Below, piece by piece: positions 1 through 64,000 of a stretch of 64,000 nt of DNA. Both the position numbers and the translations under genes were made by a program. Position 1 is the first letter of the stretch, and every line of letters starts with the position of its first letter. Under the pieces are notes generated by a model. That model saw nothing but the letters and a program-made list of their open reading frames with translations, searched no databases and was not told where the DNA came from. The stretch is from Candidatus Enterovibrio altilux (lineage in GTDB: Bacteria > Pseudomonadota > Gammaproteobacteria > Enterobacterales > Vibrionaceae), in the NCBI RefSeq assembly GCF_002381345.1, contig NZ_CP020660.1, forward strand, positions 124,001 through 188,000, written 5' to 3'.

Positions 1-624
1 TACACACGACATTAACGGTTTTGGCTCATTTGCTAATGCATGAATAATGAGGGTATGATAACTGTAGTTGAGCAGGTGTGAAAATAAAATTAATGAATGC
101 TTACAGATCTCTCAATGTCATTTCAAATATACATTTAACCATGAAAGACGCTATCATGGCTAAATCTCTAAATAAACGAGGTCTCCCATGATTATCTTGC
201 TCCGTTTGATGCCATAGCTGCATAGCTTTTCCATTAATCCAAAATGTTAGTTAGCCATAATTGATTAAAGATTGATTATGCAGCTTCCAGTTAGTTATTT
301 TGTAGTGAAGATTCTTCATAGACCTGAATATTTAAGTGAGCCTAACCGTTTAGAGTATTGATTAAAAATTTAGTTTTCTTATTTAAAAAATAAAGCCGGT
401 TACCATAAATCTTTCCTAGCAGAGACAGCAATGGTTCGAGTCAAAAATTACTGGGAGGGATGTTTTGCCGAAGGAATCACATAACCAGGCTAGTGAAACC
501 GATGCCATGATAAAAGCGTCAAATAAGCTGACATGGTTAGTAAGTGTGCTGAAAATACAAGCAAAAGTTTAATAGTGGATCATATTGAAATTTGTTATCT
601 GCACTCTAATTAAAAAACAAAGCT
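1..624. mobile_element. Decayed IS903-group composite unit, cut by the window edge
   Basis: Bases 1 to about 397 are the left half of an IS5-family (IS903-group) element on the minus strand, ending in a degenerate terminal repeat. They are followed without a gap by the last ~227 bp of another copy on the plus strand, ending at about 624. The family was recognised by translating a mental consensus of the many copies here, which resembles IS903 transposase. No open transposase frame remains. The inverted copy plus plus-strand right end recurs at 4878-6160, 45478-46595 and 56590-57814. Confidence 0.85.
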
Positions 625-670
625 GTGAAAGTGCTCACTGAGGTGATGTCATAGACATATTTAAAAATTT

Positions 671-1585
671 ATGAAAGCAATCGCAATAGATAATTTGGTT
701 AAAGTATATGACACAAGTATAAAAGCGCTGAAAGAAGTATCTTTGACTGTAAAGCAAGGTGATTTCTACGCATTGCTAGGTCCTAATGGGGCGGGTAAAT
801 CTACCCTCATAGGTATCATTAGCTCTTTGGTGAACAAAACATCGGGAAATGTAAAAATTTTTGGATACGATATTGACATTGATCTTGTTGAAGCAAAGAA
901 GCAACTAGGTTTAGTGCCGCAAGAATTTAACTTCAATCAATATGAAAAAGTGCAACAAATTTTATTGAATCAAGCCGGATATTATGGTGTAGATCGTGAC
1001 ACCGCAAGAGTGCGAGCAAAAAAATATCTTTCTTTGCTCGATTTATGGGAGAAACGAAATGAGCCATCGAAAACGCTGTCTGGTGGCATGAAACGTCGTC
1101 TCATGTTAGCAAGAGCATTGATGCATGAGCCAAAGTTACTGATTCTTGATGAACCTACAGCAGGTGTTGATATTGAATTACGCCGTTCAATGTGGACTTT
1201 TTTAAAAGATATGAATGAAAGCGGCATCACTATTATTTTAACAACGCATTATCTTGAAGAGGCGGAAACACTATGCCGAAACATTGGGATTATTAATCGA
1301 GGAGAATTAATTGAAGACACATCTATAACGTTGCTTTTAAAAAAGATAAATATTGAAACGTTCTTGTTAGACGTGGCTCCTCACAGCCAAGTTGTAACGC
1401 TGAATAATGTGAAATGGCAGCAAATTAGTGACAATACTTTAGAAGTGGAAATTCATAAATCCATTGGCCTTAACACAGTTTTTTCGCAATTGACGGAACA
1501 AAAAATTCAAGTTCTTTCGATGCGTAATAAAACAAATAGGCTTGAAGAGTTATTTATAGCTTTGGTACGAAATAGTGTGCTGTGA
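671..1585 (+). CDS. yadG: ABC transporter ATP-binding protein, YadG-like
   Basis: A 304-residue ATPase of the ABC-2 export type, about the length of E. coli YadG (308). Visible motifs: Walker A GPNGAGKS near residue 37, signature LSGGMKRRL near 137, Walker B LLILDEP, and the switch histidine in LTTHYLEEAE. The C-terminal ~80 residues form the usual YadG/CcmA-type extension. In relatives the membrane partner YadH is encoded directly downstream; here an IS remnant starts about 40 bp after the stop and no permease is visible. It is either an orphan or uses a permease encoded elsewhere. The transported substrate is not known for the family. Confidence 0.85.
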   Translation: MKAIAIDNLVKVYDTSIKALKEVSLTVKQGDFYALLGPNGAGKSTLIGIISSLVNKTSGNVKIFGYDIDIDLVEAKKQLGLVPQEFNFNQYEKVQQILLNQAGYYGVDRDTARVRAKKYLSLLDLWEKRNEPSKTLSGGMKRRLMLARALMHEPKLLILDEPTAGVDIELRRSMWTFLKDMNESGITIILTTHYLEEAETLCRNIGIINRGELIEDTSITLLLKKINIETFLLDVAPHSQVVTLNNVKWQQISDNTLEVEIHKSIGLNTVFSQLTEQKIQVLSMRNKTNRLEELFIALVRNSVL

Positions 1586-1626
1586 AGACACAAGTATGAA
1601 TGAAAAAAAATTAAAAGTTAAATATA

Positions 1627-2148
1627 GGCTTTGTTTCTTAAATTATGGAACTGAATTACTAATCTATGCTTTAAACAGCTAAGTTTGCTTACATACTTAG
1701 GTTTATGGACAAATTTTGCTGTAAAATAAACACTTGGGAACAGTATAATCAAACTTTAATTATTCATAGCTCACTAATATTTTGGATTGACATAGACGTC
1801 ATGTAGCTATGGAATTAAATGCAGCTAGTAATAGAGGGAAACGTCGTTTATTTAGCGACTTAGCCATTTTTAGCGGTCGATGTAAATATGCATGAAATAA
1901 TCGCTGCTGGGCTTAATGTATCAAATGTGACTAACGGTGAAGTGCTATCTAGCTTGCTTAAACAGATCCGCCGCAGAATTGATGAAGTATCATGCCATCG
2001 TGCGTACGACACAAGGCAATATTTCGAGTCAAAAAAAACAGTAGGAGAAACATTGAGTCTAAAGGATTAAAATGCCCAAACTAGCGAAATTTTCATCATA
2101 ATAAAAGCAATACATAAGCCAATGGGGCTAAGTGTACTTAAAACGTAA
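1627..2148 (+). mobile_element. IS903-group remnant, internally deleted, plus strand
   Basis: Starts with the terminal repeat (GGCTTTGTTTCTTAA) and follows the IS consensus. A large central part of the transposase region is missing, and the right terminal repeat is lost where the next, opposite copy begins at 2149. A 60-codon frame at 1888-2070 is a shred of transposase, not a gene. Confidence 0.85.
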
Positions 2149-3191
2149 GGCTTTGTTTTTTAATTCGAGTTTATATGACAAATTTCAACATGATTAACGA
2201 TCAAACAATTGTTTTAGGCATACCTAGTTTGGTCAGCTTATTTAAGGATTTTATCATGGTGTAAATTTTGCTAATTTGAGAATTATGCTCTCTTAAGTGC
2301 AATGTTCCTCTTAGTAGTTTTTTGGCTCGCAACATTGCTGTCTTTGATAGAAAATATTGATGGTAACCATACCTCGTTTTTTCAATGCTAATTGGGATCG
2401 TATAACTTCTGTTAACTGAGCGTTAAATTATGCGGATGACTCCGTTTTCAAAAAATTGCCCTTTTTTGCGGTATGAGTAGAATCTATCGCTTAATACGAA
2501 TAATTTCGTAACATTGTTTTGTGTCATCAACACCATCGGCTGATATTTCATTGATTTTTCGGCGGGTTTGTTTGAGTAAGTTAGGTAACCCTTCACCTTC
2601 AATCACATTTGATGCGCTTAACTCAGCAACAATGATTTCATGTGTATTTATATTTATCGCTAAATACAACTTGCGTCTAACTTACTGTTTTTCATCAGTA
2701 TCATACTTTTTTACTTTCCATTTTCCTTCACCGTAGGTTTTGAACCTCAGAGAATCAATGGTTAAGTGTTATATGCTTCTTTTACTTTTAGTCTTAAACG
2801 TGATGTTAACCGTTTTGGATCGCTTGCTAATGCGCGAATAGTGAGGGCATGATAATGGCAGTTTGTAAGTTTAAAAAATAGAATTAATGAATCCTTACAG
2901 ACCTCTTAATGGCATGGAAAATCTGCATTTAACCATGAGGTCCATCGTAATGATTAGGCCATTAAATACATGAGGTTTTCCATGATTATCCGGCTTGGCT
3001 TGATTTCATAGCGGAATAGCTTCTTCATCATTCCAGAATGTTAGCAAGTCACAATTGATTAAAACTTGATTATACTGTTTTCAGTTGGTTGTTTTGTAGC
3101 GAAGATTATGCATAGACCTGAATATTTAAGTGAGCTTAGTTTTTTAGAGTGTTGATTAAAAATTTAGTTCTCTTATTTAAACAATAAAGTC
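2149..3191 (-). mobile_element. IS903-group element, near full length, degenerate, minus strand
   Basis: About 1.04 kb between degenerate terminal repeats, close to the usual ~1.05 kb of IS903-type elements. The transposase frame is broken by many stops and frameshifts; only pieces of about 60 codons stay open. The left boundary abuts the truncated plus-strand copy. Confidence 0.88.
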
Positions 3192-3300
3192 ATTCAGTAA
3201 TAATTATGCTAATTATGCATCTAAAAAGGAAGGACCTGCATGGTTCTTTTCTTTGTCTCATGGTTATAATTATAAAAATTATTTTTTCTGTAAGGCACAT

Positions 3301-4662
3301 ATGCTGTTCTCATACTTTGAAAATGTTCTTGATGCCTACACGTCGCATTCTCGCCAAATCGTCTTGGCTTTTAGTGGCGGCGTCGACTCTAGAGTACTTC
3401 TGGACCTGTTGTCTATATATCGAGATGCTCATCCACAACACCGATATTTAGTGATTCATATTCACCATGGATTGAGCGACGACGCAGATTATTGGATGAA
3501 GCAATGTGAAGTGTGGGTGCACGACGCTGGATTTTGTTTTCAAGGACTCAGAGTGCAAGTGGCTCAACACGGAAAGAATATTGAAAAATCAGCGAGAGAA
3601 GCAAGGTACCGTGCACTTGCTGATAATGTTGATGTAGGTGAATTAATTATTACAGGGCAACATGCTGATGATCAGGTAGAAACCTTTTTATTAGCATTGA
3701 AAAGAGGCAGTGGACCAGCTGGGTTAGCTGCAATGCCATTACTCCGCCTATTAGGGCATGCAAACCTGCTCAGGCCGCTTTTGTCAGTAACGAGAGCAGA
3801 AATTGAATTATATGCAAATTCGAAAGGACTGCATTGGGTTGAGGATAAAAGTAATTTAAACTGTCGCTTTGATCGTAATTTTATTCGTCAATCTTGGTTA
3901 CCGGCAGCAAAAGAGCGTTGGCCAGGTTTAATTAAAGCAGTCAATAGAACTGCGAAGTTGTGCGCAGAACAAGAAGCATTACTTGAAGAACTACTTGCTG
4001 AGCATAGTAAAAAAGTGAACATTGGACTCGGGATTCTGTCATTGACAGCGTTGGCTACTTACTCGAATAGAATGCAATCAGCATTAGTAAGACGGTGGTT
4101 AAAAAAAGTATCTGGATTATCTGCATCCCAGGCTCAATTACAAGAACTATTTGCGTCAGTAATTACCGCATCATATGATGCTAATCCCAAGTTACAGTTA
4201 GGTGAATGGCAAGTTAGACGTTTTCAACAGCGTCTCTATTTAGTGCCTGTATTTAATGATATATTGATGTGGAAAGAGGTAATGACTATTGGCACAGTAA
4301 TGCGCTTACCTGATGGTGCTGGTGAACTATGTTTAGTGCGTAACACAAAAGCTAAATGTTGCAGTAATATTGAATTAAATGTGTATTATAGTTTATCATT
4401 GAGAGAACCTGCGAAAGGTGAAACTATATCAGTAGGATTTAATCCTAAAGGGTTGACTCTCCACCCCTCAGAGCGTCAGAAAAAGCGAAAGTTGAAAAAA
4501 CTGTATCAGGAGTACGGGGTGCCAAGTTGGTTGAGAAGACGGACACCATTGATTTACTATGGCAATCACTTGGCTGCAGTGGCTGATCTTTTCGTGTGTA
4601 AAGGATTTGAAGGCAAAACCTATGACTTAGTCTGGCACAAAAACAAGTACAGAGTGCGTTGA
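3301..4662 (+). CDS. tilS: tRNA(Ile)-lysidine synthase
   Basis: Modifies C34 of the tRNA-Ile CAU anticodon to lysidine, which is essential for reading AUA. The N-terminal PP-loop ATP-binding motif SGGVDS is at residues 25-30, followed by GQHADDQVETFLLALKRGSG and a C-terminal TilS substrate-binding region. I chose the ATG at 3301 (MLFSYFENVL), which gives 453 residues and matches the family N-terminus. The reading frame is open back to 3253, but the extra 16 codons have no family similarity. In enterobacteria tilS lies several genes before proS; here the order tilS-proS is kept, but the intervening genes are replaced by IS DNA. Confidence 0.93.
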   Translation: MLFSYFENVLDAYTSHSRQIVLAFSGGVDSRVLLDLLSIYRDAHPQHRYLVIHIHHGLSDDADYWMKQCEVWVHDAGFCFQGLRVQVAQHGKNIEKSAREARYRALADNVDVGELIITGQHADDQVETFLLALKRGSGPAGLAAMPLLRLLGHANLLRPLLSVTRAEIELYANSKGLHWVEDKSNLNCRFDRNFIRQSWLPAAKERWPGLIKAVNRTAKLCAEQEALLEELLAEHSKKVNIGLGILSLTALATYSNRMQSALVRRWLKKVSGLSASQAQLQELFASVITASYDANPKLQLGEWQVRRFQQRLYLVPVFNDILMWKEVMTIGTVMRLPDGAGELCLVRNTKAKCCSNIELNVYYSLSLREPAKGETISVGFNPKGLTLHPSERQKKRKLKKLYQEYGVPSWLRRRTPLIYYGNHLAAVADLFVCKGFEGKTYDLVWHKNKYRVR

Positions 4663-4877
4663 TCATAATTATTTCCAAAGGTTAGTGTGTACTGGATAAC
4701 AATAAACCGGACCAGAATGAAATAGTTTTCACCTGATGGTTAGTGACATTAATAACTGCTGCTCCTCTACTTGTCGATAGGAATGTGAGAACCAGTAAGG
4801 TCAAAATAATTCTCTGTGTTGTATGCTGTGACGCTAACTTTATTCAAGGTTACCTGTGCGATTTAGCAGATCAAAAT

Positions 4878-6160
4878 AGCTTGGTTTTTTAATTCGAGTA
4901 CAGATGGTAAATCTCAGCATAATTCACTATTAGACTATCACTATTGTTTTAGGCATACTTAGCCTGGTCAGCTTATGTAATGCTTTTATTATGGCGTAAA
5001 TTTCACTAATCTGAGCATTGTTCTCCCTTAAACTCAATGTCCCTACGAGTAATTTTTTTGATTTAAAACATTGCTGTCCTTGATAGGGAATGTATATGGT
5101 AACCATATCTAGTTTTTCAACACCGATTTGAACCGTATAACTTCTGGCAACTGACAACTACATTGCGTGGATGATATCGTTTACATAAAGTTGTTCTTGT
5201 TCTTGGTGGGATGAGTGGAACCGCTCGTTTAATACGAATAGTTTTGTAACATTGTCTAGTATAGTAAGTGCCATCGGCTAATATTTTATTGATTTTTCGG
5301 CAGGTTTGTTTGAGTAAGTTAGGTAGCATGTTATCGTCAGTTACATTTGATGCGCTCAACTTAGCAGCAATTATTTCATGTGTATTTATATCTACCGCTA
5401 AATGTAGTTTGCGTCAGACTCACCGGTACCCATCAGTACCATGCCTTTTTACTTTCCATTCTCCTTTACCGTAGACTTTGAGCCCCGTAAAATCAATAGC
5501 TAAGCGCTGAATGTGTTCTTTATTTTTCACCTTGAACGTGACGCTAATTATTTGGGCTTCCTTGTAATGCATGAACAGTGAGGGCATGACAATCGCAATT
5601 AAGCAAGTTTAAAAACAGAATTAATTTATTTTTGCAAAATTTTTTAATGACATTGAGAATACGCATTTAATCATAATAACCATAGTGTAATGACTAAGTG
5701 GCTAAATAAACGAGGTCTCCTATGATTACTCTGCGTAATTTGATTCCATAGCTGAATAGTTTTTTCATCAATCCAGAATCTTAGTGAGCAACTATTAATT
5801 AAAACTTAATTATACTGCTTCCAGCTAGTTGTTTTGTAATGAAGATTGTTCATAGACTTGAATATTTAAGTGAGCCTAATCGTTTAAAGTATTGGTTGAA
5901 AATTTAGTTTTCTTGTTTAGTAGATGCAACTGATTACTATAAACGTTTCCTATCAAAGATAGTAATGGTTTGAGTCAAAAAACTACTTGTAGAGGCATAG
6001 AACTTAAAGAAGCACACAATTCAGGTTAGTGAAACCGATGGCATGGTAAAAGCATTAAATAAGTTGACAAAACTAGATATGTCTAGCACCAAAGCTATTC
6101 GTCCCATAGTGAATTATGTGGAAATTTGCTATCTAAACTTGAATTAAAAAAAACAGAGCT
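4878..6160. mobile_element. IS903-group composite unit: minus copy plus inverted right end
   Basis: A near full-length minus-strand copy runs from 4878 to about 5931 and is followed directly by the last ~229 bp of a plus-strand copy (5932-6160). Both outer ends are therefore the same (right) end of the IS, giving long inverted termini. The transposase is broken throughout. Confidence 0.88.
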
Positions 6161-6456
6161 CTAACGCATTGAGCGGAAGAATTGAACCATTCGTACTTGT
6201 TTGAAACAATTTAATTTGAAAATAATTTGATATTAAAAGTAGCGAAAATGTCCGACCAAGTGGTTAGTATACCTATTAAAGTTGGCATTATCTTATGAAT
6301 TATCATCAATCCATTGAATACATATTCATGAAATTTATAATTAATAAGCCTGTAATTTGAGTGATAGCTATTGAAGTCTTTTGTGATTAGTGCCGTCACT
6401 GGTAACATAGCAGCTTATATCTTCTACATTATAACCTAGATAAACGGATAGCTTAA
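6161..6456. other. Intergenic region before proS, no gene seen
   Basis: About 300 bp of very AT-rich DNA between the IS unit and proS. Short open frames on the minus strand resemble nothing I recognise. It must hold the proS promoter, but I cannot point to convincing -35/-10 boxes. Confidence 0.5.
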
Positions 6457-8193
6457 ATGCGTACCAGTCAATACCTTCTCTGTACTTTGAAGGAAATTCC
6501 AAATGACGCAGAAATAATTAGCCACCAGTTAATGTTGCGTGGTGGCATGATCCGCAAATTAGCCTCTGGCCTTTACACTTGGATGCCAAGTGGTCTGCGC
6601 GTTCTTCATAAAGTAAAAAAAATTATTCGTGAAGAAATTAATAATGCTGGTGCTATTGAAATTTTAATGCCAGTGGTTCAGCCCTTTGAACTTTGGGAAG
6701 AAACTGGGCGTTTTAAAAAAATGGGGCCTGAGCTTTTACGCTTTACTGACCGCCATGCGCGTCCGTTTGTCCTAAGCCCAACAGCAGAAGAAGTAGTAAC
6801 CAGTCTAGTTCGTAACGAAGTGAACTCTTACAAACAACTCCCCCTGAATTTATATCAAATTCAAACTAAATTTCGGGACGAAATGCGACCACGATTTGGC
6901 GTAATGCGCGCACGTGAATTTTCGATGATGGACGCATACAGCTTTGATCTCGATAAAGCAGGCTTAGAGGCATCTTATCAAGCAATGTACGTTGCGTATT
7001 GCTCTGTATTTGAGCGTATTGGTTTGGACTATCGCTCTGTTCTTGCTGACACTGGTGCTATTGGTGGTTCTGCTTCTCACGAATTTCATGTATTGGCAAA
7101 CAGCGGTGAAGACGTAATTGCATTTTCCTCTGATTCAAATTATGCCGCAAACGTTGAGATGGCTGAGGCTTTAGCACCTAAAGGTAATCGTGCAGTAGCG
7201 ACTCAAAAAATGACACTAGTTGATACATTAAATATAAAAACTATTTCTGAGTTGGTTGAACAATTTAACTTGCCAATTGAAAAAACTATCAAAACGCTGT
7301 TCGTTAAAGCTTCAGAGGAATTTGATGGTGATTTGATTGCGCTTTTGATCCGTGGCGACCATCATTTAAATAAAACTAAAGCAGAGAAATTACCTCAGAT
7401 TGCTAATCCACTTGAGTTTGCTACAGAAGAAGAAATTTATGCCGCTGTCGGCGTAAGTTCAGGTTCTTTGGGTCCAGTGAATTTATCTTTCACTTTTATT
7501 GCAGACCGTAGTGTTGCTGTAATGAGCGATTTTAGTGGCGGAGCGAATATTGAGGACAAACACTACTTTGGTATTAACTGGGAGCGCGACGTTGAATTAG
7601 GTGAAGTTGCTGATATCCGAAGTGTTATTGAAGGTGACCTAAGCCCATGTGGCAAAGGTACGTTGCAATTTCAACGTGGTATCGAAGTAGGTCATATTTT
7701 CCAGTTGGGGACAAACTACTCGGAAAGAATGAATGCTGTTGTCCTCGGTCCTAACGGTAAAAACACTACGCTAGAAATGGGTTGTTATGGTATCGGTGTT
7801 TCTCGTATAATTGCGGCAGCAGTTGAACAAAATCATGACGATAATGGTATTATCTGGCCAGATGCCATAGCACCATTTTCTGTTGCTATTGTTCCTATGA
7901 ATATGCATAAGTCGGCTCTCATATGTGAAGTTGCAAATAAATTGTACACTGATTTAACTGCGGCTGGAATTGAAGTTTTGTTTGACGATCGCAAAGAACG
8001 TCCAGGCGTCATGTTTTCTGATATGGAACTTGTAGGTATCCCTCATACTATTATCATCGGTGAGCGCAGTATGAACAACGGAGTCTTTGAATATAAACAT
8101 CGTCGTGACAGTGAAAAACTACCAATAGAAATTAAAAATATAGTGCAGTATATACGCTTAGTCAGTGGAGGTGATGAATTTATTAATGATTAA
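6457..8193 (+). CDS. proS: Prolyl-tRNA synthetase
   Basis: A 578-residue class II synthetase (E. coli ProS has 572) that charges tRNA-Pro. The N-terminus [19 protein letters not shown] aligns closely with E. coli. Class II motif 2 is in the [25 protein letters not shown] region. The inserted YbaK-like editing domain lies at about residues 225-400, with HYFGIN towards its end, and the C-terminal anticodon-binding domain includes [11 protein letters not shown]. It appears complete. It stands alone between IS remnants. An essential gene, so its intactness amid the decay is expected. Confidence 0.97.
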
Positions 8194-8286
8194 ACATCAT
8201 GCTATAAACTATGAAAATTTATCTACCGATAATAAAAACTCAAAATGCAGCATGATAAAACTCGTGTGATGGTTGCTGGCGTGGCC

Positions 8287-9565
8287 TCCTTTGTCTTTTA
8301 ATTCGAGTTCAGAAAGCACACACATCCCAACATGATGAACTATTAAATAATCTCTTTCGTGTTAGGTGCATCTAGTCCTGTTAGCTTATATAACGCTTTC
8401 ATTATGGCGTAGGTTTCGCTAATCTTAACAGTGTGATCCTTTAGGTTCAATGTTTACCCCCAGTAGTTTTTGACTCGAACCATTGTTGTCTATGCTAGGG
8501 AGCATTTATGGTAATCGGCTTTATTTTCTAAATCGAGAACTAAATTTTTAATCAACACTCTAAACAGTTAGATTAACTTAAATATTCAGGTCTACGAACA
8601 AGCTTCGCTACAAAAAATTAATAAAAGCGATATAATCAAACTTTAATTAATAGTGGTTCACTAAGATTTTGGAGTTATGAAGAAGCCATTTAGCGATGGC
8701 GCCAAGTTAAATAGGGTAATTAGTGGGGAAGACGTTGTTTATTTAGCAACTCAGTCATTATTACGGTTCGCATGGTTAACCGCATATTCTCAATGCCATT
8801 AAGAAGTATGCAAAAATGTATTAATTCTATTTTTAGGTTTGCTAAATCACCGTTGCCATGCCACCACTAGTCATATATTAGAAAGCGAACCCAAACGGTT
8901 GCCGCCACCGTTCAAGACGAAAAATAAACGCACTATCCAATTGATTCTAAGGAGCTCAAAGTCTACAGTGCAGGAGAATGGAAAGTAAAGAAGCATAGCA
9001 CTGATGGAAAACAGCGAATCTGGCACAAGTTACATTAAGTGGTAGATATAAATGCGCATGAAATTGTTGCTGCTGAGTTAAGTACATTAAATATGACTGA
9101 TGGTAGCAGTCCTACTTAACTTACTTAAGCTTAAGCAGACCTTGTCAAAAAATCAATTAAATATCAACTGATAGTGTATACGATACCAGGCAATGTCACG
9201 AAACTATTCGCATTAAACGAGCGGTTTCACTCATCCCACGAAGAGAAGGAGCAACTCTTGGGGAGCGAGAGCACTCGCGTAATGTCGCGATCAGTTGTCA
9301 GAAGTTATACGGTTCAAATTAGCATTGTAAAATGAGGTATAATTATTTTAAACGTTTTCTATTAAAGACGGCAATATTCCGATTCAAAGAACGACTAAAA
9401 GGGACATTGATCCTAAGGGATTATAATCCTCAAATTGACGAGATCTGCGCCATAATAAAAGCGTTCAATAAGTTGATAGGGTTGGTATGCCGAAAACGCA
9501 AGCGAAAATTTAATAATGAATGATGTTGAGATTTACGAGCCGCCCTCAAATTAGGAAACAAAGCC
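8287..9565. mobile_element. IS903-group composite unit, mirror orientation
   Basis: A 230-bp minus-strand right-end fragment (8287-8516) joined directly to a near full-length plus-strand copy (8517-9565). It is the mirror image of the unit at 4878-6160, with the same internal junction (TATGGTAATC followed by GGCTTTATT). The transposase frame is broken; a 63-codon shred at 9332-9523 remains. Confidence 0.88.
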
Positions 9566-9597
9566 TTCCATAGAGTAGAGGACGGATTTTTTAATTA

Positions 9598-9718
9598 ATT
9601 ATAAATGTCAGTGAGTCACAATTGGGTAAAACTTGATTATACTATTTCCAGTTGGTTACTCTGTAATGAAGCTTGCCCATAAACCTGAATATTTAAGTGA
9701 ACTTTGCTGTTTAACGCA
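9598..9718 (-). mobile_element. Short IS903-group fragment, left-end part
   Basis: About 120 bp matching the first part of the IS on the minus strand (TCAGTGAGTCACAATTG onward). It lacks the terminal repeat and is followed by the promoter region of the aldehyde dehydrogenase gene. Confidence 0.7.
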
Positions 9719-9867
9719 TAGTAAAAAATCTTGGCATACGGTAGCTGAATCATACTGTGTATTATCTAGTAATAAATTTAAAATTTATTTCTTTTAGCAT
9801 TTCCAAATAAGGTTAACAGAATGTTGTAATTTTACAATTGGTGATAAATACATAAGGAAATAGAGTG

Positions 9868-11364
9868 ATGTCATCTAAACGTTGTAATGATTCCGTTAAG
9901 CAACCTCCTCAGCATGAGTTGGAGGATTGGTTCCATTCATTGAAAGCTGCATATCAGCACGATCCTTTACCAACACTTGCATTGCGAAAGAAACGGCTTA
10001 TGGCTTTGAAAACTCAGTTGCGCCGTTATCAAAATGTATTAGCTGATGCTATAAGTGAAGATTTTGGCGGACGCAGTCATTATGAATCGTTAATGGCGGA
10101 TGTCCTTGGGCCTATTTTGAATATCAATCATGTTTTAAGTCACCTTAGTTCATGGATGCGTCCAAAGCGGCGCCCTACAGAATGGCTGTTCAAGGGCAAT
10201 AAACTGGAAATTAGGTACTATCCGAAAGGCGTGGTGGGTATTGTTTGCCCGTGGAATTTTCCTATATATCTTTCTCTCGGGCCTCTGATTACTGCATTAG
10301 CGGCTGGAAATAGCAGCATGATCAAAATGCCGCCAAATTGTGAAGCTACAACGCAAGTGCTTCAAACAATGCTTAAAGAAATTTATCCAAATGACTTAGT
10401 ATGTGTGGTTTCTGGCAATCACCCTCAAGCAATGACAATTAGTCATTTTTCCTTTGATCATTTTGTATTTACAGGCTCGCCTAATAGTGGCAAAATTATT
10501 ATGGCTAATGCGTCAGCTAACTTAATGCCTATAACATTAGAGCTAGGTGGAAAATCTCCTGCAATTATTTTTGAAGATTATAACATTCAAAAAGCAGCGC
10601 AACGAATTGCCCACGGTAAATGCTTCAATGCAGGGCAACTCTGCATTGCTCCGGACCATGCTTTTGTACCAATAAATAAGGTTAATTATTTCGTAGATGC
10701 ACTAGTTTCAGCATACAATACAATGTATCCCAATATTAAGAATAACCCTGATTGCACATCATTAGTCAATGTTGCTCAATACCAGCGGTTCAAAGCATTA
10801 GTCAATGATGCGATTGTGAAAGGTGCAACTATTACGCTGTGTACCAAAGAGTATGAAAACCGAAGATTACCACTTCACATTGCAACCCATTTGACGCCGA
10901 ATATGCGGATTTGTCAAGAAGAAATTTTTGGCCCATTATTGCCTGTTTTTGGTTACGAAAACCTTGAGGATGTGTTGCAGCACATGACTGAGCGAGAGAA
11001 ACCATTGGCTTGTTATCTTTTTAGCCACAATAAAGTGCAACGTGATTGGGTGCTTGAGCATTCCCACAGTGGTGGTGTAACAATCAATGATTGGGGTTGG
11101 CATGCATTAAATCATTCAGTACCGTTTGGCGGAGTGGGGCATTCCGGTATTGGAAACTATCACGGAGAAGAAGGTTTTAAAGAGTTGAGCCACGCCCGTA
11201 CGGTGCTTCAAATGCGTCGTTGGTTTCCAATTCATGTCTTTACACCACCTTATCGCAATAGAATGCAGAAGCTTGTGATGAAAATGCTCATTGGTAAAGC
11301 GGACTCAACACTTTTGGCCACGCGTAAAAATGAGATAGATTTGAGTTCCACGACTTCTACATAA
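9868..11364 (+). CDS. calB: Aldehyde dehydrogenase, coniferyl-aldehyde dehydrogenase type
   Basis: An NAD(P)-dependent aldehyde dehydrogenase of the class 3/CalB-like group, about 498 residues. Visible: CPWNFP near residue 127, the catalytic glutamate in LELGGKSPAI, and the catalytic cysteine in FNAGQLCIAPDH. A GTG sits directly before the ATG; I prefer the ATG at 9868, with AAGGAA about 10 bases upstream. The C-terminal half carries EEIFGPLLPV and PFGGVGHSGIG. The real substrate is unknown; marine relatives are annotated from sequence as coniferyl-aldehyde dehydrogenases and may act on aliphatic or aromatic aldehydes. It stands alone with IS DNA on both sides. Confidence 0.85.
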   Translation: MSSKRCNDSVKQPPQHELEDWFHSLKAAYQHDPLPTLALRKKRLMALKTQLRRYQNVLADAISEDFGGRSHYESLMADVLGPILNINHVLSHLSSWMRPKRRPTEWLFKGNKLEIRYYPKGVVGIVCPWNFPIYLSLGPLITALAAGNSSMIKMPPNCEATTQVLQTMLKEIYPNDLVCVVSGNHPQAMTISHFSFDHFVFTGSPNSGKIIMANASANLMPITLELGGKSPAIIFEDYNIQKAAQRIAHGKCFNAGQLCIAPDHAFVPINKVNYFVDALVSAYNTMYPNIKNNPDCTSLVNVAQYQRFKALVNDAIVKGATITLCTKEYENRRLPLHIATHLTPNMRICQEEIFGPLLPVFGYENLEDVLQHMTEREKPLACYLFSHNKVQRDWVLEHSHSGGVTINDWGWHALNHSVPFGGVGHSGIGNYHGEEGFKELSHARTVLQMRRWFPIHVFTPPYRNRMQKLVMKMLIGKADSTLLATRKNEIDLSSTTST

Positions 11365-11487
11365 AATGACGTACTGCAACTAAAATAAGAGTAGGACAAG
11401 GAGTGTAAGTAATGCATAACTTGATCTGACTTCAAAGAAGAAAGGAACTAAAGACTAAAGTTGCTGATCCTGTTTGTATTAGATTGA

Positions 11488-12675
11488 AGCTTTGTTTCTT
11501 AATTTAAGTTTAGCTCGCAAATTTTAATATAATTCACTATGAGACGTTTGCTTACGTTTTAGGCATACTTAGCCCGTTCAGCTTATTTAACGCTTGTATC
11601 GTTGCGTGGGTTTCTTTAATCTGAGCGTTGCGCTCACTTAGGTTAGATGTCCCTCCCAGTGGTTTTTTAATTCGAATCATTGTTGTCTCTGCTAAAAAAC
11701 GTTTATGATAACTTGCTTTATTTTTTAAATAGGGAAACTGAATTTTTAACTAATACGCTAAACAGCTAGGCTCACTGAAATATTCAGGCCTATGAATAAG
11801 TTTCGTTACAAAATAACTAACTGGAAAAAGTATAATCAAGCTTTAATCAATTGTGACTCACTAGCATTCTGGATTGATGAAAAAGCTATCCAGCTATGGA
11901 ATCGAACTAAACAGAATAATCATGTAAAATCTCGTTCATTTAGTGACTCAATCATGACGGCGGCTCTCATGGTTAGATGCGTATTCTTAATACCATTGAT
12001 CGGTCTGCAAGAATTCATTAATTCTGCTTTTTAACTTTGCTCAACCGCCATTATCATCTTCTCACTATTCCTGTATTAAGAAAAGAGCCCAAACAGTTAA
12101 CATCGCGTTTAAGACGAAGGATAAAGGAACCATCTCGCACTTAGCTATTGATTATATGGAACTGAAAGTCTGCGATGAAGGCGAATGAAAAGTAAAAAAG
12201 CATGTCCTGATGGAAAACAGCGAGTTTAGCGCAAGTTATATTTAGCGGTAGATATACATATGCATGAAATCATTACTGTTGAGTTAAGTGCATAAAATGT
12301 GGCTGACGGTGAAGTACTACTAACTTGCTCAAAGAGACCCGCTGAACAATCAATGGAATATTTACTTTTGGTGCTTACGACACCGTTACTATTAAGCAAA
12401 TGGTTCCACTCATTCCCCAAAAAAAGGAGCAATTTTTTAAAAATGAGGTATGATTATCATAAATATTTTTTGTTAAAGACAGCAATGGTTCGAGTCAAAA
12501 ATTTTTACAGAAGCACATTGAATTTAAAGAGCACTACGCTCAGATTAAAAAAATATACGCCATGATAAAAGTATTACATAAGCTGATTTAGCAAGGAAGC
12601 CTTAAAATAAAAGTAATTTTTTAATCATTAACCATATGGAATTTATCATGTTTATTCACATTAGGAAACAAAGCC
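11488..12675. mobile_element. IS903-group composite unit, mirror orientation
   Basis: A minus-strand right-end fragment (11488-11713) joined to a plus-strand copy (11714-12675) with small internal deletions. The frame at 11792-12034 still encodes the first ~80 residues of transposase (MNKFRYKITNWKKYNQAL), clearly resembling the N-terminus of IS903 transposase, but it stops early. Confidence 0.88.
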
Positions 12676-12679
12676 AACG

Positions 12680-13049
12680 TAGATTGATAATTTAGTTTTT
12701 TGAGTTAAAAAACAAACTTTTTCTTAGTTTTTGTTTTGAACGCGACATTAACGGCTTTGGTTCACTCCCTGATAGACTAATAGTGAGGGATTGACAATGG
12801 CAGTTGAGTAAAGTAGAAAATAGAGTTAATGAATTTTAGTGTACATTTAAACGATATTGGCAATATTCGTTTGACCATGAAAACTATCATAATAGTTTCT
12901 TCATCAATCCAAAAAATTAATAAGTCACGGTTAATTAAAATTTGGTTATACTACTCCTGTTGGTTATTTTGTAACTTGCATATAGTGCTAAAAATTTAAA
13001 TGAACCTAGCGGTTTAGAGCGTAGGTTGAGGATTTAGGAAACCAAACCT
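12680..13049 (-). mobile_element. IS903-group remnant, minus strand, two joined pieces
   Basis: A short left-end piece (12680-12716) is followed by a longer left-half fragment ending in a degenerate terminal repeat near 13049. It leaves only about 40 bp before nrdR, so the nrdR promoter must lie inside or at the edge of IS sequence. Confidence 0.75.
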
Positions 13050-13091
13050 TAATATAGGTTACACTGGTAACTAATTATTAAAGGAGGTATA

Positions 13092-13541
13092 ATGTACTGC
13101 TCATTCTGTGGTGCTAATGAGACCAAAGTGATTGATTCACGTTTAGTAGCTGATGGCCATCAAGTGCGTCGTCGTCGTCAGTGTCTAGTGTGTAGTGAAC
13201 GTTATACCACGTTTGAAACTGCGGAATTGGTGATGCCGCGTATCATCAAAACTAATGGTAATCGAGACCCATTTACTGAAGATAAATTACGCGGTGGTAT
13301 TCAGCGGGCGCTAGAAAAACGGCCTGTCAGTGTCGAAGATATTGAACAAGCAATACGCACTATAAAATTAACTATTCGTTCGACGGGAGAACGTGAAGTT
13401 TCATCAACCATGTTAGGTAACTTGGTTATGGATGCATTGAAAGAACTTGATAAAGTCGCTTATATCCGCTTTGCTTCTGTGTATCACAGCTTTGAAAATA
13501 TTCAGGATTTCGGCGAAGAGATTGCCCGTTTGGAAAAATAG
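13092..13541 (+). CDS. nrdR: Transcriptional repressor NrdR
   Basis: A 149-residue repressor of ribonucleotide reductase genes that senses ATP/dATP. The zinc ribbon uses CSFC at the N-terminus and CLVC near residue 31, followed by an ATP-cone domain (about residues 49-139). A strong AAGGAGGT ribosome site lies 5 bases before the ATG. First gene of the conserved nrdR-ribD cluster; ribD starts 8 bp after its stop. Confidence 0.96.
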
Positions 13542-13549
13542 TCGGCGAT

Positions 13550-14662
13550 ATGTTTTCTATTTTTGATTTCCAGATGATGCAGCGCGCCATTAATTTGACA
13601 ATCTTAGGCGTCTATACTGCAACACCTAACCCTAGTGTAGGTTGTGTGATTACGAAAGACGATCATATTGTTGGCGAAGGCTGCCATCTTAGGGCTGGTG
13701 AACCACATGCTGAAGTGCACGCACTAAATGCCGCCGGAAAACGTGCTAAAAATGCAACAGCATATGTCACATTAGAACCTTGCTCTCATTACGGTCGTAC
13801 TCCTCCTTGTACTCTTGCATTATTAGAGGCGGGTGTGAATCGTGTGGTTTGTGCTATGGTTGATCCTAACCCTAAAGTTGCTGGGCGTGGCATTCAATGC
13901 CTGAGAGATGCAAATATTCAAGTTGATATTGGGTTAATGGAAGTGCAAGCAGAAGCATTAAACCCAGGTTTTATTAAAGTCATGAAAACTGGCTTACCCT
14001 TCGTTCAACTCAAACTTGCTGCAAGCCTTGATGGTCGCACTGCACTATCTAATGGGAGAAGCAAATGGATCACTAGTTTTGAAGCACGGAAAGATGTTCA
14101 AACCTTTCGGTCCATGTCTGATGCGATCTTGTCCACTCGCCAAACGGTTGTTGATGATGACCCTTCGTTAAACGTGCGTTGGGATCAGCTTCCGAGCAAG
14201 ATTCAAGCAAATTATGAACAAGCATCATTACGACAGCCTGTGTGCGTGATCCTTGATAGCAAGGGCATGGTGCCATCAACATCACGGCTATTTTCGTTTC
14301 CTGGGAAGAAGATTATTCTGACGGCTAATCCTGCTGTCCTATTTACTCAAAAAAACATTGAAATCGTGGTGATCCCTAAAGCGTCTAATGGGCTAGATTT
14401 AAATGTCGCATTCCGCGTACTTGCGAGTAAAGGTATAAACCATATTTGGGTTGAAGCTGGTCCGACACTGGCGGGTAGTTTGCTTACCGAAGAGTTGGTG
14501 GATGAGCTTATCGTTTACCAAGCACCTAAACTTATGGGATCAGATAGTCGAGCATTGGTTAACCTTGTGGGTTACACCGAAATGGAGCAGGTCCTTACTT
14601 TTTCATTGACTGATGTTTGTCAAATTGGCAGTGATATCCGCCTACGTATGTACAAGCAGTAA
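13550..14662 (+). CDS. ribD: Bifunctional diaminohydroxyphosphoribosylaminopyrimidine deaminase / reductase
   Basis: Second and third steps of riboflavin synthesis from GTP. The N-terminal cytidine-deaminase-type domain holds the zinc site: HAEVHAL near residue 52 and PCSHYGRTPPC near 77-87. The C-terminal half is the reductase (QLKLAASLDGRTAL, then WVEAGPTLAGSLL near the end). At 370 residues it is full length. It follows nrdR closely. The expected next gene, ribE, is only a fossil here, separated from ribD by an IS remnant. Confidence 0.95.
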   Translation: MFSIFDFQMMQRAINLTILGVYTATPNPSVGCVITKDDHIVGEGCHLRAGEPHAEVHALNAAGKRAKNATAYVTLEPCSHYGRTPPCTLALLEAGVNRVVCAMVDPNPKVAGRGIQCLRDANIQVDIGLMEVQAEALNPGFIKVMKTGLPFVQLKLAASLDGRTALSNGRSKWITSFEARKDVQTFRSMSDAILSTRQTVVDDDPSLNVRWDQLPSKIQANYEQASLRQPVCVILDSKGMVPSTSRLFSFPGKKIILTANPAVLFTQKNIEIVVIPKASNGLDLNVAFRVLASKGINHIWVEAGPTLAGSLLTEELVDELIVYQAPKLMGSDSRALVNLVGYTEMEQVLTFSLTDVCQIGSDIRLRMYKQ

Positions 14663-14731
14663 TGCTCAACGTAAAAAAATATACTGATAAAAATTATTGA
14701 AGCAGTTGACCAATTTTAAACTATCATCCCA

Positions 14732-14755
14732 AGAAATCAAGAAATCAAGAAATCA
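14732..14755. repeat. Three tandem 8-bp repeats (AGAAATCA)
   Basis: Three direct copies of AGAAATCA in the spacer after ribD, just before the IS remnant. Probably slippage in low-complexity DNA. Confidence 0.7.
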
Positions 14756-14771
14756 TAAAAAATAGAAAAAA

Positions 14772-15579
14772 TGAAAAAAAGGAACTGCATTTTCAATCAA
14801 CACTCTAAACAGTTGGGCTTATTTAAATATTCAGGTCTATGATCAAGCTTTAGTGAATTGTGGTTCACTAACATTCTGGCTTGATGAAGAAACTATTCAG
14901 TTATGGAATCAAATTAAGCAGGGTAATCATGGAAGACCTCATTTATTTAGCTGCTGAGTCATTGATTCTACAGGGCCCAAAGTCTACGGTGAAGGAAAAT
15001 GAACAGTGAAAAAAGCATGGTACTCATGGGAAATGGCTAGTCTGGCGCAAGTTACATTTAGTGACAAATATAAATGCTCATGAAATCATTCCTGATAAAC
15101 TCAGTACATTAAATGTGACTGACGGTTAAGTACTACTTAACTTACTCAAATAAACCCACAGAAAACATTAATTAAATATCAGTCTATAGTGCTCACGACA
15201 CCAGACAACGTTATGAAGCTGCTCGTATTAAAAGAGCCGTTCCACTCATCTCACCAAGAGATGGAACAACTTTGGGAAAAAAGTTCATCCGCGTAATTTA
15301 ACGGTCAGTGACCAGAAGTATACGGTTTCAATCAGCATTGTAAAACGAGGTATGGTTGCTATAAATACTCCCTATCAGAGACGGTCATGTTTCGAGTCAA
15401 GAAATTACTTGGAAGAACATTGGGCCTAAGAGATTATAATGCTCAGAGTAGCGAGACTTACGCCATGATAAAAGCATTAAAGCAGTTGACAGAGCTAAGT
15501 ATGCCTAAAACAAAAGCAATTATTTAATCGTTAATGATGTTGAAATTTGTTATCTGAAATTAAATTAGAAAACAAAGCC
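14772..15579 (+). mobile_element. IS903-group remnant between ribD and the ribE fossil
   Basis: A plus-strand copy with internal deletions (about 0.8 kb), ending in AAACAAAGCC at 15579. Its right end lies directly against the surviving C-terminal codons of riboflavin synthase, so this IS, or a deletion next to it, removed the 5' three quarters of ribE. Confidence 0.85.
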
Positions 15580-15580
15580 G

Positions 15581-15785
15581 ATTAATGTAGTTGATAATGA
15601 TGGTTTTAAGTTTATGATTGTACCGCATACAGTATGTATAATGACCATCGAAGATTTTATTTTTGGAAGGCAGGTGAGTATTGAAGTCTATATAATAGCT
15701 TGCTATTTGGAAGAACAAATGATATGAGACCCTGCTGCGCAATAAACTGGCTGAAGGTAGCATGGTCATGGCGAGATTAGCCTAA
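15581..15785 (+). pseudogene. ribE: Riboflavin synthase, C-terminal fossil
   Basis: Directly after the IS end the frame reads INVVDNDGFKFMIVPHTV and later GRQVSIEVYIIACYLEEQM, recognisable as the end of riboflavin synthase (family pattern I/V-PHT ... G-x-x-VN-I/L-EVD-I-I-A-R-Y-L-E). It has D-to-Y and R-to-C changes and an in-frame TGA after EEQMI. A further stretch to the TAA at 15785 is in another frame. Only about 50 of ~217 codons remain and there is no start. The position between ribD and ribBA is exactly where ribE is expected. Confidence 0.85.
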
Positions 15786-15850
15786 ATTAATTTTTAATAA
15801 AACACCATCATTGCTATTTTAGTAAAGGTAGGAGTGACAAGGACAGAGTA

Positions 15851-16960
15851 ATGGCCATTAGCAGTGTAGAAGAGATCATTGAAGATATTCGTCAGGGTAA
15901 GATGATAATTTTAATGGATGGCGAAGACCGAGAAAATGAGGGCGATTTAATAATTGCTGCTGAAAAAATTACGCCAGAAGTAATTAATTTCATGGCAATG
16001 TATGGCCGTGGTTTGATCTGCTTAACTATGACCAAAGAATGCTGCCAACATCTTGGTTTACCGTTGATGGTGAGCGATAATAATGCTCAATTCTCTACTG
16101 CGTTTACTGTTTCAATTGAAGCTGCTAAGGGTGTCACCACTGGCATTTCTGCTGCAGATCGGGCGCGGACTATTGAAGCTGCTGTTGCGCCTAATGCGAT
16201 TGCTGCAGATTTGGTTCAACCAGGTCATATTTTTCCATTGATGGCTCAAGATGGTGGCGTACTAACTCGAGCGGGTCATACTGAAGCAGGTTGTGATTTA
16301 GCTCGGCTTGGTGGTTTTGCACCTTCAGGCGTGATTGTTGAAATCCTGAATGAAGATGGTACTATGGCGCGCCGTTCTGATCTGGAGCATTTTAGTGAAA
16401 AACACTCTATCAAATTGGGAACTATTGCTGATTTGATTGAATACCGTCACAATAATGAAACGACCATTGAGCGTGTTGCTGAATGTAAACTACCGACTGA
16501 CTTTGGTGAGTTTGATCTGATTATGTATAGGGATATCATTGATAATCAAGTGCACTACGTATTACGCAAAGGCGTAGTGGATAACCAGCCCACACTTGTT
16601 CGTGTTCATCTTCAAGATACTTTCACCGATGTACTTCATTTTGGTCTCTCTACATTGCGCAGTTGGTCCTTGAATGATGCAATTCAGCGTATTAATGAGG
16701 AAGGGGGAATATTAGTTATTTTAAGTAAGAAAGAATCAGCAGACAGCATTATCGAAAAAGTACGCAACTTTGAAGCGAAGGATAAAGGTGAGCGGCCTGA
16801 GTTAGTAAAGTTTCAGAATGCTAGTAGACAAGTTGGTATTGGTTCTCAAATTCTTGCAGATTTAGGAGTGGTGGAAATGCGCTTACTTTCTTCTTCGACA
16901 AAAAAATATAATTTTTTGTCTGGTTTTGGACTAAAAGTTGTGGAGTATGTTTGCGACTAA
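15851..16960 (+). CDS. ribB: 3,4-dihydroxy-2-butanone 4-phosphate synthase with GTP-cyclohydrolase-II-like domain
   Basis: A 369-residue protein. The N-terminal ~200 residues are a DHBP synthase, which makes the four-carbon unit for lumazine from ribulose 5-phosphate, with EDRENEGDL near residue 26 and [14 protein letters not shown] near 141. The C-terminal half is related to GTP cyclohydrolase II but lacks the zinc cysteines and the usual GDxxGSxRCDCG segment, so it is probably not an active cyclohydrolase; a similar inactive C-terminal domain is common in Vibrio RibB/RibBA proteins. It is followed by a strong terminator, which separates it from ribH. Confidence 0.92.
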
Positions 16961-16963
16961 ACT

Positions 16964-17031
16964 AAAAAGACACGTATAATAACAAAAAGCGCAGCTTAAG
17001 CTGCGCTTTTTGTTATTATACGTGTCTTTTT
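16964..17031 (+). terminator. Perfect 68-bp palindrome, intrinsic terminator after ribB
   Basis: Two 34-base arms (16964-16997 and 16998-17031) are exact reverse complements around TTAA. The core is the G/C-rich AAAAGCGCAGC / GCTGCGCTTTT terminator hairpin; the arms extend about 20 more bases, through GACACGTATAATAACA and its complement, and end in a T run. It begins 3 bp after the ribB stop. An IS903-group remnant starts at its far edge. Confidence 0.93.
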
Positions 17032-17872
17032 TCCTAAATCCAGGAACTAAATTATTAATCTATATTTTAAACAACGAGATTTATTTAAATATTTTAGATT
17101 GATGAAGAAGCTATTTAGCTATGGAATCAAACCAAGGAAAGTAACCGTGGGGAAACCCTTATTTATTTATCAATTTAGCCATTACTATGGGTCTCATGGT
17201 TAAACGTATATTCACAATGCTGTTGCTAGGTCAACAGAGTTTTATGACTTCTGTTTTTAAATTTATTCCACTGCCATTGTCATGATTTAGCACATGAACT
17301 CAAATGGTTAACGTCGTATTTAAAAAAATATTAAAGGAACCATCCTGTACTTAGTTATTCATGCTACTGGACTGAAAGTTTACGGTTAAGATGAGTGGTA
17401 AGTAAAAAAGTGTGGCATTAACGGTGAAAAGTTACCTAATTTATTTAAATGAATTTTTCTGCAAAATCAATGAAATACCATGTTTATGGTACAATACAGC
17501 ATTACAAATACCTTCGTATTAAACTAAGGGTTCTCTTCATCCTTCCAAGAAGTAATGCAGCTTTTGTGAAACGAAATCATCCGCATAATTTAACGGTCAA
17601 TTACCAAAAATTATACAGTTTAAATCAGCATTAAAAAATAAGGTATGATTACCATAAATCTTCCTTATCAGAAGCAGTAATGTTTCAAGTTAAAAAACTG
17701 TTAAAATGGACATTGAGCTTAAGGGATGACGATACCCAGATGGTCAAAACTCCTGCCATGATCAAAGCGTTAAATAAGCTAACAAGGATTGGTATGCCTA
17801 AAATGAAAATGAACGTTTAATAGTGAATCATATTGGGATTCGCTATTTGAACTAGAATTAGCAAATGAATTC
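17032..17872 (+). mobile_element. IS903-group remnant abutting the terminator palindrome
   Basis: A plus-strand copy with internal deletions. The outermost bases of its left terminal repeat coincide with, or are replaced by, the end of the palindrome (TCCTAAATCCAGGAAC follows directly). The right end is degenerate near 17872. The transposase is broken; a 61-codon shred at 17449-17634 remains. Confidence 0.83.
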
Positions 17873-17989
17873 ATTTTTACATTGTACTGTACACAAAAAG
17901 TGTTACGGGATAAGAGCTAGAAACTTTGTCTCAAAATATGATAAAGTTTCACAGTTTTTTATCTGATTAAATAAATTACAGGATAGTGC

Positions 17990-18460
17990 ATGAAGATAAT
18001 CGAAGGTACATTAGCAGCACCAAATGCTCAAGTTGCTATCGCTATCTCCCGCTTCAACAGTTTTATTAACGAAAGTTTGCTGGAAGGAGCCATTGATGCG
18101 CTTAAGCGTCATGGTCAAGTTAGCGACAAAAATATTACAGTAGTACGTTGCCCAGGCGCTTACGAGTTACCATTGGTGGTTCAACGTATTGCTAAAAGTG
18201 GTGGCTACGACGTCATTATTGCTATTGGCTCAGTGATCCGAGGAGGTACTCCGCACTTTGAATATGTGGCTGGGGAATGTAATAAAGGTTTGGCACAAGT
18301 AGCCCTAGAGTTTGATATTCCCGTTGCTTTTGGTGTACTAACCGTTGATTCCATCGAACAAGCCATAGAACGCGCTGGTACCAAAGCTGGTAACAAAGGA
18401 GCTTCGGCTGCATTAAGTGCGCTGGAAATGGTCAATATTCTATCCCAAATTGAATCCTAA
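17990..18460 (+). CDS. ribH: 6,7-dimethyl-8-ribityllumazine synthase
   Basis: Condenses the DHBP-synthase product with the RibD product to lumazine, the substrate of riboflavin synthase. A full-length 156 residues, with the family signature [11 protein letters not shown] containing the catalytic histidine (about residue 89). nusB begins 2 bp after its stop. Its presence with a broken local ribE means the pathway would end at lumazine unless another riboflavin synthase exists elsewhere. Confidence 0.96.
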
Positions 18461-18462
18461 CG

Positions 18463-18930
18463 GTGGTTAACGTGAAACCAGCTGCAAGACGTAATGCACG
18501 TCATTTTGCAATACAAGCCATTTATTCTTGGCAATTGACCAGAGGTAATGTAACTGACATTGAAGCACAGTTTCTTTCTGCCGATAACTACGAAGAAGAA
18601 GAATACCATGCTGAAGAACCTCATTTATGTCAACCAGAAACTGACGTAGAGTATTTCCACGATTTATTTATGGGTGTCGTGTTGAACCATAAAGAAATGG
18701 ACAGCAAAATGCGTCCTTATTTGTCTCGTCCATTGCAAGATTTAGATGAAATAGAACATGTTCTCTTACTCTTAGCTATGTATGAATTAATGAAACGTAA
18801 AGATGTTCCTTTTAAAGTTGTAATCAACGAAGCCATTGAATTAGCTAAAAGTTTTGGCGCAGAAGACAGTCACAAGTTTGTGAACGGCGTACTGGATAAA
18901 GCAGTGTCATCATTAAAAAAATTTAGATAA
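18463..18930 (+). CDS. nusB: Transcription antitermination factor NusB
   Basis: A 155-residue all-helical RNA-binding protein acting with NusE at boxA in rRNA antitermination. [20 protein letters not shown] at the start and [27 protein letters not shown] near the end match the family. The likely start is GTG at 18463; a second in-frame GTG lies at 18472, but the longer form fits Vibrio NusB. Co-transcribed with ribH. Confidence 0.95.
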
Positions 18931-18985
18931 CAGGCCAGCTTTGTTGACTTTGCCCTTAATCTCTTTTAATGCTTGGCGGGAAACA

Positions 18986-19869
18986 ATGTCAGGAAATGAA
19001 TTCGATTTGATTAATTGTTACTTCAAATCCCAGCCTGTTAATCGAAAAGACATTGTATTGGGTATTGGTGATGATGATGCGGCCATTATTTCTGTTCCTG
19101 AAAATAGTCAATTAGTTGTGACGACAGACACTCTTGTCGCAGGAACACATTTCTTTAAAATGTTAATCCAATAAAGATTGCTCATCAAGTACTTGCCTCA
19201 AACCTGAGTGATCTTGCCGCGATGGGGGCAGTTCCTGCGTGATGTTCTCTAGCATTGACAATGCCTAGATCCGATGAACTGTGGTTATAAGGTTTCTGTG
19301 AGGATTTTTATAAATCTACTGAATACTATAACGTTCAACTTGTTGGGGGACACCATGAAAGACCTGCTAAGTCTTACAATTACTCCCTAGGGTTTTGTCC
19401 TTGTAGGTACTATCATGCGCCGCGATGGTATAAAAATGAGAGATTGGTTGTATGTCACATTATCTGGTAATTTTTTTTAAATAGTCTTGAAGAAGTCTTC
19501 TTGAATCGTCATTACTATTCTCAACCACGTATTTTTACGGGTTGGTTTTTGATATAAAACATATCCTTAAAGCAAGTCAAGTTGCTGCTGTTATGCCTGC
19601 GGAAAGTCTGCCGGTATCAAAAGAGCTATTGCAATTTGTAGATAGCGCCAAGAAATCGACTACAATCGCGCTGAATAGCGGTGAAACGCATGAGCTTTGT
19701 TTTACGGTTCCTGAAAGCCATTGTAAAGTATTAGACATTGCGCTTGCTCATACGAATACACCAGTAACCTATGTTGGTTAGATCCGTTATGGTGCAGGAC
19801 GAAAAGTATTGTGAGAAGAAAAGCTTTTGATTAGCTATTGTCAGGCTGGGATGATTTTAGAAGTAATGT
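18986..19869 (+). pseudogene. thiL: Thiamine-monophosphate kinase, broken
   Basis: Starts well (ATG 18986, MSGNEFDLINCYFKS; IVLGIGDDDAAI; VVTTDTLVAGTHFF) and then breaks after about codon 55. Downstream pieces are still readable as ThiL in shifting frames: IAHQVLASNLSDLAAMGA near 19175, QLVGGHHE near 19335, and FDIKHILKASQVAA near 19543. There are several frameshifts and stops and about 90 bp of net loss. Its place between nusB and pgpA is the normal one. ThiL makes thiamine diphosphate from thiamine phosphate, so this route appears lost unless a second copy exists. Confidence 0.92.
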
Positions 19870-20358
19870 GTGAATAATCCGTTAAGTAGAATTCATCTGT
19901 CTAATCCTGTTCATTTGTTGGCTACTGGATTTGGTTCTGGATTGTCACCATGGGCTCCTGGAACTATGGGTACCTTAGTTGCGGTTCCTCTTTATTTACT
20001 TATGGTATCTTGGTCAGTTTTGTTACTACTTGCTGCAATTACAGTTGGTTTTGTGGTGGGCATTTACCTCTGTGGACGGACATCTGAAGACATGGGTGTA
20101 CATGACCATGGTAGCATCGTTTGGGATGAGTTTATAGGCTTCTGGGTTACCATGCTATTAACTCCAGTGATGGAGTGGCAGACGGTGCTTGCTGGCTTTA
20201 TAATTTTTCGTTTCTTTGACATTGTCAAACTTTGGCCAATAAGTTGGTTGGATAAAAAGATTCATGGTGGTTTTGGCATTATGTTGGATGACATTGTTGC
20301 AGGTTTAATGTCGATGGTTGTCCTTCGGGAAGGTCATCAATACTTTGGCTGGTGGTAG
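19870..20358 (+). CDS. pgpA: Phosphatidylglycerophosphatase A
   Basis: A 162-residue inner-membrane phosphatase of phospholipid synthesis. Visible: LATGFGSGLSPWAPGTMGTL at the N-terminus, DHGSIVWDEFIGFW in the middle, and DDIVAGLMS near the end, all typical of PgpA, with several hydrophobic segments. The start is GTG at 19870. Downstream of the thiL pseudogene it may depend on read-through from ribH-nusB. An IS unit begins about 110 bp after it. Confidence 0.93.
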   Translation: MNNPLSRIHLSNPVHLLATGFGSGLSPWAPGTMGTLVAVPLYLLMVSWSVLLLLAAITVGFVVGIYLCGRTSEDMGVHDHGSIVWDEFIGFWVTMLLTPVMEWQTVLAGFIIFRFFDIVKLWPISWLDKKIHGGFGIMLDDIVAGLMSMVVLREGHQYFGWW

Positions 20359-20465
20359 GTGAATACGAACAAGTTCAACAGTGGTTCTATTCTTTCTTAG
20401 TGGAGACGTAATTTACCACCGAGAATGGCTAAGATTGTGCTAAACAAGTGGGTCACGCTGTGCTA

Positions 20466-21731
20466 TGCTTTGTTTCTTAATTTGAGTTTCAATAGTAAGC
20501 TCCAATATGATAAATTAATAGACGATGACTTTCATTTTAAGTATATTTAGGCCTGTTAGCTTATTGAATATTTTTATCATTGCGTGAGTTTAGTTTAGTT
20601 AATCTGGGTATTGTAATCCCTTAGGCTCAATGTTCTTCTGAGTGATTTTTTGATTCAAAACGTTATTGTCTTTGATAGAGAACGTTTATAGTAACTATCC
20701 TTTATTTTTCAATACTCATTTGAATTGTATAACTTCTGGTAATTGATAATTTACACTCTAAATAGCTAGAATTACTAGAATATTCAAGTTTATGAATAAA
20801 TTTCGTTACAAAACCACTACTGGAGGCGGTATAATCAAACTTTAATTAATCATGCTTTACTAATATTAATGCTTGATGAAGAAGTCATTCAGCTATAGAA
20901 TTAAGCTAAGCGGAATAATCATGAAATACCTTGGTTTATTTAGCGACTTAGTCATTACGAGGGCTCTCATGGTTCAACGTATATCTTTAATGGTATCGAT
21001 TCTGTTTCAAATTATTTAACTGTCGTTGGCATGCTCTCATTATCTACGCATTAGCAATCGATCTCAAAGGGCTAGCGTCACGTTCAAGGCGAAGAATAAA
21101 GAAACCATCCCGCACTTAGCCATTGGTTTTACGGGGTTCAAGCTCTACGGTGAAAGCGAATGGTAAGCAAAAAAGCATTGCACTGATAGGAAACGTAGAG
21201 CCTTCATAAGTTACATTTAGCAGTAAATATAAACATGCATGAAATTATTGTTGCTACATTAAGCGCGTTAAATGTGACTAACGGTGAAGTGCTACCTAAC
21301 TTGCTCAAACAAACCCGCCGTGGAATCAATGAAATATCAGGCGATGGCGCTGATGACACCAAATAATGTTATGAAACTGTTCGTATTAAACGAGCGGTTC
21401 CACTTATTCCCCCAGACAAATAATTTTTTTGGGGAACGAAGTTATTCGCATAACTTAGCAGTTAATTACTAAAAGCCATACAATTCAAATAAGCCTTTGA
21501 AAATGAAGTATAGGTACCATAAACGTTGCCTATCAATGATAGGCCATATTTTGAGTCAAAGAACTACTTAATGAAAATTGAGCTTAAGGGAGCATCATGT
21601 GTAGATTAAAGAAACCAACAGCATGATAAAAGTGTTAAATAAACTAACAGGGCTAAATATGTTTAAAAACGTAAACTACTAGTGAATCATGTTGTAATTT
21701 ACTACGTGAATGTGAACTAGGAAACAAAGCC
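20466..21731. mobile_element. IS903-group composite unit, variant junction
   Basis: A minus-strand right-end fragment, longer than usual (20466 to about 20747), followed by a plus-strand copy lacking its first ~40 bp and ending at 21731 (AACTAGGAAACAAAGCC). Same layout as the other mirror-orientation units but with a shifted junction, probably from a later deletion. Transposase broken. Confidence 0.83.
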
Positions 21732-22006
21732 TTATTTATGGCAAGTTCAACAATGTGTTATTTTATACTTAATTAATAAGATTAGCAAGTATATGCAAGC
21801 TGTAAGACTCGACCGCGTAGCTTACAACAGTAAGATTGGTTCTACTATAGCTTATTATACACTTTTGCATTGCACTTGTTTGCCAACAAAATAGCACTGA
21901 ACATCAACGATAGTCACAACAGGCACTCCGCAAAAAACGAGGAACATTACACTAGGTTTCATTCATTCAATATATAACTTGTTTCTTTAATTATGAGTGC
22001 AATTAC

Positions 22007-22732
22007 TTAGCTATTATTTAATTGGATGAGCTCACGAGTGTGGAACGCTGGTACATTCAAACTCAATTTTTCATAGGCATTAAGCATTAATAGCAGTGAT
22101 TTTTTTGCTGCTATAGTATCAAAAAAATGGCGTTGTAGTTCTTTACAACGATTAATTACAGCAATCCATGCTCCTCGGCGGACATAAAAGTCAGCGATTG
22201 TGAGTTCGTAATCGGCGAGGCGATTTTTTAGTGCAATCATGCGCTTTTTAGCATCCGCCGCATATTCACTATTTGGATATTGCTCTAGCAAACGACGAAA
22301 ATCAACAAATGCATGTCGAGCGAATTCAGGATTGCAATCTGCACAGTTAATGTTAATTAGATCATATAAAACATTTTTGTCCTTCGCCATATTGGTTAGG
22401 CCACGCATATATAATACCCAACTTGTATCAGGGTGATTTGGATTGAGGCGCATAAAGCGATCAATGGTTGCTTCTCCAAGAACCAGAGCATTATTTTTAT
22501 AGTATGCGTATATTAGGTATAGTTGAACTTGTTCAGAATACACACCAAATGGATAGTGTGAATCAAGAGCTTCTAGCTTGTGAATTGCTGAGCTCCAATT
22601 TCCCTCCTTTAATAAAATTTGGGCTTTTTGATAAAGTTCTGACGGTGAGAGGTCAGGCATGATGCCATCTGTGCTAGAACACCCTGCTAGTAGGGAAATG
22701 GCGAATAAAGAGGAGATAGTCAAATGTTTCAT
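22007..22732 (-). CDS. bamD: Outer-membrane assembly lipoprotein BamD
   Basis: A 241-residue lipoprotein of the BAM complex that folds outer-membrane proteins. Signal peptide with lipobox (MKHLTISSLFAISLLAGCSS), then TPR-like helices (ELYQKAQILLKEGNWSSAIHKLE near residue 33). The length matches E. coli BamD (245). Divergent from rluD with about 190 bp between, the conserved gammaproteobacterial arrangement. About 275 bp downstream towards the IS unit hold nothing I recognise. Confidence 0.95.
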   Translation of the reverse strand: MKHLTISSLFAISLLAGCSSTDGIMPDLSPSELYQKAQILLKEGNWSSAIHKLEALDSHYPFGVYSEQVQLYLIYAYYKNNALVLGEATIDRFMRLNPNHPDTSWVLYMRGLTNMAKDKNVLYDLININCADCNPEFARHAFVDFRRLLEQYPNSEYAADAKKRMIALKNRLADYELTIADFYVRRGAWIAVINRCKELQRHFFDTIAAKKSLLLMLNAYEKLSLNVPAFHTRELIQLNNS

Positions 22733-22920
22733 TACTATGGTCGCTTCCTTGAAAGAATATTTTAGCCTTTGTCATTACGAATATCAAAAGCTACATTGGT
22801 ATAATAGGGATTATTTTACTCACCGAACCGATATAATACCAACTAGATAAACATGAGCATCTTACGGACAAAAATTTACATAGTACGATATGAGTTTCAT
22901 TGAGAATAAAAAATTTCATT

Positions 22921-23898
22921 ATGGCGCAGCATTTAGAGTTCAGCAGCACAGTCACTGAGAGTCAACTTGGACAACGCTTAGATCAGGCAATGGTCGAGTT
23001 GTTTTCTGATTATTCACGTTCTCGAATTAAAAAATGGATTTTAGCAGATAAGGTAAGCGTTGATGGAATAATCGTCAATAAGTCTCGTATGAAAATGATG
23101 GGTGGCGAAGTTATTCTTGTAAAAGCAAAAATTGAAGATGAACGGCGGTGGGAGGCTCAAGACATCTTACTTAATATTGTTTACGAAGATGACGATATTA
23201 TAGTCATTAATAAACAACGTGGTTTGGTTGTCCATCCAGGTGCTGGTTGCCCTAATGGCACGGTATTGAATGCACTACTCTTTTTGCACCCAAATATCTC
23301 TGAAGTGCCGCGTGCTGGTATTGTGCATCGCTTAGACAAAAACACGACGGGTTTGATGGTGGTTGCAAAAACGATCTCAGCTCACACTCGTCTTGTTCGC
23401 GCTTTGCAAAAGCGTAAAAAATTCATGCGAGAATATGAAGCGATTGTGATCGGCACGATGACTGGTGGCGGTACCATTGACAAGCCAATCGGTCGTCATC
23501 CGACTAAGCGCACACACATGGCAGTGAATGAGTTAGGTAAGCCTGCGGTTACGCATTATCGAGTAGCTGAACACTTCCGTGCACATACGCGCTTACGCGT
23601 GCGTTTGGATACAGGACGTACTCACCAAATTCGTGTTCATATGTCGCACTTGAATTATCCATTGATCGGTGACGACCTCTATGGAGGGCGTCTATGTCCA
23701 CTACGAAATACTGGCAACGAATTGATTCAAGTCTTGCGTGATTTTGATCGACAAGCTCTTCATTCCACCATACTGCGTTTAGAACACCCAATTACAGGTG
23801 AGTTGATGGAGTGGTATGTTCCTATTCCTAACGATATGGTAAAACTTATTGCAGTGCTTCGTGCTGATGTTGAAGAGTTCCGAGAGTTGCAATATTAA
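22921..23898 (+). CDS. rluD: 23S rRNA pseudouridine(1911/1915/1917) synthase
   Basis: A 325-residue RluD. An N-terminal S4 domain (LGQRLDQAMVELFSDYSRSR) is followed by the synthase core with catalytic aspartate in GIVHRLDKNTTGLMVVAKT near residue 139, and TGRTHQIRVHMSHLNYPLIGD. The ATG at 22921 gives MAQHLEF, matching E. coli MAQRVQL; the frame continues 7 codons upstream without similarity. Followed 2 bp later by pgeF. Confidence 0.95.
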   Translation: MAQHLEFSSTVTESQLGQRLDQAMVELFSDYSRSRIKKWILADKVSVDGIIVNKSRMKMMGGEVILVKAKIEDERRWEAQDILLNIVYEDDDIIVINKQRGLVVHPGAGCPNGTVLNALLFLHPNISEVPRAGIVHRLDKNTTGLMVVAKTISAHTRLVRALQKRKKFMREYEAIVIGTMTGGGTIDKPIGRHPTKRTHMAVNELGKPAVTHYRVAEHFRAHTRLRVRLDTGRTHQIRVHMSHLNYPLIGDDLYGGRLCPLRNTGNELIQVLRDFDRQALHSTILRLEHPITGELMEWYVPIPNDMVKLIAVLRADVEEFRELQY

Positions 23899-23900
23899 TT

Positions 23901-24644
23901 ATGGATTGGATTAAGCCAAATTGGCCTGTGCCACATTATGTTCAAGCCATTAGCACGACGCGTGTGGGAGGTATTAGCTTTCCCCCCTACGATAGCTTGA
24001 ATTTGGGAAATCATGTTCAAGATAATCCAGAACATGTTGCAAAAAATCGCGCGCTATTTGCAAAACATATGCAAATGATGTCGATGCCAGTTTGGCTTAA
24101 TCAAGTGCATGGTACAGATGTAGTAACGTTACCTCTATCTGTTTCAGTTCCTATTCCTGAAGCAGATGCTTCTTTTACGTGTGAGGTGGGGCAAGTATGT
24201 GCTATTATGACTGCTGATTGTTTGTCGGTTTTGTTCTGCGATGCAGCTGGCTCTCAAGTAGCTGCTGCTCATGCAGGATGGCGGGGGCTCGTCAAAGGAG
24301 TATTAGAACAGACGTTGTTGCACTTTTCTGATCCTAGTCAAGTTATAGCGTGGCTGGGTCCTGCTATTGGAGCATCTGTTTTTGAAGTGGGGGTGGAAGT
24401 CCGTAATGACTTTATTGTAAATGATCCTGGCGCTGATATTGCCTTTAAAGTACATAAGGATCGCTGGTTAGCAGATATTTATTTATTAGCGAGGAGACGC
24501 TTGAATCGAGCTGGTGTAACCAATATTTACGGTGGGGATTTGTGCACGGTTTCTGAACCTCACCGTTTTTTTTCCTATCGACGGGAAAATCAAACAGGTC
24601 GGCAGGTTAGTTGTGTATGGATCGACAACACAATTAAACAGTAA
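23901..24644 (+). CDS. pgeF: YfiH/PgeF family protein (purine nucleoside phosphorylase; peptidoglycan editing factor)
   Basis: 247 residues of the multicopper-oxidase-like DUF152 family. Metal-site motifs: NQVHGTDVV, TADCLSVLF and AAHAGWRG. Family members are described both as purine nucleoside phosphorylases and as guards against wrong amino acids in peptidoglycan. The conserved rluD-pgeF-clpB order supports orthology with E. coli yfiH. Confidence 0.92.
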   Translation: MDWIKPNWPVPHYVQAISTTRVGGISFPPYDSLNLGNHVQDNPEHVAKNRALFAKHMQMMSMPVWLNQVHGTDVVTLPLSVSVPIPEADASFTCEVGQVCAIMTADCLSVLFCDAAGSQVAAAHAGWRGLVKGVLEQTLLHFSDPSQVIAWLGPAIGASVFEVGVEVRNDFIVNDPGADIAFKVHKDRWLADIYLLARRRLNRAGVTNIYGGDLCTVSEPHRFFSYRRENQTGRQVSCVWIDNTIKQ

Positions 24645-24729
24645 ATATTTCGCCATTTAACTTAGAATTAGTCATGGCTGTTCCCATTTTATTAGTACGT
24701 ATATATTGATGTAGTTTAGAGGAGGAGAT

Positions 24730-27306
24730 ATGCGACTTGATCGATTTACCAGCAAATTTCAACTGGCAATTTCTGAAGCTCAGTCTCTGGCTTTAGGGTG
24801 CGATAATCAGTATATTGAACCTGTGCACTTGATGGTGTCTCTTCTCAGTCAGGACAGCGGTACCATTCGTTCTTTCATGTTACTTATTAATGTTGATGTG
24901 AGCCAATTGCATTCTAGTTTGAGTGAGCTGTTGAATAAATTACCTAAAGTGACTGGTACAGGGGGAGATGTTCAGTTTTCTAATAACATAGTAATGCTTT
25001 TCAATATGTGCGATAAGCTGTCACAAAAACGCAAAGATAAATACATTTGTCCTGAGTTATTCATTTTAGCAGCAATTGAAGACAAAGGTCCTTTGGGTGA
25101 ACTACTCAGAAGTTTCGCTTTAACCACGAAAAAAATTGAAGACGCCATCATTAAAGTACGAGGTAGTCAGGTAATTAATGATCTAAGCGCAGAGAATGCT
25201 CGTCAAGCATTAGAGAAGTTCACGGTTGATCTTACCGAAAAAGCTGAACAAGGTATGCTTGATCCTGTTATTGGTCGAGATGAAGAAATCCGTCGAACTA
25301 TACAGGTGCTGCAACGGCGTACTAAAAACAACCCGGTGATCATTGGAGAGCCTGGTGTTGGTAAGACAGCAATTATAGAGGGTCTTGCTCAACGTATAAT
25401 TAATGGAGAAGTTCCAGAGGCTCTACGTAATAATCGAGTGCTTTCGCTTGATATGGGATTGCTTGTTGCTGGTGCTAAATTTCGCGGTGAGTTTGAAGAG
25501 CGATTGAAATCAGTTTTAAATGAGTTGGTGAAAAAAAAAGGGAACGTTATTCTCTTTATCGATGAAATACACATGATGGTGGGAGCCGGTAAAGCTGAAG
25601 GCTCTATGGATGCAGGTAATATGTTAAAACCTGCATTAGCTCGTGGTGAGCTTCACTGTGTGGGGGCGACAACGCTAGATGAATATCGACAATACATTGA
25701 AAAAGATACTGCACTGGAGCGTCGTTTTCAGAAAATATTGGTTAAGGAACCCACGGTTGAAGACACTGTGGCAATACTGCGTGGTCTTAAAGAACGTTAT
25801 GAACTTCATCATGCGGTTGAAATCACTGACCCTGCAATTATTGCAGCGGCAAATTTGTCTCACCGTTATATATCCGATCGTCAATTGCCTGATAAAGCAA
25901 TCGATTTGATCGATGAAGCAGCCTCCAGTATTCGCATACAAATTGATTCTAAACCAGAACAATTAGATCGTCTGGAGCGTCGGCTTATTCAACTTAAAAT
26001 TGAACAACAGGCACTTGCAAAAGAAAATGACGATGCAAGTAAAAAACGCCTTGAAATACTTCAAGCTGAAATTGATGAAAAAGAGCGTGATTATGCTGAG
26101 CTTGAAGAAGTATGGAATGCAGAAAAAGCAGCATTATCTGGAACACAGCATATTAAAGGTGCGTTAGAACAAGCACGTATAGATTTTGAGATAGCTCGCC
26201 GTGCAAGTGATTTAAATCGCATGTCTGAATTACAATACGGTCATATTCCTTCTCTTGAAAAACAGCTCAATTTAGCAAATAAAGCCGAAATGCAAACAAT
26301 GACTTTGCTGAGAAATCGCGTTACGGGTGCGGAAATTGCAGAAATCTTATCACGTCAGACTGGTATTCCAGTTGCAAAAATGCTTGAAGGCGAGAAAGAA
26401 AAGCTTCTACATATGGAAAATGAACTTCATGGACGAGTTATCGGGCAAGCTGAAGCGATTAACTCTGTAGCAAATGCAATTCGTCGAAGCCGAGCGGGTT
26501 TGGCTGACCCGAATCGTCCTATTGGTTCTTTTTTGTTCCTAGGTCCTACGGGGGTAGGTAAGACTGAGTTATGCAAAACACTTGCAGTGTTCATGTTTGA
26601 TAGTAGTGATGCCATGGTTCGTATTGATATGTCTGAGTTTATGGAAAAGCATTCAGTCGCAAGATTAGTGGGTGCTCCTCCTGGTTATATTGGATATGAA
26701 GATGGTGGTTATTTAACAGAAGCAGTACGTCGTCGGCCATATTCTGTCATTCTACTAGATGAAATAGAGAAAGCTCATCCTGATGTTTTCAATCTATTAC
26801 TTCAGGTATTGGATGATGGTCGTTTAACAGATGGACAAGGTCGTACTGTTGATTTTAAAAATACAGTAGTTATTATGACGTCCAATTTAGGGTCAGATAG
26901 GATTCAGGAGCATTTTGCTGAATTGGATTATGATGGCATAAAGATGATGGTCATGGATGTGGTAAGTAAACACTTCCGACCTGAATTTATTAATCGTATC
27001 GATGAGGTTGTGGTGTTCCATCCACTGCATCAAGAACATATTAAGGAAATTGCAAATATTCAACTTCTATATTTGGCAAAACGCATGGCCGAACATAATT
27101 TAACACTGGAAGTTAACGATGAGGCACTTAGTTTTATTGCAAAAACTGGCTTTGATCCTGTATATGGGGCGCGTCCTTTGAAACGCGCAATGCAGCAGAA
27201 TATCGAAAATCCTTTGGCACTGGCGATACTGAAAGGTGAGGTGAAGCCTGGTAAGCCAATCAAACTAACTGTTGAGAACAACAAAATTAAAGCTACGCAG
27301 CAATAA
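24730..27306 (+). CDS. clpB: ATP-dependent disaggregase ClpB
   Basis: An 858-residue Hsp100 chaperone, full length. An N-terminal Clp domain (about 1-145) precedes the first AAA+ with Walker A GEPGVGKT near residue 206 and Walker [10 protein letters not shown]; a coiled-coil middle domain (about 400-530); and a second AAA+ with GPTGVGKT near 605 and [14 protein letters not shown]. It extracts proteins from aggregates with DnaK. A GAGGAGGAG ribosome site lies just before the ATG. No sigma-32 promoter is evident to me, though the ~85 bp gap could hold one. Confidence 0.97.
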
Positions 27307-27471
27307 TTACGATGTACTGTTTCCATTATTTTAGTTTTATGATAGGATATATACATTAATAATCTTTTTAATTTAAGCATAGATAGTAAATTTTACATGT
27401 TAACTATCTGACTGTGGGTTAGGAGATATCACCAATTAAGCATATAAATTTATCACATCATATGTAAATGT

Positions 27472-27924
27472 TTATTTTTCAAACCAATAACTCATAATGA
27501 GTGCGTCTTCGTGGCGACCACTCATTGTGGGATAATAATTGTAACGTCGGTCAGATTCATTAAAGCCTTGTGACTCATAAAATTTAATTGCATTAACGTT
27601 GCTTGCTCTCACTTCTAGCCAAGCTTCCTGAGCATTCGCCCCTTTTGTACATTCAATAAAAGCAGATAAAAGCTGTTTGCCATACCCTTGACCTTGATAT
27701 ATAGGTGCTACGGCTATATTCAATAAGGAAGCTTCCCCTGCTACGCACTGTGAGTAAAAATAGCCAACAACATCTCCGTCTACAATAAGTACCCTATTGT
27801 ATGCCAATTTATCTGGCGATTGTTCTAACATAGTCTTTGGCCATGGATGGGTATGAGCCACACGTTCAATACTGATGACAGGATTTATCCACTGAATATC
27901 AAGGGGAAGGAGTTTACTTTTCAT
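27472..27924 (-). CDS. rimI: Ribosomal protein bS18 N-alanine acetyltransferase
   Basis: A 150-residue GNAT acetyltransferase with the acetyl-CoA motif QGQGYGKQLL after the strand LLNIAVAP, and the RimI-typical end region EVRASNVNAIKFYESQGF. The start overlaps the end of holD by 11 bp, the usual holD-rimI pairing. About 165 bp downstream, towards clpB, contain nothing recognisable. Confidence 0.93.
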   Translation of the reverse strand: MKSKLLPLDIQWINPVISIERVAHTHPWPKTMLEQSPDKLAYNRVLIVDGDVVGYFYSQCVAGEASLLNIAVAPIYQGQGYGKQLLSAFIECTKGANAQEAWLEVRASNVNAIKFYESQGFNESDRRYNYYPTMSGRHEDALIMSYWFEK

Positions 27925-28309
27925 ATTTTTTTATCTGAAGCCAAAGCGCTCTTTTCTCTGCTTCATTATTTTGTAGCTCTGCTAATGTGGGTGAAGTCAA
28001 TGTTTGCATCACCTCTATATGTGTTTGTTTAATACCCGCAAACCAACACCATTCAAGTTCATGCTCATCTATTTGACATAAGGAAATTAGAGGGACGCGC
28101 AAAGCATGATGAGCCTCTAACTTCATACTCGCTAAAATTTTGCCAAACAACCAAGCATCATGTTCATTCAACGGTTCTGCACAAACAAAAAGTAGCTTGC
28201 ATGATGGTGGTACTGATAACAAATTTGATGGTGATCCAGGATAGAGTTCAGGCCGCCTGAGTGCCCAAACTGGAATCTTCATTTCTTTGAGACGTTGTAA
28301 ATTATTCAT
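27914..28309 (-). CDS. holD: DNA polymerase III psi subunit
   Basis: 131 residues, similar in length to E. coli HolD (137). MNNLQRLKEMKIPVWALRRPELYPG is typical of the N-terminal chi/SSB-contact region of psi. It links the clamp loader to chi and so to SSB. It overlaps rimI in a two-gene operon. Confidence 0.9.
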   Translation of the reverse strand: MNNLQRLKEMKIPVWALRRPELYPGSPSNLLSVPPSCKLLFVCAEPLNEHDAWLFGKILASMKLEAHHALRVPLISLCQIDEHELEWCWFAGIKQTHIEVMQTLTSPTLAELQNNEAEKRALWLQIKKYEK

Positions 28310-28479
28310 GTTCGATAAATACCCATAAATAAGATAGGAATAATGGAAAAGTATTATTAAAAAATATCAGACGAAAACACACCAAAGTTTACCATAATAA
28401 CTAGTCAATACTAGATTGCTAAATTACAGAATATTAAGTTCAGTATAATACTCCACGAGTTCTTTAACATGCCTATACT

Positions 28480-29135
28480 GGCTTTGTTTTTTTATTCAAG
28501 TTTAGACAACAAGTTTCAATATAATGAACTATTAGACAATCTCTTTCTAGGTAAACTTAATTCTGTTAGCTTATTTAACACTTTTATCATTGTATAGGTT
28601 TTCTCTCATTCGGTCATTGCAACCTCTTAGGTTCAATGTTCCTTCGAATAGTTTTTAACTCAAAATACCGCCGTATCTGGTTGGCTGTATTTTCTACATC
28701 AGGAAACTAAATGATCAATCTACGCTCTAAACAGCTAGGCTCTCTTGAATACTTAGGTCTGATGAACAAGTTTCGTTACACAACAACTAGCCGGAAGCAG
28801 TATAATAAAATTTCAATCAATAGTGGTTCACTGACATGCTGAATTGCTGAAAAAGCCTCTTAACTATGGAATCAAATTAAGCAGGGTAATCATAGAGACC
28901 TCATTTATTTAGCGACTTAGCCACTTCGATAAATTTCATAGTTAAATGTGTATTTTTAATGCCATTGAGAAGTTTGCAAGGATTCATTAATTCTGTGCTC
29001 AAATTTACTCAACTACCATTGCTATGTCCTCACTATTCATGCATTAGCAAGAGAGCTAAAATGGTTAATGTTGCGTTCAAGACGAAGACTAAGGAACCAT
29101 CAGTACGTAGCCATTGGTTCTACGAAGCTTTGTTT
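28480..29135. mobile_element. IS903-group composite unit, 3' half deleted, against trxB
   Basis: A minus-strand right-end fragment (28480-28682) joined to a plus-strand copy (28683 on) that is cut about half way through. The IS ends in a scrap resembling a terminal repeat (AGCTTTGTTTGATTCAAG near 29129), only a few bases from the trxB stop codon. Confidence 0.8.
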
Positions 29136-29143
29136 GATTCAAG

Positions 29144-30130
<987 letters not shown>

Positions 30131-30265
30131 TTATATTAATACTGATTGTAAGGAAAATAAGGAGGTAAAGGAAGGAGACCTTACAGTACCCGTAAGATAA
30201 ATATATGTACTTTCTACACTGCACATCTTTACTGATAGAAATAATGCTCAAAATAAATAGCAACT

Positions 30266-31431
30266 GACTTTATTTCTTAATTAAAATTTAGGTAGCAAGT
30301 CCCAACATGATTCACTATGAGACAATTACTTGCGTTTGAGGAATACGTATCACTGTTAATTTATTTAATGCGTTTATTTTGGTGCAGGTTTCGCTAATCT
30401 AAGCATTGTGATCTCTTAGAGCTTTATTCCCTAAATTAAGGAGCTAAATTATCAATATACACTTTAAATAGCTAAGCTCACATCAATATTCAGGTTGATG
30501 AACAAAATTCGCTACAAAACAATTAACTGGAAGTAGTATAGTCAAACTTTAATCAATTGTAGCTCACTAATATTTTGGATTGATGAAGTAGTCACTCAAC
30601 TGTGGAATCAAACGAAGCAGGGTAATTATGGGATACCTCCTTTATTTAGCGACTTAGCCATGATGACAGCCCTCATGGTTAAACGCGTATTTTTAATCCT
30701 ATTGAGAGGTCTACAAGGATTCATCAGTTTTGTTTTTAACTTACTTAACTACCGTTGTCATGCCCTCACTATTCATGCATTGCAAACGAACCAAAACGGT
30801 TAACGTCGCGTTCAAAATGAAGAATACAGAAATTATCCAGCACTTAGTCATTGATTTCAGGGAATTAAAAGCCTGCGGTGAAGGCGAATGGAAAGTAAAA
30901 AAGCATGGCACTGATGGGAAACGATAAGCCTGACATAAGTTACATTTAGCGGTAGATATAAATACGTCTGAAATCATTACTGCTGAGTTAAGTGCATCAA
31001 ATGTGGCTGATGGTACAGTGCTATCTAACTTACTCTAACCAATTCGTTGAAAAATTACTAAAATATCAGGCAATGAGGCTTACGACACCAGATAATATTA
31101 CGAAACTATTCGCATTAAATGAGAGGTTACATTCATCTCATCAAGAAGGGAAGCAACTTTTTTGGAAAGAGGTCATCCGCGCAATTTAACGGTCAGGTGC
31201 TAGAAGTTATATGGTTCAAATGAGTATTAAAAAATGAGGATGGTTATTATAAACGTTCCCTATACGAGACATTGAGCCTAAGGGATCACAATGCTCCAAT
31301 TAACGAAATTCACACTATAATAATAGCACTAAATAAGCTAATAGGACTAAGTTTGCCTAAAATGAAAGCGATTGTCTAACAGCAAATGATGTGAAAATTA
31401 GCTATCTAAACTAGAGTTAGGAAATAAAACT
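30266..31431. mobile_element. IS903-group composite unit, short right-end arm
   Basis: A minus-strand right-end piece (30266-30419, about 154 bp) joined to a plus-strand copy (30420-31431). Same layout as the unit at 8287, but the inverted arm has lost its inner part. Several shreds of transposase, none longer than about 80 codons. Confidence 0.85.
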
Positions 31432-32426
31432 GGTATAAGCAGGAAGGTAGTAAACATTAATGTCGAGATCACATGTGGCATTTTTACCGAAATTACTTCG
31501 ATGATATCCCACTCCATTGAGAACAATATGTAGCTGATGAGTCGGTGAGTTATTCTATCTTAGTTTGCTAAAGAAAGGAGTAATATTGTACTCTTGATTA
31601 TCTTATACTAGCTGATTTTAGTGCCTGCAGTATCGCTAAAATCTATGGCATTAATAAAATTATAATAACTACAGTTATCGGCCATTACGAGAAAATTATT
31701 ATTGTGAGTATTTTTAATGTTAAGTGCCTTTTATATCAAGCAGATAAGTATAGTACAGAAGTACATAATAAGCAATAGTAGCCACTAATTCTACCATGGG
31801 AAGCAATGTTGTCGTGCTTTCCAGCTTGAATTTACTATGAACAATATCGGTATTAACGATTAGAATCGCATGCTGTACATAAGTATTCATGCGGTTACTT
31901 GTGTTTTTAAAACATTCAAACTTCACTGTGTAACTATGCTCCTTTTTAACGTGTTGGATGTGGTGCTTATCAGCGGAAGTGTATGAGCAATGATCTTCGT
32001 GGATAGCAGAAAATTTCGTTGACCCTGATGTGAGCGATAACCTAAGTTTAATAAAATTATTGGTTATGCGTTTTAGTGTTGCGGAAAAAGATATTCAATG
32101 AACTTTGTAAAAATTTATTTATATTCTAAACTGCATTTTAGCGTACATATGGCTGTAATGTATATAACCTCTTTTTCGAGTATAAGCACATTGTTGGCAT
32201 GCTTTATACTCAATGCATTGAGAAAGAGTATACAACTCTTCACACTATTGTGATGCTATTCAATAAAAATAATAGGGTATTCGATATTAACGGAAATACA
32301 TAATAAGATCATTGGTTCATTTATTAAACAATAGTATTGTCTTCAACTATAATTAACTGGTTGAATACATAACTCGCTTTGTTCACTGAAACAATACATC
32401 CAACCGAATGTATGCGATGATTTTTT
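31432..32426. other. One-kb intergenic stretch, no convincing gene
   Basis: AT-rich DNA with many stops in all frames. A 68-codon minus-strand frame (31720-31926) ends in a hydrophobic segment (LVATIAYYVLLYYTYLLD) but has no recognisable family or clear ribosome site. I take the stretch as decayed former coding DNA; no IS similarity is seen. Confidence 0.5.
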
Positions 32427-34451
32427 TTAGCCGTTTTGAATGAATAGCACTCTCAAATTTGAAATTTGATCACGCAAAGATGCAGCTATCTCAAACTCAA
32501 GGTTCTGTGCTGCTTTATGCATTTGACTTTCTAATAATTGAATTTGTTTCTCAATTTTTTCTGCAGATTGTATTATGTATGTCATATCATTTTCCGCAAG
32601 CGCGTTAAGAACTCCGTTTATTTTTGGTCTTTGCAGCTTTTGTTTTCCGTTAAATTTCATCACGTCTATCACTTTTTTATTTAGACGTTGTGGCACTATT
32701 CCATTTTTTATATTGTACAATTTTTGTTTTACTCGACGTTGCTCCGTTACATCGATCGCTCTTTGCATTGAACTCGTAATTCTATCTCCATAAAGAATTG
32801 CTTTACCATTAAGATTACGTGCAGCACGGCCGATGGTCTGGATAAGAGAGCGCTCAGAACGAAGAAAACCCTCTTTGTCAGCATCCAAAATAGCAACTAA
32901 TGATACCTCTGGCATATCTAGGCCTTCTCTCAATAGGTTAATTCCTACGAGTACATCAAATTTGCCTAATCGCAGATCTCGAATAATTTCAACGCGCTCG
33001 ACAGTGTCTATATCAGAATGCAAATAACGCACTCGAACACCATGCTCCTCCAAATACTCAGTAAGATCTTCCGCCATGCGCTTTGTTAGTGTCGTAACGA
33101 GTACTCGTTCATCTATGCCAGCACGTAGACGAATTTCAGAGAGTAGATCATCAATTTGAGTGTTAACTGGACGAACTTCAATCTTAGGATCGAGCAAACC
33201 GGTAGGACGAACCACTTGCTCAGCAATCTCTCCATCTGACTTCTCAAGTTCATAGCTGCTTGGGGTCGCAGAGACGTAAATAATTTGTGGTGCAAGCGCT
33301 TCAAATTCATCAAATTTGAGTGGCCTATTATCCAATGCAGATGGCAAACGAAAACCATACTCTACTAACGTTTCCTTTCGTGAGCGATCACCTTTATACA
33401 TGGCCCCAATCTGTGGAACCGTCACATGAGATTCATCAATTATCAGTAATCCATCAGCTGGTAAGTAATCAAATAAGGTCGGCGGCGGCTCACCATCTAA
33501 ACGTCCACTCAAATATCGTGAGTAGTTTTCAATTCCAGAGCAATAACCAAGCTCTGCCATCATTTCAAGATCAAATTGAGTACGCTGAGAAATACGTTGT
33601 TCTTCAATGAATTGATGGTTATCAAGCAGAATCTTCTTACGATTGGCCAACTCTTCTTTTATGTGCTCAATGGCTTCAATGATGCGTTCTCGTGGTGTAA
33701 CGTAGTGTGTTTTCGGATAAATGGTACAATGAGAAAGATTACGTTCAGAAGTAGCTCCTGTAAGCGGATCAAAGATGCTAATATACTCAATTTCATCATT
33801 GAATAATTCTACGCGAATTGCATCATGGTCAGATTCTGCTGGGAAGATATCAATCACTTCACCACGAACCCTAAATGTACCCCGAGTAAATGTTTGGTCG
33901 TTGCGCGTGTATTGAATTGCAGCTAATCGTCTCAGCATACTTCGTTGATCTATTATATCACCACGGCGTAAATATAGCATCATCTTGAGGTATGAATTTG
34001 GGTCACCTAAGCCATATATGGCAGAAACTGATGCGACAATAATAACATCACGCCTCTCCAACAATGCTTTCGTCGCCGATAAACGCATCTGTTCAATATA
34101 TTCGTTTACTGAAGCATCTTTATCAATAAAAGTATCTGTTGTTGGCATATACGCTTCAGGCTGATAGTAATCATAATAAGAAACAAAATACTCAACTGCA
34201 TTCTCTGGAAAAAAGTCTCTCATTTCACCATAAAGTTGTGCTGCCAATGTTTTGTTAGGTGCCATTATCATCGTAGGTCGACCCGTAGCCGCTATGATAT
34301 TGGCTATGGTGTAGGTTTTCCCAGAGCCTGTAACACCTAGAAGTGTCTGATGAGCGAGGCCAGATTCTAACCCATCTAATAACTGATTAATCGCTGTAGG
34401 CTGGTCACCCGCCAGTTCAAATGGAGAATGTAATTTAAAGTCCTTATTCAT
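32427..34451 (-). CDS. uvrB: Excinuclease ABC subunit B
   Basis: Damage-verifying helicase-like subunit of nucleotide excision repair. The chosen ATG at 34451 ([18 protein letters not shown]) gives 674 residues against 673 in E. coli. The frame runs open 67 codons further upstream, but that part is spacer and IS-derived DNA. Walker A GVTGSGKT, the beta-hairpin [10 protein letters not shown], Walker B-type DESH and a C-terminal UvrC-binding UVR domain are visible. No LexA box was recognised in the short gap before the IS remnant. Confidence 0.96.
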
Positions 34452-34551
34452 AGCGCATCCGTGACAATGAATACTAAATTTTGCATTTTGAGCCAAGGTC
34501 AGTGTAAGCCAACTAATCAAATTATCAAACGTATGAGTTTTATTTATGAAC

Positions 34552-34829
34552 TTTAGTTCAGATAGTAGATCCCAACATAACAAGCTATCTAGACGATAAC
34601 TTTCATTGTAAAGGTATCTAATCCTGTTAGCATTATTTAATGCGTTTATCATAGCGTAGATTGCACAAATCTGTGTGCTGTAATCCCTTAGGCTCAGATT
34701 AGCTAAATTTACGCTATGATAAATGCGTGAAATGAGCTGACTAAGGCAGGTATGGTATAAAATACCAGAAGTTTTTTAATAAACATTATGTTGCAATTTG
34801 TTTTTTTTACTCCAATTAGGAAATAAAAC
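34552..34829. mobile_element. Two inverted IS903-group right ends, MITE-like
   Basis: About 145 bp of right end on the minus strand joined directly to about 133 bp of right end on the plus strand, with almost the whole element missing between them. The plus-strand arm ends near 34829 (CCAATTAGGAAATAAAAC). It looks like an internal-deletion derivative of the composite unit. It lies just upstream of uvrB. Confidence 0.75.
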
Positions 34830-34960
34830 TTGATTAAACGAGTATTTTTAATGCTGTTGAGAGATCTGCAAGGGTTCATGAACTCTATTTTCAAGCTTAC
34901 TCAACTACCATTATGATGCCCCATTATTTATGCATCAAAAAATAAAACCATTAATAATAT
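34830..34960 (+). mobile_element. IS903-group internal fragment
   Basis: About 130 bp from the transposase N-terminal region (AATGCTGTTGAGAGATCTGC onward), without terminal repeats, next to the inverted right-end pair. Confidence 0.65.
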
Positions 34961-35357
34961 ACCTTTGTTATCTTGCCTATTTTTAGTGCATTTATTAAAT
35001 TTTTCTCTATGAAGGGTTACCAAGGTTTGACGGATACAAATGATAAATATCTAACTAAGAGGAAATAATTTTACTTATAATTGATTAATTATACAGCAGT
35101 TAACGTATGTCTCAACCAAATACTTTGTAGCAGCCGTCTAGAATGTTTAATATTAGTCACAGCTATATTAGGAATATGTTTAATACAAGCCTAACTAGCT
35201 CGGCACATCAGTGCCACATTAAAAGGGGGATTTGTTTACACAGGCTCTGGAAAGAAGCTTAGTTAGGAGCATGAATTCAGCCTCACCCGTGTTTAAGCAT
35301 TTACTTATCGATACGAAAGTATCGCGCATCAGTTAGCCTGACGAGGAAAAGATTAAC
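34961..35357 (+). other. cydA upstream region
   Basis: About 400 bp without IS similarity or coding potential, presumably the cydABX promoter and leader. It contains a small hairpin (GGCAC ATCA GTGCC near 35214) and a stronger one at 35309-35324. I cannot place a certain ArcA or FNR site; AATTGATTAATTAT near 35081 is only weakly FNR-like. Confidence 0.5.
35309..35324 (+). promoter_or_regulatory. Leader hairpin with GAAA tetraloop before cydA
   Basis: CGATAC-GAAA-GTATCG, a perfect 6-bp stem closed by a GNRA loop, 33 bp before the cydA start. No T run follows, so it is not a terminator. It may stabilise the message or be a protein or RNA contact; the role is unknown. Confidence 0.4.
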
Positions 35358-36932
35358 ATGTTAACTAGTATTGTGGATCTGTCTCGGTTCCAATTTGCTC
35401 TCACCGCAATGTATCATTTCTTATTTGTACCACTGACTTTAGGCATGACATTCCTACTTGCCATTATGGAGTCGCTTTATGTTATGACTGATAAGCAAAT
35501 TTACAAAGATATGACCAAGTTCTGGGGTAAGCTTTTTGGTATCAATTTCGCGGTAGGTGTTGCAACAGGTCTAACAATGGAGTTCCAGTTTGGCACGAAT
35601 TGGGCATATTACTCTCACTACGTTGGTGATATTTTCGGTGCTCCTCTTGCCATTGAAGCACTGATAGCATTTTTTTTAGAATCAACCCTGGTGGGCATGT
35701 TCTTCTTCGGTTGGGATCGTTTATCTAAACGCCAGCACCTTACTGTGACTTGGTTAACGGCTATTGGTTCAAATTTTTCTGCGCTTTGGATTCTTGTTGC
35801 AAACGGCTGGATGCAAAATCCAGTGGGTGCTGAATTTAATTTTGAAAGTATGCGTATGGAAATGGTGAGCTTTGCAGAAGTAGTACTCAACCCTGTGGCA
35901 CAGGTTAAATTTGTACATACAGCGGCTGCCGGTTATACTACAGGGGCTATGTTTGTTCTGGGTATTAGTGCTTATTATCTTCTTAAAGGTCGTGACATTG
36001 CTTTTGCACGCCGTTCATTTGCTATTGCAGCTTCATTTGGTATCGCCAGTATTCTATTAACTATCGTTTTAGGTGATGAATCAGGTTATGAATTGGGTGC
36101 TGTCCAAAAAGCAAAATTGGCGGCAATTGAAGCAGAATGGCACACGGAGCCAGCACCTGCTGCCTTTACTCTATTTGGTTTCCCGAAACAAGAAATAATG
36201 AAAACGGATTACGCTATCAAAATTCCTTATTTATTGGGTATCATTGCAACGCGATCTTATGATAAGCAAGTGACTGGTTTACATGATATCATTGATGAGC
36301 ATGAAGTGCGCATACGAAACGGCATGGTTGCTTATAGTTTGCTAAAAAAACTGCGTACAGGTGATAAAACACCTGACAATATTACAGCGTTCGATGAAGT
36401 TAAGAAAGACCTTGGTTATGGTTTACTACTGAAAGAGCACACCAACAACGTTGTTGATGCCACAGAAGCGCAAATTAAGCAAACAGCGAAAAATTCGATT
36501 CCTCAGGTAGCACCACTATTTTGGAGCTTCCGTGTAATGGTTGCGTGTGGTTTTGCAATGCTGTTTATTTTCAGCATGGCATTCTACCAAACGTGCCGTC
36601 ATAAAATTAGTCAGAAACCTTGGGTGCTAAAACTGTTTTTGTTCAGTATTCCACTACCTTGGATTGCATCTGAGGCGGGTTGGTTTGTTGCTGAACATGG
36701 CCGGCAACCTTGGGCTGTTAATGAAATTTTGCCGGTTTATATGGCGGCTTCTAATCTCCCAGCATCTGAAATAATCACATCCTTAGTTGTGATTATTGCA
36801 TTGTATACTGTGTTCTTAATTGCCGAAGTGTACTTAATGGTGAAGTTTGCATGTTTAGGGCCAAGTAGTATAAAAACCGGCCGTTATCACTTTGAAAAGC
36901 TAAAAACTCCTGCAATGGAGATGGCGCATTAA
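35358..36932 (+). CDS. cydA: Cytochrome bd ubiquinol oxidase subunit I
   Basis: A 524-residue membrane subunit holding the quinol site and hemes of the high-affinity terminal oxidase. His20 corresponds to the heme b595 ligand (H19 in E. coli). GRQPW, the conserved motif near the heme b558/quinol region, is seen in [16 protein letters not shown]. The long Q-loop form is present. An AACGAGGAAAAG ribosome site lies before the ATG. First gene of cydABX. Confidence 0.96.
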
Positions 36933-36956
36933 GTTGAGACGCAAAGGAAATTGTGA

Positions 36957-38096
36957 GTGATGTTTGATTACGAAATTTTACGTTTAGTTTGGTGGGTACT
37001 TATTGGTGTTCTACTGATTGGCTTTGCGATTACTGATGGCTTCGACATGGGTGTCGGCACATTAATACCTATTATCGGTAAAACTGATAATGAGCGTCGC
37101 ATTATGATTAATTCTATTGCCCCTCATTGGGAGGGTAATCAAGTTTGGCTGATCTCCGCTGGCGGTGCATTATTTGCAGCATGGCCATTGGTTTATGCTG
37201 TTTCATTCTCCGGCTTCTATCTGGCGATGATTTTAACGTTGGCAACATTATGGCTGCGTCCGATTGGCTTCGATTATCGTTCAAAAATAGAAAATGTACG
37301 ATGGCGCAAAAACTGGGACTGGGCAATTTTCATTGGTAGTTTTGTCCCTCCAATTATTTTCGGCGTGGCATTTGGCAACCTACTTCAAGGTGTACCATTT
37401 GAGCTGAATGAATTTTTGATTCCAACCTACAAGGGCAGCTTCTTCGGTTTACTGACCCCATTCGCAATTTTTTGCGGTTTAGTTAGCTTGAGCATGACTG
37501 TTACTCAAGGTGCAACCTACTTGCAGATGAAAACTACCTATACATTATATGCTCGTACACGTATAATAGCACAAATATCCGCGCTCCTAACTGCAGTTTG
37601 TTTCGCATTTATTGGTGTCTGGGCACAAAGCATTGATGGTTTCGTTATTACTAGTACAATTATTACTAATGCAACATCTAACCCTTTAAACAAAGAAGTT
37701 ATGATGGTAACGGGTGGATTGTTTAATAACTACAAAGCATACCCAATTTGTTGGGTTGCTCCAGCATTGGCTGTATTGATGTCACTACTGGTTGCGCTAT
37801 GTTCACGGATAGGACGAGATGGTTTCGCCTTTTTATTCAATAGCTTAGCTATTGCTAGCATTATTTTAACTGCGGGTTTTGCGATGTTCCCATTCGTGAT
37901 GCCTTCCAGTTTGTTCCCTTCACACAGCCTCACTATGTGGGATGCAACGTCAAGTGAATTGACGTTGAACATTATGACAATTATTGCGTTTGTTATGATC
38001 CCGATTATTCTATCTTATACCATTTGGTGTTATTATAAAATGTCTGGTCGCTTAGATGATAAGTACATAGAAAAAAATAAGCATTCACTTTATTAG
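36957..38096 (+). CDS. cydB: Cytochrome bd ubiquinol oxidase subunit II
   Basis: 379 residues, matching E. coli CydB in length. WWVLIGVLLIGFAITDGFDMGVG at the N-terminus is the family signature, and about eight hydrophobic segments follow. An adjacent second ATG shifts the start by one codon at most. It begins 24 bp after cydA. Confidence 0.96.
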   Translation: MMFDYEILRLVWWVLIGVLLIGFAITDGFDMGVGTLIPIIGKTDNERRIMINSIAPHWEGNQVWLISAGGALFAAWPLVYAVSFSGFYLAMILTLATLWLRPIGFDYRSKIENVRWRKNWDWAIFIGSFVPPIIFGVAFGNLLQGVPFELNEFLIPTYKGSFFGLLTPFAIFCGLVSLSMTVTQGATYLQMKTTYTLYARTRIIAQISALLTAVCFAFIGVWAQSIDGFVITSTIITNATSNPLNKEVMMVTGGLFNNYKAYPICWVAPALAVLMSLLVALCSRIGRDGFAFLFNSLAIASIILTAGFAMFPFVMPSSLFPSHSLTMWDATSSELTLNIMTIIAFVMIPIILSYTIWCYYKMSGRLDDKYIEKNKHSLY

Positions 38097-38109
38097 AAAG
38101 GAACTAACT

Positions 38110-38220
38110 TTGTGGTATTTTACTTGGATTTTAGGTGTATTGCTGGCGTGTTCACTAGGCATTATTCATGCTCTTTGGTTAGAACACACTGAAACAATGG
38201 ATCACACCAGTAAAAATTAA
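38110..38220 (+). CDS. cydX: Cytochrome bd small subunit CydX
   Basis: A 36-residue single-helix subunit required for stable bd oxidase. It reads xWYFTWILGVLLACSLGIIH, very close to E. coli CydX (MWYFAWILGTLLACSFG). The start must be TTG at 38110, because no ATG or GTG fits; AAGGAA lies 6 bases upstream. It begins 13 bp after cydB. The usual next genes (ybgE, ybgC, tol) are absent; an IS unit starts 15 bp after the stop. Confidence 0.92.
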   Translation: MWYFTWILGVLLACSLGIIHALWLEHTETMDHTSKN

Positions 38221-38235
38221 ATTCGTATTTATGTT

Positions 38236-39427
38236 AGCTTTGTTTCCTAATGCGAGCTCAGATAGCAGATTTCAACATGATTCACTATTAGACAATTGCT
38301 TTCGTGTTAGGTATATTTAGTCTTGTCAGACTTATTTAATGCTTGCTATCATGGTATAGATTTCGCTAATATAAGCATTATAATCCCCTAGGCTCAATGT
38401 TCTTTCAGTGGTTTTTGATGTTAATTATTGCTGTCTTTTTACTAAGGAATATTTATAGCAACTGGTTTTATTTTTAAATCAGGGAACTAAATTTTTAATC
38501 AACACGCTAAACAGCAAGGTTCACTTAAATATTCAGGATCTATGAACAAACTCCACTACGGAACAACCTACTGGCAGCAGTGTAATCAAGCTGTAAGTAA
38601 TCATGAAAACTCACGCTTGTTTAGCATCTTATTCATTACGATAGCCTTAATGGTCAAACACACATTTCCAATGCCATTGAGAAGTCTGCAAGGATTGATT
38701 AGTTTTATTTTTACACTGGCTTAAGTGCTGTTGTCATGGTCACACTATTCATGCATTAGCAAGGGAGCTACAACCATTAATGTCACGTTTAAAACGAAGA
38801 ATAAAGGAATTATTCAGTACTTAACTATTGATTCTACGGTGAAAACGAATGAAAAGTAAAAGAGCATGGTACTGATAAAAATGGTTAATTTAACGTAAGT
38901 TACATTTAGCAATAGATATAAATTTGCATGAGATCATTGCTACTGAGTTAAGGTCATTAAATGTGACTGCTCGTGTAGTGTTACCTGACTTGGTCAAACA
39001 AACTAGCCAAAAAATTAGTAGAATACTAGGTTATAGAACTTATTACACCAGAGAATGTTACGAAGCCGTTCAGATTAAACTAGCGGTTCCACTCATCCTA
39101 CCAAGAAAAGAAGTAAATTTTTTGGGGACAAGTTTGTCCGCGTAATTTAGCAGTCCGTTACTAAAAGTTATACGGTTCAAATCAGAATTGAAAAATGAGG
39201 AATGATTACCATCAACGTTTCCTATCAAAAGGTAATATTTTGAATTAAAAATTTTTCAGAGGGAACATTAAGCCTAAGGAATTATAAAGTCTAGATTAGC
39301 AAAATCTACGCAATGATGAAAACGTTAAATAAGCCAGCCGAGCTAAGTATACCTACAGCGTAAGCGAACATCTAATAATTAATCATATTGAAATTTGTTA
39401 TCTGAACGCTAATTAGGAAATAAAGCC
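38236..39427. mobile_element. IS903-group composite unit, mirror orientation
   Basis: A minus-strand right-end fragment (38236-38463, 228 bp) joined to a plus-strand copy (38464-39427) with internal deletions. Same junction as the unit at 8287. Open shreds of 60 and 73 codons show transposase similarity. Confidence 0.88.
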
Positions 39428-39444
39428 TATAAATCCAACATGTT

Positions 39445-39592
39445 AGTGTGCTATTACTAATTAAAGTTTGGCTATACTGCTTTCAGTTGGTGGTTTTGTA
39501 ACGCTGTTTATTCATAGCCTGAGTATTTGAGTAAACTTAGCTGTTTAGAGCGTAGATTGATAATTTAGTCCTCTGATTTAAGAAATAAGGCT
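39445..39592 (-). mobile_element. IS903-group left-end fragment overlapping the rhomboid gene
   Basis: About 150 bp of the IS left end on the minus strand, ending in a degenerate terminal repeat at 39592. The last 28 bases lie inside the reading frame of the next gene and supply its stop codon. Confidence 0.8.
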
Positions 39593-40173
39593 GATATATA
39601 ACTATATAAGACTTTTTTTGTATTGAGAGCAAATAATACACCAATAATAGCGCCAGCCCAGTGTGCTTGATAAGCAATCTCAGCTCCGATAAGTTCAGCT
39701 GTTATAAAATTTTTGCCTATATATGCCTCATGGATCAGCTTAAATATAGTCCCCATCAATAACATCCAACCTAGTGGTATCTTATTTTTAATATCATTGA
39801 TTACACCCCAAACGAATAATCCATACAATACGCCAGATAATCCTGCATACCATGCAAATGGACTCCAAAACATGGCAATGCCTATCACTACCATCATGCA
39901 CCACATCATGATCATTAACGAACGAACATCGTAGTATCGACGATGAAGAAGCGTTAGTATTACCAACGCTGCTAGATTCATTGCAAGATGCATTTCATTG
40001 GTATGTGTGATGTTACCGGTTACGATTCGCCACCATTGACCCGTCTCTATTTCAACACGATCCCACACTATCATTTGGTGAATCACTGGAATTTGAGCGA
40101 TGAGCATCAGGAGAACGATTAACCCAAGTAATCGATATATAGGTAAAAATAAATTCCATGCTTTTATATTCAT
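39565..40173 (-). CDS. rrtA: Rhomboid-family protease, rhombosortase-like
   Basis: A 202-residue membrane protease with about six hydrophobic segments. The catalytic serine is in AGLSGVLYG (Ser113) and the histidine in AHWAGAIIG (His171), both as expected for rhombosortase, which in Vibrio cleaves GlyGly-CTERM proteins before surface anchoring. The length and HWAG context favour RrtA over GlpG. The last eight residues (ALFLKSED) are encoded by an IS terminal repeat, so the natural C-terminus was replaced. The catalytic core is untouched, so activity may remain. Confidence 0.82.
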   Translation of the reverse strand: MNIKAWNLFLPIYRLLGLIVLLMLIAQIPVIHQMIVWDRVEIETGQWWRIVTGNITHTNEMHLAMNLAALVILTLLHRRYYDVRSLMIMMWCMMVVIGIAMFWSPFAWYAGLSGVLYGLFVWGVINDIKNKIPLGWMLLMGTIFKLIHEAYIGKNFITAELIGAEIAYQAHWAGAIIGVLFALNTKKVLYSYISALFLKSED

Positions 40174-40220
40174 AAAAGTGATAGCGTGTCGTGATCATGA
40201 ACCAGAAAGCTAGTCGATAT

Positions 40221-41193
40221 GGTTTTGCTTTCTAATTTTAGTTAAGATAGTAAGTCTCAGCATAGTGCATTATGAGACGATGATTTTTATTTTAGGTATA
40301 TTTAGCCTTGTCAGCTTACTTAACACTTGTATTATGGCGTAGATTTTTGCAATCTAGGGATTGTAATTCCTTAGGTTAAGCGTTCTTTCAAGTAGTCTTG
40401 TGACTCTAAACATTACTATATTTAATAAAGCTTTATTTCTTAAATTAGGGAATTAAATTATCAATCTACGTTTTAAACAACTATGCTCATTTATTTAGTG
40501 ACTTAGCCCTCACGTCGGCTTTAATGGTCAATAAAGTGTTTTAATGCTGTTGAGAGATCTGTAAAGATTCATTAATTTTGCTCAACTACCCTTGTTACGC
40601 CTCATTATCTATGTATTATCAAGTGAACTAAAACAGTGAAAATAGCATTCAAGACAAATTTCCAAGAAATCATCCAGCACTTAGTCATTAATTCTACAAA
40701 TTTCAAAGTCTACGGTAAAACCGAATGAAAAGTAAAAAAGCATAGCACTGATGGGAAACAGCGAGTCTGACGTAAGTTACATTTATCGATAGATATAAAT
40801 ATGCATTAGATCATTACGGTTGAATTAAGTGTACCAAATGTGACTGACGATACAGTGCTACTGAACTTGCTCCAACAGACCCTTCGAAGAATCAATGAAA
40901 CATGAGACGGTGGAGCTTGCGACACAAGACACTGTTATGAAACCATTCGGATTAAACGAGCGGTCCCAATCATTCCACCAAGAAAAGGAGCAATTTTTTA
41001 GGAGCTAGGTCATCCACGTATCAGCTATGGAAACGAGGCCTAAGAGATTATCATGTCCATATTAGCTAAATTAACGCAATGATAAAAGTGTTACATAAGT
41101 TGACAGACTTAGGTATACCTAAAACAAAAGTGAGCATTTAATAGTTGCTCATATGAGGATTTGCTATCTAAATTAAAATTAAAAAACTAAACC
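40221..41193. mobile_element. IS903-group composite unit, mirror orientation, shortened
   Basis: A minus-strand right-end fragment (40221-40428) joined to a plus-strand copy (40429-41193) with a large 5' internal deletion and a decayed right end. Confidence 0.85.
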
Positions 41194-41454
41194 CGCTATT
41201 ATTCAGTAATAAAAATTTAGTTATAATCTCAAGAAAAGCATTCAAATACGTAGTGAATACTATATATTCAAAGGCGTCCAATGATATCATAATCTTTAAA
41301 ATATATTTTTTTGTGTTTCTGTGCTCTGTTTGATTAAAATAATATCTAAGTGTCACTTTACTCTGTCTAAGCCATCGAGTTATGCGTTTCATCATTTTTA
41401 GTGCAAACGTTAAATTAAATTAATGTCGCCCATTTAATTTCAAAATATCCGGAT
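41194..41454. other. AT-rich gap before the MFS gene
   Basis: About 260 bp. A 75-codon minus-strand frame (41168-41395, MMKRITRWLRQSKVTLRYYF) overlaps the IS end and resembles nothing I know; it may be a fragment of an old gene. Confidence 0.4.
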
Positions 41455-42603
41455 ATGAATACGAATATTTTTGTCAGGATTAGACCCATCCTGTTTACTA
41501 TTTTTGGGTTTGCGATCAGCCATAATCTTTTCTTCATTATGCTGCCTATCCGCATGAAAGAAACAGGCTATGAAACGTCCAACATTGGCTTCGCGATGAG
41601 TATGTTTGCTGTTGGCACAATTTGTGCCGGACTTTTTGGATCACGCGCGGTACTTCGAGCTGGCTATATTAGGGCTTTCGCCTCCATGGCTGCCACGCTC
41701 TCTATTATTTCCGTCATTCACAGCTACACAAGCAATATTTGGTTAGCCGGTAGCCTGAGAATGATCGCGGGATTTTGCTATGTTACCAGCTTTATCACAT
41801 TAGAAAGCTGGCTAAATGTATTAAGTGACAGGAGTAATCGTGGGCGTGTGTATGCAACGTATCAGATCTGTTTTGCCGGTGGTTTCGGTATCGCACCATT
41901 CCTGCTCAGCATGTTCAGGGAAAGCGACCCACGTCTTTTTGGCTTAATTTCCGTGTTTCTGAGTTTTTCTCTCATCATTATGTCGATGAGCCGACTACCA
42001 GCTCCTGAGCTACCGGCTAAAAACACACCACTAACCTTAAAACGACTTTGGCAATATTCCTCATCAGGTACAATGTCTTGTTTTTGTGCAGGATTGATTA
42101 ATACAGCAAGTATATCTCTAATATCTCTATACGCTTATGATAAGGAGATTTCAGGGATATGGTTATCCTTAATTTTGGGTTCATATCAAATGGGTGGCTT
42201 GCTCACACAATTTCCTACTGGTTGGTTAGCCGACCGTTTTGATAAGCATGTTATCACCTCATGTCTAATGATTATGGGTGTTATCAGTAATAGTTTAATT
42301 GTGTTAGATAATTTTTATTCCTACCCCATCGAATTACTTGCTATTTTGTTTTGGATTTCGGGAGGGGTAGGGGCAGCCTTATTTCCGCTTGCTGTTACCC
42401 AAGTTTTTGATCACATTGACTCAAAAGAAGCAATGCCAGCGATTAGTACCATGCGGATTTTATCAGGGACGGGCGGTGTTATTGGGCCTATTGTAGCAAG
42501 TCAGCTAATGAATGCATTTAGTGCAGTGTGGCTATATTATTATATTACCACGATCCACGTGTTTGTATTTGCTTTCCTCATATTCAGAAAACTATTTATT
42601 TGA
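41455..42603 (+). CDS. MFS transporter, YcaD-like
   Basis: A 382-residue, 12-segment major facilitator protein, the same length as E. coli YcaD. The cytoplasmic loop motif appears as LAGSLRMIAGFCYVTSFITLESW in the first half and GWLADRFDKH in the second. The substrate is unknown. Complete, with no operon partner visible. The first ATG is used; no strong ribosome site is seen. Confidence 0.82.
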   Translation: MNTNIFVRIRPILFTIFGFAISHNLFFIMLPIRMKETGYETSNIGFAMSMFAVGTICAGLFGSRAVLRAGYIRAFASMAATLSIISVIHSYTSNIWLAGSLRMIAGFCYVTSFITLESWLNVLSDRSNRGRVYATYQICFAGGFGIAPFLLSMFRESDPRLFGLISVFLSFSLIIMSMSRLPAPELPAKNTPLTLKRLWQYSSSGTMSCFCAGLINTASISLISLYAYDKEISGIWLSLILGSYQMGGLLTQFPTGWLADRFDKHVITSCLMIMGVISNSLIVLDNFYSYPIELLAILFWISGGVGAALFPLAVTQVFDHIDSKEAMPAISTMRILSGTGGVIGPIVASQLMNAFSAVWLYYYITTIHVFVFAFLIFRKLFI

Positions 42604-42689
42604 ACACAAATATTGCCAGCAACTACCCCTTATAAAGTCAACGTTTAGTCTATTACAGGCGTCAGAACTTAATCTAATCTTTCATTTGA

Positions 42690-43124
42690 AGGATATCAAC
42701 ACCACAAACCCAGAACTTAAACTTTATAATTGCTGCTTTAGGACATAATCCTACTGATCCAGGCTTACTCATCAAGTTAGCACTGAGAGGTTCTGCTCTT
42801 AATGCAAACGATGTGGCAAAGAGCATTGCTCTCGCGTATACAAAACGTTCTGGCGAAATACAGCGTCATTTTGTCGAACAATTTCTGAAGCGACGCTTGG
42901 AAGTAGCCTATTCACTACATGACTTGTTTACCTTGAAAAAAGAACGTATTAATGCCTTGATCCAAGGTGCGCTATTGGATGGTGCTACTTTAGAAGAAGC
43001 GTCCTTCATCACAGACTTAATCGATGAAATTAAAGCCAAATTTGAAAAAAATTTAGGCAGAGAAGAAAAAATGAATACAAAAAAGTTAGACATTTTAATT
43101 ATGTATTTAATAGCTTATTATTAG
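42690..43124 (+). pseudogene. Unrecognised ORF without a proper start
   Basis: An open frame from 42690 (after a TGA) to the TAA at 43124 reads NLNFIIAALGHNPTDPGLLI ... NANDVAKSIALAYTKRSGEI and then a charged helical region (KRRLEVAYSLHDLFTLKKER). Coding character looks real up to about residue 125, then turns hydrophobic and AT-rich. The only in-frame start is GTG at 42813, so the 5' part is probably lost. I do not recognise the family. Confidence 0.45.
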
Positions 43125-43287
43125 TGTAATTTACCCATTTTTGCGGAGTGATTATTCTGGTGGCTGTTAATGTTAAGTGTTGGTTTTGTCAGCAAACCAG
43201 TACAGTTTAACAGTCTTAATACGCTGTGGTGAATATTAATTCAACTGTTGTAAGTAATGCTGTCAAATTTTTTCGGCTAAATAAACA

Positions 43288-44333
43288 GGCTTTGTTTCCT
43301 AAATTAAGGAACTAAATTATTAATCTGCGCTCCAAACAAATAGAATAATTTAAATATTCAGGTATATGAACAAGTTGTTTTACAAAACAACTAACTGGAA
43401 GCAGTATAATCAAGCTTTAATTAATCTTGGCTCACTAACATTCTTGATTGATGAAGAAGTTATGCAGCTATGAAACCAAACTAAGCCGGGTAATCATAAA
43501 AAACTTTGTTTTTTCGCAACTAAACTATTACGACAGTTCACATGGTTAAATGCGTATTTTGAGTGCCACTTAGAGGTCTGCAAGGATTCATTAATCCTGT
43601 TTTTAAATTAATTTAACTGCCGTTGTTATGCCTTCACTATTCATGCATTAGCAATCGAGTCAAAACAATTAACGTCGCGTTCAAGACGAAGACTAAAGGA
43701 ACCATCCAGCATTTAGCCATTGATTCTATGGGGCTTGAAATTTATGATGACGGCAAATAGTAAAAAAAGCGTGGTGCTGATGGGGAGTGGAGAGTCTGAC
43801 GCAAATTACATTTAGCGGTATATATAAATACGCATGAAATCATTGGCTGAGTTAAGTGCATCAAATCTGACGGACGATGAAGTGCTGCCTAATTTGCTCA
43901 AACAGGATCTGCAGAGGAATCAATTAAATATCGATCAATAGAATTTACGATCCTAGACAATGTTACGAAACCGTTCGTATTAAGCGAGCGGTTCCACTCA
44001 TCCCACTAATAAAAGAAGCAACTTTTTCGGTATGAGGTCATCCGTGTAATTTAGTGGTTAGTTACCAACAGTTATGCGGTTCAAATCAGCATTGAAAAAT
44101 GAGGCATGGTTACCATAAACGTTTCCTAGCAGAAACAGCATTATTCAAAGTTAAAGATCTACTGGAAGAGACATTGGACTTAAGTGGTTAGAATGCTCAG
44201 ATTAGCGAAATGTACACCATGACCAAAGCTTTAAATAAGTTGACAGGGGGTAGGTGTGCCTAAAATGAAAGTGATTGTCTAATAGTTAATAATGTTTGGA
44301 TCTACTATCTGAACTCGAATTAGGAAACAATCC
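43288..44333 (+). mobile_element. IS903-group element, near full length, plus strand
   Basis: About 1046 bp bounded by GGCTTTGTTTCCTAAATTAAG and a degenerate right repeat (TTAGGAAACAATCC). The only nearly complete stand-alone plus-strand copy in the window. The transposase is interrupted throughout. About 160 bp between the preceding ORF and this element hold nothing recognised. Confidence 0.88.
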
Positions 44334-44334
44334 T

Positions 44335-44379
44335 GCGTAGATTCAAAATTTAGCATTTTACTTTAGGAAACAAAGTTCT
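44335..44379 (-). mobile_element. IS left-end scrap
   Basis: About 45 bp resembling the minus-strand left end (AATTTAGC ... TTTAGGAAACAAAGTTC), directly after the plus-strand copy. Confidence 0.6.
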
Positions 44380-44601
44380 GCAATGGTCGCAATATGACTG
44401 AAAAATATTTTTTCACTAAGGCTGTGCCGACAAAACCAAACTAAGACATGAACCAGATGCCACAAACATTTACATCTGAAAGCATGATGACATGAGTAAC
44501 AGAAGTAAACTGAGAGAAAAATTATTTATTTACGTGATATTACTATTTTTTAAAATGAAAATATAGTGGGCTAAGCAACCTGTACCAAAATTATTTACAG
44601 G

Positions 44602-45156
44602 TTATTTTTTCCTTTTTTTTGGTAATACTGTATCTTTTGGCATGTGTGAGTAGATGTATACACCGGTTGCAAATATATATATCAATGTCAGAAAAAAAAA
44701 TCCGAAGACTTTGAAGTTCACCCACACGTCCAGTGGTAATGTATAGGCAATATAAATATTTACAATCGCCATAACATAGAAGAAAATAATCCACGCGAAA
44801 TTTATGTTACGCCACACCTCATTGGATAGTGTAAGCTCTTGACCAAGCATACTTTTGATTAATGGCTTACCCATAAATTGAGATATAAGCAAACCACCTG
44901 CACACAAAGCGTAAATAATAGTTACTTTCCATTTAATGAAGCTGTCATCTTGAAAAAAAAGCGTAAGTCCACCGAATACAGTAACTAATACCGTGGTTAT
45001 AATCTGTATTTTATCTACTTTATTATACCGTATCCATGTCACCATCATGTGGATAATGGTGGTAACAATAAGTGCCCATGTCGCGACATAAATATCCTGC
45101 GTTTTGTATAGGACAAAGAAAATAATCAATGGGATAAAGTCGAAAAAGTGTTTCAT
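44602..45156 (-). CDS. yciB: Inner-membrane-spanning protein YciB (septation protein A)
   Basis: A 184-residue protein with five to six hydrophobic segments. The start [29 protein letters not shown] is characteristic of YciB/IspZ, with KP.IK.MLG.E..L at mid length. Involved in envelope integrity and intracellular septation in gammaproteobacteria; the biochemical role is unclear. Isolated between IS remnants. Confidence 0.93.
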
Positions 45157-45216
45157 TCAGATACGTATCCTTATTATTTTTTATTTCAATGTAAGCATGT
45201 ATAGTATACTTTTATT

Positions 45217-45477
45217 GAAAATTTTTTTTTCAATTACGAAACTTAATTACTAATTTACGCTATAAATAAGCTAGGTTCACTTAAATATTTACATTTATGA
45301 ATATGCTTCCTTGCAAAATAATCATTGGGAAGTAGTACAATCAAGCTTTAATTAATCCTTGCTCACTAACACCTTGGATGGATAAAGAAGTCATACAGTT
45401 ATTGAATCAACCTAAACTCGGTAAATCGTGGAAGGTTTGCTTTATTTTTTAACTGAGCCATTATGACGGTTTTCGTG
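45217..45477 (+). mobile_element. IS903-group left-end fragment hosting a composite unit
   Basis: The first ~260 bp of a plus-strand copy with a decayed terminal repeat, broken off where the composite unit at 45478 begins. No right half of this copy is found beyond the unit. Confidence 0.75.
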
Positions 45478-46595
45478 GGCTTTATTTTTTAATTTAAATG
45501 CAGCTTATTTAACGCTTTTATCATAGCGTCAATTTCGTTAATTTGAGCATTGTGATCTTTTAAGCTCAATGTTCCTCTTAGAAGTTTTTTTTAAAAAACC
45601 ATCCCGCTTCTGATAAGGAACGTTTATCGTAACTACACTTCATTCCCAAAAAGTTGCTCCTTTTCTTGGTGAAATGGATGGAATCGCTCGTTTAATAGGA
45701 ACGGTTTCGTAATATTGTTTGGTGTCGTAATCACCATTAGTTGATATTTCATTGATTTTTCGAAGGGTTTGTTTGAGCAAGTTAGGTAACGCTGTATAGT
45801 CAGTCAGATTTAATGCGTTTAGCTCAGTAGTAATGATTTTATATGTATTTATATTTACGGCTAAATGTAACTCGCATCAGACTCTCCGTTTCCCATCAGT
45901 GCCATATTTTTTACTTTTCATTCTTCTTCACTGTAGACTTTTAGCTTTGTAGAATTAATGGCTAAGTGTTGGATGCTTCCTTTATTCTGTGCCTTGGACG
46001 TGACGTTAGCCGTTTTGACTCGCTTGCTCATGCATGAACAATAAGAGCATGACAATAGCAGTTGAGCAAGCTTGAAAATAGAACTAGTGAATATTTGTAG
46101 ACCCTCAATAGTATTGCAAATACGCGTTTACTCATGAGAATTGTTGTAATGGCTAAGTGGCTAAATAAACGAGGTCTCCCACGATTACCATGCTTAGTTT
46201 GATTCCATAGCTTCATGACTTTTTCATCTATTCAAGAGATTAGTGAACTAGGATTAATTAAAGTTTTATCATCTACTTCCAGTAGGTTCTTTTGTAGCAA
46301 GGCTTATCCATGAATCTACGTATTTAAGTGAACCTAGCTGTTTAGATCGTAAATTACTAATTAAGTTCCCTGACTTAGAAGAGAAAGCTTATTAAAAACG
46401 ACACTATTTAGAGTCAACAAACTGCTTGGGGGACATTGAACCTAAGGGATTATAATGTCCAAATGGGTGAAACCTATGGAATAATAAAAGCATTAAATAA
46501 ACTGACCAGGCTAGGTATGCTTATAGCGAATGTGACCGTTTAATCGTTCATTATGTTGGAATGTATGATCTGAACTCTAGTGATGAAACAAATCT
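45478..46595. mobile_element. IS903-group composite unit upstream of syp
   Basis: A minus-strand copy (45478 to about 46390) followed by a plus-strand right-end fragment (about 46391-46595). Same layout as the units at 4878 and 56590. Confidence 0.83.
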
Positions 46596-46801
46596 GGACG
46601 TGAGTATTACTCTTGAATCACAATCAATTAATTGAAGACATGATCCAATTTGTAGTTAAACAATTTTTTGCAAGTGTTTAACCGTATTTTTTTCAATGCA
46701 ATGAATTCAGATATTTTAAAAAAATAACAATAATAATTTTTAAAACTAAAGGGCAGTAATTTACGTGGAATAGCAATGACACTGCTATTTTTTTAAAATC
46801 A

Positions 46802-46813
46802 TTGTCAGATTGC
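46802..46813 (+). promoter_or_regulatory. Candidate SypG-binding box
   Basis: TTGTCAGATTGC matches the SypG enhancer pattern I recall from V. fischeri (TTCTCA, three bases, TGC) at all but one fixed position. It lies about 97 bp upstream of the sigma-54 promoter, a normal enhancer distance. The consensus is quoted from memory. Confidence 0.5.
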
Positions 46814-46909
46814 GAAACGACTAGCTCTCAACTAGTTTTCAATAAAAAATACTGCTCCCGCATATATTAAATTAATATAATTCATTAAATTAACATATAA
46901 TAAAATATT

Positions 46910-46924
46910 TGGCATTATATTTGC
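46910..46924 (+). promoter_or_regulatory. Sigma-54 promoter of sypA
   Basis: TGGCATTATATTTGC matches the -24/-12 sigma-54 consensus (TGGCAC, five bases, TTGC) with the correct spacing. It lies 37 bp before the sypA start. V. fischeri syp operons are driven by sigma-54 with SypG. The last 370 bp before sypA are otherwise free of IS sequence. Confidence 0.75.
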
Positions 46925-46961
46925 GTAATACAATGTATCTATACAGGGGAGATAGAGAATT

Positions 46962-47288
46962 ATGCAAATTGAACACATTTTACAATCAAATAATTCACTT
47001 ATGCTCATAATATATGGCGATATGGATGCACAAGGGTGCAGTGACATGCAACCTGAACTCGATGATGTGGTTGCTACAGACGAGCTAACGGACATAATAC
47101 TCAACCTTGGCTATGTGGATTTTTTAGACAGCTCTGGCATTGGTGCTATCGTTTTTCTCTTTAAACGCTTAAAAACAAAAGGACGCACACTATCATTGAT
47201 ACAAGTACATGGCCAACCAATGGAAATTATCCAGCTACTGCGAATTAATAGTGCAATTTCTGTCGAAATGTCCTCTCCTGTCCGTTAA
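46962..47288 (+). CDS. sypA: STAS-domain biofilm regulator SypA
   Basis: A 108-residue single STAS domain of the anti-sigma-factor-antagonist type. The phospho-acceptor motif is LDSSGIGA, serines 57-58; in V. fischeri the equivalent serine is phosphorylated by SypE to block biofilm formation and dephosphorylated to allow it. GGGGAGATAGAG before the ATG is the ribosome site. First gene of the locus, directly behind the sigma-54 promoter. Order and domain content identify it, although STAS sequences alone are not specific. Confidence 0.88.
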   Translation: MQIEHILQSNNSLMLIIYGDMDAQGCSDMQPELDDVVATDELTDIILNLGYVDFLDSSGIGAIVFLFKRLKTKGRTLSLIQVHGQPMEIIQLLRINSAISVEMSSPVR

Positions 47289-47331
47289 TACTTATAATAA
47301 CAGGTACACTCTCCAAAGTAAGAGGCATGGG

Positions 47332-48132
47332 ATGCAAACTCTACTCAGCTTACTATTACCCATTGTTGTCCTTTTAGGTTGTTCTGCTTTTCCTGAACAT
47401 GGTACAGGTGGCATGGCAGAGCATCACTATTCATCGCTGTCGCCTGTCATGGCAGATGAACCTCTAGGACCAGAGCATGGTTTACGTTTTGAATGGGAAC
47501 TTGCTTCTCGTCATCTCGACGTTCTCATATTAGAAGGTGCTGAACTCTGTTTTCCAGCATCAGTTGTTAATGCCAGACGAATGCTAGAACGCATTGTTCG
47601 TGAGTTACATGGTGGCCTCAAATTTGATGCTGCTAATGATCTAATTGTTCAACGCGTCACCTTAGAGCGTCTTGAAAAACAACTAGATGCTGTAGTAAGT
47701 AGTGCAGCCTGCATTCCTCCGAAGTCGGTTGGTTTTCAATCCACAGCTGAGCTTGCTGAAAAAATTTATAGTTTGCTTAATGCTGATAACCAGTTTGCTT
47801 TTAACTCCTCAGAAATAAATCCTAAATACATGGGTAGGTTGGCAGAAGCAGCAATGATATTACGTGATATCACTCAATTCAACTTGCTCATCACAGGACA
47901 TGCAGATGCTATTGGCAACACAAAAATCAATAAAAAATTATCCTTAGCACGTGCTAATCAAGTTAAGCGTTATCTACAAATTTTTGGCATTGTGTCATCA
48001 CGCCTAACTGTTGCAGCAGTGGGATCAAGTGATCCTCTTTTTGAAGGAAATCAAGCACAGATTAGGCTAACTAATCGCCGTGTTTCCATTGAATTAGTTG
48101 AGGTCAACTTCAACAGACAAAATCAGCTATGA
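47332..48132 (+). CDS. sypB: OmpA-family lipoprotein SypB
   Basis: A 266-residue lipoprotein. The ATG at 47332 follows AGAGG and gives a signal peptide with lipobox LLGC (MQTLLSLLLPIVVLLGCSAF); the frame is open further upstream inside sypA but without similarity. The C-terminal ~120 residues are an OmpA peptidoglycan-binding domain (FAFNSSEINPKYMGRLAEAA, ITGHADAIGN, LTNRRVSIEL). Its stop overlaps the sypC start. Probably an envelope component of the polysaccharide export machinery. Confidence 0.9.
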   Translation: MQTLLSLLLPIVVLLGCSAFPEHGTGGMAEHHYSSLSPVMADEPLGPEHGLRFEWELASRHLDVLILEGAELCFPASVVNARRMLERIVRELHGGLKFDAANDLIVQRVTLERLEKQLDAVVSSAACIPPKSVGFQSTAELAEKIYSLLNADNQFAFNSSEINPKYMGRLAEAAMILRDITQFNLLITGHADAIGNTKINKKLSLARANQVKRYLQIFGIVSSRLTVAAVGSSDPLFEGNQAQIRLTNRRVSIELVEVNFNRQNQL

Positions 48133-50246
48133 GGGTCCTGATGCAGCAGATGATCCTTCTTATTATTACCGTGATGTTTAGCAGCTCATGTAATGCGCTA
48201 GCAAAAGAATACCGCGTGAATATCGGTGACCAGATTGCTGTTCTGCTACCAGGTGAAGCTAACCTAAACAAAGAATTTCAAGTTGATCGGCAGGGTCGGA
48301 TCACTCTTCCTGAAGTGGGTATGATTCAAGTGCTTGGCATGACAGAGACTGCATTATTAGGTGCGGTGAAAGAAATGCTAAGTGTTGTATTCCGAGATTT
48401 ATCACCTCTTAAGGTATTCGTCAGTAAAAGACAGCTACTTATTATTATTCAAGGTTACGTTGCTGAACCAGGAGAGTTCATTTTGAAGCAAAATGCTTCA
48501 ATTCAAATGGCACTCTATACTGCAGGAGGCTTGCGCACAGGTGCACAACTTGACCGTTTTCAGCTTCGTCGCAATGGTGAAATTATTATTTTTGATTATA
48601 AAAAATTTCTTGACACTGGTGATGATAGCCTACTTCCACAGCTTCAATCTCTTGATACCTTATTTATTCCCGCATCGCCAATGATTGGTAACGTTGAACA
48701 AAATTTTAATCCCGCGGCACTTGCCGATTCAGGTGATGCGGCAGAAGACCGAAAAGCTATCAAAGTCTTTGGAGAGGTAATTCGTTCTGGTAGTTTTTCG
48801 GCGAAGGATGAAAACAATCTGGTAGATTTATTAATGCGCGCTGGTGGGGTAACTCGCTACGCCGCTGTTGAACAGATTCGTGTCATTTCAGGCAATGAAC
48901 CGCGTCTATTCAATTTGAAGCAATATCTTGATAGTGGAGATGAATCACTTCTTCCTAACATTATTGAAGGATCAACTATTTTCGTACCAAAGCAAGAAGA
49001 AGAGATTAAAACAGGCTCAAATACGGTATACGTAATGGGTGAAGTCGCTAAACCTGGTGCTTATGAAAGCAAAAAAAGCGCAACTTTTATTGATATTCTT
49101 GCAAATGCTGGCGGGCCCACACGTTTTGCTGAAAGTAGACAAATTCGCGTGATTAAAGCAGATGGTTCAACTGTCCCCTTTGATTTGACGCTTTTTACTG
49201 AAGGCAAATTGGTTGGGGATCCACCCCAAGTCAACCCAGGCGATGCTATTTTCGTTCCAGAAAAGCTTGATATGAATGAAAAATCATGGCTTAAGGTAAC
49301 CCCTGAGCGTGCGGTACGTGTAATTGGTGAAGTACTGCGCCCAAGCCGCGTAGAATGGTCAGATGAAATGTCATTACTTGATCTTCTTGCGCATGTCGGG
49401 GGCCCAACGAGTCGTGCAGACACAAGCAAGATCGAAGTAGTAACACCAACCAGTGTCACAAAATCTCAAACTTATATATTTAACCTTGACAGATTTATTA
49501 AGCAAGGCCTTTCTGACTCTGATCTTCCTCCAGTGAATGCAGGTTCTACCATTCGCGTTCATGATTTGCCTGATGATCCTGTAGACAACAAATCAAAATG
49601 GATTCGCCAAAGTTCAGACAGCTCCATCTATGTATTCGGTCAAGTAGGTGCCCCAGGCCGTTATCGATTTACCGAAGAAATGCACTTTCTCGATATTCTT
49701 TCGGCGGCAGATGGACCAACTGTAAATGCCGACTTACACAATATTCGCGTGACTCATTTAGACGGAAAACATGCGCGCGTTAATAAATTAAATTTAGCTC
49801 TTTTTTTTGAAACCGGTGACACCACTATTTTACCTGAAGTCAAAATAGGCGATACAATTTACATACCTGATAAAAATCGCGATTGGCTGGATAGGCCAAA
49901 AGAAGAAACAATCCGTGTTCTTGGAGCGATAAATCGTCCTGGTCGCTACACATTCGATGATCATATGACCATTTTAGACTTGCTTGCAGAAGCAGGTGGT
50001 CCTAGTAGCAACGCCTACATTGAAAAAATTACAGTTGTAAATATATCATGCTGTAGAGATCAAGCACGCACCTTCAATTTGTCGGAGTTTAGTCGTACAG
50101 CACGATTCCAAGATCTTCCAGTGTTACGGGCTGGCGACACTATTTATATTCCAAGCCACCAGGAAAGTACAGCGTCGAAAATTCGGCAAAGCTTAACGGA
50201 TATTTTCCAGATTGCTGGTATCGCAGCATTGATAGGTATTATATAA
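48129..50246 (+). CDS. sypC: Outer-membrane polysaccharide export protein SypC, multi-SLBB
   Basis: A 705-residue secreted protein with a cleavable N-terminal signal. A Poly_export domain (about 27-105) is followed by about six SLBB repeats, each with a strand like VFGEVIRSG or VLGAINRPGRY, starting near residues 105, 213, 301, 392, 496 and 592, and a short hydrophobic C-terminus. It resembles the Wza-like export family with many SLBB units. ATGA overlap with sypB and TAATG overlap with sypD show translational coupling. Confidence 0.9.
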   Translation: MRVLMQQMILLIITVMFSSSCNALAKEYRVNIGDQIAVLLPGEANLNKEFQVDRQGRITLPEVGMIQVLGMTETALLGAVKEMLSVVFRDLSPLKVFVSKRQLLIIIQGYVAEPGEFILKQNASIQMALYTAGGLRTGAQLDRFQLRRNGEIIIFDYKKFLDTGDDSLLPQLQSLDTLFIPASPMIGNVEQNFNPAALADSGDAAEDRKAIKVFGEVIRSGSFSAKDENNLVDLLMRAGGVTRYAAVEQIRVISGNEPRLFNLKQYLDSGDESLLPNIIEGSTIFVPKQEEEIKTGSNTVYVMGEVAKPGAYESKKSATFIDILANAGGPTRFAESRQIRVIKADGSTVPFDLTLFTEGKLVGDPPQVNPGDAIFVPEKLDMNEKSWLKVTPERAVRVIGEVLRPSRVEWSDEMSLLDLLAHVGGPTSRADTSKIEVVTPTSVTKSQTYIFNLDRFIKQGLSDSDLPPVNAGSTIRVHDLPDDPVDNKSKWIRQSSDSSIYVFGQVGAPGRYRFTEEMHFLDILSAADGPTVNADLHNIRVTHLDGKHARVNKLNLALFFETGDTTILPEVKIGDTIYIPDKNRDWLDRPKEETIRVLGAINRPGRYTFDDHMTILDLLAEAGGPSSNAYIEKITVVNISCCRDQARTFNLSEFSRTARFQDLPVLRAGDTIYIPSHQESTASKIRQSLTDIFQIAGIAALIGII

Positions 50247-50953
50247 TGCATATTTCTCCACTAAACTTAGAAGTCGAGCGAATTTACTCTCAAGTTGTTC
50301 GTAATGACTATAAAACATTGGCCGTTGTGGCCACTGAATCAGGTGAGGGAGTGACTTCTCTTGCCACAGCCATTGCGCAACGGTCATTACTAGCTGGAAA
50401 ATCAACGTTGATTGTTGATTTAAACCTGTACCATCCTAACTTAGAGAGTCAAGGAATAACTCCGGTAGTAAAATCCCAGCGGCTGCTTCCTAGCCCTGAA
50501 CTTGTTGGTGTCATCGGAGAACATACTTATTGTACTGGCATCATTGCACCGTCAAAACGTGGGATCATCATGGAACTGCGCCGTCCTGATTCATTGGAAG
50601 GTTATTTGAAAGAATGGCATAAAGAATATGATTTGGTCATATTTGATACATCACCGATATCTCGCATGAACGCCAACAACATACCTCCAGAGCGTGTTGC
50701 CGCCGCCGCAGATGGCACTATTTTTATAGTGATGGCAGGACAAACTACAGAAGCCATGGTATCTGAATCAGTGAAAAGACTTAACGATGCAGGCGCACAT
50801 TTGCTCGGCTGTGTCCTAAATGACAAAAAAAACCATTCATTAAAAATTGCTTTATTGCTTGAAATAGATAAACTTCAAAAATATTTACCCAAAATAGCAA
50901 GGATGCTACGCCATAAAATTCTTAGTAGCCATTTGCTCTCTTTGGAGATTTAG
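50246..50953 (+). CDS. sypD: CpsD/CapB-type tyrosine-kinase-like ATPase SypD
   Basis: A 235-residue cytoplasmic P-loop protein related to bacterial tyrosine kinases that control polysaccharide chain length and export. The P-loop reads ATESGEGVTSLA, with valine where the lysine of GKT/S is usual. Walker A' is LIVDLNLYHP and Walker B is YDLVIFDTSPI. The C-terminus has almost no tyrosines, unlike the tyrosine cluster of Wzc/CapB. No Wzz-type membrane domain is fused. Some relatives share the non-lysine P-loop, so this may be a family trait rather than damage. Confidence 0.85.
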   Translation: MHISPLNLEVERIYSQVVRNDYKTLAVVATESGEGVTSLATAIAQRSLLAGKSTLIVDLNLYHPNLESQGITPVVKSQRLLPSPELVGVIGEHTYCTGIIAPSKRGIIMELRRPDSLEGYLKEWHKEYDLVIFDTSPISRMNANNIPPERVAAAADGTIFIVMAGQTTEAMVSESVKRLNDAGAHLLGCVLNDKKNHSLKIALLLEIDKLQKYLPKIARMLRHKILSSHLLSLEI

Positions 50954-50955
50954 TC

Positions 50956-52485
50956 ATGGTGTCAATTGTTAGTCATGAATGTCGTCCTGCCACACTTAAA
51001 TCCATCAGTCTCGCAAGAAAGAACTTAAATAATGTGTTTAAAAAACACGCCGTACCTGACCACATAACGAATAAAATACTGTTGTGTTTTGCAGAAGCTG
51101 CCACAAACCTTGTGAATCATTCAAACCTTCAGCCTACATTCATTCATATCGATTTAGAATGCAATAATGATAGTTGGAAATTACACTTAAGTGACGACGG
51201 ACAAAGCTGGAATCCTAAACCACCAGATCGTGTTCAATTGCACGATATATTTAAAGATAAAGAAGGAGGACGAGGTCTAGCATTGATTCATAGTTTATCT
51301 GATGATATGGAATACAAGATTCATGATACAATTGGTAAAAATACACTAACTTTGAAATGGCACCGTCAAAAATTTTTAACAAAACCTAGCATATTGATAG
51401 TAGATGATGATATCTGCCAGCGTCGATTATATAGCGCGTATCTGTGTGAAGACTATCATGTTATCGACGCTGAAAGTGGTGAGGCTGCTTTATCACTGCT
51501 GCTCCAACAAGATGTAGATTTAGTAATATCAGACATTAGAATGCCGAGAATGGACGGCTTAAGCCTTAAAAAAGCACTCCATAAAGAAAGTAACACACTA
51601 TTAACTCCTTTCATATTTCTAACCTATGCAGACAATCCAGAAATCCTAGAAAGTGCGATGGGATTAGGTATTGACGATTATTTAATTAAACCAGTAAGTA
51701 AACCCGCACTAATTCAAAGCGTAACAAGAGTATTGAATCGCTCAGCTCAGATTTACCGACAGCTCACTGATCGTGTGAACAAACGCATCACTGATTCTTT
51801 AACTCCATCCTTACCCAAAAAAGCATATGGTTGGGAAATGACGGTTATTAGTCGAAACACTGGCATTGGGGGGGGTGACCTCGTTCTTCATCGTGGGAAT
51901 AGTCGATGCATGATGCTTAATGTGGTCGATATCATGGGTCATGATGTCACTGCAAAATTTTTTTCATATGCGTTTGGCGGATATTTACGTGGCCTAATGT
52001 ATCATATTGACCATGAAACCAACCCGTGTACAACGCTACTGAGTAGACTCTCAGACAGCGCATTGGAAGATGGTTTATTATCACAAGTTATCCTAACGTG
52101 TTGCTCTGCCGTACTGTCGGATAACGGAAAAATTGAGGTTGCTACCGCTGGCCATCCTGCTCCGTTTAAAATTTCGCCAACGTGCACTCAACTAATAGAT
52201 GTTGGTGGTATTTTACCAGGTGTTATTTATGGAGCTAACTACGAAAGCATCACTATTTATCTAGCCAACAATGAGCGTCTAGCTATTTACACTGACGGAT
52301 TATTTGAAGCAGCTGAAAATGATCAGGCTCGGAAAATTTTGAGTAATAGCATTATGACTACACTGCAAAACACGCTAATACTACCGATTGATGAAGCTGC
52401 ACAACGCGTAATGCAAACATTTGACCGTAAAGGAGAAAGGTATCGTGATGATGCAACTCTTGTATTGCTGCAACGTGCAAATTGA
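50956..52485 (+). CDS. sypE: Dual kinase/phosphatase response regulator SypE
   Basis: 509 residues with the diagnostic SypE order. An N-terminal RsbW-like ATPase/serine kinase (about 1-137; N-box FAEAATNLVNHS, DDGQSW) precedes a central receiver domain (about 144-265; Asp193 in VISDIRMPRMDG, Lys in LIKPVSK), and a C-terminal PP2C/SpoIIE phosphatase (about 305-509; VVDIMGHDVTAK, ATAGHPAPF, YTDGLFEA, RDDATLVLL). In V. fischeri it sets SypA phosphorylation. All catalytic landmarks appear intact. It starts 2 bp after sypD. An IS remnant begins directly after its stop. Confidence 0.92.
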   Translation: MVSIVSHECRPATLKSISLARKNLNNVFKKHAVPDHITNKILLCFAEAATNLVNHSNLQPTFIHIDLECNNDSWKLHLSDDGQSWNPKPPDRVQLHDIFKDKEGGRGLALIHSLSDDMEYKIHDTIGKNTLTLKWHRQKFLTKPSILIVDDDICQRRLYSAYLCEDYHVIDAESGEAALSLLLQQDVDLVISDIRMPRMDGLSLKKALHKESNTLLTPFIFLTYADNPEILESAMGLGIDDYLIKPVSKPALIQSVTRVLNRSAQIYRQLTDRVNKRITDSLTPSLPKKAYGWEMTVISRNTGIGGGDLVLHRGNSRCMMLNVVDIMGHDVTAKFFSYAFGGYLRGLMYHIDHETNPCTTLLSRLSDSALEDGLLSQVILTCCSAVLSDNGKIEVATAGHPAPFKISPTCTQLIDVGGILPGVIYGANYESITIYLANNERLAIYTDGLFEAAENDQARKILSNSIMTTLQNTLILPIDEAAQRVMQTFDRKGERYRDDATLVLLQRAN

Positions 52486-53419
52486 CACCCTACAGTAGGT
52501 TTTGCTAATCTGAATTGTGATTCCTTAGGCTCAATGTACCTTCACGTAGTTTTTTGACTCAACACATTGCCGTCTCTGTTAGAGAAGATTTACGGCAACC
52601 GTATTTCATTTTTTATGCTGCTTTGAACTGTATAATTTTTAATAGTTGATCACGAAATTACGCGGATGATCTTGTTTTTAAAAAGTTGTTCCTTTTTTGC
52701 TGAATTAGTGGCCTCTCGTTTAATCCGAACGGTTTCGTAACGTTGCATGTGTCATAAGGATTATTACTTGATACTTTATTGATTTTTCAGCGGATTTATT
52801 TGAGGAAGGTGGGTAGCACTTCACCATTAGTCACATTTGCTGAATTAAATTCAGCAGTAATGATTGAGTACGTATTTATATTTACTGCTAAATGTAATGT
52901 GCACCAAACTTTCTGTTTCCCATCAGTGCCATGATTTTTTACTTTCTATGTGTCTTTATCGTAGACTTTGATTTTTCTAAAATCCATGGCTAAGTGCGGG
53001 ATGGTTTCTTTATTCTTTCGCCTTAACCGTGACATTATCCGTTTTGGCTCGTTTTTAATGCATAACTATTGAGGACATAAAACGGCAATTGAGCAAATTT
53101 AAAAAACAGAATTAATGAATCCTTGTAGACTTCTCAACAGCATTGGAAATATTCATTTGTTCATAAAAACCATCGCAATGGCTAAGTTACGAAACAAATG
53201 AGGTCTTTCATGCTTACCCTGCTTAGTTTGATTCCATAGCTAAATGACATTTTCATCAGCCCACAATGTTAGTGAGCCACGATTGATTAAGGTTTGATTA
53301 TACTCCTTCCAGTTAGTCGTTTGGTAGATAAGCTTGTTCATAGACTTAAATATTTAAGTGAGCCTAGTTATTGAAAGCGTAGATTAATCATTTAGTTCCT
53401 TGGGTTAGGAAACAAAGCC
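52486..53419 (-). mobile_element. IS903-group remnant replacing the start of sypF
   Basis: A minus-strand copy that ends properly at 53419 (TTAGGAAACAAAGCC) but lacks its first ~120 bp (the right-end repeat) on the sypE side, where IS sequence begins right after the sypE stop. A deletion running from inside the IS to the sypE stop would explain loss of both the IS end and the 5' part of sypF. Confidence 0.85.
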
Positions 53420-54003
53420 GCATGTAAGCCGCAGACCTGAATTTTATACACGTGACCTAGTATAGACAATTGACATTTTTTTATTATTTGATGAGTTTTC
53501 GATGGTGACAAATGAATATAACCTACATCATGAAGACAGTGAATTAAACTTTTAGTACAAAATTCACAAGAAGTTGGATCAATTTTTTATTCACTTTAAA
53601 GCTAATATTAGTTGAACAGAAAGATTCTACCTTAAAAAATTTACATAATAATGCTAGAAACTCTACTTTTAAGTCAGATAAGCATATGCTAATTTTATTA
53701 GCATATGACAATACAGCAAACTAAATTATATTGCATACTATGCTTGAATTTTTAAATTTGGCTGCATACATAATTAGTAATAGAAAGAAAAAGTTGCTGT
53801 CAAAAGTAGAGTACCTTATGACATTTTGTTTCTGAATATCTCCATACCAGGAATGGGTCAAATTAAAATCATATAGCGCATCCAAAAAATGGAGCAACCA
53901 GCCAAAAAATCAATATTATAGTGCTCACCGTGCATTCCATGTGAATGGATAGAGAACATCTTCTTAAACAAGAAATGGATGATTCACACCAAGCTATTAC
54001 TAA
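53420..54003 (+). pseudogene. sypF: sypF remnant: decayed region and fossil receiver domain
   Basis: From about 53790 the frame reads KEKVAVKSRVPYDILFLNISIPGM, a receiver-domain core with Asn in place of the phospho-acceptor Asp. It is followed after stops and frameshifts by IVLTVHSM and MDREHLLKQEMDD (the usual LTAHA ... LxxGMDD receiver end). This joins the HPt ORF at 54004. The histidine-kinase part expected before it is gone or unrecognisable (53420-53780 is AT-rich with no readable motif). Confidence 0.82.
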
Positions 54004-54456
54004 TTGTTTAAGTTGTTGTCAGCACTGATTGAACAAACCAGCACCACTACCTCATTAAATGGGCCAGACACTACCAATGACATGAAAACACCCACCAAAC
54101 CAGTATGCATTATTGATGAAGAGACGCTGACACAACTAGTGTTCGACACTTCAGCAGATGCAGCCCTCAGTCTCGTTGCATTCTATGTTAAAGACGCTAA
54201 GGTGCGAACAATAAAACTTCTTCAAGCAGCAAAAGAAAATGATTATTATACGCTTGAATTTGAGGCTCATACACTTGGAAGCAGTGCAGCAGCGCATGGC
54301 AACAGTGCATTAAGTCAATTATGCAGGCGCATTGAAAGATTTTGTTTAAATGAACATTTTGACCAAGCGATTGATAATACAGCGCAGCTAGAAAATATAG
54401 CAAAACAATCATTCTTAGCCTTGGAAATGCGCTTACAACAGGGGTTTAGAACATAG
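54004..54456 (+). CDS. sypF: Free HPt phosphotransfer domain, remnant of hybrid kinase SypF
   Basis: 150 codons from a TTG at 54004, or more likely 124 from the ATG at 54082 (MKTPTKPVCIIDEE). A histidine phosphotransfer domain is intact, with phospho-histidine at residue 89 of the long form (FEAHTLGSSAAAHGN) and the helical region LCRRIERFC. A stop precedes the TTG, cutting it off from the receiver fossil. In V. fischeri the HPt domain of SypF alone can relay phosphate from another kinase (RscS) to SypG/SypE, so this stand-alone domain may still work. No clear ribosome site is visible for either start. Confidence 0.82.
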   Translation: MFKLLSALIEQTSTTTSLNGPDTTNDMKTPTKPVCIIDEETLTQLVFDTSADAALSLVAFYVKDAKVRTIKLLQAAKENDYYTLEFEAHTLGSSAAAHGNSALSQLCRRIERFCLNEHFDQAIDNTAQLENIAKQSFLALEMRLQQGFRT

Positions 54457-54601
54457 GTATTATCTTGTTTTTAATGTATCACGCTGTAGAATCAAATTTT
54501 GTCATACACTTACATGCATATGAATTTTATCCATCTTGCTTACCTTCACCACTATAAATTTTGCATGGCGTTGGTATATATTTCAGAGGAAGCATAGCCA
54601 C

Positions 54602-56032
54602 ATGAAGTCAAAATACCAAGTTTTACTTATTGAAGACTCTAAACCATTGTCGAATCTTTATAGCAAATATCTATCGAACGAACCCATTGACCTAGTGTGC
54701 TTGAACACGGGACGAACTGCACTTAATTACTTACAACAGAACACCCCTCACCTAATCATGTTGGATCTCAAGCTACCAGATATGTCTGGAAAAGACATAT
54801 TGCGTTGGATCAAAAAACAAGCCTTACCTTGTGCCATCATCATTGTAACCAGTCATGGCTCCGTCAATACTGCTGTTAAGTTGATGCAGCAAGGTGCTGA
54901 TGATTTTTTAGAAAAACCAGTGAGTGCTGAACGACTCAAAACTACATTGACTAATCAACTTGAACATATACGCTTACAACACCTTGTTGATGATATTACA
55001 ACTAATTTTAATCGAAATACGTATCACGGTTTCATTGGCTCAAGTCTTCCAATGCAAAATGTTTACCGTATCATTGATGCAGCAGCACCCAGTAGAGCAA
55101 CAGTGTTTATTACTGGAGAAAGTGGTACAGGAAAAGAGGTGTGTGCAGAAGCAATTCATAATCAAAGCCCTCGCGCTCAACAAGCTTTCATACCATTGAA
55201 TTGTGGTGCCATTCCGCATGACTTAATGGAAAGCGAAATATTTGGTCACGTAAAAGGAGCATTCACTGGAGCGAGCAGCGAACGTAAAGGAGCAGCTGCA
55301 CAAGCAAATGGTGGCACTCTATTTCTTGATGAAATCTGTGAAATGGATTTAGATCTTCAAAAAAAATTATTGCGTTTCATTCAAACAGGACGTTATCAAA
55401 AAGTCGGCGGTAGTAGAGAAGAAAGCGTTGACATTCGTTTTCTTTGTGCAACGAACAAAGATCCCCTTCATGAAGTTGCTGCTGGTAGATTTCGTGAAGA
55501 TTTGTATTATCGCCTTCATGTTGTACTACTTGCGTTACCACCACTCCGAGAACGCGAGAATGATATTCTTACCATTGCTACCAGTTTCCTTAAAACCTAT
55601 GCACAGGAAGAAGGAAAAATCTTTTTACAATTTTCACCCGCAGCCGAAGTGGTACTTCGTCATTATTCGTGGCCAGGCAACGTTCGTCAATTGCAAAATG
55701 TAATACGCAATATTGTGGTGCTACACGATGGTGAGGAAGTAAGCGTAACACAATTGCCACCACCTCTTAACGAAACCTTGAGTGATAAAGAAATTCAATC
55801 TCTCACTGTACCACTTCATCCTACACCAATTGCTAGTCCAATTGAGTGCGTTGGCATTGCAACATCAGGGGAAGAATTAAGTATTCGATCATTAGAGGAC
55901 GTTGAACGAGAAGCTATTCAGCATGCTATCGAATTTTGTAATGGAAATGTTTTGAAAGCAGCAGTATTGCTGAAAGTTAGCCCTTCTACCTTATACCGTA
56001 AGAAACAAGCTTGGGAAACAGGTGAAGCGTAA
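54602..56032 (+). CDS. sypG: Sigma-54-dependent response regulator SypG
   Basis: A 476-residue NtrC-type activator. Receiver domain with Asp55 in LIMLDLKLPDMSGKD and Lys in FLEKPVSAERL; AAA+ domain with GESGTGKE, the sigma-54 contact GAFTGA, and Walker B GGTLFLDEI; C-terminal Fis-type helix-turn-helix (NVLKAAVLLKVSPSTLYRK). The ATG at 54602 follows AGAGGAAG; the frame is open 22 codons further upstream without similarity. It activates the sigma-54 syp promoters. It lies about 145 bp after the HPt ORF. No sypH or later gene follows; IS DNA begins within 160 bp. Confidence 0.93.
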   Translation: MKSKYQVLLIEDSKPLSNLYSKYLSNEPIDLVCLNTGRTALNYLQQNTPHLIMLDLKLPDMSGKDILRWIKKQALPCAIIIVTSHGSVNTAVKLMQQGADDFLEKPVSAERLKTTLTNQLEHIRLQHLVDDITTNFNRNTYHGFIGSSLPMQNVYRIIDAAAPSRATVFITGESGTGKEVCAEAIHNQSPRAQQAFIPLNCGAIPHDLMESEIFGHVKGAFTGASSERKGAAAQANGGTLFLDEICEMDLDLQKKLLRFIQTGRYQKVGGSREESVDIRFLCATNKDPLHEVAAGRFREDLYYRLHVVLLALPPLRERENDILTIATSFLKTYAQEEGKIFLQFSPAAEVVLRHYSWPGNVRQLQNVIRNIVVLHDGEEVSVTQLPPPLNETLSDKEIQSLTVPLHPTPIASPIECVGIATSGEELSIRSLEDVEREAIQHAIEFCNGNVLKAAVLLKVSPSTLYRKKQAWETGEA

Positions 56033-56189
56033 TATACTCATTATCCTACATTATGACGTATTTTATCGTCATTCAATAAATAACACAGGTTTAAGCGCTG
56101 AAAATTTATATTTATTTGAGGCATCGAGGAACCTCTAATTTTTGAAATGGTCACAGTGAAAAATTGATCAATAGCCGCTTTGAAATAAC

Positions 56190-56589
56190 GTTAAATTTTA
56201 AATAAAATGACTAAATTAGTAACCTACGTTCTAAACAGCTCGATTCATTTAAATATTCAGGTATATAAACAAATTTAGCTACAAAATAGCCAACTTAAAG
56301 CAGTATAATCAAGTTTTAATAAATTATGGCTCACTACCATTTTGAATTGACGAAGAAGTCATTTAGCTATAGAATAAAACTAAGCAGGGTAATCATGGGA
56401 GACCTTATTTATTGAGCGACTTAGCCATTATGATGGCCCTCATTGTTAAACACGTGTTTTCAATACCATAAGTGCCATGTCTGCAAGGATTCATTAATTC
56501 TGTTTTCAAACTTATTCAGCTACCGTTCTCATGCTTTCATTATTCATACATTAGCCAGCAAGATAAGACGGTTAACATCTCGTCAAAGA
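56190..56589 (+). mobile_element. IS903-group left part hosting a composite unit
   Basis: The first ~400 bp of a plus-strand copy, left repeat decayed, interrupted at 56590 by a composite unit. The rest of what is probably the same copy resumes at 57815. Confidence 0.8.
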
Positions 56590-57814
56590 GGCTTTCTTCC
56601 CTAATTCGAGCTTAGATAGCAAATTACAGCATAATTAGCGATTAAATAATCGTTTTGATTTTAGGTGTACCTAGCTCGGTCAGTTTATTTAACATGTTTA
56701 TCATGACGTAAGTTTCGCTAATTTGGGTATTGTGATTTCTTAAGCTCAATGTACCTGATAGGAGTTTTTTGATTCAAAACATTGCCGTCTTTGATAGCGA
56801 ATGTTTATGGTAAACATACCTCGTTTTCTAATGTTAATTTGAACTGTATAACTTCTAGTCATTGATCGCTAAATTATGCGGATGTACTCGTTTTCAAAAA
56901 GTTACTCTTTTTCTTGGTGACATGAGTGAAACCGTTCATTTAATACGAACGGTTTCGTAATATTGTCTGGTATCATAAGCACCCTCGATTGACATTTCAT
57001 TGATTTTTTCAGCGGGTTTGTTTGGGTAAGTGAGGTAGCACACATCGTCAGTCACATCTGATGCACTAAACTAAGTAGCAATGATTTCATGTGTATTTAA
57101 ATCTACTGCTAAGTGTAATTTACGTCAAACTCACCGTTTTTCATTAGTGCAATGTTTTCTTGCTTTTTCATTATTTTTCATCGTAGATTTTGAGCCCTGT
57201 AAAACCAATGACCTAGTGCTGGATAGCTCCTACATTCTTCGTCTTGCACGTAACGTTAATCGTTTGGGCTCGCTTGTTAATGTGTGAGCCGTGAGAGCAT
57301 GACAATGCTAGTTAAGCAGATTTTAAAATAAAATTAATGAATCTTTACAGACATCTCAATGGCATTAAAAATACGTATCTAACCATGAGGGCCATCATAA
57401 TGGCAAGTCGCTAAATAAACTAAGTCGCCAACGATTACCCTGCTTGGTTTGGTTCCATAGCTGAATAGCTTTTTCATCAACTCAGAATGTTAGTGAGCTA
57501 CGATTGATTAACGCTTGATTATACTACTGTCAGTTAGTTTTTTAGAGTGTTGATTTACAATTTAGTTCCATGATTTAGGAAATAAAACTGATTATCATCA
57601 ATGTTTCCTAGCAGAGACAGCAATGATCCAGATCAAAAAATTTCTCGGAGGGACATTGAGCCTAATGGATCACACAACTCAGCTTAGCGAAATCTACACC
57701 ATGATAAAAGCGTTAAATAAGCTGACAAGACTAGGCATGCCTCACACGAAAACGATGGTCTAATAGTGAATCATGCTGAGATTTATCATTTGAACTCGAA
57801 TTAAGAAACAAAGT
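56590..57814. mobile_element. IS903-group composite unit nested in another copy
   Basis: A minus-strand near full-length copy (56590 to about 57589) plus a plus-strand right-end fragment (57590-57814), bounded on both sides by the same right-end repeat (GGCTTTCTTCCCTAATTCGAG and its inverse AATTAAGAAACAAAGTC). It is flanked on both sides by pieces of one plus-strand copy. Confidence 0.87.
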
Positions 57815-58327
57815 CTATATTTAGCGGTAAATATAAGTACGCATGCAATCATTGTCTCGGAGTTAAGCTCATTGAATATGCCTGCTGGTGCAATGCTATT
57901 TAAAGCCCGCTTAACAATTAGTAAAATATCAGGCGATGGTGCTTACTACACCAGACAGTGTGATGAGACTGTTCGTATTAAACGCGTGGCTCCATTCATC
58001 CCACCAAGAAAAGGAGTAATTTTGGGGGGATGAGGTCATCCGCATCATTTAGAAGTCAATTACCATAAGTGATACATTGTAAATTAGCATTACAAAATGA
58101 GGTATAGTTACCATAAAGATTCCTTATCAGAGACGGCAATCTTGCAAATTAAAAAATTACTTGGAGGGACATTGAACTTAAGGAGTCAAAACACTTAAAT
58201 AAACAAAATTTAAGCCATAATCCAAGTGTTAAATAAGCTGACAGAGCTAAGTATGCCGAAAATGAAAGTAATTATCTCATAGTGAATCATGTTTGAATTT
58301 GCTATTTGAACTCAAATTAGGAAAAAC
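57815..58327 (+). mobile_element. IS903-group right part, continuation of interrupted copy
   Basis: Resumes at TATATTTAGCGGTAAATATAA, in the transposase catalytic region, and runs to the right end (CAAATTAGGAAAAACAGC) near 58327. About 200 bp of the host copy between 56589 and here are missing. Confidence 0.8.
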
Positions 58328-58716
58328 AGCATCCATGACTCATTTTTTATTATGTTAGCTGCATGACTGCTATATTTAATAATGTAAGTGGTTTTTAGTG
58401 TATAAGCGAGACTCTAAATATCATTAGAACCTTGTCTACTAAATAATCTAACGATGAAGGATTAAGGTTCTTTAGTATACATATTATTGTTAACGAGGCT
58501 TTACCGGAACACTCCTAGGCACCCATGAAGAAAAGCTAAAATACATTGTTGCTGCAAAATAGTAGTGGCATTAAAGCACGGAATACCCTACTATGCCATT
58601 ATAGATATGAGATTTGAATATTTACCATAAAGCTAGAAATCATAATAATCTTACGCTTAATACTGCGTCAATATTGTTCATAAAAATACGAAAATAGCTG
58701 AACCCTATTATATAAA
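58328..58716. other. Intergenic region before pabB
   Basis: About 390 bp, AT-rich, with no open frame or IS similarity recognised. AGAACCTT at 58428 and AAGGTTCT near 58466 form a distant inverted pair with a ~30-base loop. The pabB promoter must lie here. Confidence 0.45.
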
Positions 58717-60087
58717 ATGACAAAATATAGACTAATGCAAATAACCTTGCAGTGTCTTGAGTATTCGCCTTACGCACTTTCCACGCTGTTTGCGCGCGTC
58801 GAAATACAACCTTGGGCAATGCTTTTACAATCAGCAGCAGTTTCTCATCCTGATAATCGCTTTGATATTCTAGTTGCCGATCCTATAGCAACTCTGTGCA
58901 GTAATAATGGTATCAATACACTGTATTACCGGAATGGCCATGAAACAACAAATAATGACAATCCATTTGACGTGCTGCGCCAACTACAAGAAACTCTTTT
59001 ACCTCCCCTTGAATCAATTGCCCAATGGCCTTTTTTAGGCGGTGCGCTAGGTTACTTTAGCTATGATTTAAGCCGACAAGTTGAAACCTTGCCAGTAATC
59101 GCAGCACAAGACATTGCTATCCCAGATATGGCCGTGGGCTTTTATAACTGGGCATTATTAGCCGATCATAAAGAGCAAGAGCTTGTACTAATACAACCTC
59201 AAGGCGAAGATCGACTAGCTTGGTTAGACGGGTACATAACGACGGCAACACCTTCTTTTGAGCTCATTGGAAAGTGGCAATCCAACATGACGCCTGAAAG
59301 TTATGAACAGAAATTTAATTGTGTTCAGGATTATCTTATGTCAGGTGATTGCTATCAAATCAATTTGGCGCAACGCTTCCAAGCACCCTACCATGGCAGT
59401 GAATGGCAAGCATATCAACGACTCGCTGATAATAATGGTGCACCATTCTCTGCCTTTATCCGATTGGAAAACGCCTGCATTCTTTCTGTTTCACCAGAGC
59501 GCTTCCTTCAATTACATGGCCATACAATTGAAACTAAGCCAATCAAGGGCACACGTCAGCGGGGTAAAACCAGAGAAACTGACATTCAAAATATGAATGA
59601 TTTGCTTAACTCTGAGAAAGATCGCGCTGAAAATTTAATGATTATAGATTTATTGAGAAATGATATTGGTCGCGTCGCCTCGCCGGGTTCTATAAATGTA
59701 CCTAAACTTTTTAACATTGAGACATTTCCAGCCGTTCATCATTTAGTCAGCACTATAACTGGTACACTTTCTGATGGTGAACACGCTACTGATTTACTAC
59801 GAGCGTGTTTTCCAGGTGGTTCAATCACTGGCGCGCCTAAAATACGAGCAATGGAAATAATTGAAGAATTAGAGCCGCACCGTCGTAACGTGTATTGTGG
59901 AAGCATCGGCTATTTAAGCCGTTGTGGCACGATGGATACCAGCATTACCATCCGCACCTTGGTGTGTCATAAGCAGCAAATATACGTATGGGCTGGCGGA
60001 GGTGTAGTTGCAGACAGTGATGTAGCTTCGGAATATCAAGAAACGTTCGATAAGCTCAGTAAAATTTTACCAATCCTTTCTGCGTAG
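58717..60087 (+). CDS. pabB: Aminodeoxychorismate synthase component I
   Basis: 456 residues (E. coli 453), first step of p-aminobenzoate and folate synthesis from chorismate. WAMLLQSAAVSHPDNRFDILVADP matches PabB near the N-terminus. Catalytic landmarks: SGDCYQINLAQRF, KPIKGTRQRG (the lysine that distinguishes it from anthranilate synthase), PGGSITGAPKIRAMEIIEELE and VYCGSIGYL. A second ATG at 58735 is also possible. Intact and isolated. About 200 bp follow with no recognised gene. Confidence 0.94.
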   Translation: MTKYRLMQITLQCLEYSPYALSTLFARVEIQPWAMLLQSAAVSHPDNRFDILVADPIATLCSNNGINTLYYRNGHETTNNDNPFDVLRQLQETLLPPLESIAQWPFLGGALGYFSYDLSRQVETLPVIAAQDIAIPDMAVGFYNWALLADHKEQELVLIQPQGEDRLAWLDGYITTATPSFELIGKWQSNMTPESYEQKFNCVQDYLMSGDCYQINLAQRFQAPYHGSEWQAYQRLADNNGAPFSAFIRLENACILSVSPERFLQLHGHTIETKPIKGTRQRGKTRETDIQNMNDLLNSEKDRAENLMIIDLLRNDIGRVASPGSINVPKLFNIETFPAVHHLVSTITGTLSDGEHATDLLRACFPGGSITGAPKIRAMEIIEELEPHRRNVYCGSIGYLSRCGTMDTSITIRTLVCHKQQIYVWAGGGVVADSDVASEYQETFDKLSKILPILSA

Positions 60088-60285
60088 CCTTATAATGAGT
60101 TGATACGCGGCGTCTTGATATATATTTTTGAGATCGAGTGAAATGTTAGAAACACTAAAGATGGAAAATAATGCAGAGATGTTGCTGGGAACACTTGTTT
60201 AATTTATATATCAAAATTTCATGTGACTGTTGTCCCTCTTTTGGCTTATTCACCGTTTTAGCTTAAGTCCTTGTAATCATCATGA

Positions 60286-61163
60286 AGCATTGTTTACTAA
60301 TTTGAGTTGAGATAAAACATTTTACATGGCTAACGATTATATAATCGTTTGTATTTTAAGCATACCTAGCTCAATAAGCTTACTGAACATTCTTATTATG
60401 CGTAAGTTTTGTTAATCTTAGCATTGTGATCTCTTAAGCTCAATGTTCCTTCGAAAAATTTTTTTAATACGAACGGTTTAGTAACATTATTTGGTGTCGT
60501 AAGCACCGTAGGTTTATATTTCATTGATACTTCGACAGGTCTGTTGAAGTAAGTTAGGTAGCATTTCATCGTCAGTCATATTTGACACACTGAACTCAGC
60601 AGCAATGATTTTATGCTTATTTAGATCTATCGCTAAATGTAACTTGCTTCAAATTCGCCGTTTTCTATCAGGTCATGCTTTTTGATTTTTTATTCTCTTT
60701 CACCGTAGATTTTAAGTTCTGTAGAAGCAATGGCTAAGTATTGTATACTTCCTTTATTCTTCGTCTTGAACGTGACGTTAACCGTTTTGGTTTGCTTGCT
60801 AATGCATGAATAGTGAAGGCATGACAACGGCAGTTGGACAAGTTTGAAAACAGAATTAATGAATTATTGCAGACCTTTTAATGGCATTGAAAATATGCAT
60901 TTAACCATGAGGATCGTTGTAATAACTAGGTAGCTAGATAAACAAGGTCTCCCATGATTATTCTGCTTAGTTTAATGCCATAGTTGAATGGCTTCTACAT
61001 CAATCCAGAATGTTAGTGAGCCACGATTGATTAAAGCTTGATTATACTTTTTCTAGTTAGTTGTTTTGTAGTGACGCTTATTTATAGGCCTGAATATTTC
61101 AGTTAGCCTAGTTATTTAGAATATTGATTGATAATTTAGTTCCTTGGTTTAGGAAACAAAACC
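60286..61163 (-). mobile_element. IS903-group remnant, minus strand
   Basis: A minus-strand copy with an internal deletion near its right end and a left repeat AGGAAACAAAACC ending at 61163. The transposase is broken in many places. Confidence 0.85.
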
Positions 61164-61224
61164 TATGTTTCGTGCCAATTGAATGAGTAGTGCGTACAAT
61201 AAAGTCTACTGTCAATTAAAAGAC

Positions 61225-61252
61225 ATGCTGGCTCAGAACAGCATATTTTTTT
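61225..61252 (+). terminator. Probable intrinsic terminator of a lost upstream gene
   Basis: ATGCTG-GCTCAGAA-CAGCAT followed by ATTTTTTT. A 6-bp stem plus a T run on the plus strand. No gene remains upstream of it (IS DNA to 61163), so it probably belonged to a deleted neighbour. Confidence 0.45.
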
Positions 61253-61301
61253 GAATCTGACTGTTGGAAATGGCACGCTGCACTTCGCAGCAAAATTACA
61301 A

Positions 61302-62435
61302 ATGGAAAGTAGTGTGAATTTTGAAATCATAACTGAACTAGCCCACTTGGAATGTGTTTGCCAAGAAGCACGGCAGGTTCCTGCAGTAATGTTGGACACT
61401 GAATTTATCCGCACACGTACATTGTACCCAAGATTAGGTTTGATCCAAATGTATGATGGTGACACAATATCCCTACTTGATCCTATAGAGCTAGAAAATT
61501 TATTACCATTTTGGGCACTTTTAGCAGATGAATCTGTGATTAAAGTGCTACATGCCAGCAGTGAAGACCTAGAGATTTTTCATCACCACGCTGGTGGTAT
61601 GCCAACTCCAATGATTGATACTCAAATTATGGCTGCATTTTTAGGGCATAGGTTGTCTACTGGCTTTGCAGCATTGGTTAATGAATATTTAAATGTAGTC
61701 TTAGATAAAGGTGAAGCTCGTACTGATTGGTGCGCTCGTCCTTTAAGCGCAAAGCAACTTGAATATGCAGCAGCGGATGTTTACTATTTGCTTCCTCTTT
61801 ATAACTTGTTTACTGAGAGCATTGAACAAGCGGGATGGAGAGAAGCAGTTCAGCAAGAATGTGAGCTAATGGCGAGCAAGCGTGGTAAAATATCGGATCC
61901 AGAAAAAGTATATCTTGACATTAAAAATGCGTGGCAGCTGAAGCCAAAGCAACTTGCGGTATTGCGCAAGCTTTCTAGCTGGCGCTTGAAAGAAGCGCAG
62001 CACCGAGATTTAGCTCTGAACTTCGTTGTGCAAGAGTTAAATCTCTGGAAAATGGCTCGATTTGATATTCGTTCATTAGAAAAAATGATGGATGGAGGGT
62101 TTAATCATTTTGAGCTTGAGCGTCATGGTAAGCATTTGATATCACTGGCTATTGAAGTTGATAATATGCCAGATTCGCGTTACCCAAAACCTATCGAAAG
62201 GTTGATAAATTTTCCATATTATAAGCAAACAGTAAAGAACATTAAAGTTCAAACGAATGCGGTGGCTAAATCGCTAGGTATTGTTCCTGAATTCATAAGC
62301 TCAAAAAGACAGGTCCACCAAATGTTAAAGTGGGCGTGGATACATGAGCAAAATCCAGATAAAATACCCGATTTACTTTCTGGTTGGCGTAAAAATTATT
62401 TTGAGGAAATATCGCTGCCGCTTCTGAAGAAATAA
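61302..62435 (+). CDS. rnd: Ribonuclease D
   Basis: A 377-residue 3'-5' exoribonuclease for tRNA maturation (E. coli 375). DEDD catalytic residues: VMLDTEFIRTRT near the N-terminus, LHASSEDLEIF in the middle, and YAAADVYYLLPLY near residue 170; an HRDC domain follows at about 210-290. I chose the ATG at 61302 (MESSVNFEIITELAHLE) over the open extension to 61251, which overlaps spacer without similarity. Confidence 0.94.
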   Translation: MESSVNFEIITELAHLECVCQEARQVPAVMLDTEFIRTRTLYPRLGLIQMYDGDTISLLDPIELENLLPFWALLADESVIKVLHASSEDLEIFHHHAGGMPTPMIDTQIMAAFLGHRLSTGFAALVNEYLNVVLDKGEARTDWCARPLSAKQLEYAAADVYYLLPLYNLFTESIEQAGWREAVQQECELMASKRGKISDPEKVYLDIKNAWQLKPKQLAVLRKLSSWRLKEAQHRDLALNFVVQELNLWKMARFDIRSLEKMMDGGFNHFELERHGKHLISLAIEVDNMPDSRYPKPIERLINFPYYKQTVKNIKVQTNAVAKSLGIVPEFISSKRQVHQMLKWAWIHEQNPDKIPDLLSGWRKNYFEEISLPLLKK

Positions 62436-62528
62436 GCAGTCTCAGTTAGGTGCTTCAATAAAAGCTAGTTAATAAGCTAAGACCATTCGCTTAAGAACAA
62501 ATAATGTTTTATTCTTTGTCTTTGAAGG

Positions 62529-63454
62529 GGCTTTGTTTCCTAACCTGAGCATTATGATCGCTTAGGCTCAATGCTTCTCCTAGTAACTTTTTAAATCGGA
62601 ACATTACCGTTTTTGATAGAGAATGTTTATGGTAACTAGACCTTATTTTTCAATGTCATTCTAACTTTATAACGTTGGGCAACTGACCGCTAAATTACAC
62701 AAATAACCTCAGTTTTTAAAAGTTACCTTCTTTTAGAGGGATGAGTGGAACCGCTCGTTTAATGCGAACAGTTTCGTAATATTGTCTAGTGCCGTAAGTC
62801 CCATCGGATGATATTTTATTGACTCTTCGGTGGATCTGTTTAAACAAATTAGATAGCATTTTACCGTCAGTTACATTTAATGCGTTTAATTCAGCAGCAA
62901 TGATTTCATGCGTATTTATATTTATTGCTAAATGTAACTTGCGTCAGACTAGCCGTTTCCCATGAGTGCCATGCTTTTTTACTTACCACTCGCCTTCATT
63001 GTAGATTTTTAGCCCTGGAGAATCAATGGCTAAGTGCTAAATGGTTCCTTTAGTCCTCCGTCTCGAACTCAATGCCAACCGTTTTCGCTCGCTTACTAAC
63101 GCATTAATAGTAGAGGTATGACACGGCAGTGGAGTAAGTTTATAAACAAAGTTAATGAGTCCTTTCAGACCTCTTAATGGCATTAAAAATATACGTTTAA
63201 CCACGTCGTTGTAATGGCTAATTTATTAAAAAATGAGGTCTTCTATTATTATTTTGCTTAGTTTAATGCCATAGCTGAATAACTTTTTTATTAATTCAGA
63301 ATATTAGTAAGCCACAATTGATTAAAGCTTGATTATACTATTTTCAGTTAGTTACTTTATAATAAAATTTGTTCATAAACCTAACTATTTAAGTGAACCT
63401 AGCTGTTTGGAGTGTAGATAAATCATTGAGTTCTCTAATTTAAGAAATAAAGCC
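62529..63454 (-). mobile_element. IS903-group remnant, minus strand, right-end deletion
   Basis: Starts with an intact right repeat (GGCTTTGTTTCCTAA), jumps over about 150 bp, and then continues to the left repeat (TTTAAGAAATAAAGCC) at 63454. No open transposase. Confidence 0.86.
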
Positions 63455-63834
63455 TCAGTTTATGGTCAACTTGCTGGTTGGGCTTATCGCGTACTTATTT
63501 CCACCAAAGAAACCGAGCATTAATGTTACTAGGCTGGATAAACAAAAGTTTTATGCTAACCTGAGGTTAATTAATATCTATCTACAGTGAGCTTATCTAG
63601 AACGGAGTAATAATTTCATTGACATTATAGTACAGACTTTTATTTCAGGTATAAAATAATATGAGTTTAAAGAGGTTACCAGAAAAATAAATAAAAAATA
63701 TAATTTTTAATGCAAAGTTATTACATATATAAAGGTTTGTGGGCTGAGAAAGCAATGTTCTCTTTTAATCGATGAACCCATCAAGTAAAATTACCTGTTT
63801 GGATTTTACCAAGCGCTGTCGGTAACTCTTTTGA
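63455..63834. other. Region upstream of hemA
   Basis: 380 bp with no IS similarity and no recognised gene. In many gammaproteobacteria lolB lies divergent here; I see no lolB start on the minus strand. It must contain the hemA promoter. Confidence 0.45.
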
Positions 63835-64000
63835 ATGAATTTGTTAGTTCTCGGAATTAATCACAAAACCGCTACGATCGATTTGCGTGAAAAAATTGCT
63901 TTTTCACCGCAACAACTTAGGGATGCGCTTCTCCAGCTGAAAGAACAGCAGGTTGCGCAGAATGGAGTTATTGTGTCTACATGTAACCGAACTGAAATTT
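63835..64000 (+). CDS. hemA: Glutamyl-tRNA reductase, 5' part
   Basis: Cut by the window end after 55 codons. MNLLVLGINHKTATIDLREK and VIVSTCNRTEI, with the catalytic cysteine at residue 50, are diagnostic. First committed step of tetrapyrrole synthesis by the C5 route. No strong ribosome site is seen before the ATG. Confidence 0.93.
   Translation, partial: MNLLVLGINHKTATIDLREKIAFSPQQLRDALLQLKEQQVAQNGVIVSTCNRTEI

Follow-up and report, generated by a model that had tools for sequence, protein, structure and literature searches.

The stretch of DNA analyzed here, called the window below, comprises 64,000 nt of Candidatus Enterovibrio altilux (NZ_CP020660.1, positions 124,001-188,000 of the forward strand). 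In size and number of contigs, the genome that carries it (2,143,356 bases, four contigs) matches Ca. Enterovibrio luxaltus CC26, whose host is the anglerfish Cryptopsaras couesii (excerpt of PMC6020299). The host is a deep-sea anglerfish and the symbiont is light-producing. The window contains a syp locus (Table 1) in which the frames of sypA to sypE (46962-52485) and of sypG (54602-56032) are open; the true start of sypB is probably near 47332 (tblastn match 47332-48120, 79%). Between sypE and sypG stand a decayed insertion sequence (IS), a fossil of the kinase end and receiver of SypF, and a small open frame for a histidine phosphotransfer (HPt) domain, which directly precedes the intact sypG.

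Table 1. Features of the syp locus in the window, and a hybrid kinase encoded elsewhere in the same genome.
Feature	Position	Strand	Basis or remark
sypA promoter, sigma-54 type -24/-12 site	46910..46924	+	TGGCATTATATTTGC, one mismatch to the typed consensus
sypA (STAS)	46962..47288	+	PF01740; syntenic
sypB (OmpA)	47209..48132	+	PF00691
sypC (polysaccharide export)	48129..50246	+	Pfam and comparison with relatives
sypD	50246..50953	+	77% to E. norvegicus, full length
sypE (HATPase_c_2, REC, SpoIIE), intact	50956..52485	+	
Decayed IS remnant	52486..53420	- (strand of the consensus transposase frame)	83 matches in the same genome, itself counted
sypF fossil (last part of the HATPase domain, receiver)	53420..54046	+	Frameshift-aware alignment
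Stand-alone SypF HPt ORF	54082..54456	+	124 aa from ATG 54082; open from TTG 54004; PF01627
sypG (REC, sigma-54 activator, HTH_8), intact	54602..56032	+	GAGGAAG before the start
609-aa HisKA-HATPase-REC kinase	G000:C1:101433-103259		Frame open

A frameshift-aware alignment places the fossil on residues ~644-883 of E. norvegicus SypF, across seven stops and up to seven frameshifts, the last two of which are soft and lie in a poorly conserved linker. The alignment scores 310; the highest score among 15 base shuffles was 40. At the phospho-site, the FMDISMP of E. norvegicus has become FLNISIP, with Asn in place of Asp. The initial annotation, which had described the receiver core as a legible fossil with Asn at the phospho-site and broken by stops, is borne out by this alignment. 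No match was found for the SypF residues that precede this portion. The sypF of this locus has neither a HisKA and HATPase_c pair (what remains of the HATPase is decayed) nor a receiver with its phospho-Asp (stops, frameshifts and the Asp-to-Asn change).

The IS remnant, which separates sypE from the fossil, has 83 matching places in its own genome, itself counted, and our guess, after an excerpt of PMC6020299, is that it belongs to the IS5 family. It was compared with the consensus of 21 copies, namely itself and 20 others from the top of the match list. Over 52500-53415, substitutions amount to 18.7% and there are 9 indels across 914 bases, more decay than in any other of the 21 copies compared. 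These copies lie 11-19% from the consensus, so that the decay of further broken genes in this genome can be gauged against them as an approximate neutral clock.

The HPt ORF (54004..54456, forward strand) runs for 150 codons from TTG, or 124 from ATG 54082, without a stop. Hpt is the only Pfam domain in the 150-codon frame (PF01627, E 1.1e-7; 32.4 bits, cut-off 24.6), with neither kinase nor receiver in the same ORF. The phospho-accepting H63, counted from ATG 54082, lies in EAHTLGSS and is invariant across 21 sequences, and the initial description of this domain (HTLGSSAAAHG) as fully open with its histidine holds. Of the columns that do not vary among 20 relatives, the HPt keeps all 28, including the phospho-His, and it keeps 8 of the 10 that are nearly invariant. 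Where the HPt begins, the alignment introduces a -2/-1 pair (54101/54112), which nets three bases and is read as one lost codon because the frame is open through it. The ORF is predicted to fold as an HPt: the AlphaFold2 model has a mean pLDDT of 91.6 and consists of helices only but for single residues, in keeping with the helical bundle of a free-standing HPt protein, and its best PDB matches are HPt proteins, headed by HptB of Pseudomonas aeruginosa (7c1i), likewise a free HPt (TM-score 0.82) although at only 19% identity.

Signals for expression are less clear. No Shine-Dalgarno sequence was found before ATG 54082 or TTG 54004. An 8-codon frame (54059-54085) ends in a stop that shares bases with ATG 54082, an overlap that may couple translation of the HPt or be due to chance. 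The IS remnant stands between the sypA promoter and the HPt. Since promoter-like sites in 52300-54700 show no excess (8 vs 10.2 in shuffles) and terminator-like sites are slightly more frequent than expected (3 vs 1.0), transcription through the remnant is not assured.

A close parallel is SypF of Vibrio (Aliivibrio) fischeri, whose orthologous HPt occupies the same place between sypE and sypG. In V. fischeri strain emors, the protein is still a 766-aa hybrid (L127), whereas sensor, kinase and receiver have been lost from the one considered here. In V. fischeri, the HPt alone complements a sypF deletion (excerpt of PMC12369376), which backs the earlier claim that it suffices there. Closer in size are the HPt-only SypF proteins of V. 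tubiashii T33, V. sagamiensis and an uncultured Aliivibrio: 118-127 aa, located before sypG, and without a SypF-kinase match in the fetched stretch. However, these loci gave no match to a fossil of the lost domains and lie on separate branches of the SypG tree, and three of the four HPt-only starts checked have a Shine-Dalgarno-like stretch (L129, L139 and L141, not L024). LuxU is another free HPt of Vibrionaceae (profile match of our HPt to 1y6d, 3.7e-5), which in V. fischeri can contribute to SypG output and partly stands in (PMC12369376, in excerpt); unlike the SypF HPt, it is encoded at another locus. LuxU was rejected as an alternative HPt in this genome, where no further PF01627 match that would fit it was found at E values up to 10.

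This genome is not alone in having a reduced SypF. Within the genus, another reduced genome (G012; 2.6 Mb, about 40 contigs), very probably that of Ca. E. escacola, has also lost the sensor and most of the kinase while keeping the HPt in an open frame next to an intact sypG, about 160 bases further on. It is one step less reduced, with the receiver also kept and constrained: the REC-HPt frame retains both phospho-Asp and phospho-His. Near full-length matches to sypA-E lie on another of its contigs (sypG, REC-HPt sypF and the sypA-E matches: L041, 13290-15714, and L154, 4008-9636).

Across the family, a SypF-type HPt was found in 172 of 329 genomes (E 1e-15 or better). Among 56 loci examined, chosen from the matching genomes mostly by rank and not at random, sypG adjoins the HPt in 51. 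The five loci without a sypG match are all hybrids: L140 (contig end), L025 and L026 (none within 1.5 kb), L027 and L029, all but L140 being distant. In L027 and L029 (about 1871-3319), the HPt of a SypF-like hybrid is followed by a sypE-like gene rather than sypG, perhaps another wiring of the locus. In all 87 loci compared, which include seven second fetches of the same genome, the SypF HPt nearest sypG lies 37-326 bp upstream on the same strand.

On a SypG tree of 80 loci, 45 have the hybrid form, 32 are HPt-only and three are of middle size. The presence of the kinase changes at least seven times, at least four of these changes being forced by well-supported branches, on what is a quick tree that flags long branches, the window's among them. 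Left out were frameshifted loci (L116, L123, L158), G014 with its broken sypG matches (L056), the loci without a sypG match (L140, L025-L027, L029), duplicates (L156, L157, L159, L023, L195, L198, L202, L209, L221, L165, L229) and the second SypF of L161. Because the three most distant rows have the hybrid form, losses of the kinase are the likelier direction. In Vibrio, an HPt-only SypF is commonly encoded in front of sypG, and Aliivibrio has this arrangement too. This division agrees with the split in a paper on the V. parahaemolyticus scv locus, in an excerpt of which a sypF ortholog is given as absent in 38 Vibrio species and present in 24 (PMC8941931).

Several other variants were seen. 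Aliivibrio sifiae and Aliivibrio sp. 1S175 (L135, 5638-6351; L131, 5626-6354) encode at the SypF position a protein of 237-242 aa with a hydrophobic N-terminus, a C-terminal HPt and, by Pfam, no kinase or receiver, which is perhaps a membrane-anchored HPt. G150 carries both a hybrid SypF of ~800 aa and an HPt-only copy, about 4.6 kb apart (L161, 2015-4420 and 8555-9016), and the same pair of sizes occurs in G189, G265 and G318. In E. nigricans (L057, 3027-6028), sypF has a frameshift near residue 790, at the receiver, which is either real or a sequencing error; the other syp genes beside the split sypF are full-length.

What might feed a free HPt was sought among the kinases of the genome. CheA aside, Pfam identifies five of the ten HATPase_c matches as sensor kinases: ArcB, a 1350-aa PAS-HisKA-HATPase-REC-REC-HPt kinase, two kinases without a receiver, and a 609-aa HisKA-HATPase-REC kinase without an HPt. 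From their sequences, we take the remaining five to be CheA, GyrB, ParE, HtpG and MutL. Only CheA, ArcB and the REC-REC-HPt kinase have an HPt of their own, and the 609-aa protein is the only HPt-less hybrid kinase among those found. In the 1350-aa kinase (L059, 8634-12686), the first of the two receivers has MAWEIP at the expected place of the phospho-Asp; the other is intact. The genome has five HPt matches, three of which lie in CheA, ArcB and the 1350-aa kinase; apart from the SypF HPt, no usable free one was found. A match in L004 (1435-1767) was rejected as a second free HPt, the frame being short and its only start codon lying after the domain; presumably this frame is CheA-like. Pairing by elimination fails in G012 because of a further free HPt-sized frame of 118 aa, and E. 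norvegicus has a total of 20 HPt matches.

Gene order in other species, in turn, appears to tie the 609-aa kinase to syp. In 6 of 13 free-living syp loci, its gene precedes sypA by 293-774 bp and has the same orientation, with no open frame of more than 86 codons in between. Among the matches listed, it is found near full length in all seven genomes of the genus tested (68% identity in G012, 75% in E. norvegicus DSM 15893) and in none of nine others; counting every match to it, there are 4 here, 7 in G012 and 23-25 in five free-living genus members. Five Aliivibrio genomes have no near full-length match among those listed, and in three of these five the best listed matches are the SypF kinase regions. 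The kinase is kept in both symbionts, here about 68 kb from the syp locus.

Elimination and gene order together make a relay from the 609-aa kinase through the HPt to SypG the most likely one by inference, and we give this kinase an even chance of being the donor. The initial annotation had suggested that the HPt is possibly fed by another kinase, and this stands insofar as a hybrid-kinase candidate was found; the candidate is not evidently RscS or HahK. An RscS- or HahK-like donor was provisionally rejected on the domain architecture of the kinases found and on the absence of HnoX, the partner of HahK, from both symbionts and from E. norvegicus. It is possible, if rather doubtful, that the HPt works and that its donor is another kinase, such as ArcB or the 1350-aa kinase, or that several kinases converge on it. 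ArcB and the 1350-aa kinase are open and have receivers, and the best fold match of the HPt is HptB, on which several kinases converge in P. aeruginosa. Moreover, RscS of V. fischeri bypasses its own HPt and uses that of SypF (excerpt of PMC5019070). However, these two kinases carry their own HPt, unlike the 609-aa kinase, and it is the latter that lies beside sypA in the 6 of 13 free-living loci.

A further alternative is that the HPt ORF has no function and is the tail of a pseudogene that has not yet been broken. Pseudogenes and decayed IS copies do abound in the genome, sypF is otherwise dead, and the ORF lacks a Shine-Dalgarno sequence. Against this, the relative conservation of the two domains is the reverse of that in intact relatives. 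Identity to E. norvegicus DSM 15893 in the HPt is 59% here, 59% in G012 and 54% in E. norvegicus FF-33, and in the receiver it is 44%, 72% and 74%, respectively. The receiver is thus the better conserved domain in relatives (74% vs 54% between the two E. norvegicus strains) and the worse conserved one here (44% vs 59%), a reversal that is conservative because the fossil alignment was optimized for similarity. In a branch codon model with saturated synonymous sites (10.9 on the window branch), rough omega values (that of the fossil ran to the bound) and a tested branch that includes time before the truncation of SypF, omega = 1 was rejected on the window branch for the HPt (p 0.004) and for sypD as a control (p 0.0005), but not for the receiver fossil (p 0.32). 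On the G012 branch, it was rejected for both receiver (2.5e-5) and HPt (3.9e-4).

The decay of the IS copies gives a neutral expectation. If a quarter of indels are assumed to be in frame, the probability that a neutral HPt would still be open is 0.002-0.003 at the decay of the local IS copy, about 0.02 at that of the median copy and 0.07-0.09 at that of the least decayed copy, the IS clock being an upper bound, as copies may have differed before insertion. The last of these values leaves some room for a pseudogene tail. Yet the HPt is on average 50.7% similar to nine free-living relatives, and none of 300 simulated neutral HPts at each of three rates reached the observed similarity. Neutral survival is unlikely: the similarity of the HPt to relatives is about that of intact HPts, whereas the receiver, usually the better conserved part, has collapsed. 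The 28 conserved columns and the many free-living genomes with an HPt-only form also argue against a functionless tail, which we consider improbable. As judged from these sequence comparisons, the HPt is probably a maintained, working relay protein. The differential decay of receiver and HPt, the IS-based neutral expectation and the recurrence of kinase-less SypF beside sypG all support the proposal in the initial annotation of a natural reduction to the relay domain.

The following model is, as a whole, probably the best explanation of the locus. IS insertion, deletion and decay probably cut SypF down to a free HPt protein, which would still be selected as the phosphate gate to SypG and probably also to SypE, a possible second target. 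The input kinase, for which the 609-aa protein is the best candidate, would autophosphorylate and pass the phosphate to its own receiver, from there to His63 of the SypF HPt and on to the receiver of SypG, which would then open the sigma-54 promoter of sypA. We infer the translation of the HPt, the phosphotransfer and the identity of the feeding kinase. Sites resembling -24/-12 promoters are as numerous as expected by chance in the whole window; the position of the sypA site and its TGG/TT/G letters are invariant over 14 aligned sypA upstream regions. Upstream of sypA, a dyad keeps its core and right arm, but its left arm has drifted (TTTTTTA here, TTTCTCA or TTTCCCA in most relatives). One block of downstream polysaccharide genes is kept, with six genes at about C1:918.9-927.1 kb; the window and the stretches L058, L152 and L153 gave no match to the other block, which comprises an epimerase and five further genes. 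A mainly reverse flow through the HPt, with phosphate drained from SypG or SypE to a kinase working as a phosphatase and syp genes kept low as a result, would recall the reversal reported for LuxU and the lowering of SypG output by BinK in V. fischeri (excerpts of PMC10162802 and PMC5019070), but nothing in the sequence shows direction, and the retention of sypA-E, sypG, the -24/-12 site and one of two polysaccharide blocks fits use better than lasting silence; this reading is unlikely.

These results bear on published work on anglerfish symbionts. Baker et al. (2019) treated SypF of E. luxaltus as present and stated that neither sypF nor sypG can be found in E. escacola (excerpt of PMC6773444). 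The sypF found here lacks the kinase, and G012 has an intact sypG and a REC-HPt sypF, contrary to that statement if G012 is E. escacola; in that case, the proposed link of sypF and sypG to host range needs another look. A truncation of SypF is not described in the excerpts of the anglerfish literature that name sypF. More generally, it may be hypothesized, with confidence evenly divided, that the pair of SypF HPt and SypG is the fixed core of syp control in Vibrionaceae, around which kinases are swapped. The built-in kinase would have been lost repeatedly, the anglerfish symbionts would represent two intermediate stages (one with REC-HPt, the other with an HPt beside the fossil of a receiver), and a syp-linked HPt-less kinase would be taking over the input. 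The retention of the HPt matches the laboratory work in V. fischeri in which the HPt alone complements, and the analysis names a kinase that can be tested. The locus would show part of a symbiosis phosphorelay being kept by selection while the rest of it decays.
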